Shown here: positions 1 to 64,000 of the stretch, piece after piece
How positions within the stretch are numbered: the first letter of the stretch is position 1
How the letters are laid out: each line of letters starts with the position of its first letter
NCBI RefSeq assembly: GCF_003725775.1
Contig: NZ_RJSG01000006.1
Location: 62,001-126,000 of the forward strand
Direction of reading: 5' to 3'
Source: Nocardioides marmorisolisilvae
GTDB lineage: Bacteria > Actinomycetota > Actinomycetes > Propionibacteriales > Nocardioidaceae
DNA length: 64,000 nucleotides
The notes under the pieces: model-generated
Databases searched by the model: none
What the model was told of the DNA's origin: nothing
The model's input: the letters and a program-made list of their open reading frames with translations, nothing else
Made by a program: the position numbers and the translations under genes

Positions 1-255
1 ACGGGCCTTGCGCGCCATCACTGCGGCCACGCCGGTACCGATCAGCGAGAAGAAGACGGTCAGCTCGGCGAACCCGGCGATCGGGATGCTCGCGCCGGTG
101 CTGTCGTCGAAGGAGACGCCAGCGGCCTTGGCGATCACGGCGAGGACGGTGGTGGCGACGGCTGCGACGGCCGCCGCTGCAACACCGTGCTTCCAGATCG
201 GCTGACGCTCGGCGGTCGCGCTGGTGGTGGTGTGAATCTGCTGGGTGGTGGACAT
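1..255 (-). CDS. DUF6069 family membrane protein, 3' end cut by window edge
   Basis: The reading frame is open from an ATG at 255 down to base 1, giving 85 codons with no stop. The visible protein has a short polar N-terminus (MSTTQQIHTTTSATAERQPIW), a hydrophobic helix rich in Ala/Val at about residues 24-43, a short loop with GVSFDD, and a second hydrophobic segment around residues 60-80 ending in MARKAR. This pattern (first helix, GVS loop, IPIAGFAELT, second helix, Arg/Lys) matches the actinobacterial DUF6069 membrane family, whose function is unknown. Codon use is strongly GC3-biased, supporting a real gene. The C-terminal part lies outside the window. Confidence 0.75.
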   Translation of the reverse strand, partial: MSTTQQIHTTTSATAERQPIWKHGVAAAAVAAVATTVLAVIAKAAGVSFDDSTGASIPIAGFAELTVFFSLIGTGVAAVMARKAR

Positions 256-385
256 CGCGGGCTCCGTTCCTGGGACGGACCGCCCTGTGCGACCCGCTCA
301 TCCACACGACGAACGGATTTCCGTGTATTCGACATCGGCCACCGAGAAATTCGTTGGCGACTTTCCGATGTGACATCGTGACCGC

Positions 386-565
386 GTGGCTGAGCGGGAG
401 ATCAAGGTGCCGATGCTGATCGTGGCGGTGCTGTGCATGCTCTCAGCCCTGGCCGGCGGGACCCTGGTCTTCGTGGACGGCGGCCAGGCGCTCGGGTTCG
501 CCCTGCTGGGGTTCTTCGGCGCCGGTGCCTTCGTGCTCGGGCGCAAGGCTCTCGGCTTCGACTGA
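386..565 (+). CDS. Small two-helix membrane protein (59 aa), hypothetical
   Basis: A GTG-initiated frame encodes MAEREIKVPMLIVAVLCMLS followed by a Gly turn, a VDGGQALG loop and a second hydrophobic helix (FALLGFFGAGAFVLG) ending in RKALGFD. Nearly every codon ends in G or C, as in the neighbouring genes, which argues for real coding sequence despite the short length. Two membrane segments are predicted at about residues 9-27 and 38-53. An ATG eight codons further in is an alternative start. I recognise no family. It converges on the alpha/beta hydrolase gene across the inverted repeat at 580-670. Confidence 0.55.
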   Translation: MAEREIKVPMLIVAVLCMLSALAGGTLVFVDGGQALGFALLGFFGAGAFVLGRKALGFD

Positions 566-579
566 CGTCCTTCCCCCAG

Positions 580-670
580 AATGACGCTCCTCGCCATTTG
601 CTACACCAGCGCTGTCACAGGGCCTTCGCGAGAGCCCTGGTGTAGCAAATCAACTCCAGCGCGCGTCATT
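580..670. repeat. Long imperfect palindrome between convergent genes
   Basis: Two nested pairs of arms are perfect reverse complements. The outer 8-bp arms are AATGACGC (580-587) and GCGTCATT (663-670). The inner 14-bp arms are ATTTGCTACACCAG (596-609) and CTGGTGTAGCAAAT (637-650). The loop is about 27 nt. The element lies 15 nt past the stop of the small membrane protein and overlaps the last codons and stop of the hydrolase gene. It could be a bidirectional terminator or a REP/MITE-like palindromic element; its AT-rich inner arms are unlike a simple GC-rich terminator. Confidence 0.7.
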
Positions 671-1454
671 CCGCCGCGTTCGAGGGAATTGACTCGAGGC
701 ACTCGCGGATCGTGGCCGCGACGAGATCCGGATCGTCGAACATCGGCACGTGGCCGACTCCCGGCAGGACCTTCCACGTGGCCTCGGGCATCAGGACCCG
801 GGCGCGCGCACCGATCGTTTCCATCGGCAAGATGCGGTCGAGCTCCGACCACGCCAGGGTGACCGGGCACGGCAGCGGATCCATCGGCGCGACGTACTCC
901 TCGGTGGTGAGCATCTCCTCGCGGATGGTGCAGCCGACGAGGTCGTCGACGAGACGCTTCAGCTCGGCAGCGCTGACACGCTCCCCATGAGAGGCGCTGT
1001 CGCGCAGGGCGAGGCGCCGAACCCAGGGCAGATGCGCTGCCATGGGCATGACCCAACGCGTCCTGAGCGCCAGCGTGATGGCCTTCTCCAGCTTCGCGGC
1101 CCCGGGTAGATGCTCGCCCGTCCCGATGTCCCAGCAACCAGCGGGCGACAGTGCGCAGACGCTTGCTGCCCGTCCGCGTCGTGCGAGCTCGAGGGCGATC
1201 CACCCGCCGAGTGAGTTGCCGACCAAGTGAGGACGCTCGAGACCCAGGTCGTCCAGGCTGCGCTCCGCGTCGTCGACCAGGTCGCGGACCGTGGTGCCAG
1301 GCCGAGCCGGGCGTCCGCCACGGTGTCCGGCCGCGGTCAGGGCGAAGACCTCGTAGTCGGCGTCGAGGAGCGGGACGACGTTGCTCCACATCGTCTCGCT
1401 CCCCGTGACGCCGTGAAGCAGGACGACCGGCTCCCCGGTCCCTGACCGGATCAC
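666..1454 (-). CDS. Alpha/beta hydrolase
   Basis: The 262-residue protein has the alpha/beta-hydrolase core: an HG oxyanion motif (VVLLHGVTGS, near residue 14), the nucleophile elbow GNSLGG (Ser), an acid residue after the sixth strand (WSELDRILP) and the catalytic His in PGVGHVPMFDDP. The start was placed at the GTG at 1454 because it overlaps the stop of the upstream oxidoreductase as GTGA, a typical translationally coupled junction. An in-frame ATG at 1652 would instead run backwards through the oxidoreductase C-terminus. The substrate is unknown. Co-transcription with the oxidoreductase places it under the ECF41-type promoter at 2794-2820. Its last codons lie in the palindrome at 580-670. 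Confidence 0.8.
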   Translation of the reverse strand: MIRSGTGEPVVLLHGVTGSETMWSNVVPLLDADYEVFALTAAGHRGGRPARPGTTVRDLVDDAERSLDDLGLERPHLVGNSLGGWIALELARRGRAASVCALSPAGCWDIGTGEHLPGAAKLEKAITLALRTRWVMPMAAHLPWVRRLALRDSASHGERVSAAELKRLVDDLVGCTIREEMLTTEEYVAPMDPLPCPVTLAWSELDRILPMETIGARARVLMPEATWKVLPGVGHVPMFDDPDLVAATIRECLESIPSNAAE

Positions 1455-2755
1455 GACGCCCTCGAACGATCGGAAAGCACGGGGTACGAAGCGTGCTGCT
1501 CGGGGCCGAATCGTGCTCCGACCGGGGCACGGCCGCCGGACTGCGACCCTGCGCCGGTGACCGCCCTTCTCTTCGGACCCTTCGGCCAGGAGTACGCGCC
1601 GGGTTGGGTGGACTCCTTCTTCGGGGAGTCGACCACCATCTCGCAGATCCACTCCTTGACCCGCGCTCCGGTCCGCCCACCGAGGTGGAAGCGACGCGCG
1701 GTGTCGTCACTGCGGACCAGCTGGATGTAGCCCCTCTTGCGGCCGAGGCTGATGCACTGGAGCACGTACCCGATCGTCAGCTCGCGGGGCACCGCGCCTC
1801 GGATGGCTGCGAGCAGAGTGTGGGCCGCGTGCGCGCCCATGGGCAGCGCTGTCGCGCAACCCATGCGCAGGTGGCCGGCTACCGACTGCGGCGCGACGAC
1901 CGCGTCTCCCGCACCGAGGATGGCCGGGTTGTCGATGCAGCGCAGGTACTCGTCGACCTCCAGCCGGCCCGCCTCGTCGACGGGAAGGCCGCTGGCGCGA
2001 GCAAGATCCGGCACGTCGAAGGCAGCTGCCACGATGCACAGCTCGTGATCGAGCGCCCGGTCACCAGAGAGACGGAGCCCTCCGGGCACTACGGTCGAAA
2101 CCTCGGCGTGCTCGTCGATCCGAACTCCGAGGCGCTCCAGCGTTCGTCGCAGCGAACGACGTGCGGCAGGTCGCATCTGCGCCACCAATTCGCCGGCGCA
2201 GTACAGCGTGACGGACAACTCCGGGTGCTGCTCGGCGAGCTCGCTCGCGATCTCCACCCCGGTGAGTCCCCCGCCGACGATCGATACGCGCGCCCTGGGG
2301 GGAAGCGCCCTCACTGCCTCGGCCGCGGCTGAAGCGCCGTCGTGGTCCGCGATCACGTAAGCGTGCTCGGCAGCACCCTCGATCGCCGTCGAGGCGAAGC
2401 TCCCCACGGCGTACAGGAGGTAGTCGTAGGGCAGCCGAAGATCCTCGTCATCGCTCACGACGAGGACCTCGCGGGCAACGGTGTCGATCAGCTCGGCGCG
2501 ACCCACGACGACCTCTGCGTCGGCGTGCAGCAGCCAGGCAAGGGGGATCGTCACGGCGTTCCGTGAGCCCGCGGCGACCTCGTGGAGGCGGATGCGCTCG
2601 ACGAACACCGGCTTCGGGTTGACCACCGTCACGACTGTTCGGCTGCGCTCCTCCTCAGTGAGTGAGCCGAGAAAACGGTTCGTCGCCATCATCCCTGCGT
2701 AACCGGCACCGATGACGACCACGCGGTTGGTCTTGGTTCTCGGGGTGAAGCTCAT
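1451..2755 (-). CDS. NAD(P)/FAD-dependent oxidoreductase, NDH-2-like
   Basis: The protein (434 aa) begins MSFTPRTKTNRVVVIGAGYA, with the FAD-binding GxGxxG motif near residue 15. A second Rossmann motif (VSIVGGGLTGVEIASELAE) for NAD(P)H lies near residue 150, and the GAGDAVV motif contacting FAD near residue 280. This is the type II NADH dehydrogenase or ferredoxin-reductase-like fold. A roughly 60-residue basic tail follows the core. The ATG at 2755 is preceded by a good AGAGGGAG ribosome-binding sequence. The gene is divergent from the ECF41 sigma factor, and oxidoreductases are one of the three typical partner classes of ECF41 sigma factors (carboxymuconolactone decarboxylase, oxidoreductase, epimerase). 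It is therefore the probable regulatory target. Confidence 0.85.
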   Translation of the reverse strand: MSFTPRTKTNRVVVIGAGYAGMMATNRFLGSLTEEERSRTVVTVVNPKPVFVERIRLHEVAAGSRNAVTIPLAWLLHADAEVVVGRAELIDTVAREVLVVSDDEDLRLPYDYLLYAVGSFASTAIEGAAEHAYVIADHDGASAAAEAVRALPPRARVSIVGGGLTGVEIASELAEQHPELSVTLYCAGELVAQMRPAARRSLRRTLERLGVRIDEHAEVSTVVPGGLRLSGDRALDHELCIVAAAFDVPDLARASGLPVDEAGRLEVDEYLRCIDNPAILGAGDAVVAPQSVAGHLRMGCATALPMGAHAAHTLLAAIRGAVPRELTIGYVLQCISLGRKRGYIQLVRSDDTARRFHLGGRTGARVKEWICEMVVDSPKKESTQPGAYSWPKGPKRRAVTGAGSQSGGRAPVGARFGPEQHASYPVLSDRSRAS

Positions 2756-2793
2756 GGTCCTGCTCCCTCTCGTTCTTGATACGTCGCCAAGAG

Positions 2794-2820
2794 GACGAGG
2801 CGGTCGTCCGACGTGTGACA
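2794..2820 (-). promoter_or_regulatory. ECF41-type promoter of the oxidoreductase-hydrolase operon
   Basis: On the minus strand TGTCACA (2820-2814) is followed by a 16-bp spacer and CGTC (2797-2794). This matches the ECF41 promoter signature as I recall it. Transcription would begin about 30 nt before the ATG at 2755. The matching element on the other strand (2867-2893) has exactly the same spacing, so chance is unlikely. Confidence 0.75.
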
Positions 2821-2866
2821 CACCGGGCGGTTCGTCGGCACGAGGCCTAGACCGGAGGAATCGCGA

Positions 2867-2893
2867 TGTCACAGAACGGGCCCACATCTCGTC
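2867..2893 (+). promoter_or_regulatory. ECF41-type autoregulatory promoter of the sigma gene
   Basis: TGTCACA (2867-2873), a 16-bp spacer, then CGTC (2890-2893). The element is identical in format to the divergent one at 2794-2820. It would give an untranslated leader of roughly 65-70 nt before the ATG at 2969, implying autoregulation of the sigma factor. Confidence 0.75.
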
Positions 2894-2968
2894 CTATGCG
2901 CAGACGAGTTCTGCCACGCAGCGTGCGTTCTCGTCGTACAGACTGACCCGCACGAGACGAGGACCTCC

Positions 2969-3859
2969 ATGACCGACGAGCAAGCTGCCCTTCTCTTCGA
3001 AGGACACCGCGCATACCTGACGGCGGTCGCGTACAGGTTGCTCGGAACCGTGGCCGATGCCGAGGATGCGGTCCAGGAGACCTACCTGCGCTTCGCCCGC
3101 GCCGACCTCGCGAAGATCCACGAGCCGCGCGGGTGGCTCACGACTGCGATCAGCCGGATCTGCCTCGACCACCTCGGGTCCGCGCGCGTACGCCGCGAGC
3201 AGTACGTCGGGCAGTGGTTGCCCGAGCCGGTCGTGGGGACAGGCATCGGGATGGACTGGCTGGGCCCGGAGGACCGGGTCACGCTCGACGATTCGGTGAG
3301 CATGGCGATGCTGGTCGTGCTGGAGTCACTGAGCCCCGCCGAACGCACGGCCTTCGTCCTCCACGACGTGCTCAGCCTCAGCTACGACGACGTGGCGACC
3401 ACTGTCGGCCGATCCGAGCAGGCGTGCCGGCAGCTGGTCAGCAGGGCCCGAGTGCACATCAAGGAAAGGGCGCCCCGATTCACTGTCGACGCAGACCAGC
3501 AGAGCGAGGTAGTCCAAGCCTTCCTCGCTGCCTGTACCGACGGCAGCGTCGACACCTTGGTCGACGTTCTCGCCCCGGAGGTGGTGCTGCGCTCGGATGG
3601 TGGCGGCGTGGTCAGCGGGGTCGCCATGCGACCGGTGATCGGCGCGCGCAACGTCGCGCGACTCCTGCTCGGAGTGGCCGCGAAGCACGAGGCGTTCCCC
3701 TGGACGAGTCGCGTCAACGGCGCTCCTGGCCTCGTCTTCGAGAGCCAGGACGGAGTGGCTGGGGTGATGGCCTTCACGGTGGACGCCGGAAGGATCACCG
3801 AGATCCACTTCGTCGTGAACCCCGAGAAGCTCAGCCGCGTGCCACGCGCCGATCACTGA
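2969..3859 (+). CDS. sigJ: ECF41-group RNA polymerase sigma factor with SnoaL-like C-terminal domain
   Basis: The protein has 296 residues. Sigma region 2 spans about residues 6-75 (GTVADAEDAVQETYLRFAR) and sigma region 4 about 108-165 (LSLSYDDVATTVGRSEQACRQLVSRA). A C-terminal SnoaL/NTF2-like domain follows. The three hallmarks of ECF41 are visible: WLPEP in the linker (83-87), DGGG in the C-terminal domain (210-213) and a C-terminal NPxKL-type motif (NPEKL, 284-288). In this group the fused C-terminal domain controls activity in place of a separate anti-sigma factor, and none is encoded nearby. The gene is divergent from the oxidoreductase operon, and both promoters carry the expected recognition sequence. 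The inducing signal is unknown. Confidence 0.92.
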   Translation: MTDEQAALLFEGHRAYLTAVAYRLLGTVADAEDAVQETYLRFARADLAKIHEPRGWLTTAISRICLDHLGSARVRREQYVGQWLPEPVVGTGIGMDWLGPEDRVTLDDSVSMAMLVVLESLSPAERTAFVLHDVLSLSYDDVATTVGRSEQACRQLVSRARVHIKERAPRFTVDADQQSEVVQAFLAACTDGSVDTLVDVLAPEVVLRSDGGGVVSGVAMRPVIGARNVARLLLGVAAKHEAFPWTSRVNGAPGLVFESQDGVAGVMAFTVDAGRITEIHFVVNPEKLSRVPRADH

Positions 3860-3896
3860 CCGCACCGGGACTGGACATGCTCAGGTGCCGAAGCGC

Positions 3897-4958
3897 CTAC
3901 TGGTTCACCTTCTCCTGGAGCCGCTCCTCGACGGCGGCGGCCACCTTCGCCTCAACCTTCTCGTTGCTGCGCCGCCGCAGTCGCTTCACGACGACGATGA
4001 TCAGCCAGACCAGGGCGATGAGTCCCAGGATGAACGCGATCAGCAGGACGAACGACCAGACCGACACCACGGTCCGGCTCGACGCGGTGACCGGGTTCAG
4101 GGACGCGGTCGAGCCGGCAGCATCGGTGAAGACCGGGGTCACGGTGACCTTGCCCGTCACCCAGAGCATGGCGTGCACACCGTCGACGGTCGCCTTGGTG
4201 TCCCAGGACTCACCGGGCAGCAGTTGAGGCAGTCGCGGGAGCTTCACCGTCTTGGAACCGACACCGAGCCCGCCGGCGATCGTCGCCTTCTGCAGGCCGC
4301 CCAGCACGGTGTTGCCGGTGTTGTGGACGGTGAAGCTGATGGTGGCGTGACCGGTGCCGAGCGGGTTGTGGCCGTCGTAGTCGAGCTTCAGGTTCTCGAT
4401 CGTGAGCTTCGACTGGACCTGACCGCTGACGCGGGTCTCGATGCGCAGGCCGACGCGGCGGTGGATGACGGTGCCGGAACCGGAAGGGTCCTTCTGGTCG
4501 AGCACCGTCACGATGCCGCCCACGTGGTCCCCGGGCGTCGCGTTGTCGGGGACCGTCATGGTGAAGGGGATCTGGACCTGCTTGCCCGGTGCGACGGTGA
4601 CGCGCGCGACCGCGGGCTTCACCCAGGCGCCGATGCCGTTCGACTTCTTGTCCGGCGTGAGGATGTCGAAGCCGCCGGTGCCGGTCGTGAACCCGTCGGC
4701 GGCGTAGAGCTTGAGGGTGATCTTCTTCGGCCCGGTGTTGTTGATGTCGATGCCGTCGGTGATCTGTTCACCCGCCTTGACGGTGTAGGTGAACTTCGGT
4801 CGGCCGGAACCGTACTTGCTCAGGGCCGTGCGCACCGTCCAGGCGATCTTGGAGTCGGCCGAGTCTGCGGCGTTCGCGGGCACGACGGTGAGGGTGAGGC
4901 CGGCGAGGACGAGCACGACCAGCACAAGGAGGGAGCGGTTGAACCGGGACACGATCAC
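3897..4958 (-). CDS. DUF916 / WxL-interacting surface protein
   Basis: The product (353 aa) has a Sec signal peptide (residues 1-31, cleavage near ANA-AD). An extracellular part follows with two Ig-like strand-rich domains (FTYTVKAGEQITDGIDINNTG; later FTVHNTGNTVLGG). One membrane helix lies around residues 300-325, and the tail is basic (KRLRRRSNEK). This is the architecture of DUF916 proteins, known in Firmicutes as WxL-interacting proteins that hold WxL-domain proteins at the cell wall. The adjacent, co-oriented phosphatase ends in a WxL-like domain, so the two probably act as a pair outside the membrane. The gap between them is 90 bp. The binding partner is inferred from the family, not shown by the sequence. 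Confidence 0.8.
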   Translation of the reverse strand: MIVSRFNRSLLVLVVLVLAGLTLTVVPANAADSADSKIAWTVRTALSKYGSGRPKFTYTVKAGEQITDGIDINNTGPKKITLKLYAADGFTTGTGGFDILTPDKKSNGIGAWVKPAVARVTVAPGKQVQIPFTMTVPDNATPGDHVGGIVTVLDQKDPSGSGTVIHRRVGLRIETRVSGQVQSKLTIENLKLDYDGHNPLGTGHATISFTVHNTGNTVLGGLQKATIAGGLGVGSKTVKLPRLPQLLPGESWDTKATVDGVHAMLWVTGKVTVTPVFTDAAGSTASLNPVTASSRTVVSVWSFVLLIAFILGLIALVWLIIVVVKRLRRRSNEKVEAKVAAAVEERLQEKVNQ

Positions 4959-5048
4959 GAACTTTCAGCGAGGGGGCGGATGGACGGGTGGGGACAGCAC
5001 CTCGCGGCGCTGCCCCCACCCGTACCGGTTTGAGCGGTGGAACGGGAC

Positions 5049-7232
5049 TTACATCAGGGTGTAGGTGATCTCGCCCCAGAAGTTGTGCGCACCGTCGTTG
5101 CTGACGGACACGGGGAACTTCAGGTTGAGGTTGGCACCCACCTGGGCGCTACCGGGGGCGTGACCGTTGGCCGCCGAGGCCAGCGTCCGGGAGTCGGCCA
5201 GGCCGGTCCCGCTGCTGTACCCGTTGGAGACGGTCGCGCCGGCGTTGGCGCCACCACCGGCGGACAGGATCGACGGCACCCACCCGACGTACTTGCCGAG
5301 CAGCGTTGCGTTGCCGTCCTTGAAGTCCGACACCTGGGCACTCAGCGACCAGGACGTGTCCCCGAAGGTCCGGGAGTCCGTCACGGTGAGCGGGTCGATC
5401 GCACCACTGGCGGTGAAGTAGTTGCCGTGGCGGTTGGCCGTACCCAGGTTGATCAGGTGGTTGCCACCGTTGATGAACCAGCCGAGCTCACCGGGGTTGG
5501 CCGGCGGGACGTCGAGCGCGATGAGCTGCCCGTCGCCCTGGGTGCCGTCCCACTTGGTGATGTTCACGGTGTCCTGAGCGGTGCCGACCGGAGCCACACC
5601 CGTCGTGGCCGTGTACTTGTCGGCAGTGGCGTTCGTCGGCTGGCCCGGAGCACCGCTGGCGCCCTGGTTCCGGTCGAAGGTGCCGTTGCCGTTGGTGTCG
5701 GCCAGCGTCGTCGTGGTCTGCGAAGCACCGCAGAAGGTGCCGACGTGCTGCGTCGTGAACTTGTTCGGGTAGTCACACACACCCGCGACCACGTTCGTCA
5801 CCGACAGCTTGTCGTTGGTGACAGCGACCTTGAGGTAGGTGCGGACGTTGTCCTGGTTCTCGACCGAGTTGGCCCAGTGCAGGGTGTGGTTGCCACCCGG
5901 ACCCGGAGCCCACGGCATCGTGCCGGCCGGGTACTTGCCGCTGTGCGTGGCGTCGCTCGTGCCCGAGATCGGCTCGGTCAGCGGGTAGTACTTCGAGCCC
6001 GAGGCCGAGTTGGTGGTCACGTAGATGACACCGCCCGGACCCTCCAGGACGTTGTTCGCACCCTGCGCCTCGGCCGCGTTCTGGCGGTCGGGGCCGGCGC
6101 CCTTGTTCTGCAGGACGTAGGAACGCGAGTACGAGTGGTCGTGGCCCTGGAGCACCAGGTTGATGCCCAGCTCCGAGAACGCCTGCGTGTACGGCTGGCG
6201 ACGCGCGACGTTGTCGGAGTCGTTGGCGTGCGAGGCCGGCGAGTACAGGGCGTGGTGGTACGACACGACGCGCCACTTGGCACCCGGGTTCGCCTTGACG
6301 GCCTGGGTCACGAACGCCATGTGCGCGGGGTCCTTGGTGGACGACTGCGCGTTGGAGTTGATGACCACGAACAGCACGCCCTTGTAGACGTACCAGTAGT
6401 CGCCGCCCGCGGTGGTCTGCAGGTTGGCGGTGGTGGTGTCGTTGTTCGGCAGCGAGAAGTGGTACTTGTAGCCGAGGTCGGACGAGTCGTGGTTACCGAT
6501 CGCCGCGGCGTACGGCAGGGTGCGCAGCTGGTCCGGGGTGAACCAGGCGTCCCACTGCGACTCCACGTTCGCGGTCTCGATCTGGTCACCGGTGGAGGTG
6601 AGCAGCTCGAGCGGGAGCGCGTCGTCCGAGGCGTCGGCCTGCAGGACGTTCAGGGTGTCCGCCCAACCAGCGGCGTCCTCCTTGAGGTCCGCGGAGGTCG
6701 ACTGCGAGTTGTTGTTCGAGTCGGCACCCAGCTGCGGGTCACCGAACGCGGCGAACTCGAAGCCGCTGCCCAGACCGAAGGAGCCGGTCTTGAACGTGTA
6801 CGACGCCGAGGTGCTGCCGTCGCTGGCGAGGACCTGGTAGGTGTACGAGGTGTTGGCCTCGAGGGTGTCGAGCAGCGCGCTGCCGCGGTACGGCGACCGC
6901 GCGATGTCGCCACCGGAGGAGCCCGTGGTCGGGGTGACCGAGGCGTTGTAGCTCATGACGTCCTCGTCGAAGGCGCCGGCGTTCAGGTCGGCGGTCTTCT
7001 CGAGCTGGACGGTGGAATCAGTACCCGCGCTGGCGTACCAGGTGACGTAGCGCTGCGTCTCGTTGGCGCCCACACCCAGGACGAGGTCCTTAAAGGTGAC
7101 CGAGCCGGCAGCCTGGGCTGCCGGGGCGAGAACGCCGGTCACGAGGATGCCTGCGCCGAGAGCAAGAGCTCCCGCGCCGGCCACCACGCGGCGGCGTGCG
7201 GACTTCGGTGTCCGCGACGAACTGACCTTCAT
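5049..7232 (-). CDS. Secreted purple-acid-phosphatase-like metallophosphoesterase with C-terminal WxL-like domain
   Basis: The 727-residue product starts at an ATG (7232) behind an AAGGA ribosome-binding sequence. A long signal peptide (1-42) precedes a fibronectin-III-like domain (about 44-150). The calcineurin-like phosphoesterase domain carries the expected metal ligands: FGDPQ (D165), TGDQ (D216), GNHD (246-249), SYHHA (H326/H327) and GHDHS (363-366). After a linker rich in Asn/Thr/Gly, the last 100 residues contain WSLSAQVSDF (W628-x-L630), a YVGW segment and a terminal EITYTLM, resembling the ends of WxL domains. It probably hydrolyses extracellular phosphoesters while bound at the cell surface through the adjacent DUF916 protein. 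The first half is a confident assignment; the WxL call rests on my reading of the motif. Confidence 0.85.
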   Translation of the reverse strand: MKVSSSRTPKSARRRVVAGAGALALGAGILVTGVLAPAAQAAGSVTFKDLVLGVGANETQRYVTWYASAGTDSTVQLEKTADLNAGAFDEDVMSYNASVTPTTGSSGGDIARSPYRGSALLDTLEANTSYTYQVLASDGSTSASYTFKTGSFGLGSGFEFAAFGDPQLGADSNNNSQSTSADLKEDAAGWADTLNVLQADASDDALPLELLTSTGDQIETANVESQWDAWFTPDQLRTLPYAAAIGNHDSSDLGYKYHFSLPNNDTTTANLQTTAGGDYWYVYKGVLFVVINSNAQSSTKDPAHMAFVTQAVKANPGAKWRVVSYHHALYSPASHANDSDNVARRQPYTQAFSELGINLVLQGHDHSYSRSYVLQNKGAGPDRQNAAEAQGANNVLEGPGGVIYVTTNSASGSKYYPLTEPISGTSDATHSGKYPAGTMPWAPGPGGNHTLHWANSVENQDNVRTYLKVAVTNDKLSVTNVVAGVCDYPNKFTTQHVGTFCGASQTTTTLADTNGNGTFDRNQGASGAPGQPTNATADKYTATTGVAPVGTAQDTVNITKWDGTQGDGQLIALDVPPANPGELGWFINGGNHLINLGTANRHGNYFTASGAIDPLTVTDSRTFGDTSWSLSAQVSDFKDGNATLLGKYVGWVPSILSAGGGANAGATVSNGYSSGTGLADSRTLASAANGHAPGSAQVGANLNLKFPVSVSNDGAHNFWGEITYTLM

Positions 7233-7306
7233 TAGCGATCCTTTGCGATGTCGGGAGGAAGGGCAAATGGGTCGTGCAGGGGTCGTGCGGGCGCCAACCT
7301 TTCGGG

Positions 7307-7328
7307 CTCCGATGAAATCGGAGTGAAC
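7307..7328 (-). promoter_or_regulatory. Palindrome CTCCGATGAAATCGGAG upstream of phosphatase gene
   Basis: A perfect 7-bp inverted repeat with a GAA centre (7307-7323) lies about 75 bp upstream of the phosphatase ATG. A nearly identical sequence (CTCCGATGGAAATCGG, 9374-9388) sits just ahead of the hupE-like gene. Read on the minus strand, 7328-7307 also resembles two 11-nt direct-repeat units starting GTTCA and TTTCA, the form of an actinobacterial PHO box. Which reading matters cannot be settled here. Confidence 0.4.
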
Positions 7329-7403
7329 GCGGGCGGGCAGTTCGGGGCGGCGCACGCGTACTTCTGGAAGACGTGGCTTGAACACCTCGGAAGAGCGGCT
7401 TGA

Positions 7404-8153
7404 ATGAGCGCCGTGCCCGCTTCCCTCCGCCGTCGAACCTCCGTGGTCATCGGTGCCGCGCTCGTGGCCGCGGTCGCCGTGGTCCTCGTGCTGAGCACCC
7501 GGACCGACGCCATGGACTGGAGCACCGCTCACCCGGTTCCGCATGCTCAAGGACGCCTCGACGCGGGGTTCCACGCACCGGGGGTCGACGACTTCTACAG
7601 CAGCCAGGTGGTCGAGCCCGACCCGGAGACGTGGACGAAGGTCCGCCCGGCCGGCGACTACCGCGTGCTGGTGCTGGCGGCCGGCAAGGATGCCCACGCC
7701 GCGCAGAACCCGCAGGTCGCGATCCTCGTGGCTGCGGTCCAGAAGTGGGCTGGTGCTGAGGACCGGGTCAAGCTCAAGGTCCGGTACCTGCACGACCCGA
7801 ACACCTACATCCAGGGCATCGACAACGCTGCCAAGAAGGACCACGCGGACCTGATCATCACCGCCGGCAACAGCCTGGTGGACCCGGTCGCCGCGGTCTC
7901 GGCCAACTACGCGGGCGAAAAGCCGCAGCAGTTCCTGGTCGTGGGTGCCGAGGTCGCAGAACCGACCGCCAACATCGCCGCCACCGACTGGATCGGATCG
8001 GCGTACCTGGGCGAGGGCCTGGAGGAGTCGCACTTCTACCACCCCTCAGCCGTCACCGCCCCGCGCGCGTACGCCGCCCTGCGAGCCGGCGTCGCGGCCG
8101 TGCTCACCGGCTACAAGAGCGTGATCGTGCGGATCCCGGCCGACCGCTACTGA
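7404..8153 (+). CDS. Secreted/membrane-anchored BMP-like protein, function unknown
   Basis: The 249-aa protein has a basic N-terminus and a hydrophobic segment (residues about 12-32, VVIGAALVAAVAVVLVLS), so it is exported or anchored. The folded part contains YRVLVLAAGKDA, HADLIITAGNSLVDPVAAVSANY and QQFLVVGAEVAEPTANIAATDWIGSAYLGEG. This run resembles the effector-binding half of BMP/PnrA-like (TmpC) substrate-binding proteins, in which a DLVI..G....D motif is followed by a strand and a GYLAG segment. No lipobox cysteine and no ABC permease genes are present nearby, so it may be a sensor or chaperone rather than a transporter part. It is divergent from the phosphatase and abuts the hupE-like gene tail-to-tail with no spacing. 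Confidence 0.65.
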   Translation: MSAVPASLRRRTSVVIGAALVAAVAVVLVLSTRTDAMDWSTAHPVPHAQGRLDAGFHAPGVDDFYSSQVVEPDPETWTKVRPAGDYRVLVLAAGKDAHAAQNPQVAILVAAVQKWAGAEDRVKLKVRYLHDPNTYIQGIDNAAKKDHADLIITAGNSLVDPVAAVSANYAGEKPQQFLVVGAEVAEPTANIAATDWIGSAYLGEGLEESHFYHPSAVTAPRAYAALRAGVAAVLTGYKSVIVRIPADRY

Positions 8154-9365
8154 TCAGCCGGAGACCCGTTCGACGAACCAGATCAGTCCCATCACCGACA
8201 CCCCGGCGGCGATGACCCCCGTGACCCAGAGGTAGAGCGTCTGGTGGTGCCTGCGCAGCAGGGCGAGCGCCGGGAACGCCGCGATGATGATCCCGATCTG
8301 CACGGCTTCGATGCCGACGTTGAAGATCAGCAGCGACCAGAGCAGCTGCCAGGAGAACGAGCTGGTGATGCCGAGGGCGCCGGCGAAGCCGAGGCCGTGG
8401 ACCAGGCCGAAGCAGAACACGATGGAGAGCCGCAGCCACCCCGAGCGGTCCAGCCCCAGGAACACGGCATCACCGGGGTCGAGGTCGGTCGCGTGGCTGC
8501 CCTCCCGGCGCAGACGCCAGAGGTGGAATCCGGCGACTGCCGCGATCGAGAGCGCGATCGTCGGCTCCACGATGCGCGACGGCGGACTGACCACGCCCAG
8601 CGCCGCCAGGATGAAGGTGACCGAGTGCGCCAGGGTGAAGCTCGTCGCCGCCAGGACCACCTCGCGCAGCCTTCGCGAGCCGGCGATCAGCGCGATCAGG
8701 AACAGGATGTGGTCGATCCCGGTCAGCAGGTGGTTCGCGCCGAGGCGGAAGAACTCCCAGAAGCGCTGGTACCAGGTCTGCTCGGTCGAGAACGACGGGT
8801 GCGATCCGTCCAGCGCCGCCGAGCCGGTGTGTCCGTCCACCTGGTAGGTGAGGACGGTCTTGGTCTGCTTGACGTACTTCTCCGAGTCGGGGAACAGCGT
8901 CGAGCGGATGACGTGCCCGTGCTCGGTCTCACCCATCGCCGGGCAGGCGTAGTCGAAGCGGACGTTCGCGTACGGCACGTCCTGGCTCTCGTTGAGCTCC
9001 GCCGAGACGCCCTGCTCCATCGACGGCACACACGCCTTGCCGGCCGCGGTCGTCACCGTGAACCGCCGGGCGACGTACGCGGTCACCGAGTCGGTGTGCT
9101 TCTCCAGCGCCTTGACCATCGCCGGGTAGTCGCCGTCGTCCCAGGCCGGCTGGCCGTCCTGGAAGAAGCGGTCGTCGTGCTCCGCCTGCGCGACCGAGAC
9201 CAGCAGCAGGTCGTACTCGAGGCCGAGCTTGACCTGGACGTGATCCGCGCGCGGCGACGTCACGTCGGCGTAGACGACCGAGGTGAAGCCGTGCGCCTCT
9301 GCAGGGACAGCCGTGAAGCCGACGATCGCCGCCAGGGCAGCGGCCAGGAACAGAAAGCGACGCAC
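8154..9365 (-). CDS. HupE/UreJ-family membrane protein (probable metal permease)
   Basis: The 403-residue protein has a signal peptide (1-24, cleaved near AEA-HG) and an extracellular domain of about 170 residues. A membrane domain of six or seven helices follows, beginning GANHLLTGIDHILFLIALIAG and including FTLAHSVTFILAALG and GLVHGLGFAGALG. The LTGxDHxLF, LAHSxT and VHGLGFA motifs with their histidines define the HupE/UreJ family, whose studied members move nickel or cobalt. The GTG start at 9365 follows a strong GGAGGAG. The preceding leader (9366-9435) folds into three short hairpins, the last of which touches the ribosome-binding sequence. The metal ion is not predictable from this sequence. 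Confidence 0.85.
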   Translation of the reverse strand: MRRFLFLAAALAAIVGFTAVPAEAHGFTSVVYADVTSPRADHVQVKLGLEYDLLLVSVAQAEHDDRFFQDGQPAWDDGDYPAMVKALEKHTDSVTAYVARRFTVTTAAGKACVPSMEQGVSAELNESQDVPYANVRFDYACPAMGETEHGHVIRSTLFPDSEKYVKQTKTVLTYQVDGHTGSAALDGSHPSFSTEQTWYQRFWEFFRLGANHLLTGIDHILFLIALIAGSRRLREVVLAATSFTLAHSVTFILAALGVVSPPSRIVEPTIALSIAAVAGFHLWRLRREGSHATDLDPGDAVFLGLDRSGWLRLSIVFCFGLVHGLGFAGALGITSSFSWQLLWSLLIFNVGIEAVQIGIIIAAFPALALLRRHHQTLYLWVTGVIAAGVSVMGLIWFVERVSG

Positions 9366-9369
9366 AGGG

Positions 9370-9435
9370 CTCCTCCGATGGAAATCGGTGGAACCTCTCA
9401 GGCGGAGGTGGACCCGAGGGAAACTCCCCGTGTCC
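9370..9435 (-). promoter_or_regulatory. Structured 5' leader of the hupE-like gene (candidate RNA regulator)
   Basis: On the minus strand three consecutive hairpins can be drawn: GGAC...GTCC with inner GGG/CCC pairs (9435-9410), ACCTC/GAGGT (9409-9393) and CCGAT/ATCGG with a four-base loop (9388-9375). The third helix ends inside the GGAGGAG ribosome-binding sequence (9376-9370), so its folding could mask the start. No known riboswitch class was matched. Confidence 0.35.
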
Positions 9436-9502
9436 GGTCGGCGATCACGGGCGAACGATCGACGGGCTTACGACCTCGGCCGACCGGGCGTACCGTCGAT
9501 CC

Positions 9503-9691
9503 ATGAGTGAAACGACGTCAGACCACGTGGCGGTCGAGCTGACTCAGGACGAGGCGAAGCTCGTCATCGCCGCCCTCCGCCAGTTCGAGCCGCACTGGCC
9601 CTCCGACATGGACGAGCTCAACCGGGTCCAGCTCCTCGCCGGCATCCGCACGGCGATCGGGAGCATCACGGCCACGTTGAGCGCTGCCTAG
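9503..9691 (+). CDS. Small acidic hypothetical protein (62 aa)
   Basis: The ATG-initiated frame encodes a soluble, mostly alpha-helical protein: MSETTSDHVAVELTQDEAKL, VIAALRQFEPHW, then RVQLLAGIRTAIGSITATLS. GC3 bias matches neighbouring genes. There are no cysteines and no membrane segment. Its TAG stop overlaps the TAG stop of the convergent protease gene through the shared palindrome CTAG (9688-9691). I recognise no family; short proteins of this kind are common in Nocardioides-type genomes. Confidence 0.65.
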   Translation: MSETTSDHVAVELTQDEAKLVIAALRQFEPHWPSDMDELNRVQLLAGIRTAIGSITATLSAA

Positions 9692-10212
9692 TCGGTCTTC
9701 GGACTCTTCTTGGTGACGCCGCGGTTGCGGCGGCGCACCTGCTTGGGCGGGCGCCCTCCCCGGTAGCTGCTGCCCGAGTCGACGACGAAACCCTGGCGCA
9801 GCGCCTCGCGGCCGATCAGCAGCCGGAAGCCCATCGCGTCGCGCCGGGCGAGGGTCACCTCGACCGGAAAGGTCTGGTCGAGGAGTCGCAGGTTCATCGT
9901 GACGACATAACGCTGCTGCACGTGTCCCGTGCTGCTGCGGATCGTCCGCCGGTCGTGCACCGGCAGCTCGACGGTGTGGGAGTCCTCGGCCGATTCCTGC
10001 CACGGGTGGATCGAGAAGCGCACCCAGGAAACGCCGTCGCGCTCGAACTCGACGAGGTCGAAGGCGTGCAGGGCCGAGGACCGCGCCCCGGTGTCGAGCT
10101 TCGCCTTGATGTACTCGACACCGAGGTCGGGCAGCCCGACCCACTCTCGCCATCCCGCTCTGACCACGGGCCTGCTTGAATGGCTTTTCGTCCGCTTCTC
10201 GTCCGTCGCCAC
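9688..10212 (-). CDS. RimB-like retropepsin-fold zinc/ATP-dependent protease family (DUF785)
   Basis: The 174-residue protein carries the aspartyl-protease-like motif KLDTGARSSALHAF (Asp40-Thr-Gly) and a second strand motif MGFRLLIGREALRQGFVVDSG, the two ends of the retropepsin-like DUF785 fold. In Pseudomonas the homologous RimB acts with RimA and RimK in glutamation and processing of ribosomal protein S6. Here the gene is divergent from a rimK homologue 34 bp away, supporting the same partnership. The start was set at the GTG at 10212; the longer frame from 10248 would overlap the rimK start codon on the opposite strand. Confidence 0.8.
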   Translation of the reverse strand: MATDEKRTKSHSSRPVVRAGWREWVGLPDLGVEYIKAKLDTGARSSALHAFDLVEFERDGVSWVRFSIHPWQESAEDSHTVELPVHDRRTIRSSTGHVQQRYVVTMNLRLLDQTFPVEVTLARRDAMGFRLLIGREALRQGFVVDSGSSYRGGRPPKQVRRRNRGVTKKSPKTD

Positions 10213-10246
10213 GACGCCTATCCAATCAGGTCGGTGCCGAACTGCC

Positions 10247-11437
10247 ATGAAACTCGCGATCCTCTCGCGGGCCCCGCGCTCCTACAGCACCCAGCGTCTG
10301 CGCTCCGCCGCGCAGGACCGCGGGCACGAGGTCAAGGTCCTCAACACCCTCCGTTTCGCGATCGACCTCTCCTCGAACGAACCTGACCTGCAGTTCCGCG
10401 GCCGGCAGCTCTCCGACTACGACGCGGTGCTGCCCCGGATCGGCAACTCGATCACCTACTTCGGCACCGCGGTCGTCCGCCAGTTCGAGCAGATGGACGT
10501 CTACACGCCCAACACGGCCAACGGGATCACCAACTCCCGGGACAAGCTGCGCTGCTTCCAGATCCTCTCGCGGCACAACATCGACATGCCGCCGACGATG
10601 TTCGTCCAGGACCGGGCCGACGTGATCCCGGCGATCCACCAGGTCGGTGGCGCGCCGGTCGTGATCAAGCTCCTCGAGGGCACCCAGGGCATCGGCGTGA
10701 TCCTGGCTCCCGGCCTCAAGGTCGCCGAGGCGATCATCGAGACGCTGCAGTCGACCCGGCAGAACGTGCTGATCCAGAAGTTCGTCAAGGAGAGCCGGGG
10801 ACGTGACGTCCGGGCGCTCGTCGTCGGTGACCGGGTGGTTGCGGCGATGCGCCGTACTGCGAAGGGCGACGAGTTCCGGTCCAACGTGCACCGCGGCGGC
10901 TCGGTCGAGCAGGTCGAGCTGGACCCGGAGTTCGAGCGCACCGCCGTGCGCGCGTCCCAGATCATGGGCCTCAAGGTCGCGGGCGTCGACATGCTCGAGG
11001 GCGAGGACGGGCCGCTGGTCATGGAGGTAAACTCCTCGCCAGGCCTGGAGGGCATCGAGGCGGCGACCAAGCTCGACGTGGCCGGCGCGATCATCGACTA
11101 CATCGACAATCAGGTCGCCTTCCCGCAGATCGACGTCCGCGAACGGTTGTCGGTCTCCACCGGGTACGGCGTCGCCGAGCTCGTCGTGCACGGGGACGCC
11201 GACCTGGTCGGCAAGAAGCTCGGCGAGTCCGGGCTGCGCGAGCGCGACATCACCGTGCTGACGCTGCACCGCGGCACCCAGGTGATCCCGAACCCGTTCG
11301 ACCGCCACGTGCTCGAGGCCGAGGACCGGCTGCTCTGCTTCGGCAAGCTCGAGGAGATGCGTTCGATGATCCCCGAGCGTCCGAAGCGTCGTGCCCGGGT
11401 GAAGAAGCTGCCCAAGCAGCCGATCAACGAGGACTGA
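10247..11437 (+). CDS. rimK: RimK-family ATP-grasp glutamate ligase with C-terminal RCK_C-like domain
   Basis: The protein has 396 residues. The first roughly 295 form a RimK ligase: MKLAILSRAPRSYSTQRLRS at the N-terminus, VVIKLLEGTQGIGVIL as the ATP-grasp loop, and VMEVNSSPGLEGIE carrying the metal-binding acidic and Asn residues. The usual RimK stops near residue 300. Here about 85 more residues follow (VAELVVHGDADLVGKKLGES, then ITVLTLHRGTQVIPNP and a strand ending DRLLCFG), matching the TrkA-C/RCK_C fold that binds small nucleotides in potassium channels. RimK adds glutamates to the C-terminus of ribosomal protein S6 or related substrates. The extra domain suggests ligand control, which is an inference. 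Confidence 0.88.
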   Translation: MKLAILSRAPRSYSTQRLRSAAQDRGHEVKVLNTLRFAIDLSSNEPDLQFRGRQLSDYDAVLPRIGNSITYFGTAVVRQFEQMDVYTPNTANGITNSRDKLRCFQILSRHNIDMPPTMFVQDRADVIPAIHQVGGAPVVIKLLEGTQGIGVILAPGLKVAEAIIETLQSTRQNVLIQKFVKESRGRDVRALVVGDRVVAAMRRTAKGDEFRSNVHRGGSVEQVELDPEFERTAVRASQIMGLKVAGVDMLEGEDGPLVMEVNSSPGLEGIEAATKLDVAGAIIDYIDNQVAFPQIDVRERLSVSTGYGVAELVVHGDADLVGKKLGESGLRERDITVLTLHRGTQVIPNPFDRHVLEAEDRLLCFGKLEEMRSMIPERPKRRARVKKLPKQPINED

Positions 11438-12004
11438 TCAGCGGGCGCGCACCTGGTAGGTGAGCATCACGCTGCCCGTCGACGTCGGGCGTGCGCTGAC
11501 CAGCTCGAACCTGCTGATCCCGGTCGTGTTCTCGAAGAGCCTGCGGCCGCCGAACCCGACCGCCGGGGCCACGACCAGGCGCAGCTCGTCGACCAGATCG
11601 GCGGCCAGCAGCGACTGCGCGAGCTCGATGCTGCCGTGGATCCCGATGTCGCCACCCGAGCTGTCCTTGAGCTGACGGACGAAGCCCTCGACCTCGCCCT
11701 CGATGGCCTCGGCGTTGTTCCACGTGCTGGCGAGCGGCGTCGAGGTGGCGACGTACTTCTTCACCTCGTTGATGAAGTCGGCGAACGGGTTGTCATCCAC
11801 GTTCGGCCAGAACCCCGACCACTCGTCGTACATCCGACGCCCGAGCAGCACGACGTCCTGGGCCCCGATGACCTCGGCCTCGCCCTCGTCGAGCTCGGCG
11901 TCGAAGACCGGCGGGCCGGAGTCCTCCTGCGGTGAGAAGTACCGCGCGGGCTCGTCCACAGCCCCGTCCAGCGACATCAGCGTGTAGAGCACGACCTTGC
12001 GCAC
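11438..12004 (-). CDS. Dihydrofolate reductase family protein (RibD C-terminal-like)
   Basis: The 188-aa protein begins VRKVVLYTLMSLDGAVDEPA, with the MSLDG motif typical of bacterial RibD-C/DHFR-like proteins. It contains VVLLGRRMYDEWSGFWP (cofactor loop) and DIGIHGSIELAQSLLAADLVDELRL, followed by PAVGFGGRRLFE. These are the NADPH-fold signatures of this reductase family; the physiological substrate is generally unknown. The GTG at 12004 sits six bases after GAGGAGG, so it was preferred over the ATG at 12064. The stop lies directly against the rimK stop. Confidence 0.85.
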   Translation of the reverse strand: MRKVVLYTLMSLDGAVDEPARYFSPQEDSGPPVFDAELDEGEAEVIGAQDVVLLGRRMYDEWSGFWPNVDDNPFADFINEVKKYVATSTPLASTWNNAEAIEGEVEGFVRQLKDSSGGDIGIHGSIELAQSLLAADLVDELRLVVAPAVGFGGRRLFENTTGISRFELVSARPTSTGSVMLTYQVRAR

Positions 12005-12111
12005 GCAAGACCTCCTCGGTGAGACGCCCACGATGCCACGGAGTCGATGTCGAGAACGGGACAACGGCTCCGTCCTTGGTTCACGGACCCGATCTCTGGA
12101 GGATGGACGAC

Positions 12112-12552
12112 ATGACCCACATCAAGCGCTTCGACCACGTCGGCATCACGGTCACCGACCTCGACTCGGTGGCGGCGTTCTTCACCGACCTCGGCCTGCA
12201 GGTCCAGGGACGCACCTTCGTCGAGGGTGAGTTCCTCGACACCGTGACCGGCATCCTCGGCGGGCGCACCGAGATCCTGATGCTCGAGGTGCCCGGCGGC
12301 GACACCACCGTGGAGCTCTCCAGCTTCGTGAGGCCCGACGCCGAGGTCGGGACGCCCGACGCGATGGCGAACGTCCTCGGACTGCGCAGCATCGCCTTCG
12401 AGGTCGACGACCTGCCCGCGATCGTGGCCGACCTCGAGGCCAAGGGCTACGGGCTCGTCGGCGGGATGGGTGAGTACGAGAACTTCTGGCGGATGGCCTA
12501 CGTCCGAGGGCCCGAAGGCATCATCGTGGCGCTGGCCCAGCGGATCGGCTGA
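12112..12552 (+). CDS. VOC-family (glyoxalase/dioxygenase superfamily) protein
   Basis: The protein has 146 residues with paired beta-alpha-beta-beta-beta modules: RFDHVGITVTDLDSVAAFFT at the start and GLRSIAFEVDDLPAIVADLE near residue 95. His and Glu residues sit in the metal-binding strands (DHVGIT; YVRGPEGIIVALAQ). Members act as glyoxalases, epimerases, dioxygenases or resistance proteins, so the function remains open. The ATG at 12112 is nine bases after a GGAGG and was chosen over the ATG at 12103, which touches that sequence. The gene overlaps the cobK 3' end by 32 bp on the opposite strand. Confidence 0.85.
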   Translation: MTHIKRFDHVGITVTDLDSVAAFFTDLGLQVQGRTFVEGEFLDTVTGILGGRTEILMLEVPGGDTTVELSSFVRPDAEVGTPDAMANVLGLRSIAFEVDDLPAIVADLEAKGYGLVGGMGEYENFWRMAYVRGPEGIIVALAQRIG

Positions 12553-13270
12553 CCCAGGCAGCCGCGGCCTCCGGATCGCTCACCTGCTCGACCCCGTCCG
12601 GTGCCGCCGGGCGGCGCACCACGACCACCGGTACGCCGAGCTCGGTCGCCGCGCCGATCTTCGGCCAGGTCCACGTGCCACCGGAGTCCTTGGTGACGAG
12701 GACGTCGCGATCGGCGAGAAGGCCCTTCTCGCCCGCGAGGTCGTACGGTCCGCGGTCGAGCAGCAGCCGCCACGACGACGGGAGCTCGAGGTCGGGCTCG
12801 TCGACGACCCGGGCCAGCACGTCGGCGTCACGGAGCGGTTCGACGAAGCGGTGGAGCTGCTGGCGTCCGATGGTCAGCAGCGGCCGGGTGCCGAGCTTCG
12901 CGGTGACCTCCGCGGCCTGGTCGTGGTCCTCGACCCAGTGCCAGTCCGCGGCCTCGTTCGCGGCGGCCCAGCCCGGGCGCTGCAGTCGCAGCAACGGAAC
13001 CCCGGTCTGCGCACAAGCCTCGGCTGCGTTCGCCGAGATGCCCGCGGCGAACGGGTGGGTCGCGTCGACCACCGCGCTGACCCCGGTGTCCGTGAGGTGG
13101 CGCGCCAGACCCTCGGCCCCACCGAAGCCGCCGATACGAACGCGTCCTACGGGGAGACGCGGGCGAGCGACGCGACCGGCGAGTGACGACTCGACGTCGA
13201 CGCCGTCGTTCTCCAGGAGGACGGCGAGCTCGCGGGCCTCACCGGTACCGCCCAGAACGAGGACGGTCAT
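12521..13270 (-). CDS. cobK: Precorrin-6A reductase
   Basis: The 249-residue protein starts MTVLVLGGTGEARELAVLLE, the nucleotide-binding GGTGEAR signature of CobK/CbiJ. It also has VSAVVDATHPFAAGISANAAEA and VTKDSGGTWTWPKIGAATELGVPVVVVRRP, both hallmarks of the family. The enzyme reduces precorrin-6A to precorrin-6B with NADPH in corrin ring synthesis. The ATG overlaps the cobQ stop (ATGA), so it is the last gene of a SURF1-cobQ-cobK unit. No other corrin ring genes lie in the window, so the remaining pathway must be encoded elsewhere. Confidence 0.93.
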   Translation of the reverse strand: MTVLVLGGTGEARELAVLLENDGVDVESSLAGRVARPRLPVGRVRIGGFGGAEGLARHLTDTGVSAVVDATHPFAAGISANAAEACAQTGVPLLRLQRPGWAAANEAADWHWVEDHDQAAEVTAKLGTRPLLTIGRQQLHRFVEPLRDADVLARVVDEPDLELPSSWRLLLDRGPYDLAGEKGLLADRDVLVTKDSGGTWTWPKIGAATELGVPVVVVRRPAAPDGVEQVSDPEAAAAWVSRSAGPAPR

Positions 13271-14751
13271 CGGTCAGCACCCGGGGGCAGCAGGGGCAGA
13301 CCTTCCGGTGCACCGGACGTCGCCAGCTCCAGCAGTCCGTCGACGTCGAGGTGCTGGGTGACCAGATCACCGAGCAGGTCGAGCCGCGCCTCGCGCCTCT
13401 CCTCGAACGAGACCGTCGACGGCGCCCGGTCGACGCCGACCGCCGCAGCGACCTCGGCCAGGAACGCCTGCCGGAAGGCGTCGCTCTCCAGGCTGCCGTG
13501 CCACATCGTGGCGAAGACCTGACCGTTGCGCACCCCGCCGGGAAACGCGTCGCCGGTTGCGACCCGGAGGCGGCCGTGGTGGATCTCGTAACCGGACACC
13601 GGCTGGCCGAGCCCGGTGCCGCGCGGCAGGGTGAGCACCTTCTCGGCGCTGAAGACGGTGGTGGCGTCGACCAGACCGAGACCGTCCGCACCGGTGGCCG
13701 TTCCTTCGATCCCGTCCGGGTCCTCGACCCGGACACCGAGCATCTGGGCACCACCGCAGATGCCCAGCACCGGCCGACCGGCACGTGCGTGCTCGAGGAC
13801 AGCCGCATCCAGGCCGCGGGCACGCAACCAGTCCAGGTCGGCCAGCGTCGCTCGCGTCCCGGGCAGGACCACCAGGTCGGCCCCCACCAGGTCGCGCGGC
13901 GACGCGGCGAAGGAAACGTCGAGGTCTGCCTCCAACCCGAGAGCGTCGACGTCGGTGAAGTTGCTGATCCGCGGGAGCCGGACCACCGAGACCCGGAGCA
14001 CCCGATCCGCCTCGGTGCGGGACCGACGCCCCTCCAGGTCCAGTGCGTCCTCGGAGTCGAGCCACAGATCCGGGTGCCACGGCAGCACGCCGTACGTCGG
14101 ACGTCCGGTCAGCCGGGTCAGCTCCTCGATCCCCGGCCGGAGCAGCCCGAGGTCTCCACGGAACTTGTTCGCGACGAACCCGGCGATCAGCCTCTGGTCC
14201 GCAGCCTCGAGCAGCGCGACCGTGCCGAACAGCGCGGCGAACAACCCACCGCGGTCGATGTCCCCGACCACCACCGTCGGCAGGTTCGCGTGCCGGGCCA
14301 ACCCGAGGTTCACGTAGTCCCCCGCACGCAGGTTGATCTCGGTCGGGCTGCCGGCGCCCTCGGCCACGATCACGTCGTACCGGCTCGCCAAGTCGTCGTA
14401 CGCCGCGTGCGCAGCCTGCGCGAGGTGGCGACGCCCGCTCTCCCAGTCGGCCGAGGAGACGGTGCCGCCGGGCTTGCCCATCACCACCACGTGGCTGCGG
14501 GTGTCGCCGCCCGGCTTGAGGAGCACCGGGTTCATCGCCGCCTCGGGCTCGACCTTCGCGGCGCGGGCCTGGACCCACTGCGCCCTCCCGATCTCGGCGC
14601 CATCGGCGCACACCATCGAGTTGTTCGACATGTTCTGCGCCTTGTAGGGCGCGACCTTGATCCCGCGTCTCTGGAACGCGCGACACAGCCCGGTGGTCAC
14701 GATGCTCTTGCCGGCGTCCGAGGTGGTGCCGGCGATCAGCAGGCCGCTCAC
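13267..14751 (-). CDS. cobQ: Cobyric acid synthase
   Basis: CobQ amidates four carboxyl groups of adenosylcobyrinic acid a,c-diamide using glutamine. The 494-aa product has the N-terminal dethiobiotin-synthetase-like P-loop (AGTTSDAGKS, residues 7-16), the YKAQNMSNNS block, and a class I glutamine amidotransferase domain with the nucleophile in GICGGAQMLG (Cys332) and a later YEIHHG histidine motif. The GTG start at 14751 overlaps the SURF1 stop as GTGA. An upstream in-frame ATG would extend the protein through the SURF1 C-terminus and was rejected. The operon couples a late cobalamin step with a cytochrome oxidase assembly factor. Confidence 0.95.
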   Translation of the reverse strand: MSGLLIAGTTSDAGKSIVTTGLCRAFQRRGIKVAPYKAQNMSNNSMVCADGAEIGRAQWVQARAAKVEPEAAMNPVLLKPGGDTRSHVVVMGKPGGTVSSADWESGRRHLAQAAHAAYDDLASRYDVIVAEGAGSPTEINLRAGDYVNLGLARHANLPTVVVGDIDRGGLFAALFGTVALLEAADQRLIAGFVANKFRGDLGLLRPGIEELTRLTGRPTYGVLPWHPDLWLDSEDALDLEGRRSRTEADRVLRVSVVRLPRISNFTDVDALGLEADLDVSFAASPRDLVGADLVVLPGTRATLADLDWLRARGLDAAVLEHARAGRPVLGICGGAQMLGVRVEDPDGIEGTATGADGLGLVDATTVFSAEKVLTLPRGTGLGQPVSGYEIHHGRLRVATGDAFPGGVRNGQVFATMWHGSLESDAFRQAFLAEVAAAVGVDRAPSTVSFEERREARLDLLGDLVTQHLDVDGLLELATSGAPEGLPLLPPGADR

Positions 14752-15527
14752 GTGACGGCCTCGGTCTGCGGCTCCTCGTCTTCTGAGTCCGCATCGGACT
14801 CCTCGTCGGGCTCCGGCGGATGGAGCGTGTCCTGGCACCAGCGGAACCAGACGAAGACGGCGAAGCCGCCGAAGACCCACCACTCGATGGCGTACAGGAA
14901 GTTGCGCAGCGCGGTGAACCCGGAGACCGAGGGCACCGACGCAGCGCTGACGGACCGCAGACCGGCGGCACCGGTCTTCGGGGTGAGGTCCCGGGCGACG
15001 ACGTACCCGCTGTAGAGGTCCGCGTCGACGTGCTCGACGATGCTCGCGATCCGCATCATCGGGATCACGTCGTCATCAGGGTGCTGGTCGATCGGACCGC
15101 TGCCCTCACTGGCCTGCAGCCACCCGGTGATCTGAACGGTTCCGGTCGGCGTCGGGCTCGAGTGCGTCTTCGACCACCCGCGCACCACCGGGATCGCGCT
15201 CTTGGACCCGTCGACGAGGACCGGGGTCACCACCCAGTAGCCGCGCTGGTCGTGGTCGTAGCGGTTCTGGACGTAGAGCGTCGAGCTGCCGATCCAGGAG
15301 CCGGAGAACGTGACCGGACGACCCAGCGACCTGCCCGGGAACGGGCTGTCGCCGGTCATCACCGAGGAGAGCGGGATCGGCTTGTAGTTCGAGATGTCCC
15401 GCGCGGCGTCGGCCCGACGGCTGTGCCAGGCGTCGAGCTGCCACAACCCGAGCCCGACCGCCACGGCCAGGCTGAGGATCATCGCCAGGTGCCCCGGCCA
15501 GTACCGCGGCCGAAGCAGCATCAGCAC
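14748..15527 (-). CDS. SURF1 family cytochrome oxidase biogenesis protein
   Basis: The protein (259 aa) has an N-terminal helix (LAMILSLAVAVGLGLWQLDAW, with GxWQLxRW-like spacing typical of SURF1). An extracytoplasmic domain of about 170 residues contains VQNRYDHDQRGYWVVTPVLV and IPVVRGW, and a second membrane helix lies near residue 215 (YAIEWWVFGGFAVFVWFRWC). An acidic tail follows. SURF1 proteins assist heme A delivery to aa3-type cytochrome oxidase. It is the first gene of the unit with cobQ and cobK. A start two codons downstream (ATG at 15521) is equally possible. Confidence 0.9.
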   Translation of the reverse strand: MLMLLRPRYWPGHLAMILSLAVAVGLGLWQLDAWHSRRADAARDISNYKPIPLSSVMTGDSPFPGRSLGRPVTFSGSWIGSSTLYVQNRYDHDQRGYWVVTPVLVDGSKSAIPVVRGWSKTHSSPTPTGTVQITGWLQASEGSGPIDQHPDDDVIPMMRIASIVEHVDADLYSGYVVARDLTPKTGAAGLRSVSAASVPSVSGFTALRNFLYAIEWWVFGGFAVFVWFRWCQDTLHPPEPDEESDADSEDEEPQTEAVT

Positions 15528-15555
15528 TCGACCAGCCTACGGGTGGGGTGCGACG

Positions 15556-16386
15556 ATGCCACGCGTGACCTCCCTGATTCGGCACCTCAGCGCAGCGACC
15601 ATGTCTCCCCGGGCTCCGGGCTCGATGACCCCCGACCGGATGGTGGCCCACAGCCTCGTCGTGGAGCGGGCCGACGGCATCACCCTGGTCGACACCGGCT
15701 TCGGGACCGCGGACCTGGCGCAGCGGCGGATGGGCAAGGCCTTCATCGGCCTGATGGGCCTGGATCTCGACCCGGCGAGTACCGCGCTGCACCAGCTCGA
15801 GGCGCTCGGCTACAAGGCGGGCGACGTCACCGACATCGTGGTGACGCACCTCGACCTGGACCACGCCGGCGGTCTGGGCGACTTCCCGGACGCGAAGGTC
15901 CACGTCTTCTCCGACGAGCTCGCCGCGGCCCGTGCCAGCAAGGCGCTGCGCGAGAAGAACCGCTACATCCAGGCGCAGTGGGCGCACAACCCGACCTGGG
16001 TCGAGCACTCGGTCGAGGGCGACTCCTGGCTCGGCTTCGACTCCGTCGCCGCGATCGACGAGGACGTGCTGCTGGTGCCGACGCGCGGTCACACCCGCGG
16101 GCACTGCGCGGTCGCCGTACGTCGACCGTCGGGCGGCTGGTTCCTGCACGCCGGCGACGCCTACTTCAACACCGGCGAGAAGAACACGCCGCCGACCTGC
16201 CCGTCGGGTCTGACGATGTTCCAGAACCTCGTGCAGATGGACAAGAAGGCGCGGCACGAGAACGCCGACCGCTTGCGCTCCCTGCACGCCGAGCACGGTC
16301 CCGGGTCAGGCTCCTCGGAGGTCGTGACGATGTTCTGCGCTCACGACGCTGCCGAGTTCGACGCCCTGAAGGACGTCACCAACTGA
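15556..16386 (+). CDS. MBL-fold metallo-hydrolase
   Basis: The 276-residue protein has the metallo-beta-lactamase metal motif THLDLDHAGG (H98-x3-D102-H103), an earlier LVDTGFG strand, a third His in PTRGHTRGHCAVAV and an Asp in FLHAGDAYF. This is the lactonase/hydrolase-like branch of the superfamily. Substrate is unknown. The start was set at the ATG at 15556, close to and divergent from the SURF1 gene; the longer frame from 15394 would lie antisense to SURF1. Eight bases separate its stop from that of the convergent SDR gene. Confidence 0.87.
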   Translation: MPRVTSLIRHLSAATMSPRAPGSMTPDRMVAHSLVVERADGITLVDTGFGTADLAQRRMGKAFIGLMGLDLDPASTALHQLEALGYKAGDVTDIVVTHLDLDHAGGLGDFPDAKVHVFSDELAAARASKALREKNRYIQAQWAHNPTWVEHSVEGDSWLGFDSVAAIDEDVLLVPTRGHTRGHCAVAVRRPSGGWFLHAGDAYFNTGEKNTPPTCPSGLTMFQNLVQMDKKARHENADRLRSLHAEHGPGSGSSEVVTMFCAHDAAEFDALKDVTN

Positions 16387-16393
16387 CGGAACG

Positions 16394-17125
16394 TCAGCTC
16401 ATGCCGCCGTCGTGCGCCAGCACGCACCCGGTGATCATCCGGGCGGCGGGCGAGGCGAGGTAGACGATCGAGGCCCCGAGCTCGGCCGGCGAGATCGCGC
16501 GGCCGGGCAGCATCATCATGAGCCGGTCCGCGACGCGGGGGTCGAGGTCGTCCGGGTACTTCTCGGCGACCTCGGACACGATCGGGGTGTCCACGGTTCC
16601 GGGGCAGACCGCGTTGACGCGGATGCGCTCCGGGGCGAGCTCGAGGGCCAGCGACCGGGTCATCTGGGTCAGGCCCCCCTTGGCCGCCGAGTAGCCGACG
16701 GTGTAGCCCTGCGGAACCCGGCCGGCGACCGAGGAGACGTTGACGATGTTCGCGCCACGGGTCTTGCGCAGGTAGGGCAGTGCCTCCTGCATCACCATGA
16801 ACGGACCCTTGAGGTCGACCGCGTGGATCCGGTCCCACTCGTCGTCGGTGATGGTGTCGAAGCGACCGAACTGGACGATGCCGGCGACGTTGGCCAGCAC
16901 GTCGATCTTGCCCTCGGCCTCACCGATCCCGGTGATCGCGGCCTTCACCGACTCACGACTGCCGACGTTGCACTCGACATAGGTGACGCCCTCGGGCGCG
17001 GTGTCGCGGATGTCGAGGCCGTAGACGGTGTCCCCCAGGTCGCGGAACAGCTCGGCGGTGGCGTACCCGATGCCGGAGGCGGCTCCGGTGATGACGACGA
17101 CGCGGGGCTCGGTGGCTTCAGTCAT
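16394..17125 (-). CDS. Short-chain dehydrogenase/reductase under a KstR-type operator
   Basis: The 243-aa enzyme shows the classical SDR pattern: TGAASGIG (13-20) for NAD(P), NVAGIV (about 79-84), and the catalytic Ser132, Tyr145 and Lys149 in NVSSVAG and YSAAK. Asp38 after the second strand (YGLDIRD) favours NAD(H). The C-terminus MITGCVLAHDGGMS is typical of 3-oxoacyl-reductase or hydroxysteroid-dehydrogenase-like members. The palindrome TAGAACAGGTTCTA lies 22 bp upstream of its ATG. The same motif controls sterol-degradation genes in mycobacteria and rhodococci, so an oxidation step on a steroid or fatty acyl substrate is plausible but unproven. Confidence 0.88.
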   Translation of the reverse strand: MTEATEPRVVVITGAASGIGYATAELFRDLGDTVYGLDIRDTAPEGVTYVECNVGSRESVKAAITGIGEAEGKIDVLANVAGIVQFGRFDTITDDEWDRIHAVDLKGPFMVMQEALPYLRKTRGANIVNVSSVAGRVPQGYTVGYSAAKGGLTQMTRSLALELAPERIRVNAVCPGTVDTPIVSEVAEKYPDDLDPRVADRLMMMLPGRAISPAELGASIVYLASPAARMITGCVLAHDGGMS

Positions 17126-17147
17126 GGCTGGACGCTACCCCAGAAAG

Positions 17148-17161
17148 TAGAACAGGTTCTA
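17148..17161. promoter_or_regulatory. KstR-type operator TAGAACAGGTTCTA upstream of the SDR gene
   Basis: The 14-bp sequence has perfect 6-bp arms (TAGAAC/GTTCTA) and fits the KstR consensus TnnAACnnGTTnnA at every fixed position. It lies 22 bp before the SDR start codon, where a TetR-type repressor would block transcription. A second copy lies at 20320-20333 before the DUF1295 gene. Confidence 0.75.
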
Positions 17162-17202
17162 GGTTTCCACGGCAGTTTCCACACCCTGGGGACAACCTTG
17201 TG

Positions 17203-17221
17203 GACTAAGTCGGACTAAGTC
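17203..17221. promoter_or_regulatory. Tandem palindromes GACTAAGTC x2, likely antitoxin operator
   Basis: Two copies of the 9-bp palindrome GACTAAGTC (17203-17211 and 17213-17221) are separated by one base. They end 13 bp before the antitoxin ATG and directly precede a possible -10 sequence TATCCT (17223-17228). Spacing of about one helical turn fits binding of a Phd-type antitoxin or toxin-antitoxin complex for autorepression. Confidence 0.6.
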
Positions 17222-17234
17222 GTATCCTGGGTGC

Positions 17235-17489
17235 ATGACCGAGGTCGTGAACATCCACGCGGCGAAGACCCACCTGTCGCGGCTGCTCGAGCGGGTCGAA
17301 CAGGGGGAGACGATCGTGATCGCCAGGGCCGGGAAGCCGGTCGCCGAGCTGAAGCCGGTGACACCGAGGGTCGAGATCGTGTTCGGCGGCCTGAAAGGTC
17401 TGGTCGAGTACGACGAGGACATGTTCACACCCGAGGCCGACGCCGAGATCGCCGCGATGTTCAACGACGAGCTGGAGCCCGAGCGGTGA
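17235..17489 (+). CDS. Phd/YefM-family antitoxin
   Basis: The 84-residue protein starts MTEVVNIHAAKTHLSRLLER, the N-terminal DNA-binding signature of Phd/YefM antitoxins, followed by VEQGETIVIARAGKPVAELKPV. The acidic C-terminus (EYDEDMFTPEADAEIAAMFN) fits the toxin-binding tail. It overlaps the toxin start by four bases (GTGA), the usual layout of type II pairs. The antitoxin probably binds the two tandem palindromes directly upstream to repress its own operon. Confidence 0.93.
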   Translation: MTEVVNIHAAKTHLSRLLERVEQGETIVIARAGKPVAELKPVTPRVEIVFGGLKGLVEYDEDMFTPEADAEIAAMFNDELEPER

Positions 17490-17869
17490 TCCTGCTCGAC
17501 ACGCACGTCCTTCTCTGGATCGTCACCGGACAGCGGCGCATCGGAGCGCGGGCAACGGACTCCATCCGTCGCGCCGACTCGGTTCTCGCCTCGGCCATCA
17601 GCTACGTGGAGCTCGAGATGAAGAGCCGCCGCCGCAAGCTGGTCGTTCCGCCCGACTTCCCACGGCTCGTCCACGAGCAAGGAATCCAACCTCTCGCCTT
17701 CACCGAGAAGCACGCCGCCGGACTGCGCGCCGTGCCTGCACTGGACGGGCACGACCCGTTCGACCGAATGCTCCTCGCCCAGGCGCAGATCGAAGGACAT
17801 GCCTTCGCTACTGCTGACTCCGTGCTCCTCGAGCTCGGCCTGCCGTGGGTCCTCGACGCAACCGCCTAG
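17486..17869 (+). CDS. vapC: VapC-type PIN-domain toxin ribonuclease
   Basis: The product (127 aa) is a PIN-domain protein beginning MILLDTHVLLWIVTGQRRIG, where the first catalytic Asp is in LLDTH. A conserved Glu is in ASAISYVELEMKSRR, and the remaining acidic residues are in LDGHDPFDRMLLAQAQ and FATADSVLLEL. These bind Mg/Mn for RNA cleavage. PIN toxins paired with Phd-type antitoxins usually cleave tRNA or rRNA; the target here cannot be told from sequence. Eight bases separate it from the cupin gene, which may be co-transcribed. Confidence 0.92.
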   Translation: MILLDTHVLLWIVTGQRRIGARATDSIRRADSVLASAISYVELEMKSRRRKLVVPPDFPRLVHEQGIQPLAFTEKHAAGLRAVPALDGHDPFDRMLLAQAQIEGHAFATADSVLLELGLPWVLDATA

Positions 17870-17876
17870 GAGAAGC

Positions 17877-18305
17877 ATGATCAACCTCCCCGACTGGGCT
17901 GCGGACCTCGACCTCCAGCCCCACCCCGAGGGCGGCTGGTACGCCGAGACCTACCGCCACGCCGACGGCGTCGAACGCCCCGAGGGCCAGCGATCGCTGG
18001 GCACCGCGATCTACTTCCTGCTGCTGCCGGGCGAGTCCTCTGCCTGGCACCGGGTGACGTCCGACGAGCTGTGGTTCCACCACCGCGGCGGTCCGCTGCG
18101 ACTGTTCGTCGGTGACTCTCCTGCCTCGTACGACGAGCACCGGCTCGGTTCGGACATCTCCGGCGGGGAGCAACCGCAGCTGCTGGTCCCCGGTAGCGCT
18201 TGGCAGGCTGCGCGTCCGGTCGACGAGGCCGTCCTGGTCAGCTGCGTGGTGGTGCCGGGCTTCGACTTCGCCGACTTCACCCTCGGTGATCCGGCTCCGC
18301 AGTGA
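17877..18305 (+). CDS. Cupin (DUF985, Cupin_5) domain protein
   Basis: The 142-residue protein matches the DUF985 cupin family: DLQPHPEGGWYAETYRH at the start, GTAIYFLLLPGESSAWHRVTSDELWFHHRGGPL carrying the barrel His/Glu residues, and VVVPGFDFADFTLGD at the end. Members form jelly-roll barrels without a settled function; some relate to sugar-binding enzymes. The ATG at 17877 follows GGAGAAG. It is close behind the toxin gene but is not a usual toxin-antitoxin component, so the spacing is probably incidental or simply operonic. Confidence 0.88.
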   Translation: MINLPDWAADLDLQPHPEGGWYAETYRHADGVERPEGQRSLGTAIYFLLLPGESSAWHRVTSDELWFHHRGGPLRLFVGDSPASYDEHRLGSDISGGEQPQLLVPGSAWQAARPVDEAVLVSCVVVPGFDFADFTLGDPAPQ

Positions 18306-18309
18306 CGCC

Positions 18310-19413
18310 TCAGGAACGCCGGATCCCCTTGTAGATGGCCATCCTGACCACCAGCGGCTGGAGCTTGGACCAGGGCCGCAGCTTGAACGACGACCCGTTC
18401 GGCGCGAACACCTCCAGCGCATCCTGCTGCGCGCCCACCACCGAGCCCCACCGTCGCCGCGCGGGTTTGAAGGTCTTCAGCCGTCCCCCGTTCAGTGATG
18501 CGAGCACGTTGTGCGCGAGCAGGTGGTCGGCCCGGCTCCGTGCCGAGTTCCGCAGTGGGTCGCTCGCCGCCACGTCGCCGATCGCGAAGACCCCGGGGCG
18601 GCCCTCGACCTGGAGGTGCTGGTCCACCTTCACGAAGCCGTCCTCGTCGAGGAGCTCCGCCGGCAGCCACGCGGTGTTGGGCCGCACCTTGCCGATCGTC
18701 CACAGCACCGCGTCGGCCTTCTCGTCCGGCTGTCCGGTGCTCCAGCTCACCGGATCGGCGGTGATGTCGTCGCACGCGAACCCGTCAGGAACGACTGCGC
18801 GGTGCCCCGGGTGCAGGCCGACGCCCCGTTCGCGCAGGCGCTTCTCGAGCACGCCCCAGACCTTGCCGTGGTGCTGCGGGAGCGCGCGTTCGCCGGGGTA
18901 GTACAGGTCGACCTGCTTGTCCGGCCACGCCGTCGCCACGTTCAGCGCGGCACTGACCGCGGCCGCACCGCCCCCGATGACGATCACCGATCCGGCGGCG
19001 GCGAGACGCTCATGGGCCGCGCGCAGTCCGGCGTCGACCTCGTCGATCGTCTGCAGGTCCGGGCGGCGCCAGAATCCGTTGCTCACCCCGGTCGAGATCA
19101 CCAGGGCGTCGTACGGTTCGGCGCTCTGGCCCCCGTCCGGGTGGCGCACGGTGACCCGCTTGGCATTCGCGTCCAGTCCGACCAGCGTCCCGTGCAGGAT
19201 GCGGACCCGGTCGAGCTGGCGGTAGCGGTCGAAGGAGATCCAGTAGTCCCGTACCCACTCCGCCGGCTTTGCGAGCCGCAGGCCGAGCTCCTGACCGCTG
19301 ACCAGGCCGGGCTTCGCGGAGACCCCGACGACGTCGGCGTTCTTCGCCAGGTGGATGGCGGTCAGCAGACCGGTGTCGCCGAGCCCGGCGATGAGAACCC
19401 GTGGCTTGCTCAC
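18310..19413 (-). CDS. FAD/NAD(P)-binding oxidoreductase
   Basis: The 367-aa flavoprotein begins MSKPRVLIAGLGDTGLLTAI with an atypical GLGDTG dinucleotide motif. A second GSVIVIGGGAAAVSAALNVA motif lies near residue 140 and GVFAIGDVAASDP near residue 285. It belongs to the pyridine-nucleotide-disulfide oxidoreductase fold without the redox-active Cys pair, similar to AMID/NDH-2 proteins. The GTG start at 19413 overlaps the DUF1295 stop (GTGA), so both are expressed together behind the operator at 20319-20334. A role as electron donor or acceptor partner for the membrane reductase-like protein is an inference from this pairing. Confidence 0.85.
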   Translation of the reverse strand: MSKPRVLIAGLGDTGLLTAIHLAKNADVVGVSAKPGLVSGQELGLRLAKPAEWVRDYWISFDRYRQLDRVRILHGTLVGLDANAKRVTVRHPDGGQSAEPYDALVISTGVSNGFWRRPDLQTIDEVDAGLRAAHERLAAAGSVIVIGGGAAAVSAALNVATAWPDKQVDLYYPGERALPQHHGKVWGVLEKRLRERGVGLHPGHRAVVPDGFACDDITADPVSWSTGQPDEKADAVLWTIGKVRPNTAWLPAELLDEDGFVKVDQHLQVEGRPGVFAIGDVAASDPLRNSARSRADHLLAHNVLASLNGGRLKTFKPARRRWGSVVGAQQDALEVFAPNGSSFKLRPWSKLQPLVVRMAIYKGIRRS

Positions 19414-20306
19414 GCGCGGGCCCTCTTCGGCGGGCGCGGCACGAACCTGCCCACCCGGTCGATGACCGCCTGGTACTCGGGCCGGCGCTCCAGGCTGCGC
19501 TGCTCCATCATCGGGATGCTGGCGCCTTGGAACATCGCGACGATCCCGACTGCGCCGAGGACGAGCCACCACCAGTCGCCCGGCGCGGTCGCGATCCCGA
19601 ACAGGGCGAGGGAGAGCCAGAACCCGAACTCCCCGAAGTAGTTGGGGTGCCGCGACCAGGACCACAGACCGGAGTCCATCGCCTGACCGGGCTGGCGCAC
19701 CCGGGCGAACCGGTACATCTGCAGGTCGGCCGCGAACGAGAGCACCACCGAGGCGACACCGACGAGAACGGCGACCCAGTCCAGCCACCCGACGTCGCGC
19801 CCGACCCAGGTCACCGCGACGTACGCCGGCACCAGGGCGAGAAAGACCTGGAGCGTGGGGAAGACGTGGATGCCCATCAGGTCGACGAGCGCCTCGGCCT
19901 TGCCCGCCTTCTCGCGGAGCATCGGGTAGCGCCAGTCCTCGTGGTGCAGGCCCGGGAAGGCGTAGATCCAGTTGCCGGTCAGCCGCACCGCCCAGAACAC
20001 GATGACCCCGAGGACCAGCCACGGACGCAGGTCGCCGGTGTCCAGCCCGCCCTCACTCCACCAGTAGACGACCAGCAGCGGGGGCAGCACGCTCCAGTAG
20101 GCGTCGTAGAAGCTCGAGTTCCCGTGCAGCCGGCTGGCGATGAAGACCACCGCGGTGGCGACCAGGTCCGCGATCAGACCGTCCAGCCAGAGGTGGTCGG
20201 TACCGGGGCCGAGGTACAGCCAGGCCGCGCCAGCGCCGAACGCGACCAGGTAGGCGATGGCGACGCGCAGCAGCGACTGCCCCTTGCCGATCTGCGCAGT
20301 GCTCAT
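19410..20306 (-). CDS. DUF1295 membrane protein (steroid 5-alpha-reductase-like)
   Basis: The 298-aa protein has six or more membrane helices and ends with the conserved DUF1295/isoprenylcysteine-methyltransferase-like motif SGLWSWSRHPNYFGEFGFW, followed by PMMEQRSLERRPEYQAV. This family is related to 3-oxo-5-alpha-steroid 4-dehydrogenases. The start at 20306 lies only 13 bp after the palindrome CTAGAACTTGTTCTAG, so the transcript has a very short leader. With the coupled flavoprotein and the KstR-type operator, a role in reduction or modification of a steroid or lipid ring is plausible. Confidence 0.87.
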   Translation of the reverse strand: MSTAQIGKGQSLLRVAIAYLVAFGAGAAWLYLGPGTDHLWLDGLIADLVATAVVFIASRLHGNSSFYDAYWSVLPPLLVVYWWSEGGLDTGDLRPWLVLGVIVFWAVRLTGNWIYAFPGLHHEDWRYPMLREKAGKAEALVDLMGIHVFPTLQVFLALVPAYVAVTWVGRDVGWLDWVAVLVGVASVVLSFAADLQMYRFARVRQPGQAMDSGLWSWSRHPNYFGEFGFWLSLALFGIATAPGDWWWLVLGAVGIVAMFQGASIPMMEQRSLERRPEYQAVIDRVGRFVPRPPKRARA

Positions 20307-20318
20307 GCGCGACGGTAC

Positions 20319-20334
20319 CTAGAACTTGTTCTAG
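20319..20334. promoter_or_regulatory. KstR-type operator CTAGAACTTGTTCTAG upstream of DUF1295 gene
   Basis: A 16-bp perfect palindrome apart from the central TT, fitting TnnAACnnGTTnnA. It is 13 bp upstream of the start codon, so it must overlap the promoter. It matches the operator at 17148-17161 in 12 of the 14 shared bases; only the two spacer bases differ. Confidence 0.78.
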
Positions 20335-20359
20335 TTCGCCAGTGGTTCCAGGATCCGGG

Positions 20360-21022
20360 TCAGAGCTTGAGGATCCCGCACAGCAGGCAGGGCGGCGGTG
20401 TCGGGTTGCTCGGCGGCGGGGTGCTCGGGGGCGTCGGCGCCTCGGGGACCCACGGGGTGGCGTACCAGAGCGTCCGTCTCGTCCAGTTCCCCGGACCGAG
20501 ACGCTTGCCGGAGCACGCCACGATGACGACCTCCTCGTACCCGGTCGTCCGGAAGATCCGGCGCGGTACGTCGTCGACGGGGTAGCTCTCGCGCTTGTTG
20601 ATCCGGTAGCAGGCCCGGGTGTTGCCGGTGTAGAGCACGATGCCGTTGCCGGCCCAGAGGTTGTCGAGCATCGCGTTGCCGAGCGCCGAGCCGTCCGGCC
20701 AGGTGTGCCCCGAGAGCAGGATGCTGCCCTGGCGACCGCCCGGCTTCGTCTTCGGATCCATCGACATCAGCCACTTGCCCGCTTCGGTCACCGGGCCCGC
20801 GCCGATCTGGCCGCTGGACTCCCGCTCGACCTGGATGACCTTGACCGTGCGCCCGATCGCCGGGATCTCGGCGCGCGCGGGGACGAAGCTGTGCGACGGT
20901 CGCTTGCACCGCTCGGCGGACGGTCCGGCGCTCGCGGACGGCGTACCGGTTCCGACCAGGAAGCCGATGGTCAGGAGCAGGCCGAGGGAGGCGACGGCAG
21001 TGCGTCGGGGGCGTTCGGCCAT
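20360..21022 (-). CDS. Class F sortase
   Basis: The 220-residue product has an N-terminal signal/anchor helix (about 8-30). The sortase core shows the catalytic triad: His106 in ILLSGHTWPDG, Cys170 in EVVIVACSGKR and Arg182/183 in GNWTRRTLWYA. The TLxC-type strand is replaced by VIVAC, as in actinobacterial class F enzymes, which cleave LPxTG-like signals or act as housekeeping transpeptidases. The C-terminus is an unusual proline-rich tail closing with PPPCLLCGILKL. The start was set at the ATG at 21022 behind GAGGATC; two upstream ATGs are possible. No LPxTG substrate was seen in the window. Confidence 0.87.
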   Translation of the reverse strand: MAERPRRTAVASLGLLLTIGFLVGTGTPSASAGPSAERCKRPSHSFVPARAEIPAIGRTVKVIQVERESSGQIGAGPVTEAGKWLMSMDPKTKPGGRQGSILLSGHTWPDGSALGNAMLDNLWAGNGIVLYTGNTRACYRINKRESYPVDDVPRRIFRTTGYEEVVIVACSGKRLGPGNWTRRTLWYATPWVPEAPTPPSTPPPSNPTPPPCLLCGILKL

Positions 21023-21095
21023 GAAGATCCTCATTTCAGCGGATCCCACCCCAAGTCCTAGTGAACCGGACGAAGTGCGTTTCTGTCACCAATTG

Positions 21096-21124
21096 CGAAG
21101 GGCGCCCGCGGACGGGCGCCTTCG
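21096..21124 (-). terminator. Hairpin downstream of tRNA-Ala
   Basis: CGAAGG-GCGCCCG pairs with CGGGCGC-CTTCG around a CGGA loop, with one bulged G. On the minus strand it lies just past the tRNA-Ala 3' end and would end the gyrase-tRNA transcript. Confidence 0.75.
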
Positions 21125-21132
21125 TGAAGACG

Positions 21133-21208
21133 TGGTGGAGCCTAGGGGACTCGAACCCCTAACCCCCTGCTTGCAAAGCAGGTGCGCTACCAATTGCGCC
21201 AAGGCCCC
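21133..21208 (-). tRNA. tRNA-Ala (anticodon TGC)
   Basis: The minus strand folds as a complete cloverleaf of 76 nt. The acceptor GGGGCCT pairs with AGGCTCC and includes the G3:U70 identity pair of alanine tRNAs. The D-arm is GCGC...GCGC, the anticodon stem is CTGCT/AGCAG with TGC in the loop (TTTGCAA), and the T-arm contains GGTTCGAGTCC. The 3' CCA is encoded. Confidence 0.97.
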
Positions 21209-21222
21209 CGGGTGGAGGTGGA

Positions 21223-21348
21223 TCAGGCCTTGTCGACCGGGTCGGTGGCCTGCTGCCAGAGCGCCTGCTCGTTACGACCTTCGTCGATCTTCTTCTTGAC
21301 GAAGATCCCGGCGACGGCAGCGACTGCCACGAACAGCAACTTCTTCAT
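21223..21348 (-). CDS. DLW-39 family small protein
   Basis: A 41-residue protein is encoded between tRNA-Ala and tRNA-Ile: it starts MKKLLFVAVAAVAGIFVKKK and ends EQALWQQATDPVDKA. The ATG is five bases after GGAGG. The short N-terminal hydrophobic helix followed by a basic patch and the LW..ATDPV ending identify the DLW-39 family, tiny conserved actinobacterial proteins found at this position near gyrA. Function is unknown; it is probably a single-pass membrane peptide. Confidence 0.85.
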   Translation of the reverse strand: MKKLLFVAVAAVAGIFVKKKIDEGRNEQALWQQATDPVDKA

Positions 21349-21372
21349 TCCGACCTCCATGGTGGGATTGAG

Positions 21373-21446
21373 TGGGCCTAAGAGGACTTGAACCTCTGAC
21401 CTCTTCCTTATCAGGGAAGCGCTCTAACCGTCTGAGCTATAGGCCC
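21373..21446 (-). tRNA. tRNA-Ile (anticodon GAT)
   Basis: The minus strand gives a 74-nt cloverleaf with acceptor GGGCCTA pairing with TAGGCCC and discriminator A. The D-loop contains GGTTAGAGC, the anticodon loop CTGATAA has GAT, and the T-arm contains GGTTCAAGTCC. The CCA end is not encoded. It lies downstream of the gyrA/DUF3566 genes in the order usual for actinobacteria. Confidence 0.97.
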
Positions 21447-21530
21447 GGGTTGATCAGCAGCTGGCTGCGTGACCGACGACGAAGATTACCCCATGCCCGA
21501 CGGGGCGAACAAAACGGGATAACGCCGGAC

Positions 21531-21997
21531 TCACTTGTCCTCGGCGAACGTCACTTCCACCCCGCCGACCAGCGTGGCCGCGAGGTTGTAGAGGAATGCG
21601 CCGAGCGTGGCGATCGCGGTGATCAGGACGATGTCGGCCACCGCCACGATCATCGTGAAACCGAGCACCCGCGAGGTGCCGAGGTACTTCTGGATCTCGA
21701 ACGGAGTGCTGGAGTTGTCGCCGATCGAGTCCTGCACGATCGAGTTCACCGAGTCCCAGAGGCCGGCGGCACCGAGCACGCCCCAGACGATGCCGACGGC
21801 CACCACGGTCACGATCGCGATCGCAACCGAGAGCAGGAACGCCGCCTTCATCACCGACCAGGGCTCGATCTGCACCAGCCGCAGTCGCGCCTGGCGCACC
21901 TGTCGCGGACCGCCGTCGGCGGGGCCGCCCGGGCGTGAGCCCCCCGGTTCCGCCGAGGGTCGGAACTGGGACGACAGCGGGCTGCGGGTGTCTGCCA

Positions 21998-21998
<1 letters not shown>
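21531..21998 (-). CDS. DUF3566 transmembrane protein
   Basis: The 155-aa protein has a disordered Pro/Gly/Arg-rich N-terminus (1-38), then RLRLVQIEPWSVMKAAFLLSVAIAIV (first helix) and a second hydrophobic stretch around residues 107-140 (FTMIVAVADIVLITAIATLGAFLYNL). The IEPWSVMK signature marks DUF3566, a family encoded immediately after gyrA in actinobacteria. Function is unknown. The ATG overlaps the gyrA TGA by one base (TGATG), so translation is likely coupled. Confidence 0.93.
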
Positions 21999-24661
<2,663 letters not shown>

Positions 24662-24701
24662 CTGTTCTTACCTTCGTTCGCAGGGGAGTGGGCTCGCGGG
24701 A

Positions 24702-26789
<2,088 letters not shown>

Positions 26790-27059
26790 GGCTTCCTCTT
26801 CACTTGATGTCTACGACGCAGAAACGGCCGCCGCTGCGCGTGTCCTCGCAGCTGGGACGACCGAGGCTCAGTCTACCCGTCAGGGCCCTCAAATCACGGG
26901 TACGCCCCGCGGAACGGGGGGATCCCGACCGAAAAATGGCCGCGAGAGGCCCCAGAAGGCCCTTTCAGTCCCATTTCAGGGGTCCGGATGAGGTCCTGTA
27001 CGGGCGAGAGGCCGTCAGATCGCCTGTGGATGCGTCCTGCGCGTCGGCTGCACCCGGGC

Positions 27060-27584
27060 CTATCCGTAGGTGTCGCGGGGGCCGCGGCCCTTGACCCGGA
27101 AGCGCCCCTGGGTCCACTTCGGAACGTGCGGTCCGAGCACGTCGATGACCTCGATGGTGCCGTCCCCGAGCTCGTCGTTGAGACGGCGTACGACGTTCGC
27201 CGCAAGCAGCTTCATCTGGGTCGCCCAGGCCGTCGAATCGGTGCGCACGACCAGCCGGCCGTCAGCGAAGGACTCCGGCGTGACGTGGTCGGCGACCTCG
27301 GGCCCGACGATGACCGGCCACCGGGTGAACACGCCGTGCACCCGGACCTCGGTCTGCCAGCCCTGCTCGGTCACGAACCGTCCCAGCGTCGCGTCGAGGG
27401 TCTGCGGGTCGCGGTCGTCCGGGTGCGCCGAGCTCGAGCGGGGCAGCACCGGCGGTGGCTTCCGGCCCTTGCGGCGCAGCGCCCCGGTCTTGCCGGCAAG
27501 GCCGCGGGCGATGCTCTTGGCCAGGTCGAGACCGCTCTCGTCGTGAGGCTGCTCCTCGGCCTTCGGCTCCTCGGGGTCACTCAT
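27060..27584 (-). CDS. DUF721/DciA-like protein
   Basis: The protein has 174 residues. After a basic, disordered N-terminal half it has the DUF721 core: [38 protein letters not shown]..., with the W..IVG..VA.H..P motif, followed by [23 protein letters not shown]721 proteins are related to DciA, the helicase loader or operator found next to dnaA-recF in bacteria lacking DnaC. It overlaps recF by 8 bp and so belongs to the dnaN-gnd-recF set. A role in replisome loading is inferred from family and position. Confidence 0.92.
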
Positions 27585-28704
27585 CGAGAGTCACCTCCCC
27601 GCCCGCGACGGTGAACCGCCGCCCGTGCAGCTGCTCCGGGATGTCCTCGGGAACGGCAGCGGTGATGAGCACCTGCTCAGCATCGGCGACAAGGTCGGCG
27701 AGCTGCGAGCGACGACCGCTGTCCAGCTCGGCGAAGACGTCGTCGAGGATCAGCACCGGGTCGTCGCCTCCCGCACGGAGCAGGTCGTACGACGCCAGCC
27801 GCAGAGCCAGGGCGAACGACCAGGACTCCCCGTGGCTGGCGTAGCCCTTGACCGGCAGGTCGCCGAGCGAGAGCAGGATGTCGTCGCGGTGCGGGCCGAC
27901 CAGGGTGAGGGCGCGGTCGAGCTCGTCGGGTCGCCGGCGCTCCAGCTCGGCGAGGATCGCGGCCTCGAGTGCGGCACCCTCGCCGACCTGGAAGCTGGGC
28001 CGGTACTGCAGGACCGCGTCGTCGCGCTTCGCGCCGCGGGCCACCGCTTCGTAGGCCTTGCCCACCAGCGGGGTCAGGTCGTCGACCAGCTCGATCCTGC
28101 GGCGCATGATCTCCGCGCCGAGCTCCGCGAGGCGCGCGTCCCAGACCGCCAGGGTCGAGAGCAGGTTCTCGTCCTCGCGCCGCCCGCGCCGATTGGCCCG
28201 GGCCGACTTCAGGAGTGAGTTGCGCTGCTTCAGCACCCGCTCGTAGTCCGCACGGGTCCCCGCGAAGCGGGGCGCGATCTGGACGAGCAGGTCGTCGGCG
28301 AAGCGGCGGCGCTCCGACGGGTCGCCCTTGACCAGGTCGAGGTCCTCGGGGGAGAAGACGACCGTCCGCACCAGGCCGAGCAGCTCCTTGGCCTTGGGCA
28401 GCGGGGACTTGTTGATCCGGGCGCGGTTGGACTTGCCCGGGTTGATCTCGATCTCGAGCACCGCGCGGCGCTCGTCGCGGATCACTGCAGCACGGACCAC
28501 GGCCTGGCTCGCGCCCTGACGCACCAACGGGGCGTCGGCCGCGACCCGGTGCGAGGACAGGCTGGAGAGGTAGTCGATCGCCTCGACGAGGTTCGTCTTC
28601 CCCTGGCCGTTGCGTCCCACGAACGCGGTGACGCCCGGTCCGATCTCGACCTCGAGCGTCGGGTAGGAACGGAAGTCGTGCAACGACAGGTGGTCGACGT
28701 ACAT
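27577..28704 (-). CDS. recF: DNA replication and repair protein RecF
   Basis: RecF is an SMC-like ATPase acting at single-strand gaps. The 375-aa product has Walker [10 protein letters not shown] (30-38), the ABC signature region around [18 protein letters not shown], and Walker [22 protein letters not shown] near the C-terminus. The ATG at 28704 gives [20 protein letters not shown], matching other RecF N-termini; the longer frame into gnd was rejected. It lies 16 bp behind gnd. Confidence 0.96.
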
Positions 28705-28720
28705 CAGGGCTTCGCGTCCA

Positions 28721-29623
28721 TCAGGGGTTGGCGTCCCCGCCCGCAGGTGGTTCGGTGTGCAGGGCGTGGCCACCGAACTGGTTGCGCATGGCAGCGACGG
28801 CCTTCATCGCCGGGCTGTCCTCCTGGCGGGAGACGAAACGCGCGTACAGGGCAGCCGTGATCGCGGGAGTTGCGACGGCGTTGTCGATGCCGGCTTCGAC
28901 GGTCCAGCGACCCTCGCCGGAATCGTCGGCGTAGCCACGAATCCCTTCCAGGGCTGGGGATTCCTCGAGCGCAGCCACCAGCAGGTCGAGCAACCAGGAC
29001 CGGATCACGGTGCCTTCGCGCCAGGAGCGGAAGACCTCGGTGACGTTGTCGACCATGTCGACGGTCTCGAGCAGCTCCCAGCCCTCGGCGTACGCCTGCA
29101 TGATCGCGTACTCGATGCCGTTGTGAACCATCTTCGAGAAGTGACCCGCGCCGACCTTGCCGGCGTGCACCCAGCCGAAGTCACCCGCGGGCTTGAGGGT
29201 GTCGAACGCCGGCTGCACCTTCGCGATGTCCTCGGTACTGCCGCCGGCCATCAGCGCGTAGCCGTTGTCCAGGCCCCAGACGCCACCGGAGACTCCGCAG
29301 TCGACGAAGCCGATCTTCTTCTCGGCGAGCTGGGCCGCGTGCCGCAGGTCCTCGGTCCACCGCGAGTTGCCTCCGTCGACGATGAGGTCACCCTCGCCGA
29401 GCAGACCTGAGAGCTCGGAGACCACGGCGTCGGTGATGTCGCCCGCCGGCACCATCACCCAGACGACCTTCGGGCTGGGCAGCTGCTCGACCATCGCAGC
29501 CAGCGACTCGGCGTCCGAGACCTCGGGGTTCCGGTCGTAGCCGACGACGGTGTGGCCGCCGTTGCGCAACCGCGTGCGCATGTTGCCGCCCATCTTCCCG
29601 AGTCCGACGAGTCCGAGGTGCAT
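28721..29623 (-). CDS. gnd: 6-phosphogluconate dehydrogenase (decarboxylating), short form
   Basis: The 300-residue enzyme begins [20 protein letters not shown], the nucleotide-binding GLGxMG motif. It contains [14 protein letters not shown] and [24 protein letters not shown], the substrate-binding loop, and [20 protein letters not shown] with the catalytic Lys and His-Asn. The short length (about 300 rather than 470 aa) is typical of the NAD-preferring GndA-like form. Its insertion between dnaN and recF is common in actinobacteria such as Streptomyces. It oxidises 6-phosphogluconate to ribulose 5-phosphate and CO2. Confidence 0.95.
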
Positions 29624-29654
29624 GCGCGGCTGCCCTTTCCGGTTGGACCGGCCG

Positions 29655-30818
29655 TCAGGAGAGGAGGCGGCGCGGCATCAGCAGGTACTTGAAGTCGGAG
29701 TCGACCGACGCGCTGTCGCCGTCGAGCGAGTCCACTCCCGAGAGTACGACGGGTTTGGCAGCCGTCGTGAAGGCCAGCTCCACGAACGGGGTCTCCAAGG
29801 CACCGAGACCGTCGAGCAGGAATTGCGGGTTGAAGCCGGTGGTCAGGTCGTCGCCGAAGATGACGGCCTCGATCGACTCGCTCGCCATCGCCTCCTCGCC
29901 GGACCCGGCGTCGAGGGTGAGGACGCCGTCGCCGAAGGCCATCTGCACCGCGGTGTTCCGCTCGGCGACCAGGGCGACGCGCTTGACCGCATCGATCAGC
30001 ACGGCGCGGTCGACCCGGGCCAGCGTCAGGTGCTCGCTGGGGAACAGCGAGCGCACCTTCGGGAACTCGCCGTCGAGGAGACGGGTGGTGGTGCGCCGTA
30101 CGCCGCCGCCCGCAGAACCCTCGAAACCGATGATCCCCTCACCGGTCCCCGAGGCGGACAGGGCGATCGAGATCTCCGAACCGCCGGTAAGCGACTTGGC
30201 GGTGTCGGCCAGCACCTTCGCGGGAACCAGGGCCGCCGCCGAGAGGTCCGGCGTCGACGGGTCCCACTCCAGCTCGCGCTGGGAGAGACGGAAGCGGTCG
30301 GTGGCGAGCATCGAGATGGCGCTGCCGTCCAGCTCGAGGCGCACGCCGGTGAGCACCGGCAGCATGTCGTCGCGACCGGCGGCGGTGACCGCCTGGCCGA
30401 CGGCGTGGGCGAAGAGCTCGCTCTTCACCCGACCGCGAGCCTCGGGCATCGCGGGAAGGGTCGGGTAGTCCTCGACCGGCATCGTCTGCAGGCTGAACCT
30501 CGCCGAACCACAGGTCAGGGTGACCTTCGGGCCGTCGATCGACATCTCGACCGGCTTGTTCGGCAGGCTGCGGCAGATGTCGGCGAGCAGCCGACCGGAC
30601 ACCAGGGCGCGACCCTCGACCGAGACGTCGGCGTTCAGGGTGGCCCGGGCGGAGGTCTCGTAGTCGAAGGTCGACAGCTGGAGGCCGTCAGCGCCGTCGA
30701 ACGGACCGGCTTCGATCAGCAGGCCGGCGAGGACCGGGGCACTCGGGCGCAGGGGGAGGGCACGGGCCGTCCAGGCGACGGCGTCGGCGAGCACATCGCG
30801 CTCAACGCGGAACTTCAC
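29655..30818 (-). CDS. dnaN: DNA polymerase III sliding clamp, beta subunit
   Basis: The protein has 387 residues in three DnaN domains: MKFRVERDVLADAVAWTARA at the start, the middle domain with GRDDMLPVLTGVRLELDGSAISMLATDRFRLSQRELEW, and a C-terminal domain ending in DFKYLLMPRRLLS, the usual LLMPRRL clamp C-terminus. It encircles DNA as a dimer and tethers polymerase III. It is downstream of dnaA across the 382-bp origin-like interval. Confidence 0.98.
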   Translation of the reverse strand: MKFRVERDVLADAVAWTARALPLRPSAPVLAGLLIEAGPFDGADGLQLSTFDYETSARATLNADVSVEGRALVSGRLLADICRSLPNKPVEMSIDGPKVTLTCGSARFSLQTMPVEDYPTLPAMPEARGRVKSELFAHAVGQAVTAAGRDDMLPVLTGVRLELDGSAISMLATDRFRLSQRELEWDPSTPDLSAAALVPAKVLADTAKSLTGGSEISIALSASGTGEGIIGFEGSAGGGVRRTTTRLLDGEFPKVRSLFPSEHLTLARVDRAVLIDAVKRVALVAERNTAVQMAFGDGVLTLDAGSGEEAMASESIEAVIFGDDLTTGFNPQFLLDGLGALETPFVELAFTTAAKPVVLSGVDSLDGDSASVDSDFKYLLMPRRLLS

Positions 30819-31200
30819 GGGTGTTGCCTCCTGCGGGATCTGCCGCGAGTCGTGAGGACTCGTGCCTCGGGATTGGGAATCCTGCCACGCCCACGCGGCG
30901 AGCGGGAGCCGGAGATACAGGTTGTCCCCATGGACGCATGGTTCCGGTTGTTGTTCGGCGAAGGGACCAATTGAAGATCTAGTCGTAGTAGTAGGGCCGG
31001 TGGATCCTGTGGAGAACTCATGAAACCGCAGGTCACCGACAGTTTGAGCGTCCCCAGGTGCTGTGGACTCGTGGTGGCGAAATCACAGGTTCCTGTGGTT
31101 CGGCCGGCGGGATGTGCAGGACGGTGACCGCTTCTCCACACGCGATCCCCAGGAAGTCCACGACAATTCCTGTCGGGAACCACAGGCCGTCGGCGCGTGC
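30819..31200. other. Candidate oriC interval between dnaA and dnaN
   Basis: These 382 bp contain no gene. I see DnaA-box-like 9-mers at 30922-30930 (TTGTCCCCA, plus), 31008-31016 (TTCTCCACA on minus) and 31132-31140 (TTCTCCACA, plus). Weaker CTGTGG/CCACAG cores lie around 31062 and 31094. An AT-richer stretch lies at 30968-30990 (CCAATTGAAGATCTAGTCG). This is the expected location of actinobacterial oriC, but no box is a perfect TTGTCCACA and the cluster is sparse. Confidence 0.6.
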
Positions 31201-32721
31201 TCAGGCCTGCTTGGCCTGCTGCTTGATCCGCATCGTGAGCTCGTTGACCGTCTTGTAGACCGTCTGGCGCTCGGCGAGGTCCTTGCGGATGCGGCGTTCG
31301 GCGTTCATGACCGTGGTGTGGTCGCGGCCGCCGAACTGCTGGCCGATCTTCGGCAGCGACAGGTCGGTGAGCTCGCGGCACAGGTACATCGCGATCTGGC
31401 GAGCGGTGACCAGGGCGCGCGTACGACTCGGGCCGCACAGGTCCTCGATGCTGAAGGAGTGGTACGACGCGGTCTGGGCGATGATCAGGCCGGCGGTGAC
31501 CTGGGGCTCGCCACCCTCGGGGATGAGGTCCTTGAGCACGATCTCAGCCAGGGTCATGTCGACCTCCTGGTGGTTGATGCTCGCGAACGCGGTCACCCGG
31601 ATGAGCGCGCCCTCCAGCTCACGGATGTTGGTCTGGATGCGGCTGGCGATGAACTCCAGGACGTCGGCCGGTGCGTGCAGGCGGTCGGCGGCGGCCTTCT
31701 TGCGGAGGATCGCGATCCGGGTCTCGAGGTCCGGCGGCTGCACGTCGGTGAGCAGGCCCCACTCGAACCGGTTGCGCAGGCGGTCCTCCAGCTGGGTGAG
31801 GCGCTTCGGCGGGCGGTCGGAGCTGATGACGATCTGCTTGTTGGCGTTGTGCAGCGTGTTGAAGGTGTGGAAGAACTCCTCCTGCGTCTGCTGCTTGCCC
31901 TCGAGGAACTGGATGTCGTCGATCAGGAGAACGTCGACGTCGCGGTACCGGCGCTGGAGCGCAGCAGTGTTCGCGTCCTTGATCGCGTTGATGACGTCAT
32001 TGGTGAACGCCTCGGAGGAGACGTACCGGATCTTGGCGCCGGTGTAGAGGCTGCGCACGTAGTGGCCGATCGCGTGCAGCAGGTGGGTCTTCCCGAGTCC
32101 CGAGTCGCCGTAGACCAGCAGCGGGTTGTACGCCTTGCCCGGTGCCTCGGCGACGGCGACCGCGGCTGCGTGGGCGAACCGGTTCGACGATCCGATGACG
32201 AAGGTCTCGAAGGTGTACCGCGGGTTCAGCGGGCTGTCGGGGATGCCCGTCGTCAGCGAGGCGCCACCCTGGATATTTGTCGACAAAGCACTTTGGGTAT
32301 TTGGAGATGTAGCGCTTTGTGACTGTGTTTTGAGCGTGGATTCGAGGTCCAGGTCGTCGTCAGCGCTGTCGGAGAGGGAGTCGACGAGGCCGTCGTCCTC
32401 ACCTGCACCGAGGTCGGTCGACGGGTCACCAGGAACGGTCTCGGCGGGAGCCAGGCTGTCGTCGACGGTGACCGCGATGCGGATCGGTCGGTTGAGGCTG
32501 TCGCTCAGCGCGTCCTCGAGACGGGTTCGCAGCCGGCCCTCGAGCTGGGTGCGGGTGAACTCGTTCGGGACCGCGATGACGGCTGTCGACTCGGCGAGCA
32601 TCACCGGCTTGCTGGAGGCGAGCCAGACGCGCTGGTTGGGAGCGAGGCTGTCGAGGATGGCGGGCCAGAGAAAGTCCAGTTCGCGGCCGTTGGAACCGTT
32701 GTTTCCTGCTGCTGAATCCAC
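31201..32721 (-). CDS. dnaA: Chromosomal replication initiator DnaA
   Basis: With a GTG start at 32721 the protein has 506 residues: domain I (FLWPAILDSLAPNQRVWLAS), a long acidic domain II linker (about 80-160), the AAA+ domain III with Walker A GDSGLGKT (205-212) and Walker B VDVLLIDDIQFLEGK, and the domain IV helix-turn-helix with GGRDHTTVMNAERRI for DnaA-box binding. The upstream ATG at 32763 is possible but lacks a good ribosome-binding sequence. A 60-bp patch in domain II (32276-32337) uses AT-rich codons (AAA, ACA, TCA, CAA, AAT) unlike the rest of the gene and holds one copy of the TGTCGACAAAGC motif. Confidence 0.97.
   Translation of the reverse strand: MDSAAGNNGSNGRELDFLWPAILDSLAPNQRVWLASSKPVMLAESTAVIAVPNEFTRTQLEGRLRTRLEDALSDSLNRPIRIAVTVDDSLAPAETVPGDPSTDLGAGEDDGLVDSLSDSADDDLDLESTLKTQSQSATSPNTQSALSTNIQGGASLTTGIPDSPLNPRYTFETFVIGSSNRFAHAAAVAVAEAPGKAYNPLLVYGDSGLGKTHLLHAIGHYVRSLYTGAKIRYVSSEAFTNDVINAIKDANTAALQRRYRDVDVLLIDDIQFLEGKQQTQEEFFHTFNTLHNANKQIVISSDRPPKRLTQLEDRLRNRFEWGLLTDVQPPDLETRIAILRKKAAADRLHAPADVLEFIASRIQTNIRELEGALIRVTAFASINHQEVDMTLAEIVLKDLIPEGGEPQVTAGLIIAQTASYHSFSIEDLCGPSRTRALVTARQIAMYLCRELTDLSLPKIGQQFGGRDHTTVMNAERRIRKDLAERQTVYKTVNELTMRIKQQAKQA
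32276..32320. repeat. Origin-proximal motif copy 1 (within dnaA) with inverted partner
   Basis: TTTGTCGACAAAGCA (32276-32290) is followed 23 bp later by the inverted partner GCTTTGT (32314-32320), complementary to ACAAAGC (32284-32290). The stretch is far more AT-rich than its surroundings and encodes part of the DnaA linker. The same 15-mer recurs at 38228-38242. Confidence 0.7.
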
Positions 32722-33186
32722 GTGTGCCTCGCGCTCTCCTCGTCCTGGTTGTCCGATCCACACCTTTGTCCACAGGTTGTGCAGGGTGCGCGAGTTCCAG
32801 ATTGAGCCAGCTTGTCCGCTTTCTCAGGTGGGTCGGTGCCCGGACGCTAACAACTGGGACGCCTGTGGATCAACTGTTGTCCACAGGTTTTGAACTTTGC
32901 ACGGCGTGTCGGCGCCTTCCGCGGGATCAGAGCGTGCAAGATCGGCTCTTTTGCGGTTCTGAACCCGCTCAGCTGCTGGCGAATTGACCCTGCGTGGAGC
33001 CGACGCGTACCGTTGGCAGGTCGAAACCGGTTCGACCGGTGCCGCATGTCCACGACCGGGCTCCTCCCAGAGCCTGTCGCGCGGGCAGGCGGTGCCAGTT
33101 GGCCAGCGTGATGGTGGCTCCTGGCGGCGTTCTGCGTCGTGCGACCCGGTGTGGACACGTCCCAACAAAACTCCGTGGAGATATTC
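32722..33186. promoter_or_regulatory. dnaA-rpmH divergent region with two perfect DnaA boxes
   Basis: This 465-bp gene-free interval contains TTGTCCACA at 32766-32774 and 32877-32885 (both plus). The related TGTGGATCA lies at 32864-32872, an inverted arrangement with the second box. It must hold the dnaA and rpmH promoters. The boxes directly upstream of dnaA suggest autoregulation. The remainder (32900-33160) shows no gene or motif I recognise. Confidence 0.7.
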
Positions 33187-33324
33187 GTGAGCAAGCGTAC
33201 GTACCAGCCGAACAACCGCCGCCGTCACAAGGTGCACGGTTTCCGCCTGCGGATGCGCACCCGTGCGGGTCGCGCGATCCTGTCCGCCCGCCGTCGCAAG
33301 GGCCGCAACAGCCTCGCTGTCTGA
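33187..33324 (+). CDS. rpmH: 50S ribosomal protein L34
   Basis: The 45-aa basic protein ([20 protein letters not shown], then [20 protein letters not shown] and NSLAV) is L34. The GTG at 33187 follows GGAG with a seven-base gap. It is the first gene right of the origin and is followed by rnpA after 14 bp. Confidence 0.98.
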
Positions 33325-33338
33325 GGCCGGCGCCTGGT

Positions 33339-33680
33339 GTGCTTCCCTCGAGCAACCGCCTGACCGCTGCTGAAGACTTTCGGCACGTGGTCCGGCGGGG
33401 TCGCCGGTCCGGTGGACAGCTGGTGGTCGCGCACCTCATGGTGCCAAATGTCGACAAAGCGATAAGTGCCCCCGTGAAGGTGGGGTTCGTCGTCGCCAAG
33501 TCGGTGGGCCCGGCAGTGACGCGGAACCGCGTGAAGCGACGACTACGCCACCTGATGAGGGAGCGGATCCACACGCTCCCGAGCGGCAGCATGCTCGTCC
33601 TCCGGGCGCTGCCCGCTGCGGCCGGCGCCACCTCCCGGGATCTTGCCGGCGAGCTCGATCGTTGTCTGGATCGACCATGA
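33339..33680 (+). CDS. rnpA: Ribonuclease P protein component
   Basis: The 113-residue basic protein begins [20 protein letters not shown] and contains [27 protein letters not shown], including the RNRxKRRLR RNA-binding motif. It assists the catalytic RNA in 5' processing of tRNA. The stop overlaps the yidD ATG (ATGA). The segment coding PNVDKAIS (33441-33467) uses unusual codons, including AAT and ATA, and carries a copy of the TGTCGACAAAGC motif. Confidence 0.96.
33449..33468. repeat. Origin-proximal motif copy 2 (within rnpA)
   Basis: TGTCGACAAAGCGATAAGTG matches the sequence after parB (38230-38249) at 18 of 20 positions, the two differences being G/A. Translation through it needs the rare codon ATA, unusual in this GC-rich genome. 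Confidence 0.7.
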
Positions 33681-33931
33681 AATATCTCCTCATCGCCCTG
33701 CTGAAGGCGTACCGGTTCGCGATCAGCCCGCTCTACGGGCAGGTCTGTCGGTACCACCCGACCTGCTCGGCGTACGCGCTCGAAGCGGTGACGGAGCACG
33801 GCGCGATCAAGGGCAGCTGGCTCGCGGTACGCCGGATCGGGCGCTGCCACCCCTGGGCTGCAGGCGGGTACGACCCGGTTCCGCCCCGCACGAAACTGAC
33901 CGCAACACCAAGCACGACTCAAGGAGTCTGA
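33677..33931 (+). CDS. yidD: Membrane protein insertion efficiency factor YidD
   Basis: The 84-aa protein has an amphipathic N-terminus ([20 protein letters not shown]) and the conserved [19 protein letters not shown] and [17 protein letters not shown] segments with three cysteines, diagnostic of YidD. It sits at the inner membrane and aids YidC-dependent insertion. Translationally coupled to rnpA by ATGA and directly followed by yidC. Confidence 0.96.
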
Positions 33932-34948
33932 GTGGGTTTCCTCGGCGATATCGGCCACTTCATCATGACGCCGCTGTACTACGGCGTCTCCGTGGTGCTC
34001 ATCGGCTGGCACAAGGTCTTCGGTGCGATCTTCGGTCAGCACAGTGGTGTGTCCTGGGTCCTGTCGATCGTCTTCCTGACCCTGACGATCCGTGCGCTGC
34101 TGATCCCGCTGTTCGTGAAGCAGATCAAGTCGAGCCGGAACATGCAGCTGCTGCAGCCCAAGGTCAAGGAGCTGCAGAAGAAGTACGGGCACGACCGCGA
34201 GCGTCTGACCCAGGAGACGATGGCGCTCTACAAGGACACCGGGACCAACCCGTTCTCGTCCTGCCTGCCGCTCCTGATCCAGATGCCGATCTTCCTGGCG
34301 CTGTTCCGCCTGCTGAGCCACGCCGCCAAGACCAAGTCGCTCGAGTCGGCGAAGTCGATCGGCGTGCTGTCCAGCGCTGACGCCTACAGCTTCGCCAAGG
34401 CGAAGATCTTCGGCGGGACGATCTCTTCGAGCTTCATGAACGCCGACGTCACCGAGGTCAAGATCATCGCGGTCTTCCTGGTGCTGGCGATGACGGCGAC
34501 CACCTTCCTCACCCAGCGCCAGCTGATGAGCAAGAACATGCCGGCGGACGCCCTCTCGGGCCCCTACGCCCAGCAGCAGAAGATGCTCCTCTACATCCTG
34601 CCGCTGGTCTTCGCGGTCGGCGGTATCGCCTTCCCGATCGGCGTGCTCCTGTACTGGACCACCTCGAACCTGTGGACCATGGGTCAGCAGTTCTACGTCA
34701 TCCGGAACAACCCCGCTCCGAACACCGAGGCCTTCCGGGCCAAGCAGAAGCGAGACGCCGCGAAGGCGGCCGCCAAGGGCGAGCCGGTCCCCGGCACCGC
34801 GGCGGTTGCTGTCGAGGAGATCGTCGAGGAGCGTCGCCCCGCGCAGCGCCAGCAGCCGAAGAAGCAGTCCCGGCAGCAGCGTCGTACGCAGGGCCCCAAG
34901 AACCCGTCGCCGTCGAGCGACAGCACCGATCAGGGAGACAACAGTTGA
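33932..34948 (+). CDS. yidC: Membrane protein insertase YidC
   Basis: The 338-aa protein is a Gram-positive/actinobacterial-type YidC without the large periplasmic domain. It has an N-terminal helix (YYGVSVVLIGWHKVFGAIFG) and the conserved cytoplasmic hairpin KQIKSSRNMQLLQPKVKELQ. Helices containing NPFSSCLPLLIQMPIFLALFRLL and ILPLVFAVGGIAFPIGVLLYW follow, and the tail is basic and RQQ/KKQ-rich. It inserts membrane proteins with or without SecYEG. Start GTG abuts the yidD stop and follows AAGGAG. Confidence 0.97.
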   Translation: MGFLGDIGHFIMTPLYYGVSVVLIGWHKVFGAIFGQHSGVSWVLSIVFLTLTIRALLIPLFVKQIKSSRNMQLLQPKVKELQKKYGHDRERLTQETMALYKDTGTNPFSSCLPLLIQMPIFLALFRLLSHAAKTKSLESAKSIGVLSSADAYSFAKAKIFGGTISSSFMNADVTEVKIIAVFLVLAMTATTFLTQRQLMSKNMPADALSGPYAQQQKMLLYILPLVFAVGGIAFPIGVLLYWTTSNLWTMGQQFYVIRNNPAPNTEAFRAKQKRDAAKAAAKGEPVPGTAAVAVEEIVEERRPAQRQQPKKQSRQQRRTQGPKNPSPSSDSTDQGDNS

Positions 34949-35481
34949 GCGAGACCACTGACACCGAGACCGTCGTCGAGGACGCAGCCGCCGTCGACGA
35001 GGAGAACGCCGACCGTCCGTCGCGCACCAAGCGACTGGAGCAGGAGGGCGAGATCGCCGCGGACTACCTCGAGGAGCTCCTCGAGATCGCGGACCTCGAC
35101 GGTGACCTGGACATGGACGTCGAGGGGGACCGGGCGACCGTGTCCATCGTCGGCGCCGACCTGCCGCAGCTGATCGGCGACAAGGGAGAGGTGCTGGAGG
35201 CGCTCCAGGAGCTCACCCGCCTGGCTGTGTACCGGGAGACCGGTGAGCGCTCGCGCCTGATGCTGGACGTGTCCGGCCACCGTGCCGCGCGTCGCACCAC
35301 GCTGGAGGAGAAGGCCGCCGCGGTCGTTGCCGAGGTCAAGGAGAAGGGCGACTCCGTCTCCCTCGAGCCGATGTCGCCGTTCGAGCGCAAGGTCGTGCAC
35401 GACGCTGTTGCTGCCGCCGGCCTGAAGTCGGAGTCCGAGGGTGTCGAGCCCCGTCGGTACGTGGTGGTCCTCCCCGCGTGA
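34945..35481 (+). CDS. jag: Jag/KhpB-like R3H domain RNA-binding protein
   Basis: The 178-residue protein has an acidic N-terminal 45 residues and a KH domain (DRATVSIVGADLPQLIGDKG with the GxxG-like loop IGDKG, about 75-105). A C-terminal R3H domain follows (LEPMSPFERKVVHDAVAAAG). It starts with TTG overlapping the yidC stop (TTGA). In Firmicutes the homologue pairs with KhpA to bind RNA and affect cell elongation. Its place after yidC is conserved across actinobacteria. Confidence 0.94.
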   Translation: MSETTDTETVVEDAAAVDEENADRPSRTKRLEQEGEIAADYLEELLEIADLDGDLDMDVEGDRATVSIVGADLPQLIGDKGEVLEALQELTRLAVYRETGERSRLMLDVSGHRAARRTTLEEKAAAVVAEVKEKGDSVSLEPMSPFERKVVHDAVAAAGLKSESEGVEPRRYVVVLPA

Positions 35482-36122
35482 CCCCCGATGTTTCACGTGA
35501 AACACCCCCTGCACCGCCTGAGGCGCAGGGGGTGTTTTCCGATGCGCTCCCGACGGCCGAGGCCTACGCCGGCCTCCTGGCGACCGACGGGATCGTCCGT
35601 GGACTGATCGGGCCTCGCGAGGTGCCGCGCCTCTGGGACCGACACCTCCTCAACTGCGCGGTCGTGACCGATGCGGTCCCGGAGGGATCCTCGGTCTGCG
35701 ACATCGGGTCCGGAGCGGGCCTTCCGGGCCTGGTCATGGCCATCCGCAGGGCCGACCTGACGGTCACCCTGGTCGAGCCGTTGCTGCGCAGGACCACCTT
35801 CCTGGACGAGGCCGTCGAGGCTCTGGGACTTGCGAACGTGCGGGTTGTTCGCGGCCGGGCTGACGAGCTGCACGGCAAGGAGACCTTCGACGTGGTCACT
35901 TCGCGTGCAGTTGCCCCCCTTGACCGGCTCAGTCGCTGGTCTTTGCCCTTGGTCAGGGCTGGCGGAGAGTTCCTGGCCATGAAAGGCTCATCCGCGGAGG
36001 ACGAGCTCGCGGCCGCCGCCAAGGTCATCGCCCAGGAGCGTGGACAGGTGCAGGGCGTCGTGGAGCTGGGAGCAGAGCTCCTGGCCCCGCCGGTACGCGT
36101 CGTGCGGATCCTCAAGATGTGA
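35478..36122 (+). CDS. rsmG: 16S rRNA (guanine-N7) methyltransferase RsmG
   Basis: The 214-aa enzyme has the SAM-binding SSVCDIGSGAGLPGLVMAIR motif (about 72-91), VTLVEPLLRRTTFLDE and the VTSRAVAPLDRL segment typical of GidB/RsmG, which methylates G527 of 16S rRNA. The GTG start overlaps the jag stop (GTGA). Codons 5-10 (VSRETP) read through a parS site, a common feature of this gene. Confidence 0.96.
   Translation: MTPDVSRETPPAPPEAQGVFSDALPTAEAYAGLLATDGIVRGLIGPREVPRLWDRHLLNCAVVTDAVPEGSSVCDIGSGAGLPGLVMAIRRADLTVTLVEPLLRRTTFLDEAVEALGLANVRVVRGRADELHGKETFDVVTSRAVAPLDRLSRWSLPLVRAGGEFLAMKGSSAEDELAAAAKVIAQERGQVQGVVELGAELLAPPVRVVRILKM
35489..35504. promoter_or_regulatory. parS site 1 (within the 5' end of rsmG)
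   Basis: TGTTTCACGTGAAACA is a perfect 16-bp match to the universal parS centromere site bound by ParB. It is embedded in the start of rsmG. Confidence 0.97.
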
Positions 36123-36149
36123 CGTTCGAACTAGGGAGATAGTCCTTTC

Positions 36150-36244
36150 GGGTGGTTCTGCGCCAGAAGTTATCCACCGCCCAGGAAGACCCTCCAAGCG
36201 GGGCAATCCACAGAACCACCCCAGTTATCCACAGGCCGACGGCC
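36150..36244. promoter_or_regulatory. rsmG-parA intergenic DnaA-box cluster inside an 11-bp inverted repeat
   Basis: GGGTGGTTCTG (36150-36160) and CAGAACCACCC (36211-36221) are perfect inverted arms around a 50-bp centre. DnaA-box-like sequences are TTATCCACC (36170-36178), CAATCCACA (36204-36212) and a perfect TTATCCACA (36225-36233). The region lies directly before parS site 2 and the parA start. Confidence 0.65.
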
Positions 36245-36260
36245 TGTTTCACGTGAAACA
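36245..36260. promoter_or_regulatory. parS site 2 (upstream of parA)
   Basis: A second perfect TGTTTCACGTGAAACA, 18 bp before the parA GTG. ParB binding here probably both nucleates the partition complex and represses parAB. Confidence 0.97.
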
Positions 36261-36278
36261 TCGTCTCAGGAGAACAGC

Positions 36279-37253
36279 GTGACCCAGCCGGAGAACGGGA
36301 CCACCGAACCGGAAAACGCGGCCGTTCGAACTGCCGCAGACCTGGAAGAGACCAGGACGTCGTACGGCGACACCTCCACCCCTCTGGCGCGAGCGATCGA
36401 GGCCGAGCTGCGTGCCCGGGAGCGGATGAACTTCCGCGACCCGCTGCCGCGGCCCTCGAAGACCCGGGTCATGGTCGTCGCGAACCAGAAGGGGGGAGTC
36501 GGCAAGACGACCTCCACGGTGAACCTCGCGGTGGCGCTGGCCCAGGGCGGCCAGCGGGTGCTCGTGGTCGACCTGGACCCCCAGGGCAATGCGTCGACCG
36601 CACTGTCGGTCGACCACCGCCGGGGGACGAACTCGTCCTACGACGTGCTCGTCGACGGGATGCCGCTCTCCGAGGCAGTCCAGGAGCACGCGGACATCCC
36701 GGGGCTCTTCATCGTGCCCGCGACCATCGACCTGGCTGGAGCGGAGATCGAGCTCGTCAGCGTCGTCGCACGGGAGAGCCGCCTGAAGAAGGCGCTGGCG
36801 GCGTACGAGCTGATCGGCACGGGCTCCGAGGACCGACTCGACTACGTGCTCATCGACTGCCCGCCGTCGCTCGGCCTCCTGACCCTGAACGCGCTCGTCG
36901 CCGGCGTGGAGATGCTGATCCCGATCCAGGCCGAGTACTACGCCCTCGAGGGCCTCGGCCAGCTGATCGAGACCGTCGAGATGGTGAAGGCGCACCTGAA
37001 CAGCGACCTCTCGATCTCCACGATTCTCATCACGATGTACGACTCCCGCACGAACCTCGCCGCGGGGGTCGCCGACGAGGTCCGTGAGCACTTCAAGGAG
37101 CAGGTGTTGCGGACGACCATCCCGCGCTCGGTCCGCGTCTCCGAGGCCCCTTCGTACGGCCAGAGCGTGATCACGTACGATCCGGGCTCGCCGGGCGCAC
37201 TCAGCTATTCGGAGGCCGCCCGCGAGATGGCCATCAAGGGAGGACAGCTGTGA
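36279..37253 (+). CDS. parA: Chromosome partitioning ATPase ParA (Soj)
   Basis: The 324-aa protein has an N-terminal extension of about 60 residues, then [20 protein letters not shown] with the deviant Walker A (71-78), [14 protein letters not shown] (Walker A') and [18 protein letters not shown] (Walker B). ParA binds DNA in the ATP form and moves ParB-parS complexes. The GTG at 36279 follows CAGGAGAACAGC with good spacing. parB follows after 13 bp. Confidence 0.97.
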
Positions 37254-37266
37254 TCGGGGTGCGTGC

Positions 37267-38208
37267 ATGAGCGAGAAGCGACGAGGACTGGGCCGAGGAC
37301 TCGGCTCGCTGATCCCGACGCAGCCCGAGCCCGGTGCAGAAACCACTACGAACCAGGGCGTACCGGGAGATACCGGTCCGGCGATGGTCGCGGGTGCCTA
37401 CTTCGCCGAGCTGCCGATCACCGCGATCACCCCGAACACCCGCCAGCCCCGCCAGGTCTTCGACGAGGAGGCGATGGCCGAGCTGGTTCACTCGGTCAAG
37501 GAGATCGGTCTCCTGCAGCCGGTCGTCGTCCGCAGCATCGGCGACGGCCGCTACGAGCTCATCATGGGCGAGCGCCGTTGGCGCGCGACCACCGAGGCCG
37601 GCCTGGCCACGATCCCGGCGATCGTCCGGGACACGGGTGATGACGACATGCTCCGGGACGCCCTCCTGGAGAACCTGCACCGGTCCCAGCTGAACCCGCT
37701 CGAAGAGGCGGCCGCCTACCAGCAGCTGCTGGACGACTTCGGGTGCACCCACGAGGAGCTGTCGACCCGGATCGGCAGGAGCCGGCCGCAGATCAGCAAC
37801 ACCCTCCGACTGCTCAAGCTGTCGCCGGCCGTCCAGCGACGGGTGGCCGCTGGTGTCCTCTCGGCCGGCCATGCGCGGGCTCTGCTGGGCATCAGCGATG
37901 CAGGTGCCCAGGACCGTCTCGCGGCCCGGGTGGTGGCCGAGGGCATCTCGGTCCGGGGGCTCGAGGAGATCGTCGCCGTCGGTGTTGACGAGGACGAGGG
38001 CGAGACCGTCCGGTTCAAGGCACGGCGTCCGTCGGCACCCGGTCTGGCCGACCTGAACGACCGGCTCTCGGACCGGCTCGACACCCGGGTCAAGGTCAGC
38101 ATGGGCAAGTCCAAGGGACGCATCACGATCGAGTTCGCGTCCCTCGGAGACCTCGAGCGGATCGTCGGCGTGATCGACCCGCGCAATCGTGACGACAGGC
38201 CGATCTAG
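37267..38208 (+). CDS. parB: Chromosome partitioning protein ParB (Spo0J)
   Basis: The 313-residue protein begins [20 protein letters not shown], the ParA-activating N-terminus with the typical [12 protein letters not shown]. It has the CTP-binding motifs [10 protein letters not shown] and [14 protein letters not shown], a helix-turn-helix ([21 protein letters not shown]) for parS, and a C-terminal dimer domain ending [18 protein letters not shown]. It binds the two parS sites upstream. Confidence 0.97.
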
Positions 38209-38224
38209 GTCTTCAAGGATTCAT

Positions 38225-38262
38225 CTCTTTGTCGACAAAGCAATAAATGACTAAAGAGTCTC
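38225..38262. repeat. Origin-proximal motif copy 3 after parB, in a hairpin-forming AT-rich segment
   Basis: TTTGTCGACAAAGCA (38228-38242) is identical to the dnaA copy. TGTCGACAAAGCAATAAATG (38230-38249) matches the rnpA copy at 18 of 20. CTCTTTGTC and GACTAAAGAG can also pair as an imperfect hairpin, so a role in ending parAB transcription is possible. The strip is strikingly AT-rich for this genome. Confidence 0.65.
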
Positions 38263-38281
38263 AGGGCGCTGACCTGCAGGT

Positions 38282-39052
38282 TTAGGCGCTTCCCGACTTC
38301 TTGGCCTTGCGCTCAGCGCGCAGCCGGCGCTCCTCGGCGTACAACGCCGCGGCCTCGTCGAGGGTCGGTGCAGAGCCTCCGAAGCGGGCCGGCAGCCACC
38401 AGGAACCGGGCGGTTGCTCGCCAGCCGGGTGCGCCGTGATGAGCCGGTCGAGCATCGCCTCCATCGTCGTCTGCAGCTCCTTCGTGACGACGTTGGCGTT
38501 GTCCGCAGCAGTGGGGTGCAGGGCTTCGCCGATCTCGATGCCGACGGTCTTGTGGCGCTTGAAGTCGCGCGGCTTGCCCTTGGTCAGGAAGCGCTGGGTG
38601 CCCCAGAGAACGATCGGGACCAGGGGCACCCCGGCCTCCTGGGCGATCCGGACGGCGCCGGTCTTCACGGGCTGGAGCTCGAAGCTCCGGGAGATGGTGC
38701 CCTCCGGGAAGATGCCGACGCACTCGCCGTCGTGCAGGTAGCGGATCGCCTCGTCGATGCCGCCCTGACCCGAGGTGCGGTCGATCGCGATGTGGTGGAA
38801 CGAGCGCATCACCGGGCCGCCGACGGCGTGGTCGAAGACCTCCTTCTTGGCCATGAACCGCGTCAGGCGGCCGCGCTCGACGCCCGGGTACCCAGCCATC
38901 AGGTAGTCCACGAAGGAGAGGTGGTTCACCGCGAGCAGGACGCCACCCTTCTCCGGGATGTTCTCCATCCCCGTCATCCGGATGTCGATGTCGCCGAGCT
39001 TGAACCAGGTCTTCGCGGCGGCGATGACGATCGGGTACGAGATGTCGATCAT
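38282..39052 (-). CDS. 1-acyl-sn-glycerol-3-phosphate acyltransferase (PlsC-like)
   Basis: The 256-aa protein carries the acyltransferase motifs NHLSFVD (HxxxxD, His44/Asp49), ECVGIFPEGTISRS (motif III) and GVPLVPIVLWGTQRF (motif IV). One N-terminal membrane-associated helix is likely. It transfers acyl groups to lysophosphatidate or a related lysolipid. The basic C-terminus (RRLRAERKAKKSGSA) is additional to the usual domain. It converges on parB. Confidence 0.9.
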   Translation of the reverse strand: MIDISYPIVIAAAKTWFKLGDIDIRMTGMENIPEKGGVLLAVNHLSFVDYLMAGYPGVERGRLTRFMAKKEVFDHAVGGPVMRSFHHIAIDRTSGQGGIDEAIRYLHDGECVGIFPEGTISRSFELQPVKTGAVRIAQEAGVPLVPIVLWGTQRFLTKGKPRDFKRHKTVGIEIGEALHPTAADNANVVTKELQTTMEAMLDRLITAHPAGEQPPGSWWLPARFGGSAPTLDEAAALYAEERRLRAERKAKKSGSA

Positions 39053-39141
39053 GGCCGAACCCTACGGGAGAGTAGGTAACGGCGAAATGCCCCGCGGATA
39101 ACCCCAGGCGACGCCGGTACGCCGTCTGGAACACTTCTCCC

Positions 39142-40359
39142 ATGCGCCGCATCGTCCAGTCCCGCAAGCTCCAGCACGTCCGCTACGACGTACGGGGTCC
39201 GATCCTGGTCGAGGCACAGCGACTCGAGGCCGAGGGCCACAAGATCCTCAAGCTCAACATCGGGAACCCGGCCCCGTTCGGCTTCGAGGCGCCCGAGGCG
39301 ATCGTCGCCGACATGGTGCACAACCTGCCGGACGCGCAGGGGTACTCCGACTCCCGCGGCATCTACTCCGCGCGCACCGCGGTCGCGCAGTACTACCAGC
39401 AGCGCGGGCTCACCGACACCCAGGTCGACGACGTCTTCATCGGCAACGGCGTCTCCGAGCTGATCTCCCTGGTGCTCCAGGCGTTCCTCGACGACGGCAA
39501 CGAGATCCTCATCCCCGCGCCGGACTACCCGCTGTGGACCGGAGCGGTCACCCTCGGCGGCGGCGTCCCGGTGCACTACCGGTGCGACGAGGAGAACGGC
39601 TGGAACCCGGACCTCGAGGACATCGAGTCCAAGATCACCGAGAACACCCACGCCCTGGTGATCATCAACCCGAACAACCCCACCGGCGCCGTCTACAGCG
39701 AGGAGACCGTGAAGGGTCTCGTCGACATCGCGCGTCGCCACGAGCTCGTCATCTTCAGCGACGAGATCTACGAGAAGATCCTGTTCGACGACGCGGTGCA
39801 CCACCACACCGCGACGTACGCCAGCGACGACGTCCTCTGCCTGACGTTCAGCGGTCTGTCCAAGGCCTACCGCGTCTGCGGGTACCGGGCCGGCTGGGTG
39901 ATGATCTCCGGACCCAAGCACCTCGCCGAGGACTTCCTCGAGGGCCTGACCCTGCTGGCCAACATGCGCATGTGCGCGAACGTGCCCGCCCAGCACGCCA
40001 TCCAGACGGCGCTCGGTGGGTACCAGTCGATCAGCGAGTACATCGGTCCGGGTGGCCGCTTCTACGAGCAGAGCAAGCTGGCCGCGAAGCTGCTCAACGA
40101 CATCGACGGCGTCAGCTGCGTCGAACCCATGGGTGCGCTGTACTGCTTCCCGAAGCTGGACACCGAGATGTTCGGCATCACCGACGACGAGGCGTTCGTC
40201 ATCGACCTGCTGAGGGCCAAGAAGATCCTGGTCACCCACGGCACCGGTTTCAACTGGTTCGAGCCCGACCACTTCCGGCTCGTCACGCTGCCCGACGTCG
40301 ACATGCTCACCGAGGCCATCGGCCGGATCGAGGACTTCCTGGCGACCCTGCGTCGCTGA
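39142..40359 (+). CDS. PLP-dependent aminotransferase (AlaA-like, alanine transaminase)
   Basis: The 405-residue class I aminotransferase contains KLNIGNPAPFGFEAPEAI, IINPNNPTGAVYS and the PLP-binding lysine in TFSGLSKAYRVCGYRAGWV, with the phosphate-binding Arg in the same motif. The N-terminus (RRIVQSRKLQHVRYDVRGPI) and the CANVPAQHAIQTALGGYQS segment match the AlaA/YfbQ group, which converts pyruvate and glutamate to alanine. An exact substrate assignment is inferred from those motifs. It is divergent from the acyltransferase. Confidence 0.88.
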   Translation: MRRIVQSRKLQHVRYDVRGPILVEAQRLEAEGHKILKLNIGNPAPFGFEAPEAIVADMVHNLPDAQGYSDSRGIYSARTAVAQYYQQRGLTDTQVDDVFIGNGVSELISLVLQAFLDDGNEILIPAPDYPLWTGAVTLGGGVPVHYRCDEENGWNPDLEDIESKITENTHALVIINPNNPTGAVYSEETVKGLVDIARRHELVIFSDEIYEKILFDDAVHHHTATYASDDVLCLTFSGLSKAYRVCGYRAGWVMISGPKHLAEDFLEGLTLLANMRMCANVPAQHAIQTALGGYQSISEYIGPGGRFYEQSKLAAKLLNDIDGVSCVEPMGALYCFPKLDTEMFGITDDEAFVIDLLRAKKILVTHGTGFNWFEPDHFRLVTLPDVDMLTEAIGRIEDFLATLRR

Positions 40360-40373
40360 CCTACGATGGATCC

Positions 40374-41072
40374 GTGGGACGCCAGGTCGACCGACTGACC
40401 CTCGACAACCTGCCGGCACTGGCCGGGCACGGTGCCACCTGCACGTTCTGGGAGCTCGACCCGGTACGCCGCGAGCGGATCCGCGGGCACGAGGCGGAGG
40501 AGAAGGCCGCCTGGGTGTCCCTGATGCTGCGCGAGTGGGGGAGCGTCGGTCGCGTGGTCAGCGTCGACGGACGTCCGGCCGGACACGTGCTCTGGGCACC
40601 GGCACTGCACCTGCGCGGAGGAGACGGGTTCGCGACCGCGCCGGTGAGCAGCGACGCGGTCCTGCTCGGCAGCACCTTCGTCGATCCGGAGTTCCGCGGT
40701 GGCGGACTCGGCCGGGTCCTGATCCAGTCGATGGCCAAGGACCTGATCAAGCACGGCGGCATCGGGGCGGTGGAGACCTTCGGCGCGCACCGACCGCACC
40801 CGGGTTCGTGCGTCCTGCCCGTGGACTTCCTGCTCGCGATCGGGTTCCGCACCCACCGGGCGCACGCCCGGTTCCCGCGGATGCGGATGGACCTGCGCAC
40901 CACCATCACGTGGCGCGAGGAGTTCGAGGCCGCTGCCGAGAAGATCCTCGGCGTGGTCAAGCGACCGAGCCGCAACCCGGTGCCGCAGTCACCGCGCGGA
41001 CTGCAACCCGGCGTGCGACGTCAGGTCAGTGATCGTCCGACTCAGCAGCCAGGACCGAGCGGAGCTCACTGA
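40374..41072 (+). CDS. GNAT-family N-acetyltransferase-like protein
   Basis: The 232-aa protein starts at a GTG 14 bp behind the aminotransferase stop. It shows the GNAT acetyl-CoA signature STFVDPEFRGGGLGRVLIQS (with R-GxGxG/A-like RGGGLG) preceded by the beta-strand SVDGRPAGHVLWAP, and IGFRTHRAHARFPRMRM near the end. Substrate is unknown. The last 47 bp overlap the 3' end of the convergent cwlM-like gene. Confidence 0.82.
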   Translation: MGRQVDRLTLDNLPALAGHGATCTFWELDPVRRERIRGHEAEEKAAWVSLMLREWGSVGRVVSVDGRPAGHVLWAPALHLRGGDGFATAPVSSDAVLLGSTFVDPEFRGGGLGRVLIQSMAKDLIKHGGIGAVETFGAHRPHPGSCVLPVDFLLAIGFRTHRAHARFPRMRMDLRTTITWREEFEAAAEKILGVVKRPSRNPVPQSPRGLQPGVRRQVSDRPTQQPGPSGAH

Positions 41073-42192
41073 GCCGCAGCACGCCGGTGTGCGCGTCCGC
41101 CTCCGGGCTGAGGTAGAACCGTTGGACGGCGACCACCACCGCCTCGGCGAGCACGTCGCGGAAACCCGGATCGGCCAACCGCTGGGCGTCGCCCGGGTTG
41201 GAGAGGTAGCCGGCATCGACCTGGACCGCCGGCATCCGGGTGCGCCGCAGGAACTCCCAGGCCTTGGCGTGGGTGCGCAGGTCGACGAGATCGGTCCGCG
41301 CGACGATCTCGCGCTGCACCAGGCTCGCGAACCGCTCGCCGGTCGAGGAGCGGGTGTTGTGCTTCTCGGACCCGAAGAAGTACGTCGCCACACCACAGGC
41401 GTCGGTGTTGGCCGAAGCGTCGACGGCCAGGGAGATCGACAGGTGCGCGTTCGCACGGTTCGCGAACTGGGCGCGCTCGGTCTCCTGGGTCGCATCCTCG
41501 ACCTCGGCGCGGTGCCGCCCGCTGCGCGACGCGGTCAGGAACGCCTGCACCCCGGTCGCCACCAGGCGGCCCTCGATGCGTGCGGCCAGGTCGTGCACGA
41601 TCTCGGCGGCGGTCTCGGCGTACTCATCCGGGAGGTGCTGTCCGGGCGAGGGGTCGATCACCACGATCTTGCCGCCGAGCTGCGGGCCGGCGTCACGGAT
41701 CCGCTCCTGGGCCCGCATCGCGTTCGGGGCGCCACCACTGACCATCGGGGCGAGCTGGGCCAGCATCTTCAGCGTCAACGGGCCGCAGGTGCCGTCGGCC
41801 GGGATGCCGACGTTGCGCTGGAAGTCGCGCAGCCCGGCCTCGGTCTCGGGTCCGAAGTAGCCATCGACCCGGCCCACCTTGAAGCCGAGCTCCAGCAGCC
41901 GGCGCTGGAGGGCGAAGACGTCGTCGCCGGCCATCAGGCTGCCGGGCAGGTGCGTCAGGATCCGGTCGCCGAGGGTCCAGCGGGCTTCGTCCATCCGACG
42001 GAAGGTGGCGACGCCCACCACCCCGTCGACGTGCAGGCCGCGCTGCTGCTGGAAGGTGCGGACCGCGAGCTCGACCCGGTCGTCGAACGACCCCGGCAGG
42101 TCCCCCTCGATGAGGCCCAGCTGGTCGAGCAGGCCGACGATCTGCGTGACGGCAGGACCTGCATCGCCGTTGCGGAACGTCGTGGTCGTCAC
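41026..42192 (-). CDS. cwlM: CwlM-like catalytically degenerate peptidoglycan amidase (MurA/MurJ regulator)
   Basis: The 388-aa protein has two peptidoglycan-binding domains (about 8-70 and 88-148) and an Amidase_3 domain (about 174-360). Zinc ligands are lost: the usual DPGHGG reads DPSPGQ (Pro183) and SIHAN reads SISLAV (Leu255). The catalytic Glu is Asp326 in PAVQVDAGYLSN. M. tuberculosis CwlM has the same degeneracy and, when phosphorylated by PknB on a C-terminal threonine, activates MurA. Thr369 in DAHTGVLRLSEL lies at the corresponding place. No signal peptide is present, fitting a cytoplasmic regulator. Its neighbours trxA, trxB, sigM and murJ are those of mycobacterial cwlM. Confidence 0.88.
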   Translation of the reverse strand: MTTTTFRNGDAGPAVTQIVGLLDQLGLIEGDLPGSFDDRVELAVRTFQQQRGLHVDGVVGVATFRRMDEARWTLGDRILTHLPGSLMAGDDVFALQRRLLELGFKVGRVDGYFGPETEAGLRDFQRNVGIPADGTCGPLTLKMLAQLAPMVSGGAPNAMRAQERIRDAGPQLGGKIVVIDPSPGQHLPDEYAETAAEIVHDLAARIEGRLVATGVQAFLTASRSGRHRAEVEDATQETERAQFANRANAHLSISLAVDASANTDACGVATYFFGSEKHNTRSSTGERFASLVQREIVARTDLVDLRTHAKAWEFLRRTRMPAVQVDAGYLSNPGDAQRLADPGFRDVLAEAVVVAVQRFYLSPEADAHTGVLRLSELRSVLAAESDDH

Positions 42193-42238
42193 TAGGGGCT
42201 CCCGGGAGGTCGAGGTCGCAGCACTACTGAAACAGAAC

Positions 42239-42290
42239 GCGCGCCCGGAACACTAGCCCGCTTCACAAACGGGGGTGGTTCCGGGCGCGC
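42239..42290 (-). terminator. Strong hairpin downstream of trxA
   Basis: Perfect 13-bp arms GCGCGCCCGGAAC (42239-42251) and GTTCCGGGCGCGC (42278-42290), with an inner CCCG/CGGG pair. The hairpin lies about 40 bp past the trxA stop and before cwlM, separating the two minus-strand genes. No U-tract follows, as usual in actinobacteria. Confidence 0.85.
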
Positions 42291-42331
42291 AGGTGCTCGG
42301 TGGTCGAGCGGTGCCTGTTCGGCCGATCCGG

Positions 42332-42658
42332 TCAGCCGATGATGTCGGCGAGCTCGCGCAGCAGCGCGGCCTTCGGCTTGGCGCCGACGATCTGCTTCAC
42401 GACCTCACCGTTCTGGTACACGTTGAGGGTCGGGATGCCGGTCACGCGGTACGCGGCCGCGGTCACCGGGTTCTCGTCGACGTTGAGCTTCACCAGGCGC
42501 AGCTTGTCAGCGTGCTCGGTGGCGATCTCGTCGAGGATCGGGGCGACCTGGCGACACGGACCGCACCACTCGGCCCAGAAGTCGACCAGGACGGGGGTCT
42601 CGGACTTCAGCACCTCGGCCTCGAAGTCGGCGTCGGTGACGGCCTGAAGGTTGGCCAT
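42332..42658 (-). CDS. trxA: Thioredoxin
   Basis: The 108-aa protein contains PVLVDFWAEWCGPCRQVAPI with the redox pair Cys32-Gly-Pro-Cys35, the cis-Pro loop GIPTLNVYQNGEVV and the terminal helix KAALLRELADIIG. It reduces protein disulfides with electrons from the adjacent TrxB. Equivalent to mycobacterial trxC beside cwlM. Confidence 0.97.
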   Translation of the reverse strand: MANLQAVTDADFEAEVLKSETPVLVDFWAEWCGPCRQVAPILDEIATEHADKLRLVKLNVDENPVTAAAYRVTGIPTLNVYQNGEVVKQIVGAKPKAALLRELADIIG

Positions 42659-42732
42659 GGTTGCTCCTCGTTTGATTCGGTTGGCTTGCAGTTATTGAAC
42701 AGGGGACCGGGGACATCCATTCCCGGCGGTCG

Positions 42733-43707
42733 TCAGGCGGACGCGCCCACCGCGGTCGCCTCTGCCGTCTTCTCGGCGTGCTCCTTGGCCGCGAGGTACC
42801 GCTCGGCGTCGAGGGCGGCTGCACATCCGCTACCGGCCGCGGTGATCGCCTGGCGGTAGGTGTGGTCGACCAGGTCGCCGCAGGCGAAGACGCCCTCCAG
42901 GTTGGTGCGCGTGCTGCGCTCCTGCACCAGCACGTAGCCCTCGTCGTCCAGGTCGACCTGGCCCGGCAGCAGCTCCGAACGCGGGTCGTGGCCGATCGCG
43001 ATGAACAGGCCGGTGGCGTCCAGCTCGCGGGTCTCGCCGGTCACCGTGTCCTTCAGGGTCAGGCCGGAGAGCTTGTCGTCGCCGTGGATGGTCTCGATCG
43101 CCGAGTTCCAGACGATGTCGATCTTCGGGTCCGCGAAGGCACGCTCGGCCATGATCTTGGAGGCGCGCAGCTCGTCGCGGCGCACGATCAGGCTGACCTT
43201 GGAGCCGAAGCGGGACAGGAACGTCGCCTCCTCGACGGCGGAGTCGCCACCGCCGACTACGGCGATGTGCTGCTCGCGGAAGAAGAAGCCGTCACAGGTG
43301 GCGCACCAGGAGACGCCGTGGCCCGAGAGGCGGTCCTCGTCGGGGATGCCGAGCTTCTTGTAGCCCGAGCCCATCGCCAGGATGACGGCCTTCGCGGTGA
43401 AGGTGCCCTCCTCGGTCTTCACGACCTTCACCTCACCGGTCAGGTCGACCTCGATGACGTCGTCGGTGACCAGCTCGGCGCCGAAGCGCTCGGCCTGCGC
43501 GCGCATCTCGTCCATGAGCGCGGGGCCCTGGATGCCGTCGCGGAAGCCGGGGAAGTTCTCCACCTCGGTGGTGTTCATCAGCGCGCCACCGGCGGTGACG
43601 GCGCCCTCGAACACCAGCGGGTTCAGGTTCGCGCGGGCGGCGTACACGGCCGCGGTGTAACCGGCCGGGCCGGAGCCGATGATGATGACGTTGCGCGTCT
43701 CGGACAT
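42733..43707 (-). CDS. trxB: Thioredoxin-disulfide reductase
   Basis: The 324-residue flavoenzyme has FAD motif [19 protein letters not shown] (8-26), the redox centre WCATCDG (Cys135, Cys138), the NADPH motif [15 protein letters not shown] and the FAD loop [22 protein letters not shown]. It passes electrons from NADPH to thioredoxin. ATG at 43707. It follows the anti-sigma-like gene after a gap of 112 bp and precedes trxA. Confidence 0.98.
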
Positions 43708-43819
43708 TGATCGCCTGCTCTGTAGTGGGTCTGCTGCTTCAACAGATCCTAGGCAGGCGCCATTCCCCGGGTGCGACCGGCGCGCGCACGTGGACGCGAC
43801 CCACGCGGTGATGCAGGGG

Positions 43820-44698
43820 TCAGGCGGGAACAGTGGTGAAGGCGAGCACCTTTGAGCCGTCGCACGCCCAGGCCTCGACGAGCTGGGTTCCCGCGTTCGC
43901 GGGATGCACCACCAGGACGGCCGGCTGGTTGTCGAGCACGATCGGGTAGGTCTTGGTGCCGTCGATCTTCGGGCCAGCACACTGTCCGGCGGCACGCGCG
44001 AGCGCGAGCACGGTTGACTTCGACGCGTTGGCGTCCGCTGACTGCGGGGTCGGGACTGATCCAGACGTGTCCTCCAGGTCACCCGAGGCCTGGTCGGTGG
44101 TCGTCGGCGTGCTGCCCAGGGTGTACAGGCGGTTGAGATTCTTCGCGCCGCGCCGCGCCGCCTGGGCGAAGTCGATCCCGGAGACCTGGGTGGCGAAGGT
44201 GTCGGTGGTCAGCACCGGCACGCTGCGGAGTGCAGCGTTGAAGTCATAGCTCTTGCCGCTTGCCTCGGTCACGCTGTCCTCCGGCGACATCACCGGACCC
44301 GGCGGCGGCACGGTGGGGACCGCTGCGGAACCACCCGCGTCCGACGTGTTCGCCGAGTCGGCGCTGGCGCTCTTGTTGCTCGAGGTGTTGTCCAGGACCT
44401 GGCCCAACCCGACCGCTCCGGCGCCGGCGACGATCACCACCGCGGCGGCGGCGAGGATCCGCGGAGCCAGGCGCGAGCGACGGCGCAGCGGGACGACGAC
44501 CGGGTCGTCCTCGTCCGGCACCGGCAGCGGGGCCTCCCCGCGGGGCGCGGCACCGGTCAGCTCGGCCAGCGTGGCCTCCAGTCGGGCGGCGACCTCCGCG
44601 GGGATCGGCGTCTCGACCTTCGCCGACGCGAGCAGGTCGCGGACCGCCGCGTGCGCGGGGTCGTCGAAGTCCGCGTCGTCGAATCGTTCGTCGGTCAT
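43820..44698 (-). CDS. Membrane anti-sigma factor-like protein downstream of sigM (RsmA-like)
   Basis: The 292-aa protein has an N-terminal cytoplasmic part of about 75 residues, one membrane helix ([24 protein letters not shown], about 76-100) and a Ser/Thr/Ala-rich extracellular domain containing two cysteines ([12 protein letters not shown] and [10 protein letters not shown]). It overlaps the sigma gene start-to-stop (ATGA). In Mycobacterium the gene in this place (Rv3912) encodes the SigM-specific anti-sigma factor RsmA. Sequence similarity cannot be judged here; the function is inferred from topology and position. Confidence 0.75.
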
Positions 44699-45348
44699 CG
44701 TGCACCCCCTTCGGTCGCAGTACCTGAGTCTGACGCCGCCGCCAAGGACCCGGTTCCGGTGATCCCCGTCTCCTCCAGCAGCACCAGCAGCCGATGTCGC
44801 CCGCGGGCGCAGCGGCTCTTCACCGTGCCCGTGGGGCAGCCGAGCATGCGGGCGGCCTCCTCGACCGGGTACCCCTCCATGTCGACGAGCACGAGCGCGG
44901 CCTTCTGGTCCGGAGGCAGCCGGTCGAGAGCCTTGAGCAGCTGGGTGCGCTGGTCCGAGCGCACCGCCTCGACGGCCGGGTCGTGCACGTCGCTGGTCGA
45001 GGTGAGCACCGCTCCGCGGCCGGCGTACTCGTCGAGGTCGTCGGGAAGCGCACTGGCCGCGCGGACCTTGTTGCGACGCAGGCGGTCCAGGCTGGCGTTC
45101 ACCACGATCCGGTGCAGCCAGGTCGTCACCATCGCCTCGGCCCGGAAGTCGGCGGCGCGGCGGAAGGCCGAGATCATCGCCTCCTGCAACGCGTCGGCGG
45201 CGTCCTCGGGGTTGCCGGTGGTGCGCAGAGCCACCGCCCACAACCGGTCGCGGTGCCGGGTGAACAGCACGCCGAACGCGTCGGGGTCGCCCTCGGCGTG
45301 AGCCAGGAGGAGGCCGGCGTCGTCGAGCTCGTCGAGCCGGACGCTCAC
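44695..45348 (-). CDS. sigM: ECF sigma factor SigM
   Basis: The 217-residue protein has region 2 (DPDAFGVLFTRHRDRLWAVA with NPEDAADALQEAMISAFRRA and ATTWLHRIVVNASLDRLRR-like segment) and region 4 (LPPDQKAALVLVDMEGYPVEEAARMLGCPTGTVKSRCARGRHRL). It belongs to the SigM/SigE-type ECF group with a membrane anti-sigma partner downstream. The GTG start overlaps the stop of the pseudokinase gene (GTGA), so murJ, pseudokinase, sigM and anti-sigma probably share a transcript. Confidence 0.93.
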   Translation of the reverse strand: MSVRLDELDDAGLLLAHAEGDPDAFGVLFTRHRDRLWAVALRTTGNPEDAADALQEAMISAFRRAADFRAEAMVTTWLHRIVVNASLDRLRRNKVRAASALPDDLDEYAGRGAVLTSTSDVHDPAVEAVRSDQRTQLLKALDRLPPDQKAALVLVDMEGYPVEEAARMLGCPTGTVKSRCARGRHRLLVLLEETGITGTGSLAAASDSGTATEGGAR

Positions 45349-47216
45349 GACCGGACCGTGATCTCGGCGATCTTGCCCTGGAACCCTCCGGAGACCTTGG
45401 GCAGCTTGGTCAACCAGATCACCAGGTAGCGGGTGCGCACCTTCGGGTCGAGCCGGAAGACCGCCGAGTCGCCGACGTCGCTCAGGGACGCGAGCCGGGT
45501 GGCGTCGGCCAACTCGGCCGGCGGGTCGTTCTCGCCGGGTGCGGTGCCGTAGAGCTCGACGTCGTTCGGCGTACCGACGAGCTTGACCTCGACGGACCCG
45601 ACCTCCTGCTGGGAGCCGAGGTCGAGGACCAGGCCGACGCCGCTCTTGAGGCCGCCGAGGTGGGCGTCCCCGCGGTAGACGCTGGTCTGCCAGGTCGTGG
45701 AGGGGTTGCCGTCGAAGGCCCGCGGCACCTGCTGCGGGTTCTCCTCGGGCGGGTCGCCCTCGGGGTCGAAGTCCCCGGCCTGCACGATCGGGATCGGGGT
45801 GCCGGTGACCACCGGGGTCGGCGGTGCGGAGGTCGTCGGGGTCTGCGAGCCGGAGCCCGACGGGCTGTTGTCGTCGCCCTTGCCGACGGTGAACGCGGCG
45901 TACATCGCACCGGCCAGCGCCAGCACCAGAACCAGGATCACCAGGGTGCGCAGCCAGCGGCGCCGTCGGCGCGGCGGGGCGACCGTCCGCGCCGGCCCCG
46001 GCTCCTCCTCGAACGGCCAGAACCCGGTGTTCTGCCCGGTCGGCGGGTTCGCCCCCGCGGGCGGGGCCGGGATGCGACGTTCCTCGGTGGCGAACAGGGG
46101 TCGGTCGACCGGAGCCTCGAACGGCGGCGGCGGGGGTGCTGGTTCCCAGGCGTCGGGCTCGAAGAACTCGATGCTCTCCAGCGGTGGGCCGGACGCCATC
46201 GTCTCCTCCGGGTCGACCAGCGGCCGTGCGGGCGGATCCGGCTCGGAGGCGGGCTCGGAGGCAGGCTCGGGAGCAGGCGGTGGCGGCGGTACCGGCGCCG
46301 CCGCTTCTGGGGCCGGAACCGGGGCCGGGACGTCGACCACGGGGATGCCGTCGGTCCCAGTGGGGGCCTCGGGCGTCTCTAGCTCCTCCTGCATCGTCGG
46401 CAGGTCGACCGGAGCACCCGCGGTCGGGTCGCCGACGTAGTCGCTGAGCGCGGCCGCGATCTCGTAGGCGGACTCCACCGGCAGGACGTGCTGCGAGGCT
46501 TCCTTGTGCAGCACCCGGTCGCAGATCGCGTCCAGGGTGCGCGGGACCCCGGCGCGGACCTGGCGTGGGCGGAGCGGCCGGTTGCCCTCGCGCGGTGCCG
46601 GCGGCAGGGACGAGGGCGCGACGCCCGGCCAACGGCCGGTGAGTGCGGCGTACAGGATGCCGGCGAGGTCGATCACGTCGGCCTCGCGCGGGCTGATCTC
46701 GCCGTACGGCGAGGGCTCGGTCAGGTTCCGCTCGAACGCGGCGTTGACGACGAAGCCGATGATCTTCACCGCCCCGGAGTCGGTGACCAGCACCGCTTCC
46801 GGGTTGAGCCGTCCGTGGACGAGGTCCTTGGCGTGCGCTGCGGCGATCGCCTCGGCGACCTCGCGGGCCAGCCAGGCGGCCCGCATCGGCGGCAGCGTGC
46901 CCTGGGCGAGCATCACGTCCAGCGACGAGCCCTGCCCCCACTCGTTGATCACCCAGGTGGTGCCGTCGACGTCGTCGCAGTCCAGGACGCGCAGGAAGTG
47001 CTGCTCGGTGACCAGGGCCGAGCGCCGTGCGGCGTCGAGCACGGCCGGAGCGCGCGGGTCGTCGCTCGGGACGACGTGCACGGCGACGTTGCGGGCGAGC
47101 ACCGTGTCGGTGGCGCGCCAGAACCGGGCACCGCCTTGCTCCGAGAGGAGGACTTCCAGGCGGTACCGACCGCCCAGCAGCGTGCCCGGGCTCATCGCGC
47201 GTGGCCCGTCGTTCAC
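45345..47216 (-). CDS. Membrane pseudokinase with discoidin-like extracellular domain (separate MviN partner)
   Basis: The 623-residue protein has a kinase-like fold (about 12-262), a Pro/Glu-rich linker (265-415), one membrane helix (421-445) and an extracellular galactose-binding/discoidin-like domain (about 478-623, VPRAFDGNPSTTWQTSVYRG). Catalytic residues are gone: the VAxK lysine is His47 (VAVH), HRD reads HGR (134-136) and DFG reads IGF (153-155). In M. tuberculosis the same pseudokinase-TM-discoidin unit is fused to MurJ (Rv3910) and recruits FhaA. Here it is a separate gene 57 bp after murJ. The role is inferred from that homology. Confidence 0.88.
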   Translation of the reverse strand: MNDGPRAMSPGTLLGGRYRLEVLLSEQGGARFWRATDTVLARNVAVHVVPSDDPRAPAVLDAARRSALVTEQHFLRVLDCDDVDGTTWVINEWGQGSSLDVMLAQGTLPPMRAAWLAREVAEAIAAAHAKDLVHGRLNPEAVLVTDSGAVKIIGFVVNAAFERNLTEPSPYGEISPREADVIDLAGILYAALTGRWPGVAPSSLPPAPREGNRPLRPRQVRAGVPRTLDAICDRVLHKEASQHVLPVESAYEIAAALSDYVGDPTAGAPVDLPTMQEELETPEAPTGTDGIPVVDVPAPVPAPEAAAPVPPPPPAPEPASEPASEPDPPARPLVDPEETMASGPPLESIEFFEPDAWEPAPPPPPFEAPVDRPLFATEERRIPAPPAGANPPTGQNTGFWPFEEEPGPARTVAPPRRRRRWLRTLVILVLVLALAGAMYAAFTVGKGDDNSPSGSGSQTPTTSAPPTPVVTGTPIPIVQAGDFDPEGDPPEENPQQVPRAFDGNPSTTWQTSVYRGDAHLGGLKSGVGLVLDLGSQQEVGSVEVKLVGTPNDVELYGTAPGENDPPAELADATRLASLSDVGDSAVFRLDPKVRTRYLVIWLTKLPKVSGGFQGKIAEITVRS

Positions 47217-47273
47217 CTCAGCACAGCCCTCCTCGGCCGGTTTCGTCGCCCCATCGTAGGGGCGCGCCCACCT

Positions 47274-48944
47274 CTAGGGACGGATTCGCCGGGTCACGAT
47301 CTGGGTGACCTCCGTGACCTCGGTCAGCCGGAACAGGCGCGCCAGCACGAGGTAGCTGCCCATCCCGACGCCGCCCATAAGCGCGAGCCGCACCAGCACC
47401 GAGAACTTGTCGGTGCCGTCGAAGGAGTGGTCCAGGCCGACGCGGGTCAGCCAGGCGAGGCCGGCCGAGATCGCGACCACCACCGCGATCCGTACGGCGA
47501 AGCGGACCAGGTCGCGCCCGCCGAGTCCGCCGGTGCGCACGGCCAGCTGCCGGAACGAGATCGCAGCGCCGACGGCGTACGAGATCGCGTAGGCGAGCAC
47601 CAGCCGCGGTGCGGTGTCCGCGGGGTCGATGTCCCGGGTCAGCGCGACCGCGGCGACGATGTTCACCGCCGAGATCACGCACTGGATGGCGAAGACCCGC
47701 CGGTTCTGCTCGAGCGCGTAGAACCCGCGCAGCACCAGGTAGTGGCTGGTGAAGAAGAACAGGCCGACCGCGAACAGGGAGACCGACGGCACGAAGTCAC
47801 CGGCCGAGTTCCGGGCCGAGCCGTAGGCCCAGATGATGTTGACCAGGTCGGGCGCGACCACCGGGATCAGCGCCAGCACCGGCAGCACCAGCGCGAAGGT
47901 CGAGCGCATGGTCGCGTTCACCGAGGAGGCCAGGGCACGCAGGTCGCCGGCGGCGGCGTACCCGGACAGCCGGGGCAGCACGGCGGTGGCCAGCGAGACG
48001 GTGATGATCGAGTGCGGCACCATCACCAGCAGGAACGCGTTCGAGTACACGGTGTAGCCGGTGCCGTCGGTCCCGGCAGCGGTACCGCCCGAGGCCAGCC
48101 GTACGACGACCGTGTAGGCGACCTGGTTGACCACCACGAACAGCACCGTCCAGATGGACAGGCGCAGGGTGTGCCCGAGCCCGGAGTGCCGGAAGTCGAA
48201 GCGCGGGCGGTAGCTGAAGCCCGAACGCTTCAGGTACGGGATCAGGATCAGGAACTGGACCGCGATGCCGATCGTCGAGCCGATGCCGAGCAGCGCCTCG
48301 GCGCCGGAGGAGTACGGGCCGGCCTGCTCGGCCTTGCTCGCGGTGCCGACGGTGAGCAGGTAGAGCACGATCACGAAGACCGAGATGACGTTGTTCGCGA
48401 TCGGCGCCCACATCATCGGGCCGAAGCTGCGGCGCGCGTTCAGCACCTGGCCGACGAGCACGAACATCCCGTAGAAGAAGACCTGCGGCAGGCAGTAGCG
48501 GGCGAAAGCGATCATCGACGCGCGCTCGGCCGCGAAGTCGTGGGTGAAGTACTGCGGGTTGACCAGCAGCCGCATCACCAGGGGCGCGGCGACCACCAGC
48601 AGCACGGTGACCGCGGTGAGGAACAGCGCGGCGAGGGTGATCACCCGGTTGGTGTAGGCCTCGCCACCGTCGGCGTCGTTGCGGATCGCGCGCACCAGCT
48701 GCGGAACGAGCACCGCGTTGAAGACGCCGCCCGCCAGCAGGATGTAGAGCATGTTCGGCAGCGTGTTCGCGACGTTGAAGATGTCGGCGTGCAGGCCGGT
48801 GCCGAGCGCGGCGGCGAGCAGCGAGGTGCGCACGAAGCCGGAGAGCCGCGAGACCACGGTCCCGGCGGCCATGACCGCGCTGGAGCCGACGACCGACGGC
48901 TCGGCTGCTTCCTCGGGCCCGTCGTCGGGCCCGTGCTCAGCCAC
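47274..48944 (-). CDS. murJ: Lipid II flippase MurJ (MviN)
   Basis: The 556-aa protein has about 14 membrane helices. It starts after a short acidic tail with SSAVMAAGTVVSRLSGFVRTSL and contains IFNVANTLPNMLYILLAGGVFNAVLVPQLVRA, the MurJ N-terminal signature with essential Arg residues. It moves lipid II across the membrane for wall synthesis. Unlike mycobacterial MviN it stops after the membrane domain. Its GTG overlaps the DUF6049 stop by 8 bp. Confidence 0.95.
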   Translation of the reverse strand: MAEHGPDDGPEEAAEPSVVGSSAVMAAGTVVSRLSGFVRTSLLAAALGTGLHADIFNVANTLPNMLYILLAGGVFNAVLVPQLVRAIRNDADGGEAYTNRVITLAALFLTAVTVLLVVAAPLVMRLLVNPQYFTHDFAAERASMIAFARYCLPQVFFYGMFVLVGQVLNARRSFGPMMWAPIANNVISVFVIVLYLLTVGTASKAEQAGPYSSGAEALLGIGSTIGIAVQFLILIPYLKRSGFSYRPRFDFRHSGLGHTLRLSIWTVLFVVVNQVAYTVVVRLASGGTAAGTDGTGYTVYSNAFLLVMVPHSIITVSLATAVLPRLSGYAAAGDLRALASSVNATMRSTFALVLPVLALIPVVAPDLVNIIWAYGSARNSAGDFVPSVSLFAVGLFFFTSHYLVLRGFYALEQNRRVFAIQCVISAVNIVAAVALTRDIDPADTAPRLVLAYAISYAVGAAISFRQLAVRTGGLGGRDLVRFAVRIAVVVAISAGLAWLTRVGLDHSFDGTDKFSVLVRLALMGGVGMGSYLVLARLFRLTEVTEVTQIVTRRIRP

Positions 48945-51069
48945 GACCCTTCCAGCGGTGCTCGACCAGGCCGCGGCGGACCCGGCGCAGGATCATCACG
49001 ACCAGCAGCGCCCCGAACCCGATCAGCACGAACCAGATGGTCTTGCCGACCTGGCTGGTGCGCAGGCTGAAGGACAACGGGGTGCCGAGCTCGGTGCCGT
49101 CGGCGGTGACCGGGGTCAGCGTGATCCGGGTGACACCGATCGAGGAAGCCTTCGCCTTCAGCCGCAGGACCGTGCGCTCACCCGGGGCCATCTTCACCGG
49201 CTTGCTGGCCGCGACCGTCACGTCACTGGCGGACGTGCGCGGTTCCACGCCGACCTTCACCGGCTGGTCGAGGCCGTTGACCAGGGTGACCGCCAGGGTG
49301 CCCGAACCACCGGACAGGGTGACGAAGTCGGTGCCCAGCACCTCGACCTTGCCGATCCGGCTGCGGACCGCCGCGTTCGTGTCGAGCACCTGGACGCGGG
49401 TCCCGACCTCGTCGTCGCGGGCGTGCACCGAGACGGCGTTCAGGGCGGTCCCGCCGAGGGTGTGCTCGACGTGGTTCTCGGACAGCAGCAGCTGGGAGAG
49501 CGCGGTGCTGGTCTGGGCGAGCGTCCGGGCAGCCCCGATGTTCTGGCCGGGGATCTCCAGCTTGCGCTGGGAGTCGGGGTAGCCGAGCGAGCCGTCGAAG
49601 GTCGGGGTGCTCGGGTCGGTGTTCGGGCTGAGTGACACCAGGTCGACCCACGGCTGGTCGAGGCTGGTGAAGAAGTCGGCGGACTGCCAGGACGTGCCCG
49701 GGTCCCATCCGGCCGGCAGCTCGACGACCATCGGGCCGTTGGTCTTCTCGGTGGTGCGCAGCGCGGCGTCCGCCAGGATCCGCTGCCGCAGGGCGAGCGC
49801 GTCCAGCGCCGGGGTCGGTCCGGGGCCGCCGCTGGAGGCCTGGGCGTCGACGAAGGTCAGGTCCTGTCCCTTCGGCGCGAGCCACCGGGTCCGGGTGCGC
49901 GGGGTGCCGTGGTCGGAGACCAGCACCGTGGTCCGCGCCTTGAGCCGCGCGATGGTCTCGTCGGCCAGCCAACCGGTCGGCGGCGCGACCGTCGGCACGA
50001 CGTCGATGCGCAGGTCCGCGAAGGTCTCGCTCGAGAGCTTGGTGGTCAGGCCGTAGAGCCCGGAGCGCGATCGCAGCAGGGCGGCGATGTCCGGGTCGGC
50101 GTACCCGAGTCCGAGGGTGGTGTGCCGGCGCGCCGCGACCTTGACCTGGTTCAGCCAGGCCGTCGCGTTGGCCTGGTCGACGGCGCCCTCGCGGTCCTCG
50201 GACCGCGACGGGGACTCCGACGGGCTGGGGCTCTCGCTCGGCCCCTCGTGGCTCGCCTTGCCCAGCGACAGCGCCGGGTTGCCGGCGGCGACGTCCGAGG
50301 CGGCGTCGAGCACGGCGGGATCGATCAGCAGCGTCAGCGGAGTCGGCCCGGCAGCGGTGAGAAAACCGGCGACCCGACCGAGCCTGCCGGACGGCTCGAG
50401 GAGGTCCGACCAGGCTGTCGGGTTGAGCAGCCGCGCCTTGGAGTCGCGTCGCACCTCCTGGCGGACCGGGACGACGAGCGCCACGGACGTGTGGGCCTTC
50501 TTGTCCTTGACCAGCGGGATGAAGGTGCGGTCCCGGCCCTGGACGCTGCGCTCGCCGCTCTCGGACTGGGCCAGCGCGTGGATGCCGACCCAGTAGACCC
50601 CGGGAGCCCCCGAGATCTGCAGGTCCTTGACCGGGACGGCGATCCGGAAGGACGCGGTCTGCGCCGGCTGGAGGTCGCCGAGGGTCTCGAAGTCGCCGAT
50701 CTTGGTGATCCGCTCGCCCACGTCGGTGGTCGGGTCGGAGGCCGCCGCGGTGTCGAGCTCCTCGCGGGTGGTGATCGGCTGGAACCCGATGAAGGGGTGC
50801 ACGTTCACCGACCGCCAGATGTCCTGGGAGCTGTTCGTGACCGTGCCTTCCAGCACCAGGTGGCCCTTGGTCGGGACCACCGCCGGGGTCATCCGGACGA
50901 GCCGGACGGTCAGCGGGGCGTCCGGGACCGGGGCGGGTGCGGCGCCTGCGGGGGCCCACGGCAGCAGCGTGGCGAGCAGCAGACCGAGCACCAGCGCGAG
51001 CACCGGGCCGCGGTTCCGGGCTGCGGGTCGCCGGAACGCGGTTCCGGACGACGCGCAGGGGTGACTCAC
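48937..51069 (-). CDS. DUF6049 family secreted membrane protein
   Basis: The 710-aa protein has a signal peptide (GPVLALVLGLLLATLLPWAPAGA, about 20-43), a large extracellular part (to about 670), one C-terminal membrane helix (TIWFVLIGFGALLVVMILRR) and a basic tail. It corresponds in position and topology to M. tuberculosis Rv3909. Function is unknown, but the conserved link to murJ implies a role in envelope assembly. Start chosen at the GTG at 51069; the in-frame TTG at 51093 is a less likely alternative. Confidence 0.85.
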   Translation of the reverse strand: MSHPCASSGTAFRRPAARNRGPVLALVLGLLLATLLPWAPAGAAPAPVPDAPLTVRLVRMTPAVVPTKGHLVLEGTVTNSSQDIWRSVNVHPFIGFQPITTREELDTAAASDPTTDVGERITKIGDFETLGDLQPAQTASFRIAVPVKDLQISGAPGVYWVGIHALAQSESGERSVQGRDRTFIPLVKDKKAHTSVALVVPVRQEVRRDSKARLLNPTAWSDLLEPSGRLGRVAGFLTAAGPTPLTLLIDPAVLDAASDVAAGNPALSLGKASHEGPSESPSPSESPSRSEDREGAVDQANATAWLNQVKVAARRHTTLGLGYADPDIAALLRSRSGLYGLTTKLSSETFADLRIDVVPTVAPPTGWLADETIARLKARTTVLVSDHGTPRTRTRWLAPKGQDLTFVDAQASSGGPGPTPALDALALRQRILADAALRTTEKTNGPMVVELPAGWDPGTSWQSADFFTSLDQPWVDLVSLSPNTDPSTPTFDGSLGYPDSQRKLEIPGQNIGAARTLAQTSTALSQLLLSENHVEHTLGGTALNAVSVHARDDEVGTRVQVLDTNAAVRSRIGKVEVLGTDFVTLSGGSGTLAVTLVNGLDQPVKVGVEPRTSASDVTVAASKPVKMAPGERTVLRLKAKASSIGVTRITLTPVTADGTELGTPLSFSLRTSQVGKTIWFVLIGFGALLVVMILRRVRRGLVEHRWKGRG

Positions 51070-51168
51070 ACCCGCGATGCTAACGAGTCGCAAGCGGACG
51101 ATTCCTCACGCCATGCAGGGGTGGTCGGCTCCGGGTGGGCCGGTGGGCCGCCGATAGAGTTACCTCCC

Positions 51169-52608
51169 GTGTCGCTGAACATCTCGCAGGCCCAGGAGCG
51201 CGCGCTCGCCGAGCTGCTGCGGCTGGCCCCGGTGATCGACGAGCTCGGCGCCCGGTTCGCGGCTGCGGGCGAGCAGATCGCCCTGGTCGGCGGCCCGGTG
51301 CGCGACGCCATGCTCGGGCGGCTCCAGAACGACCTGGACTTCACCACCTCGGCGCGACCCGAGGTCACCGAGAAGCTGGTCAAGGGCTGGGCCGACGCGG
51401 TCTGGGACATCGGCCGGGACTTCGGCACCATCGGCTGCCGCCGCGGCGAGTGGCAGATCGAGATCACCACCTTCCGCTCGGAGAAGTACGACGCGACCAG
51501 CCGCAAGCCCGAGGTTGCCTACGGCGACTCGCTGGTCGGTGACCTCGGACGCCGCGACTTCACCGTCAACGCGATGGCGATCTCGCTGCCCGGCAACGTC
51601 TTCGAGGACCCGTTCGGCGGCATCGTCGACCTCGCCCAGCAGGTGCTCCGCACGCCGGGCCGTCCCGAGGACTCGTTCAGCGACGACCCGCTGCGGATGA
51701 TGCGCGCGGCCCGCTTCGCCGGCCAGCTCGGGTTCACCGTCGCGCCCGAGGTCAAGCAGGCGATGACCGACATGGCCGACCGGATCCGGATCGTCTCGGC
51801 CGAGCGGGTGCGCGACGAGCTGGTGAAGCTGGTCTGCTCCCCGCGACCACGCGCCGGACTCGAGCTGCTCGTGGAGACCGGCCTCGCCGAGCAGGTGCTG
51901 CCCGAGCTGCCGGCGCTGGCGCTGGAGCGCGACGAGCACCACCGGCACAAGGACGTCTACGAGCACACCCTGACCGTGCTCGAGCAGTCGATCGCGCTGG
52001 AGGACCGGCTGCCTGAGGGCGGCCCGGACTTCGTCGCTCGTTTCGCGGCCCTGATGCACGACATCGGCAAGCCGAGGACCCGGCGTTTTGCGGACGACGG
52101 TGTGGTCACCTTCCACCACCACGACGTGGTCGGCGCGAAGCTCACCAAGAAGCGGATGCAGGAGCTGCGCTTCTCCTCCGAGCAGACCGCGGAGGTCAGC
52201 CGGCTCGTCGAGCTGCACCTGCGGTTCCACGGGTACGGCGACGGGCAGTGGACCGACTCGGCGGTGCGCCGCTACGTGCGCGACGCCGGTCCGCTGCTGA
52301 GCCGGCTGCACATCCTGACCCGCGCCGACTGCACCACGCGCAACCAGCGCAAGGCCGAGCGGCTGCGTCGTACCTACGACGAGCTGGAGCAGCGGATCGC
52401 CCGGCTGTCCGAGCAGGAGGAGCTGGACGCGATCCGGCCCGACCTGGACGGCAACCAGATCATGGAGATCCTCGGCATCCCGGCCGGACGCGAGGTCGGT
52501 GCGGCGTACCAGTTCCTGCTCGAGCTGCGCCTCGACAACGGGCCGATGGAGTACGACGCGGCGCGAGCCGCGCTGCTGGAGTGGGCCGCGTCGCGCCCGT
52601 CCTCGTAG
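51169..52608 (+). CDS. CCA tRNA nucleotidyltransferase (PcnA/Cca family)
   Basis: The 479-residue protein has the class II nucleotidyltransferase motif IALVGGPVRDAMLGRLQNDLDF (metal Asp pair in DLDF), RRDFTVNAMAIS and RMMRAARFAGQLGF. An HD domain follows (HHRHKDVYEHTLTVLEQ; ALMHDIGKPRTR). It adds or repairs the CCA end of tRNA, necessary here for tRNA-Ile, whose CCA is not encoded. A TAGAGT -10-like element ends eight bases before the GTG, so the transcript may be leaderless. It is divergent from DUF6049. Confidence 0.93.
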   Translation: MSLNISQAQERALAELLRLAPVIDELGARFAAAGEQIALVGGPVRDAMLGRLQNDLDFTTSARPEVTEKLVKGWADAVWDIGRDFGTIGCRRGEWQIEITTFRSEKYDATSRKPEVAYGDSLVGDLGRRDFTVNAMAISLPGNVFEDPFGGIVDLAQQVLRTPGRPEDSFSDDPLRMMRAARFAGQLGFTVAPEVKQAMTDMADRIRIVSAERVRDELVKLVCSPRPRAGLELLVETGLAEQVLPELPALALERDEHHRHKDVYEHTLTVLEQSIALEDRLPEGGPDFVARFAALMHDIGKPRTRRFADDGVVTFHHHDVVGAKLTKKRMQELRFSSEQTAEVSRLVELHLRFHGYGDGQWTDSAVRRYVRDAGPLLSRLHILTRADCTTRNQRKAERLRRTYDELEQRIARLSEQEELDAIRPDLDGNQIMEILGIPAGREVGAAYQFLLELRLDNGPMEYDAARAALLEWAASRPSS

Positions 52609-52617
52609 CCTGGCGCG

Positions 52618-53589
52618 GTGACCCACCTCCACGACCGCTTCGGTGCGCTCGACCTCGAGCACGTGCCGCTGGGCACCGGCCCGACCCCGGTACGCCGGCT
52701 GGACGGCCTGGTCGACGGCGTGGATCTCTGGCTCAAGGACGAGAGCCGCTTCGGTGACGGGGCCTGGGCCGGCAACAAGGTCCGCAAGCTGGAGTGGATC
52801 CTCCCCGAGGCGCGCCGTCGTGGGACGCGGACGCTGTTCACGGTGGGCGGGATCGGCACCCACTGGGGTCTTGCGTGCGCGCTCTACGGCGCCGACCACG
52901 GGCTGCGCACCGTGCTCGGACTGGTGGACCAGCCCGTCGACGACCACGTGCGTCAGCAGCTCGCGCGGCTCGAGGCGTCCGGGGCCGAGCTGCACCGCTA
53001 CCGCAACCCCACCCGGCTCAAGCTGGCGGCGCCGTGGCTGATCGCCCGTAACCTGCACGGCGGGCGGTTGCCCTGGTACCTGCCGGCCGGCGGCTCGAAC
53101 GCCGTGGGCAGCCTCGGCTACGTCGAGACGGCGCTCGAGATCGCGGCCCAGGTCCAGGCCGGCGACCTGCCCGAGCCAGCGACCGTGGTGACCGCCATCG
53201 GCAGCGGCGGGACCGCGGCCGGTCTCGCTCTCGGACTCCGGCTCGCCGGGTTGCGGACCCGGGTCTTCGGTGTTGTCGTCAACGACGCGTTCGCCCTGGA
53301 CGCGCCGGTCATCGCCGGCCTGGCCCGTCGTACGGCGGGCCTGCTCACCGACCGCGGCGCGGGCGAGCTGCCCCGGATCGCGGCCGAGGACCTGACCACC
53401 TCCCCGGACTGGCTGGGCCGGACCTACGGTGACCCGACCCCGGCATCGGTGGCGATGGTGGAGAAGGCAACCGGGCTCGGACTCGAGCTCGAGCCGGTGT
53501 ACACGGGCAAGTCGTTGGCGGCCATCGCCGACCTCGCGGACACCCTCGACGGGCCGGTGCTCTGGTTGAACACCCACGGTCCGCGCTGA
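52618..53589 (+). CDS. PLP-dependent D-cysteine desulfhydrase/ACC deaminase-like enzyme
   Basis: The 323-aa protein matches the fold-type II PLP group: PLGTGPTPVRRL, LWLKDESRFGDGAWAGNKVRKLEWIL (PLP lysine in NKVRKLE), TVGGIGTHWGLACALYG and a phosphate loop VVTAIGSGGTAAGLALG. D-cysteine desulfhydrase and 1-aminocyclopropane-1-carboxylate deaminase share these features, and the substrate is not certain. It lies nine bases after the cca stop. Confidence 0.82.
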   Translation: MTHLHDRFGALDLEHVPLGTGPTPVRRLDGLVDGVDLWLKDESRFGDGAWAGNKVRKLEWILPEARRRGTRTLFTVGGIGTHWGLACALYGADHGLRTVLGLVDQPVDDHVRQQLARLEASGAELHRYRNPTRLKLAAPWLIARNLHGGRLPWYLPAGGSNAVGSLGYVETALEIAAQVQAGDLPEPATVVTAIGSGGTAAGLALGLRLAGLRTRVFGVVVNDAFALDAPVIAGLARRTAGLLTDRGAGELPRIAAEDLTTSPDWLGRTYGDPTPASVAMVEKATGLGLELEPVYTGKSLAAIADLADTLDGPVLWLNTHGPR

Positions 53590-53592
53590 GGC

Positions 53593-54264
53593 TCAGGCCA
53601 GCGTCCGGTACCGGTAGGTCTGGGCGAGCAGCACCAGCGGCACCGCGATCAGCAGGCCGATCTCGAGTGCCAGCAGGCCGAGCACCAGGACGGCCACGGC
53701 GGTCACGGCGAAACCGGTCTCCCGGACCAGGTTCCGGGCCACCAGGCGGGTGCTCGCCGCGATCGCGGACCAGGTGCCCAGACCGCGGTCGACCACGAAG
53801 GTCATCGCGTACCGGGTGAAGAACGCGAGCAGCAGGCCGGGCAGCACCACCAGGACCGTGCCGAGGGTGAGCAGCAGGCTGATCGTCACCGCGGCCGGGA
53901 GGGCACGCAGCAGGTTCCAGCCGCCGAAGACTCCGCGCGACGGCACCTCGTCGATGAGGTCGAGGGAGGCGCGGGACAGCCCGGCCGCCACCAGGTGGCC
54001 GATCAGGAAGAGCACGAACAGCCCGACCAGGACTCCGAGCTGACCGCGACCGGTGGTGCCGGCACAGCGGGCGGTGAGCGTGGTGCCGAGGTAGTAGCGC
54101 GGGCAGGGCGTGGACCCGACCGCGAGACCGATCAACCAGTTCACGAGCACGTTGGCGATCAGGCCGACGACGGTGAGCACGACGGCGGGGACGAGGATCC
54201 GGTCCGGTTGCCGACCGAGCTGCCGGATCGCCGTGCCCAGCGAACGGGTCCGGACAGCAGTCAC
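53593..54264 (-). CDS. Multi-pass membrane protein, hypothetical
   Basis: The 223-aa protein has about five membrane helices: VPAVVLTVVGLIANVLVNWL, VLVGLFVLFLIGHLVAAGLS, TISLLLTLGTVLVVLPGLLL and VTAVAVLVLGLLALEIGLLI. A segment TRYAMTFVVDRGLGTWSAIAASTRLV lies between helices. The next gene shows the same pattern (FSMFYVVDKEMAPMEAIQASFSLV), so the two are probably distant paralogues of one membrane family, similar to glycerophosphodiester phosphodiesterase membrane domains. The start was set at the GTG at 54264; an ATG at 54273 is an alternative. Function unknown. Confidence 0.75.
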   Translation of the reverse strand: MTAVRTRSLGTAIRQLGRQPDRILVPAVVLTVVGLIANVLVNWLIGLAVGSTPCPRYYLGTTLTARCAGTTGRGQLGVLVGLFVLFLIGHLVAAGLSRASLDLIDEVPSRGVFGGWNLLRALPAAVTISLLLTLGTVLVVLPGLLLAFFTRYAMTFVVDRGLGTWSAIAASTRLVARNLVRETGFAVTAVAVLVLGLLALEIGLLIAVPLVLLAQTYRYRTLA

Positions 54265-54308
54265 GCCCGGCATCCTAGGTCGGATGCCGGGCGTGGATGC
54301 CTCCAGGC

Positions 54309-55160
54309 TCACGCCTCGGCGGGCGTCACCGGCTCGTTGTTGAGCGAGCGGAACGTGTACGCAGCCGCACCGATGACCACCGGGATGGCGGCCAGGAGGC
54401 CGACACCGCAGAGGATCGCGCCGACCACGATCGTCACGACCGACAGCAGGAAGAACACGATGGTCTCGCCGAAGTGCGAGGTCACCAGGCTGAAGCTGGC
54501 CTGGATCGCCTCCATCGGGGCCATCTCCTTGTCGACCACGTAGAACATCGAGAACATCGTTAGGTACCCGATCGCGATGCCGGGGACGTAGCAGAGGAAG
54601 CTGCCGATCGAGGTGGCCACGGCCAGGATCAGCGCGGTGGTGATCACGGCCGGCTTGGTCGCGTAGCTGATCACGTCGCCGGCGTTCACCGGCTTGCCGT
54701 CGACCACGTTCAGGCCGGACTTCACCAGACCTGCGCCGAGCGCGTTGGCGATCGCGGTCACGACGAGGCCGATGAGCGCGTAGGCGAAGAGCCGGGTGAA
54801 GAAGCCCGGACCGTCGCAGCCGTCGAAGTTGATCCCGTTCTCGTTGCTGGTCACGGTGCAGCTGGTGTCGAGCAGGGTGGCGTTCATGATCACGAAGCCG
54901 ACGACCTCGAGCACGATCACCACGACGGCCACCAGGAGCGTCGGGACCAGCAGGGTGGCCGGGCTCTTGGAGAACTTGGCCCAGCCGTACTTGATCGCGT
55001 CGGCGCCGTTGTAGCCGGAGCCGCCGGCGGCCGGTGCGCCGTACGCGGGCGGCGGCGGAGGCGGCGTGCCGTAGGACGGCGGCGGGGTCCCGTAGGACGG
55101 CGGCGGAGGCGGCGGCGCCGCCCCTTCGGACGGCGGCGGAGTGGGGTTGTCATCGCTCAT
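54309..55160 (-). CDS. Proline-rich multi-pass membrane protein, hypothetical
   Basis: The 283-aa protein starts MSDDNPTPPPSEGAAPPPPP and has a cytoplasmic Pro/Gly/Tyr tract (repeated SYGTPPP units, to about residue 45). About five membrane helices follow (VPTLLVAVVVIVLEVVGFVI; ALIGLVVTAIANALGAGLV; VITTALILAVATSIGSFLCY; IVFFLLSVVTIVVGAILCGV). The loop FSMFYVVDKEMAPMEAIQASFSLV is shared with its neighbour. Tyr-Pro-rich N-termini of this kind occur in many actinobacterial membrane proteins. Function unknown. Confidence 0.82.
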   Translation of the reverse strand: MSDDNPTPPPSEGAAPPPPPPSYGTPPPSYGTPPPPPPAYGAPAAGGSGYNGADAIKYGWAKFSKSPATLLVPTLLVAVVVIVLEVVGFVIMNATLLDTSCTVTSNENGINFDGCDGPGFFTRLFAYALIGLVVTAIANALGAGLVKSGLNVVDGKPVNAGDVISYATKPAVITTALILAVATSIGSFLCYVPGIAIGYLTMFSMFYVVDKEMAPMEAIQASFSLVTSHFGETIVFFLLSVVTIVVGAILCGVGLLAAIPVVIGAAAYTFRSLNNEPVTPAEA

Positions 55161-55239
55161 GGCGGTCACCGTAGTGACCGCGATCCGCCAGCACATCCCC
55201 TTGTCGGGACTGAAATGTGAACGTAAAGGGGTGGAAACC

Positions 55240-55275
55240 CGTCGAGCCCCGGACCAGGTGGTCCGGGGCTCGACG
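55240..55275 (-). terminator. Strong 16-bp hairpin downstream of ino1
   Basis: CGTCGAGCCCCGGACC pairs perfectly with the complementary arm (55260-55275) around an AGGT tetraloop. It lies 30 bp past the ino1 stop on the minus strand. Confidence 0.88.
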
Positions 55276-55304
55276 CCGAAATCAGCTGCTGCAGGGGTGG
55301 AGCG

Positions 55305-56396
55305 TCAGCGCTCGACCTCGCCGCGGATGAAGGCCTCGACCGAAGCCGCGCCCTCGTCGTCGGGACGCTGCACCGGCGGGGACTTCATCAGGTAGGACGA
55401 CGCCGAGAGCAGCGGGCCACCGATGCCGCGGTCCTTGGCGATCTTCGCCGCACGGATCGCGTCGATGATGATGCCGGCCGAGTTCGGGGAGTCCCAGACC
55501 TCGAGCTTGTACTCCAGGTTCAGCGGAACGTCACCGAAGGCACGACCCTCGAGGCGGACGTAGGCCCACTTGCGGTCGTCGAGCCAGGCCACGTAGTCAG
55601 ACGGGCCGATGTGCACGTTGCGGTCGTAGATCTTGCCGGCCAGCGGACCCTCGAGGTTCGAGGTGACGGCCTGGGTCTTGGAGACCTTCTTGGACTCCAG
55701 GCGCTCGCGCTCGAGCATGTTCTTGAAGTCCATGTTGCCGCCGACGTTGAGCTGGTAGGTGCGGTCAAGGACCACGCCGCGGTCCTCGAACAGCTTCGCC
55801 ATCACGCGGTGGGTGATGGTCGCGCCGACCTGGCTCTTGATGTCGTCACCGATGATCGGGACGCCCGCGTCCTCGAACTTCTTGGCCCACTCGGGGTCGG
55901 AGGCGATGAAGACCGGCAGGGCGTTGACGAAGGCCACGCCCGCGTCGATCGCGCACTGCGCGTAGTACTTGTCAGCGACCTCGGAACCCACCGGCAGGTA
56001 GGAGACGAGCACGTCGACCTGGGCGTCCTTGAGGGCCTGGACGACGTCCACCGGCTCGGCGTCGGACTCCTCGATGGTCTCGCGGTAGTACTTGCCGAGG
56101 CCGTCGTTGGTGACACCGCGCAGGACGGTCACGCCGGTCGGCGGGACGTCGGCGATGCGGATGGTGTTGTTCTCCGAGTTGTTGATCGCGTCGGAGAGGT
56201 CGAAGCCGACCTTCTTCGCGTCGACGTCGAACGCCGCCACGAACTCGACGTCGGAGACGTGGTAGTCACCGAAGGTGACGTGCATGAGGCCGGGCACGGA
56301 GCCCGACGGGTCGGCGTTCTTGTAGTACTCGACGCCCTGGACAAGGGAGCTGGCGCAGTTGCCGACTCCCACGATGCCTACGCGAACCTTCGCCAT
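55305..56396 (-). CDS. ino1: Myo-inositol-1-phosphate synthase
   Basis: The 363-aa enzyme converts glucose 6-phosphate to inositol 1-phosphate with NAD, the first step to phosphatidylinositol and mycothiol in actinobacteria. It has the NAD motif [20 protein letters not shown] (6-25), [28 protein letters not shown] and the catalytic lysine region [28 protein letters not shown]. It ends [20 protein letters not shown], typical of the bacterial form. The PadR gene lies 26 bp upstream in the same unit, as in Mycobacterium Rv0046c-Rv0047c. Confidence 0.96.
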
Positions 56397-56422
56397 GGCT
56401 GCTCCTTCTGCATTGCTGTTAC

Positions 56423-57025
56423 TCAACTGATTTCGGTTTTCGGTACTGCTGTCTGGGGGGTGGTCGCCGGCGGCGTGGCCCGCGAGCCGGACCGGTCGCT
56501 GCTGGCGCGCTCGGCCTCGATCAGGTCGGTCAGCCAGCGGACCTCGCGCTCGACGGACTCGATCGCGTGGCGCTGGAGCTCGGTGACGTAGCGGTCCGAA
56601 CCGCCGTGCAGGCTGCGGGCGCGGTCGAGGCGCTCCTGCAGCCGGGAGCGGCGACCCTCGAGGATCCGCATCCGGACGCCGGCGTCGGTGCGCGAGAAGA
56701 ACGCGAACCGCATGTTGAAGCTCTCGTCCTCCCACGCGGCCGGACCGGCCTCGGTGATCTCGGAGGCGAAGTACTCGGTGCCGGCCGGGGTGATCTGGTA
56801 GACGATGCGCTGGCGGCGGGAGACCGCGCCGGACATGGTGGTCACCTCGGTGATCCACCCGGCGCGCAGCATCCGCTTCAGCGCGGGGTACAACGAGCCG
56901 TAGGAGAGCAGCCGGGTCCAGCCGAGGAGGAGGTTCAGGCGCTTGCGCAGCTCGTAGCCGTGCAGCGGGGACTCCTGGAGGAGTCCGAGCACCGCCAGCT
57001 CGAGGGTCGCACCCTTGCTCGGCAT
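56423..57025 (-). CDS. PadR-family transcriptional regulator
   Basis: The 200-residue protein begins [30 protein letters not shown], the PadR winged-helix N-terminus, with [20 protein letters not shown] as recognition helix and [11 protein letters not shown] as wing. The C-terminal half (about 100-180) is a helical dimerisation region. It probably represses itself and ino1 through the AT-rich palindromes at 57065-57109. The inducing ligand is unknown. Confidence 0.92.
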
Positions 57026-57064
57026 CGTGTCTGCTTTCCTTTGGTCCGGAAACGTCCGGTTTTG

Positions 57065-57109
57065 TTCGATCTATCGAACCGGTCTATCGATCAAACCTAT
57101 CGCATCGAT
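57065..57109. promoter_or_regulatory. AT-rich palindrome cluster upstream of PadR-ino1
   Basis: TTCGATCTATCGAA (57065-57078) has 6-bp inverted arms, and ATCGAT occurs at 57086-57091 and 57104-57109. This TATCGAT-rich stretch begins 40 bp before the PadR start codon and is far more AT-rich than its surroundings, as expected for a promoter with a PadR operator. Confidence 0.6.
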
Positions 57110-57279
57110 ATATCAACGGCCAAGTTCACGGCGTGTTCACCGGGGAGAGCCGTGCCACACCCCGGTCGTTCGCCGACACGGCCGGGGCCGCTGTGCAGGC
57201 GGGTTTGGGCGGGTCATGGGGGGACGCCGTACCCTCGTCCTGACCTGCCCGTACGAGCTTCCCCCTGGAGTACGAGACC

Positions 57280-59595
57280 GTGAGTTCCAGTACGCCGCGG
57301 CCCCCGCGTCCGAGCGGCAGTCGTGCCCCCGCGAAGAAGGGCACAGCCGCCAAGAAGACCGCTCCGGGAAGCCGGGCCAAGGGCCGGTCCGGCGGCAAGG
57401 GCGGCGGCCGCGCCGCCAAGCCGACGCGCCAGGAGCTGTTCCGCAAGTACCTGCGCTACCTGCTCATCGCCGGTGTCGTCTTCACCGTGCTGATGGTCTC
57501 GGTCTTCTACTTCGCCTACCGGTCGACGCACATCCCGGACCCGAACACGGCGTTCCAGGCGCAGACGACGAACGTCTACTACTCCAACGACAAGACGAAG
57601 ATCGGCACCTTCGCCACCCAGAACCGTGAGTCGATCCCGCTCTCGGAGATCCCGAAGGTGATGCAGGAGGCCGTGGTCGCCGCCGAGGACCGCACCTTCT
57701 GGACCAACAAGGGCATCGACCCCAAGGGCATCCTGCGCGCCGCGTTCTCCAACGCCAAGGGCGGTGCCACCCAGGGCGCCTCGACCATCACCCAGCAGTA
57801 CGTGAAGATCCTCTACCTGTCGCAGGAGCGGACCTTCAAGCGCAAGATCAAGGAAGCCTTCCTGTCCCTGAAGATCCAGCAGGAGCAGTCGAAGTCGCAG
57901 ATCCTCGAGGGCTACCTGAACACCATCTACTTCGGCCGCGGCGCCTACGGCGTGCAGGCGGCCGCCGAGGCGTACTTCGCCCGGCCGGCCAAGGACCTGA
58001 GCGCGTCCGAGGCCGCGATGCTGGCTGCGGTGCTGAACTCGCCGAACTACCTCTCCCCCGACCGCGGCGCCGACGCTCGGGCCGCCCTGCTGAACCGCTA
58101 CGACTACGTGATCAGCGGGATGGTGAAGGCCGGCAAGCTCGACTCGGCCGAGGCCGACAAGATCTCCGGCAAGCTGCCGAAGTTCGTGCCCCTGAGCAAC
58201 AACAACAAGTACGGCGGCCAGAAGGGCTTCATGCTCAGCCTGGTCAAGGACGAGCTGCTGCGGCTCGGCTTCGACGACGCCCAGATCGACGGCGGCGGTC
58301 TCCGGGTCGTCACCACCTTCCAGCCGAGGGCGATGATCGCCGCGAAGAGCGCGGTGAACCAGATCGCGCCCAAGGGCTTGAAGTCGCTGCACGCCGCGGT
58401 CGCCTCGGTCGACGTGAAGACCGGCGGCCTGATCGGCTTCTACGGCGGCCAGGACTACCTGAAGAGCCAGCTCAACTGGGCGACGGCCGCCGACTCCCCG
58501 GGTTCGGCGTTCAAGGCCTTCTCGGTCGCGGCCGGCATCAAGGACGGCTTCAGCCTCAAGGACACCTTCGACGGCAACTCGCCGTACTACTTCCCCGACG
58601 GCAGCAAGGCCGTGAACGAGGGCAGCGGCCAGGGCACCGACTACGGCGCCGCGGTCAGCATGGTCAAGGCGACCGAGCAGTCCATCAACACCGCGTTCAT
58701 CGACATGACCGCGTCGATGAAGAACGGTCCCCGGAAGATGGCCGACATGGCCGAGGCCATGGGCGTCCCGAAGATCCCGGCCAACTACGTCAACGCGCGC
58801 ATCTCCCTGGGTAGCCAGCCGGTCAGCCCGGTGAACATGGCCAACGCCTACGCCACCATCGCCGACGAGGGCGTGCACCACGACCTGTTCGTGGTCTCCA
58901 AGGTGATCAAGGCCAGCGACGGCGAGGTGCTCTACACCGCGGACAAGAAGGGCAAGCGGGCGATCTCCGCGGACATCGCGGCGGACACCAGCTTCGCGCT
59001 CCAGGACGTGGTGAAGAACGGCACCGGCCGCAAGGCGCTGGGCCTCGGTCGCCCGGCCGCCGGCAAGACCGGCACCGCGACCGACGACAAGGGCAACGTG
59101 ATCACGTCCTGGTTCGTCGGCTTCACCCCGCAGGTCTCGACCGCGGTGATGTACGTGCGCGGCAACGGTCGAAAGCCGCTCAACGACTACCTGCCGCCGT
59201 TCCAGGGTGCGACCGGCTACTTCGGTGCCGGCTATCCGACGGCGACCTGGACCGCGGCGATGAAGACGATCATGGACGGCAAGGACGTCGTCCAGTTCCC
59301 GAAGCCCGCCAACGTCGACGGCAAGGCACCGTCGTCGGGTCACGCACCGGCCAAGCCGACGCCGTCGAAGACGCCGACCCCGTCCAAGACGCCGACCCCG
59401 ACGCTGACCCCGACCCCGACGCTGACCCCGACCCCGACGCTGACGCCGACCCCGACCGGGACCCCCACGTCGACCAACACCGACTGCCCGATCCTCAACC
59501 CGAACTGCAACGGCAACGGCGGCGGTAACGGGGGCGGAAACCCGAAGCCGAAGGTGACCGCGGACCGTCCGAGCGCCTACCTGCGGCAGGAGTAG
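57280..59595 (+). CDS. ponA: Bifunctional class A penicillin-binding protein
   Basis: The 771-aa protein has a basic cytoplasmic tail (1-52), a membrane helix (about 57-80), a GT51 glycosyltransferase (about 95-275, with Glu136 in AAEDRTFWTNKG and TQQYVKILYL) and a transpeptidase domain. The transpeptidase shows SAFK (Ser409-Lys412), SIN (468-470) and KTGT (597-600). It polymerises glycan and cross-links peptides outside the membrane. The C-terminal tail has a repeated Thr-Pro tract and a Cys pair (CPILNPNC). The neighbours ino1, PadR and the GT87 gene match the mycobacterial ponA1 locus. Confidence 0.96.
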   Translation: MSSSTPRPPRPSGSRAPAKKGTAAKKTAPGSRAKGRSGGKGGGRAAKPTRQELFRKYLRYLLIAGVVFTVLMVSVFYFAYRSTHIPDPNTAFQAQTTNVYYSNDKTKIGTFATQNRESIPLSEIPKVMQEAVVAAEDRTFWTNKGIDPKGILRAAFSNAKGGATQGASTITQQYVKILYLSQERTFKRKIKEAFLSLKIQQEQSKSQILEGYLNTIYFGRGAYGVQAAAEAYFARPAKDLSASEAAMLAAVLNSPNYLSPDRGADARAALLNRYDYVISGMVKAGKLDSAEADKISGKLPKFVPLSNNNKYGGQKGFMLSLVKDELLRLGFDDAQIDGGGLRVVTTFQPRAMIAAKSAVNQIAPKGLKSLHAAVASVDVKTGGLIGFYGGQDYLKSQLNWATAADSPGSAFKAFSVAAGIKDGFSLKDTFDGNSPYYFPDGSKAVNEGSGQGTDYGAAVSMVKATEQSINTAFIDMTASMKNGPRKMADMAEAMGVPKIPANYVNARISLGSQPVSPVNMANAYATIADEGVHHDLFVVSKVIKASDGEVLYTADKKGKRAISADIAADTSFALQDVVKNGTGRKALGLGRPAAGKTGTATDDKGNVITSWFVGFTPQVSTAVMYVRGNGRKPLNDYLPPFQGATGYFGAGYPTATWTAAMKTIMDGKDVVQFPKPANVDGKAPSSGHAPAKPTPSKTPTPSKTPTPTLTPTPTLTPTPTLTPTPTGTPTSTNTDCPILNPNCNGNGGGNGGGNPKPKVTADRPSAYLRQE
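59357..59460 (+). repeat. Tandem repeat coding Thr-Pro tract in PonA tail
   Basis: An 18-nt unit close to CCGACCCCGACGCTGACC is repeated about three times, preceded by two related CCGTC(C/G)AAGACG units, coding PTPSKTPTPSKTP and then TPTLTP repeats. Copy number is likely to vary by slippage. Confidence 0.8.
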
Positions 59596-59707
59596 GGCGC
59601 TGAACAGGCCGACCCACGAGGACCCCGTCGCCGGAGCCCTCAGCGAGGTCATCGGAGGCCCGGCGGGGTCGCGTGCGCGTCCGCACTCGTGGTGGACGCC
59701 GGTCCGG

Positions 59708-61021
59708 GTGCTGCTCGCGGTCTTCACCGTCGTGTTCGCCCTCGGGTTGGTGCAGAAGTACCCGTGCGGCCACACCAACTGGTCCAGCAACGACGTCCGC
59801 TACAGCAAGATGTGCTACTCCGACGTGCCCTACCTCTACACCGGGCGCGGGTTCGCGGAGCACCAGTGGCCGTACTCCGACGACGACCAGCGCTACAGCG
59901 CGATGGAGTACCCGGTCCTGATCTCCTACTTCGCCTGGGTCGCCTCCGAGATCACCGCGGTGGTCCCGTCCGGTCCGTCCGAGGCGGTTCGCGCCGCGAC
60001 CTCTCCGGACGCGATGTGGGGCCTGCCCGGCATGGACAAGGAGGTGAACACCTACTTCCTGATCACCGCGTTCTTGTTGTTCCTCTGCGGTCTCGGTGCG
60101 GTGTTCTTCCTCGCCGGCGCGAGCCCCGGGCGCCCGTGGGACGCGATGGCGTTCGCCGCCTCACCGATGCTGCTGCTCTCCGCGTTGGTCAACTGGGACC
60201 TGCTCGCGGTGCTGTTCACCGCCGGGGCGCTCTGGGCGTGGGCGCGTGGCCGCCCGCTGCTCGCCGGGGTGATGGTCGGCCTCGGTTTCGCCACCAAGCT
60301 CTACCCGCTGTTCCTGCTCGGCGCCTTCCTCATCGACGCCGTCCGCCGGCGCCGCCCCGACCTGATCGCCACCGCGGCCGTCGCGGCCGGTGCTGTGTGG
60401 TTCCTGGTCAACGCCCCGGCGCTGGCCACCGGCCCCGATCGCTGGAAGGTGTTCTGGACCTTCAACCAGGACCGCGGCGCTGACCTCGGCTCGCTCTGGC
60501 TGGTGCTCGCCCAGCGCGGCCACAACGTCACCCCGCACACCATCAACCTCGTCTCCGGGGTGCTCTTCGTGCTGGCCTGCGTCGGGATCCTCGTGCTCGG
60601 CCTGCGGGCCTGGCGTCGTCCCGAGGTCGCGCAGATCGCGTTCCTGGTCGTCGCGGCGTTCCTGATCGTCAACAAGGTCTACTCGCCGCAGTACGTGCTC
60701 TGGCTGCTGCCGCTGGCGGTGCTCGCCCGACCGAAGTGGCGCGACCTGCTGATCTGGCAGGCCTGCGAGCTGGTCTACTTCGCGGCGGTCTGGATCGACC
60801 TCGGCGGTTGGCTCGAGACGTCGTCCGGCAACCACACGCCGTACCAGGTCGCGATCGTGGTCCGCGTGCTCGGCGAGCTGTACCTGGTGGCGATGGTGGT
60901 CCGGGACATCTGGTTCGCGGTCCCCGACGACTCAGGTGATGACGACCTCGTCGACGTCGGTCGCGGTGAAGCGGACCCGGACCGGCACGGTCTCGCCGAC
61001 GCCGGGCACAGCAACGCCTGA
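59708..61021 (+). CDS. GT87 (DUF2029) polyprenol-mannose-type glycosyltransferase
   Basis: The protein has about ten membrane helices and belongs to the C-fold GT87 mannosyltransferases (mycobacterial PimE relatives): VLQKYPCG near the start, SDVPYLYTGRGFAEHQWPYSD with the catalytic-type Asp, FATKLYPLFLLGAFLIDA and NKVYSPQYVLWLLPLAVLA. From the GTG at 59708 it has 437 residues. The frame stays open back to a CTG at 59600, which is preceded by AGGAG; translation from it would add HEDPVAGALSEVIGGPAGSR and WWTPVRV, a common N-terminus of this family. It probably transfers mannose to a lipid-linked glycan outside the membrane. The last 90 bp overlap the convergent racemase gene. Confidence 0.85.
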   Translation: MLLAVFTVVFALGLVQKYPCGHTNWSSNDVRYSKMCYSDVPYLYTGRGFAEHQWPYSDDDQRYSAMEYPVLISYFAWVASEITAVVPSGPSEAVRAATSPDAMWGLPGMDKEVNTYFLITAFLLFLCGLGAVFFLAGASPGRPWDAMAFAASPMLLLSALVNWDLLAVLFTAGALWAWARGRPLLAGVMVGLGFATKLYPLFLLGAFLIDAVRRRRPDLIATAAVAAGAVWFLVNAPALATGPDRWKVFWTFNQDRGADLGSLWLVLAQRGHNVTPHTINLVSGVLFVLACVGILVLGLRAWRRPEVAQIAFLVVAAFLIVNKVYSPQYVLWLLPLAVLARPKWRDLLIWQACELVYFAAVWIDLGGWLETSSGNHTPYQVAIVVRVLGELYLVAMVVRDIWFAVPDDSGDDDLVDVGRGEADPDRHGLADAGHSNA

Positions 61022-61981
61022 CGGCAGGAACAGCAGCGAGGCCTGCATGTGCGGGGGCTCGGCGAAGTAGCGCGCCTTGCCGGCCACGGTGAACGGCGAC
61101 TTGGCCAGCCCGAGCGCGTCCAGGCCACCGCGGGCAACCGTGCTCACCCGGGCCCGCACCGACGACTCCCCGGTCGGCGCCTCCAGGCCGATGCCGTGCG
61201 CCGTACCGCCGGAGACGACCAGGATCGTCCCGCGCCGTGGCGCTGACCTGCCTCGGTAACCGATCGGCTCGCCGCGGTCGACCGGGTGCGAGTCCAGCAC
61301 GTGCGCACGGACGTCGAGCGCGCCGCGGTCGCCGAGCCACAGCTCGGTGCCGATCCGCTGGCGGAAGCTGATCTCGGGGTACTGCTCGGCAAGGGTGCCG
61401 ACCTCGGCGGCCGTGAGGTGCGAGACCCAGACCGCGCCGGCCAGACCGGCCGCGACGATGTCGGTCAGCAACCGCTCGGCCTCGGCGAGGTTGCCGCCGT
61501 CGCCCAGCGGCAGGTGGATGCTCGCGCCCTCCACCCGTACACCGGGTCGCGAGCGCGCCAGCTCGGCGGCCTCGCGCAGTCCCCGCGCGGTGAACCCGTG
61601 GCGCTTCATCGAGGTCATCCGCTCGAGCACGATCCGCGGTGTGCCGGGTGCGTCGAGGAGCTGCTCGAGGTCCTCGAGCCGGCCGACGGTGTGGATCACC
61701 CGGTCGGCGTGCTTGGCCTTGATCGCGCGGGTCTCGAAGGCGCGCCACCCGGTGAGCACCAGGATGTCGCCGTCGAAACGGCTGGCGACGTCGTCCACCT
61801 CGGTCGGTGTGCCGACCGCGACGGTGTCGACCTCCAGCCAGCCGGAGCGGCGGGCCAGCCGTCGCAACCCGAACCCGTAGCCGTTGCCCTTGATGACCGG
61901 CACCAGGCCCGGGCGACTCGCGGCGACCTCACGCAGGTGCGCGCGCCAACGGTCGCCGTCGACGTGCAGGACCAGGCTCAT
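60932..61981 (-). CDS. Alanine racemase-like fold-type III PLP protein
   Basis: The 349-residue protein has the alanine racemase barrel start LVPVIKGNGYGFGLRRLA, in which Lys31 would bind PLP. It also has VLERMTSMKRHGFTARGL, the motif RIGTELWLGDRGALDVRAHVL, and a C-terminal beta domain. The usual SxxxxxxPY(G) block is not clear, so the exact reaction (L/D alanine or another amino acid) is open. It lies 7 bp downstream of a FemX-like gene and may supply a D-amino acid or take part in bridge formation in the wall. Confidence 0.8.
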   Translation of the reverse strand: MSLVLHVDGDRWRAHLREVAASRPGLVPVIKGNGYGFGLRRLARRSGWLEVDTVAVGTPTEVDDVASRFDGDILVLTGWRAFETRAIKAKHADRVIHTVGRLEDLEQLLDAPGTPRIVLERMTSMKRHGFTARGLREAAELARSRPGVRVEGASIHLPLGDGGNLAEAERLLTDIVAAGLAGAVWVSHLTAAEVGTLAEQYPEISFRQRIGTELWLGDRGALDVRAHVLDSHPVDRGEPIGYRGRSAPRRGTILVVSGGTAHGIGLEAPTGESSVRARVSTVARGGLDALGLAKSPFTVAGKARYFAEPPHMQASLLFLPSGVAVPGVGETVPVRVRFTATDVDEVVIT

Positions 61982-61988
61982 GGCCGCG

Positions 61989-63119
61989 TCACCCCCGTCG
62001 CTTCAGGTAGAGCTGGAAGGCAGCGTAGATGGCCCGGTTCAGCGGCAGGTCCCACTCGCCGGCGTACTCGACCGCCTCGCCGCCGGTGCCGACCTTGAAC
62101 TGGATCAGGCCCAGGTGGGGGTCGTCGGAGGCAAGGGTCTCGGTGATGCCGCGCAGGTCGTAGACCCCTGCTCCGGCGGCCAGCGCGTCGGTGATCATCC
62201 GCCACTGGATCGCGTTCGAGCCGCGGACCTCGCGCTTCTCCGTCGAGGAGGCGCCGTAGGAGTACCAGGTGTGGGTCCCGACCCGGATCCAGATGGTCGA
62301 GGCGACCAGGTCACCCTCGTGCTGGGCCAGGTAGAGCCGGATCCGGTCGGGGTCCTCGCCCTGCAGCGCGGCGTACATCGTCTGGAAGTAGCCCAGTGGC
62401 CGCGGGGTGAAGTGGTCCCGCTCCGCGGTGTGCGCGTAGAGCGCGTGGAAGGCGGGCAGGTCCTCGGCAGTGCCGACAGTGACCTCGACCCCCTCCTTGG
62501 CGGCCTTCTTGATGTTGCGGCGCCAGAGCTGGTTCATGCCCGCCAGGACGTCGTCCTCGGTGCGACCGGCGAGCGGGATCTGGAAGTTGTACTGGGGCTG
62601 GCCCGCGGCGAACCCACCGGCCACCGACTGGCACTGCCAGCCGAGCTCCCGGAGCTGGGAGAGGACCGAGGCGCCGACCTGGCTGCGCTCGCCGGGCGGC
62701 AGCTGCGTCAGGGTGGTGACGGCGTCATCAGCGATGCCGTCCTTGATCTGGGCGGCGTCCCAGCGGCGGGTGACGACCGGCGGCCCGATCCGGATGCCGA
62801 AGGCGCCCTGCGACTTCAGGTGCGCGGCCATCGGGTTCAGCCAGCCACCGAGGTCCTCCGAGGCCCAGTCGATCACCGGGCCCTCGGGCAGGTAGGCGAG
62901 GTAGCGCTTCACCTTCGGCAGCTGCCGGTACAGGACCAGGGCGGCACCGACCAGGGCGTCGCCGGAGAACCAGCCGATCGACTCGGCCTTCCACTCCGCC
63001 TTCACCTGCGCCCATGCCGGCGTCTGCAGGAAGCTGGCCGAGGACTGGCTGTTCAGGAACGCCAGGTGGTCGGCTGCGGAGATCGTCCGCACGGCGAGCG
63101 CGGCTTCAGTGACGGGCAC
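61989..63119 (-). CDS. FemX/FemAB-type peptidoglycan bridge aminoacyltransferase
   Basis: The 376-aa protein has two GNAT-like halves of the Fem family: SSASFLQTPAWAQVKAEWKAE and KRYLAYLPEGPVIDW in the first, and LWRRNIKKAAKEGVEVTVGTA and TWYSYGASSTEKREVRGSNAIQW in the second, ending DLRGITETLASDDPHLGLIQFKVG. Fem proteins transfer an amino acid from tRNA to lipid II. Genera such as Nocardioides have LL-diaminopimelate with a glycine bridge, so glycine is the probable donor. GTG start at 63119. Confidence 0.9.
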   Translation of the reverse strand: MPVTEAALAVRTISAADHLAFLNSQSSASFLQTPAWAQVKAEWKAESIGWFSGDALVGAALVLYRQLPKVKRYLAYLPEGPVIDWASEDLGGWLNPMAAHLKSQGAFGIRIGPPVVTRRWDAAQIKDGIADDAVTTLTQLPPGERSQVGASVLSQLRELGWQCQSVAGGFAAGQPQYNFQIPLAGRTEDDVLAGMNQLWRRNIKKAAKEGVEVTVGTAEDLPAFHALYAHTAERDHFTPRPLGYFQTMYAALQGEDPDRIRLYLAQHEGDLVASTIWIRVGTHTWYSYGASSTEKREVRGSNAIQWRMITDALAAGAGVYDLRGITETLASDDPHLGLIQFKVGTGGEAVEYAGEWDLPLNRAIYAAFQLYLKRRG

Positions 63120-63185
63120 GCACCGAGACTAACGAGACGTCGGTGCCCGGGTCTGCCCGCACCGCGGGGGTCGTGAGGATGACCA

Positions 63186-64000
63186 CTAATCGGTCCCCAG
63201 TCCCGCGAGCTTCGGCGAGGCCCGGTCGATCGACGCCCGCAGCGTCTTCCAGGCGTTGCTCGTCGGATCGATCAGGGCGAAGTGGTCTCCCGGTACCTCG
63301 ATGCGCTCGACCTGTGGACCGCGGTGCCGGGTCAGGTAGGCCGCGGCCTGGGAAGCCGGAACCACCTGGTCGTCGGCAGCGACGACGACGGTCACCGGCT
63401 TGCGTGGGTGCAGCACCAGAGGATCTGCTTCCCGGTAGCGCTCCGGCACCTCGTCCGGGAGGCCGCCGAGCAGCTGGGGCACCGCTGCTCCACCGATGCC
63501 GCGCCGGGCCGCCGTCCGGAGGTCCAGCACTCCGGCCAGGGAGAAGGCACGCTCGGGCAGGAACCGCGGCGGGCCGCCGGGGGTGGCTGCGGTGCGGCTC
63601 GCGGCCCACGCCACGAGCTGCCCACCGGCGGAGTGCCCGAGAGCGTGCCGGGGCAGACCGGGACGCAGACCGTTCACCTTGTCCGGGAGGCGCTCGACCA
63701 GGTCGAACGCCGCCGCGACATCGGTGAAGGTGGCAGGCCAGCCACCACCGTCGCCGAGGCGGCGGTACTCGATGTTCCAGGTCGCGTACCCGTGCTCGTG
63801 CAGGTCGTCGGCGAGCGGTTCCATCAGGTCCGCTCCGTAGCTGCTCGACCAGAAACCTCCGTGCACGAGGACGACGAGGCCGCGTGCGTTCCCACCGGGG
63901 GTGCGCAGGCGACCGAACTGGTCGGCGTGGTCGTTGCCGTAGCGGAAGGTGTTGCTCGCAGGAGCCGGGTTCCTGCTCGAGCAGCCGACGACGCCGACCG
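63186..64000 (-). CDS. Secreted lipoprotein alpha/beta hydrolase, 5' end cut by window edge
   Basis: The frame is open to the right window edge (270 visible codons). The first visible residues, VGVVGCSSRNPAPASNTFRY, show a lipobox (VVGC) and indicate a lipoprotein anchored after export. The hydrolase core has VVLVHGGFW with the oxyanion motif, GHSAGG (nucleophile Ser), a DDQVV acid strand and GDHFALID with the catalytic His. These features place it among prolyl-oligopeptidase-like or esterase-type alpha/beta hydrolases. Substrate unknown; the N-terminus of the signal peptide lies outside the window. Confidence 0.85.
   Translation of the reverse strand, partial: VGVVGCSSRNPAPASNTFRYGNDHADQFGRLRTPGGNARGLVVLVHGGFWSSSYGADLMEPLADDLHEHGYATWNIEYRRLGDGGGWPATFTDVAAAFDLVERLPDKVNGLRPGLPRHALGHSAGGQLVAWAASRTAATPGGPPRFLPERAFSLAGVLDLRTAARRGIGGAAVPQLLGGLPDEVPERYREADPLVLHPRKPVTVVVAADDQVVPASQAAAYLTRHRGPQVERIEVPGDHFALIDPTSNAWKTLRASIDRASPKLAGLGTD

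Follow-up and report, generated by a model that had tools for sequence, protein, structure and literature searches.

Box arrays at the origin

The window analysed here is a 64,000-nucleotide stretch of the Nocardioides marmorisolisilvae genome (contig NZ_RJSG01000006.1, positions 62,001 to 126,000). The 12-mer TGTCGACAAAGC occurs in it exactly at 32278-32289 in dnaA, at 33449-33460 in rnpA and at 38230-38241 behind parB, always on the + strand (Table 1). The original prediction had located these three copies, with the dnaA copy set one base too far on (32279). According to the same prediction, the dnaA copy matches the parB copy over 15 bases (TTTGTCGACAAAGCA) and the rnpA copy matches it at 18 of 20; direct reading of the sequence confirmed both.

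Table 1. Box arrays and their host or neighbouring genes (window positions)
Feature	Position	Strand	Details
Array 1, in dnaA (domain II part, ahead of the ATPase domain)	32276..32331	.	12-mer copy and phased 8-mers
Site 2, inside rnpA (codons NVDKAIS)	33447..33470	.	AATGTCGA CAAAGCGA TAAGTGCC
Array 3, in the gap between the convergent genes parB and plsC, directly after parB	38226..38259	.	TC followed by TTTGTCGA CAAAGCAA TAAATGAC TAAAGAGT
dnaA, host of array 1	31201..32763	-	Pfam Bac_DnaA, 3.5e-75
rnpA, host of site 2	33339..33680	+	Named from position and matches; start codon by eye
parB, upstream neighbour of array 3	37267..38208	+	Pfam ParB_N and HTH_ParB; sole PF02195/ParB_N match in the genome

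Three exact copies in the window compare with 0.01 expected by chance, and three were reached in 0 of 100 shuffles. Across the whole assembly (3,828,516 bases; 3.83 Mb) the exact 12-mer has no copies other than these three, which lie together within 6 kb at the origin; the genome-wide count proposed with the original prediction thus gave no even scatter. One-mismatch versions were found at ten more places; the backwards control gave six. The assembly contains just two copies of TTGTCGACAA, both in the origin region, and WTGTCGACAW is found at six further places in this genome (backwards control, 0). No site was found at dnaB in the same genome, and an Rfam search of 31000-39500 gave no known RNA element at gathering score.

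The 12-mer forms the core of a longer element, an array of boxes of 8 bp each, the best box being TGTCGACA. For the origin sites a period of 8 was obtained with an on-phase similarity of 0.224, an off-phase similarity of 0.042 and a shuffle maximum of 0.068, and 0 of 300 flank shuffles reached this signal. Array 1 reads as the phased 8-mers TTTGTCGA CAAAGCAC TTTGGGTA TTTGGAGA TGTAGCGC TTTGTGAC TGTGTTTT, with a palindromic core TTTGTCGACAAA at 32276-32287 and TTTG at offsets 0, 16, 24 and 40. Array 3 contains a 16-bp palindrome with one mismatch, GCTTTGTCGACAAAGC, at 38226-38241. The outer boxes in the window are degenerate (GTCGAC measure 0, 1 and 2 at the three sites, no better than chance sites). 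The presumed binding unit is therefore this array and not a 12-mer.

The AT content of the dnaA patch is 56.8% and that of the parB patch 62.5%, against 31% for the window, with 0.03% and 0.02% of same-length windows, respectively, equally AT-rich. In rnpA the AT-rich patch, originally claimed at every copy, is less pronounced (50% AT over 28 bases; 1.65% of windows equally AT-rich). Fourteen of the 20 codons 144-163 of dnaA end in A or T, against 11.7% gene-wide (0 of 5000 permutations). A codon switch had been claimed for both coding copies; it holds in dnaA and is weaker than stated in rnpA, because the densest run of A/T-ending codons there (105-112) lies away from site 2. Rare codons are also retained at the gyrB site of relatives. 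Both dnaA and gyrB are protein-coding genes with unusual codon choice where the DNA element sits.

Conservation of the sites in relatives

Of 23 congeners, 22 have a site at the corresponding position inside dnaA, and neighbouring boxes at a period of 8 occur in the set; the site behind parB was found in 20 of the 20 congeners whose fetched stretch extends past parB; absence at these positions, named beforehand as the outcome that would count against the prediction, was not seen. The one congener without the dnaA site (G022) also gave no match for the small gene described below. A match to RnpA was present in 23 of 23 origin stretches, the gene sitting between rpmH and yidD, and its site was found in 9 of 23 congeners, with three mismatches in a tenth. 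The rnpA copy is restricted to part of the genus. A search of the genus yielded 31 exact 12-mer matches, 26 of them in dnaA (4), in rnpA (8), behind parB (8) or before parA2 (6) and 5 elsewhere. Other genera have sites in gyrB or at dnaB. By eye, the parA2 site follows a promoter-like stretch; the origin sites lie inside or behind genes.

WTGTCGACAW was found at 50 places in nine genomes, against 8 for the backwards control. Twenty places away from the origin and parA2 were fetched, in seven genomes, and three of these (G007, G020 and G023) proved to be the locus before dnaB. The remaining 17 have 0-2 on-phase boxes, a measure that cannot separate them from the window's own three sites, which score 0, 1 and 2.

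The parA2 operon and the small gene

The same phased boxes were found before a second ParA-type gene, parA2, which was located via its KGGVGKTT motif. The gene order in the genome under study (contig C4, near 1191.5 kb) is xerD, parA2, small gene, scpA, scpB, pseudouridine synthase. At locus L247, in first-start-codon coordinates, parA2 (921-1979), the small gene (1976-2347) and scpA (2344-3264) overlap by 4 bp on each side of the small gene. The parA2 product (352 aa, with the ATPase domain from about residue 97) matched Pfam AAA_31 at 4.3e-63, which identifies a ParA-type Walker ATPase in the operon. By its position beside scpA, parA2 was taken as an ortholog of the 'orphan' ParA2/PldP-type genes. 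The best box was present in 84 of 114 windows upstream of parA2 (117 loci tried, 3 dropped) against 1.8 expected, and 88% of the 65 nonredundant sites have a further box at -8. The origin arrays and the parA2 operon lie 1.75-2.0 Mb apart in five single-contig relatives (G002, G007, G020, G023 and G198), taken as circular.

The small gene was matched in 286 of 294 genomes of the family and in 65 of 148 of the class. Among loci outside the family, 16 of the 17 with the small gene have the parA2 box (0.56 expected) and none of the 18 parA2 loci lacking the gene does (0.73 expected); this sample took in 17 of the 51 positive genomes, 10 of which belong to a single genus, and 20 of the 83 negative ones. 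Eight family genomes gave no small-gene match, of which three keep the exact 12-mer (G012, G037 and G160; 94, 85 and 88% complete). The exact 12-mer was rejected as a class-wide marker: in the class outside the family it was not clearly commoner with the small gene (14 of 51) than without it (17 of 83; p 0.40), and the backwards control was also frequent at class level (19 of 148 genomes, own count). Some class-level matches look like coding coincidences, for example that in a Der/EngA-like GTPase gene, named from its translation (L275 and L276, genus g35).

The small protein is 123 aa long (C4:1191466-1191843 in the genome under study), and an invariant K-x-T-x-Y precedes two helices in it. 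Its model consists of an extended segment and two helices with a core pLDDT of 93, and DSSP assigned no strand in the monomer. Pfam RHH_3 matched 10 of 40 members below the cut-off (best E 0.001) and covered the second helix only. Foldseek, run with the model, gave no match at E ≤ 0.001; it listed the ParB of plasmid pCXC100 (PDB 3no7) with TM 0.66 and 0.54 by target length, a kinship left unproven by the E-values of 6.0 and 9.8. Sequence searches of solved structures gave no relative in the PDB, one of them listing nothing but phosphoribosyltransferases at E 1.3-1.4, and plasmid records gave no match at E ≤ 1e-3. Sequence and model lend weak support to a putative ribbon-helix-helix (RHH)-like fold.

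Candidate binder and alternative explanations

The original prediction was a binding site for an origin-organising or initiation-control protein. It is supported in part. There is good support for a predicted protein-binding element arranged about the origin, because the exact motif is found only there in the genome, lies at the same positions in relatives and leaves its mark on codon choice; as the unit, however, the array of boxes replaces the 12-mer. The most likely binder is, instead of an initiation factor, the product of the small gene that lies between parA2 and scpA, since the same boxes precede parA2 and their presence follows that of the small gene in the sample tested. Our best explanation, which we consider probable, is that the arrays are bound by this RHH-like protein, which would repress its own operon and anchor ParA2 at the origin. 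ParG, omega and MetJ sit side by side as dimers on short tandem repeats, and dimers of the small protein may be placed in this way on successive 8-bp boxes. The two or three boxes before parA2 would be the operator for self-repression. The few origin arrays (in dnaA, behind parB and, in the own subclade, in rnpA; in gyrB or at dnaB elsewhere) would be a centromere-like anchor, by which ParA2, a PldP-type ATPase, could couple the origin region and so serve segregation or the control of the division site, alongside ParABS and SMC-ScpAB. Points against this explanation are the weakly supported fold, the class-level counts of the exact 12-mer, the three family genomes that keep it although they gave no small-gene match, the degenerate outer boxes in the window and, in the own genome, the six further WTGTCGACAW places and the lack of a dnaB site.

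The boxes could also be operators at which an ordinary transcription factor, either the small protein or a different one, jointly regulates genes of replication and segregation, without any centromere role. The recurrent loci do adjoin such genes (dnaA, parB, gyrB, dnaB and parA2), and the parA2 site, like the dnaB site in some relatives, lies upstream of its gene. However, the sites of dnaA, rnpA and gyrB fall within the coding sequence and that of parB in the convergent gap behind the gene, positions that would offer a regulator no promoter of the gene concerned, and confinement of the exact motif to the origin in its own genome also argues against this reading, which we regard as unlikely. 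Variant DnaA boxes for initiation control (TTGTCCACA, one base changed) would suit a position in dnaA near oriC, and TTGTCGACA is one base from the actinobacterial DnaA box consensus. A DnaA box is a 9-mer of the TTWTNCACA type, to which the sites, reading TTGTCGACA, do not conform; the box-like TTTGTCCACAGG separately adjoins dnaA in most congeners. The palindromic G and 8-bp period retained by the arrays, and their recurrence before the distant parA2 in linkage with the small gene, make this assignment very improbable.

A second CTPase of the ParB/Noc type was considered on account of the origin location and of the 16-bp palindrome, GCTTTGTC followed by GACAAAGC, which has TTT and C at the parS half-site places and is laid out like parS and the Noc site. 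Such a protein was rejected because the genome gave a single PF02195 match. The arrays are separate from the standard parS sites, which lie at 35489-35504 and 36245-36260, and the sites differ in sequence from parS (TGTTTCACGTGAAACA) and form 8-bp arrays, which parS does not; sites of this kind are thus extremely improbable. Chance, or the spread of a repeat without function, would be compatible with a short motif whose outer boxes are degenerate in the own genome, but is scarcely credible against the positions kept in congeners, the rare codons at the gyrB site and the period signal that flank shuffles failed to reach.

Under the preferred reading, binding of the arrays by the small protein, the boxes shared between the origin and a second segregation-type gene pair suggest a plasmid-style second chromosomal anchoring system. 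We hold it an even question whether many actinobacteria carry such a partition module, in which ParA2 and a centromere-binding protein of the RHH type are translationally coupled to ScpAB and the centromere is made up of 8-bp box arrays in the coding sequences of dnaA, rnpA or gyrB and behind parB. If so, bacterial chromosomes would have a centromere-binding protein that does not belong to the helix-turn-helix class, to which a 2016 review assigns all such proteins (PMC5002424), and the 'orphan' ParA2/PldP would gain a partner and a chromosomal address. In the open-licence literature searched, the boxes and the small gene were not found described. With a concrete partner gene and DNA sites, the role of the second actinobacterial ParA becomes directly testable.

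Comparison with known systems

The met boxes bound by MetJ are 8-bp palindromic boxes in tandem, as are the boxes here; function and sequence are unrelated. ParABS has origin-proximal parS sites near parAB, and the arrays are similarly placed; sequence and binder class differ, and parS is present as well. Features of a type Ib partition system found here are the ParA-type ATPase, the small gene directly behind it, whose product would bind DNA, and tandem period-8 boxes upstream of the operon in common with the origin arrays. A type Ib ParA is short and has no N-terminal extension, whereas the ATPase domain of ParA2 starts only after nearly a hundred residues.

In the ParF-ParG-parH system of plasmid TP228 (type Ib), a ParA-type ATPase is joined by a small DNA-binding partner with a flexible N-terminus, parH consists of short degenerate boxes arrayed with spacers between them, and the binder also represses at the operator of its own operon (PMC7308502). 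Box arrays are found here as well, and DNA binding and repression by the small partner are predicted. Unlike TP228, the present system is chromosomal, its origin arrays lie partly inside coding sequence and, in the five single-contig relatives, 1.75-2.0 Mb from the parA2 operon, that operon runs on into scpA-scpB, ParA2 is longer and the RHH fold is putative. The plasmid-borne pCXC100 ParB is described as a type Ib centromere-binding protein whose site consists of direct repeats only (PMC5016525); the small protein here is chromosomal. SegA-SegB of Sulfolobus, likened here by description only, pairs a chromosomal ParA relative with an RHH partner and has palindromic sites upstream of the operon, as here if the fold holds; it is archaeal, and SegB is said to have no similarity to bacterial proteins (PMC9178275).

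PldP, Rv1708 and SCO1772 are ParA2-type ATPases, to which parA2 was matched by its place beside scpA only. The respective papers call PldP of C. glutamicum an orphan without a partner ParB and report that it acts in division rather than segregation (PMC3989709), state that ParA2 is present in all actinobacteria and that PldP interacts with ParB (PMC4255298), and report binding of Rv1708 to ParB and ScpA (PMC10482377). Through the interaction with ParB, PldP may already have a partner, which counts against our best explanation. Unlike the orphan PldP, parA2 here is overlapped by a partner gene and preceded by DNA boxes, and the box is absent from the 18 sampled genomes that lack the small gene.

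Conservation of the origin sites

The exact 12-mer was confirmed in the window in dnaA, in rnpA and behind parB; the original prediction had placed the latter two copies correctly and had started the dnaA copy one base too high (true start 32278). No fourth exact copy was present in the assembly of this genome (3.83 Mb, 6 contigs, 99.99% complete). Allowing one mismatch gave ten other places, against six for the reversed motif searched likewise (backwards control). The relaxed form WTGTCGACAW occurred at ten places, namely the three origin sites, one before parA2 (a second, 'orphan' ParA/PldP-type gene) and six others, four of them within reading frames; its backwards control occurred at none in the same genome. 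Two perfect standard parS sites (TGTTTCACGTGAAACA) flank most of rsmG, so that an ordinary ParABS system is present beside the new arrays.

Within the genus, the exact 12-mer was found in 19 of 24 genomes (backwards control, 2 of 24), and its 31 matches lay in dnaA (4), in rnpA (8), behind parB (8), before the second parA gene (6) and elsewhere (5). Origin stretches of 23 of these genomes (G013, without a dnaA match, was left out) were compared using TTTGTCGACAAA with at most two mismatches. Matches were obtained within dnaA in 22 of the 23, behind parB in all 20 with a long enough stretch (G011, G021 and G022 were too short) and in rnpA of nine of the 23, G020 being a tenth with three mismatches. 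The only other match across the 23 stretches was in rsmG of G020. G022, the sole congener without the dnaA site, also had no match to the small gene that lies between parA2 and scpA; its assembly is fragmented (540 contigs). Across the family the exact 12-mer was present in 177/294 genomes and 16/26 genera (backwards control, 12/294 genomes), and many of the matches listed were the full palindrome GCTTTGTCGACAAAGC.

Array period and codon choice

Twenty-two dnaA and 20 parB sites were aligned on the palindrome and copies of GTCGAC were scored at four or more of six letters. Extra copies fell at multiples of 8 bp (0.224 on phase, 0.042 off phase; maximum 0.068 in 300 flank shuffles), and the on/off ratio across periods of 5-13 peaked at 8 (5.35); the shuffles preserve nothing beyond base composition and the genomes share ancestry, so the exact odds are not to be read literally. 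The dnaA patch in the window can be cut into 8-mers, TTTG recurring at offsets 0, 16, 24 and 40, and the window's own three sites scored only 0, 1 and 2 on the GTCGAC measure. The array is clear across the set of genomes and degenerate in the window, and the 'AT-rich patch' is read as the array itself.

The predicted switch to AT-rich codons held in dnaA, where 14/20 patch codons end in A or T vs 11.7% gene-wide (0/5000 permutations). In rnpA the signal was weaker, the densest A/T-ending stretch lying elsewhere in the gene. Six genomes of genus g19 carried a site within gyrB, encoding NALSTKL. All six use TTG and ACA there and five use GCT; within these frames each of the three accounts for roughly 2-6.5% of the codons for its amino acid, and at one locus (L064) the site has the sole TTG among 56 Leu codons and the sole ACA among 37 Thr codons.

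A site before dnaB was found in genus g6, 31-48 kb from the parB site (five genomes inspected), and in three congeners, about 37-50 kb from dnaA; none was found at dnaB of the present genome. In G362, of another family, TTTGTCGACAAA and a second box site (L326:10510 and 11266) lie in an array-like stretch directly behind dnaB. The dnaB of G145 (L092:6692-9886) is a 1064-aa frame with an intein-like interruption near the Walker motif, as judged by eye.

The parA2 operon and its boxes

The second parA-like gene is distinct from parA of ParABS. An integrase-family gene occupying the xerD position precedes it, and scpA, scpB and a pseudouridine synthase gene follow. In five single-contig relatives (G002, G007, G020, G023, G198) the operon was 1.75-2.0 Mb from dnaA, and thus on the opposite side of the chromosome, far from the arrays.

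Coordinates of the sites and genes of Nocardioides marmorisolisilvae
Feature	Location	Remark
12-mer, dnaA	window 32278-32289	
12-mer, rnpA	window 33449-33460	
12-mer, behind parB	window 38230-38241	
parS	window 35489-35504	
parS	window 36245-36260	
parA2 operon, including xerD-like integrase gene and scpAB	C4 near 1191.5 kb	own-genome contig
Locus L247	C4:1189500-1194500	stretch analysed
parA2	L247:921-1979	
Small protein	L247:1976-2347	123 aa
ScpA	L247:2344-3264	Pfam 7e-51
ScpB	L247, behind ScpA	Pfam 4.2e-50

Upstream of parA2 this genome has TATGTCGACAAG; a -10-like CCTAGAGT, identified by eye, precedes it by 23 bases. From 117 loci, of which 3 were dropped, 114 upstream windows were taken; TGTCGACA was present in 84, where 1.8 were expected, and 90 had GTCGACAA or the complementary sequence (expected 2.0), with near-duplicate loci among the 114. 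The period test was tried on 102 loci, 82 of which had a qualifying site, 65 being nonredundant. A second box stood at -8 in 88% of these 65, and boxes scored 0.151 on phase and 0.065 off phase (shuffle maximum 0.074). Both sets of counts are uncorrected for kinship.

Co-occurrence with the small gene

Seventeen of the 30 parA2 loci listed lay outside the family and carried the small gene, out of 51 positives altogether, and [AT]GTCGAC[AT] lay near the parA2 start in 16 of the 17 (0.56 expected). As negatives, 20 genomes were listed of 83 without the small gene; 18 had a parA2 ortholog (61-70% identity), and the box was found at parA2 in none of these 18 (0.73 expected). Fisher's test gave p 4e-9 by locus and p 0.002 by family (4/5 vs 0/12, family f14 standing in both groups). 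The next frame behind parA2 was ScpA-like in nine of the 18 negatives (six script-marked, three by eye), and the small gene is therefore missing there; the remainder had a different frame (three) or none listed (six). At class level the exact 12-mer did not discriminate between genomes with and without the small gene.

Genus g41, which has large genomes and is probably Streptomyces (L261, L264-L267, L269-L273), carries GAGTCGACA at the start of parA2 and a CGAC 16 bp upstream of that, so the parA2 operator may be ancient within the class. In family f13 (L256, L257, L259, L260) the likely parA2 start codon lies within a box, ATGTCGAC, read as Met-Ser-Thr.

The small protein

The small protein was matched in 22/24 congeners, in 286/294 family genomes (25/26 genera) and in 65/148 class genomes; three (G012, G037, G160) of the eight family genomes without a match kept the exact 12-mer. 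Conservation is strong over the C-terminal 69 residues, where E8 K9 T11 V12 Y13 and V37 D38 R39 G40 R41 are invariant, and the N-terminal part is largely predicted at low confidence. The AlphaFold monomer has an extended segment and two helices (core mean pLDDT 93), with no strand calls. Pfam RHH_3 matched 10 of 40 members below the cut-off (best E 0.001), on the second helix in the four matches displayed. Foldseek gave no match to the model at E<=0.001; the few matches listed include 3no7, a centromere-binding protein from a plasmid, and 7ycw, an antitoxin of the RHH type. The protein is called RHH-like here, not RHH.

Comparison with known systems

The origin arrays are found within genes or behind them, a placement that speaks for an anchor rather than for control of promoters. 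In earlier work, PldP is called an orphan whose mutant has defects in division rather than segregation (PMC3989709); an interaction of PldP with ParB is also reported (PMC4255298), as is binding of Rv1708 to both ParB and ScpA (PMC10482377). Given this phenotype and these partners, the putative origin anchor could act in segregation, in the placement of division, or in both. In TP228, ParG both binds short degenerate boxes set in an array and represses its own operon (PMC7308502). By analogy, we infer the same scheme and the anchor role here: the ATPase, its small partner, whose N-terminus is poorly ordered, the boxes upstream of the operon and the distant arrays would each have a counterpart in the ParG system.
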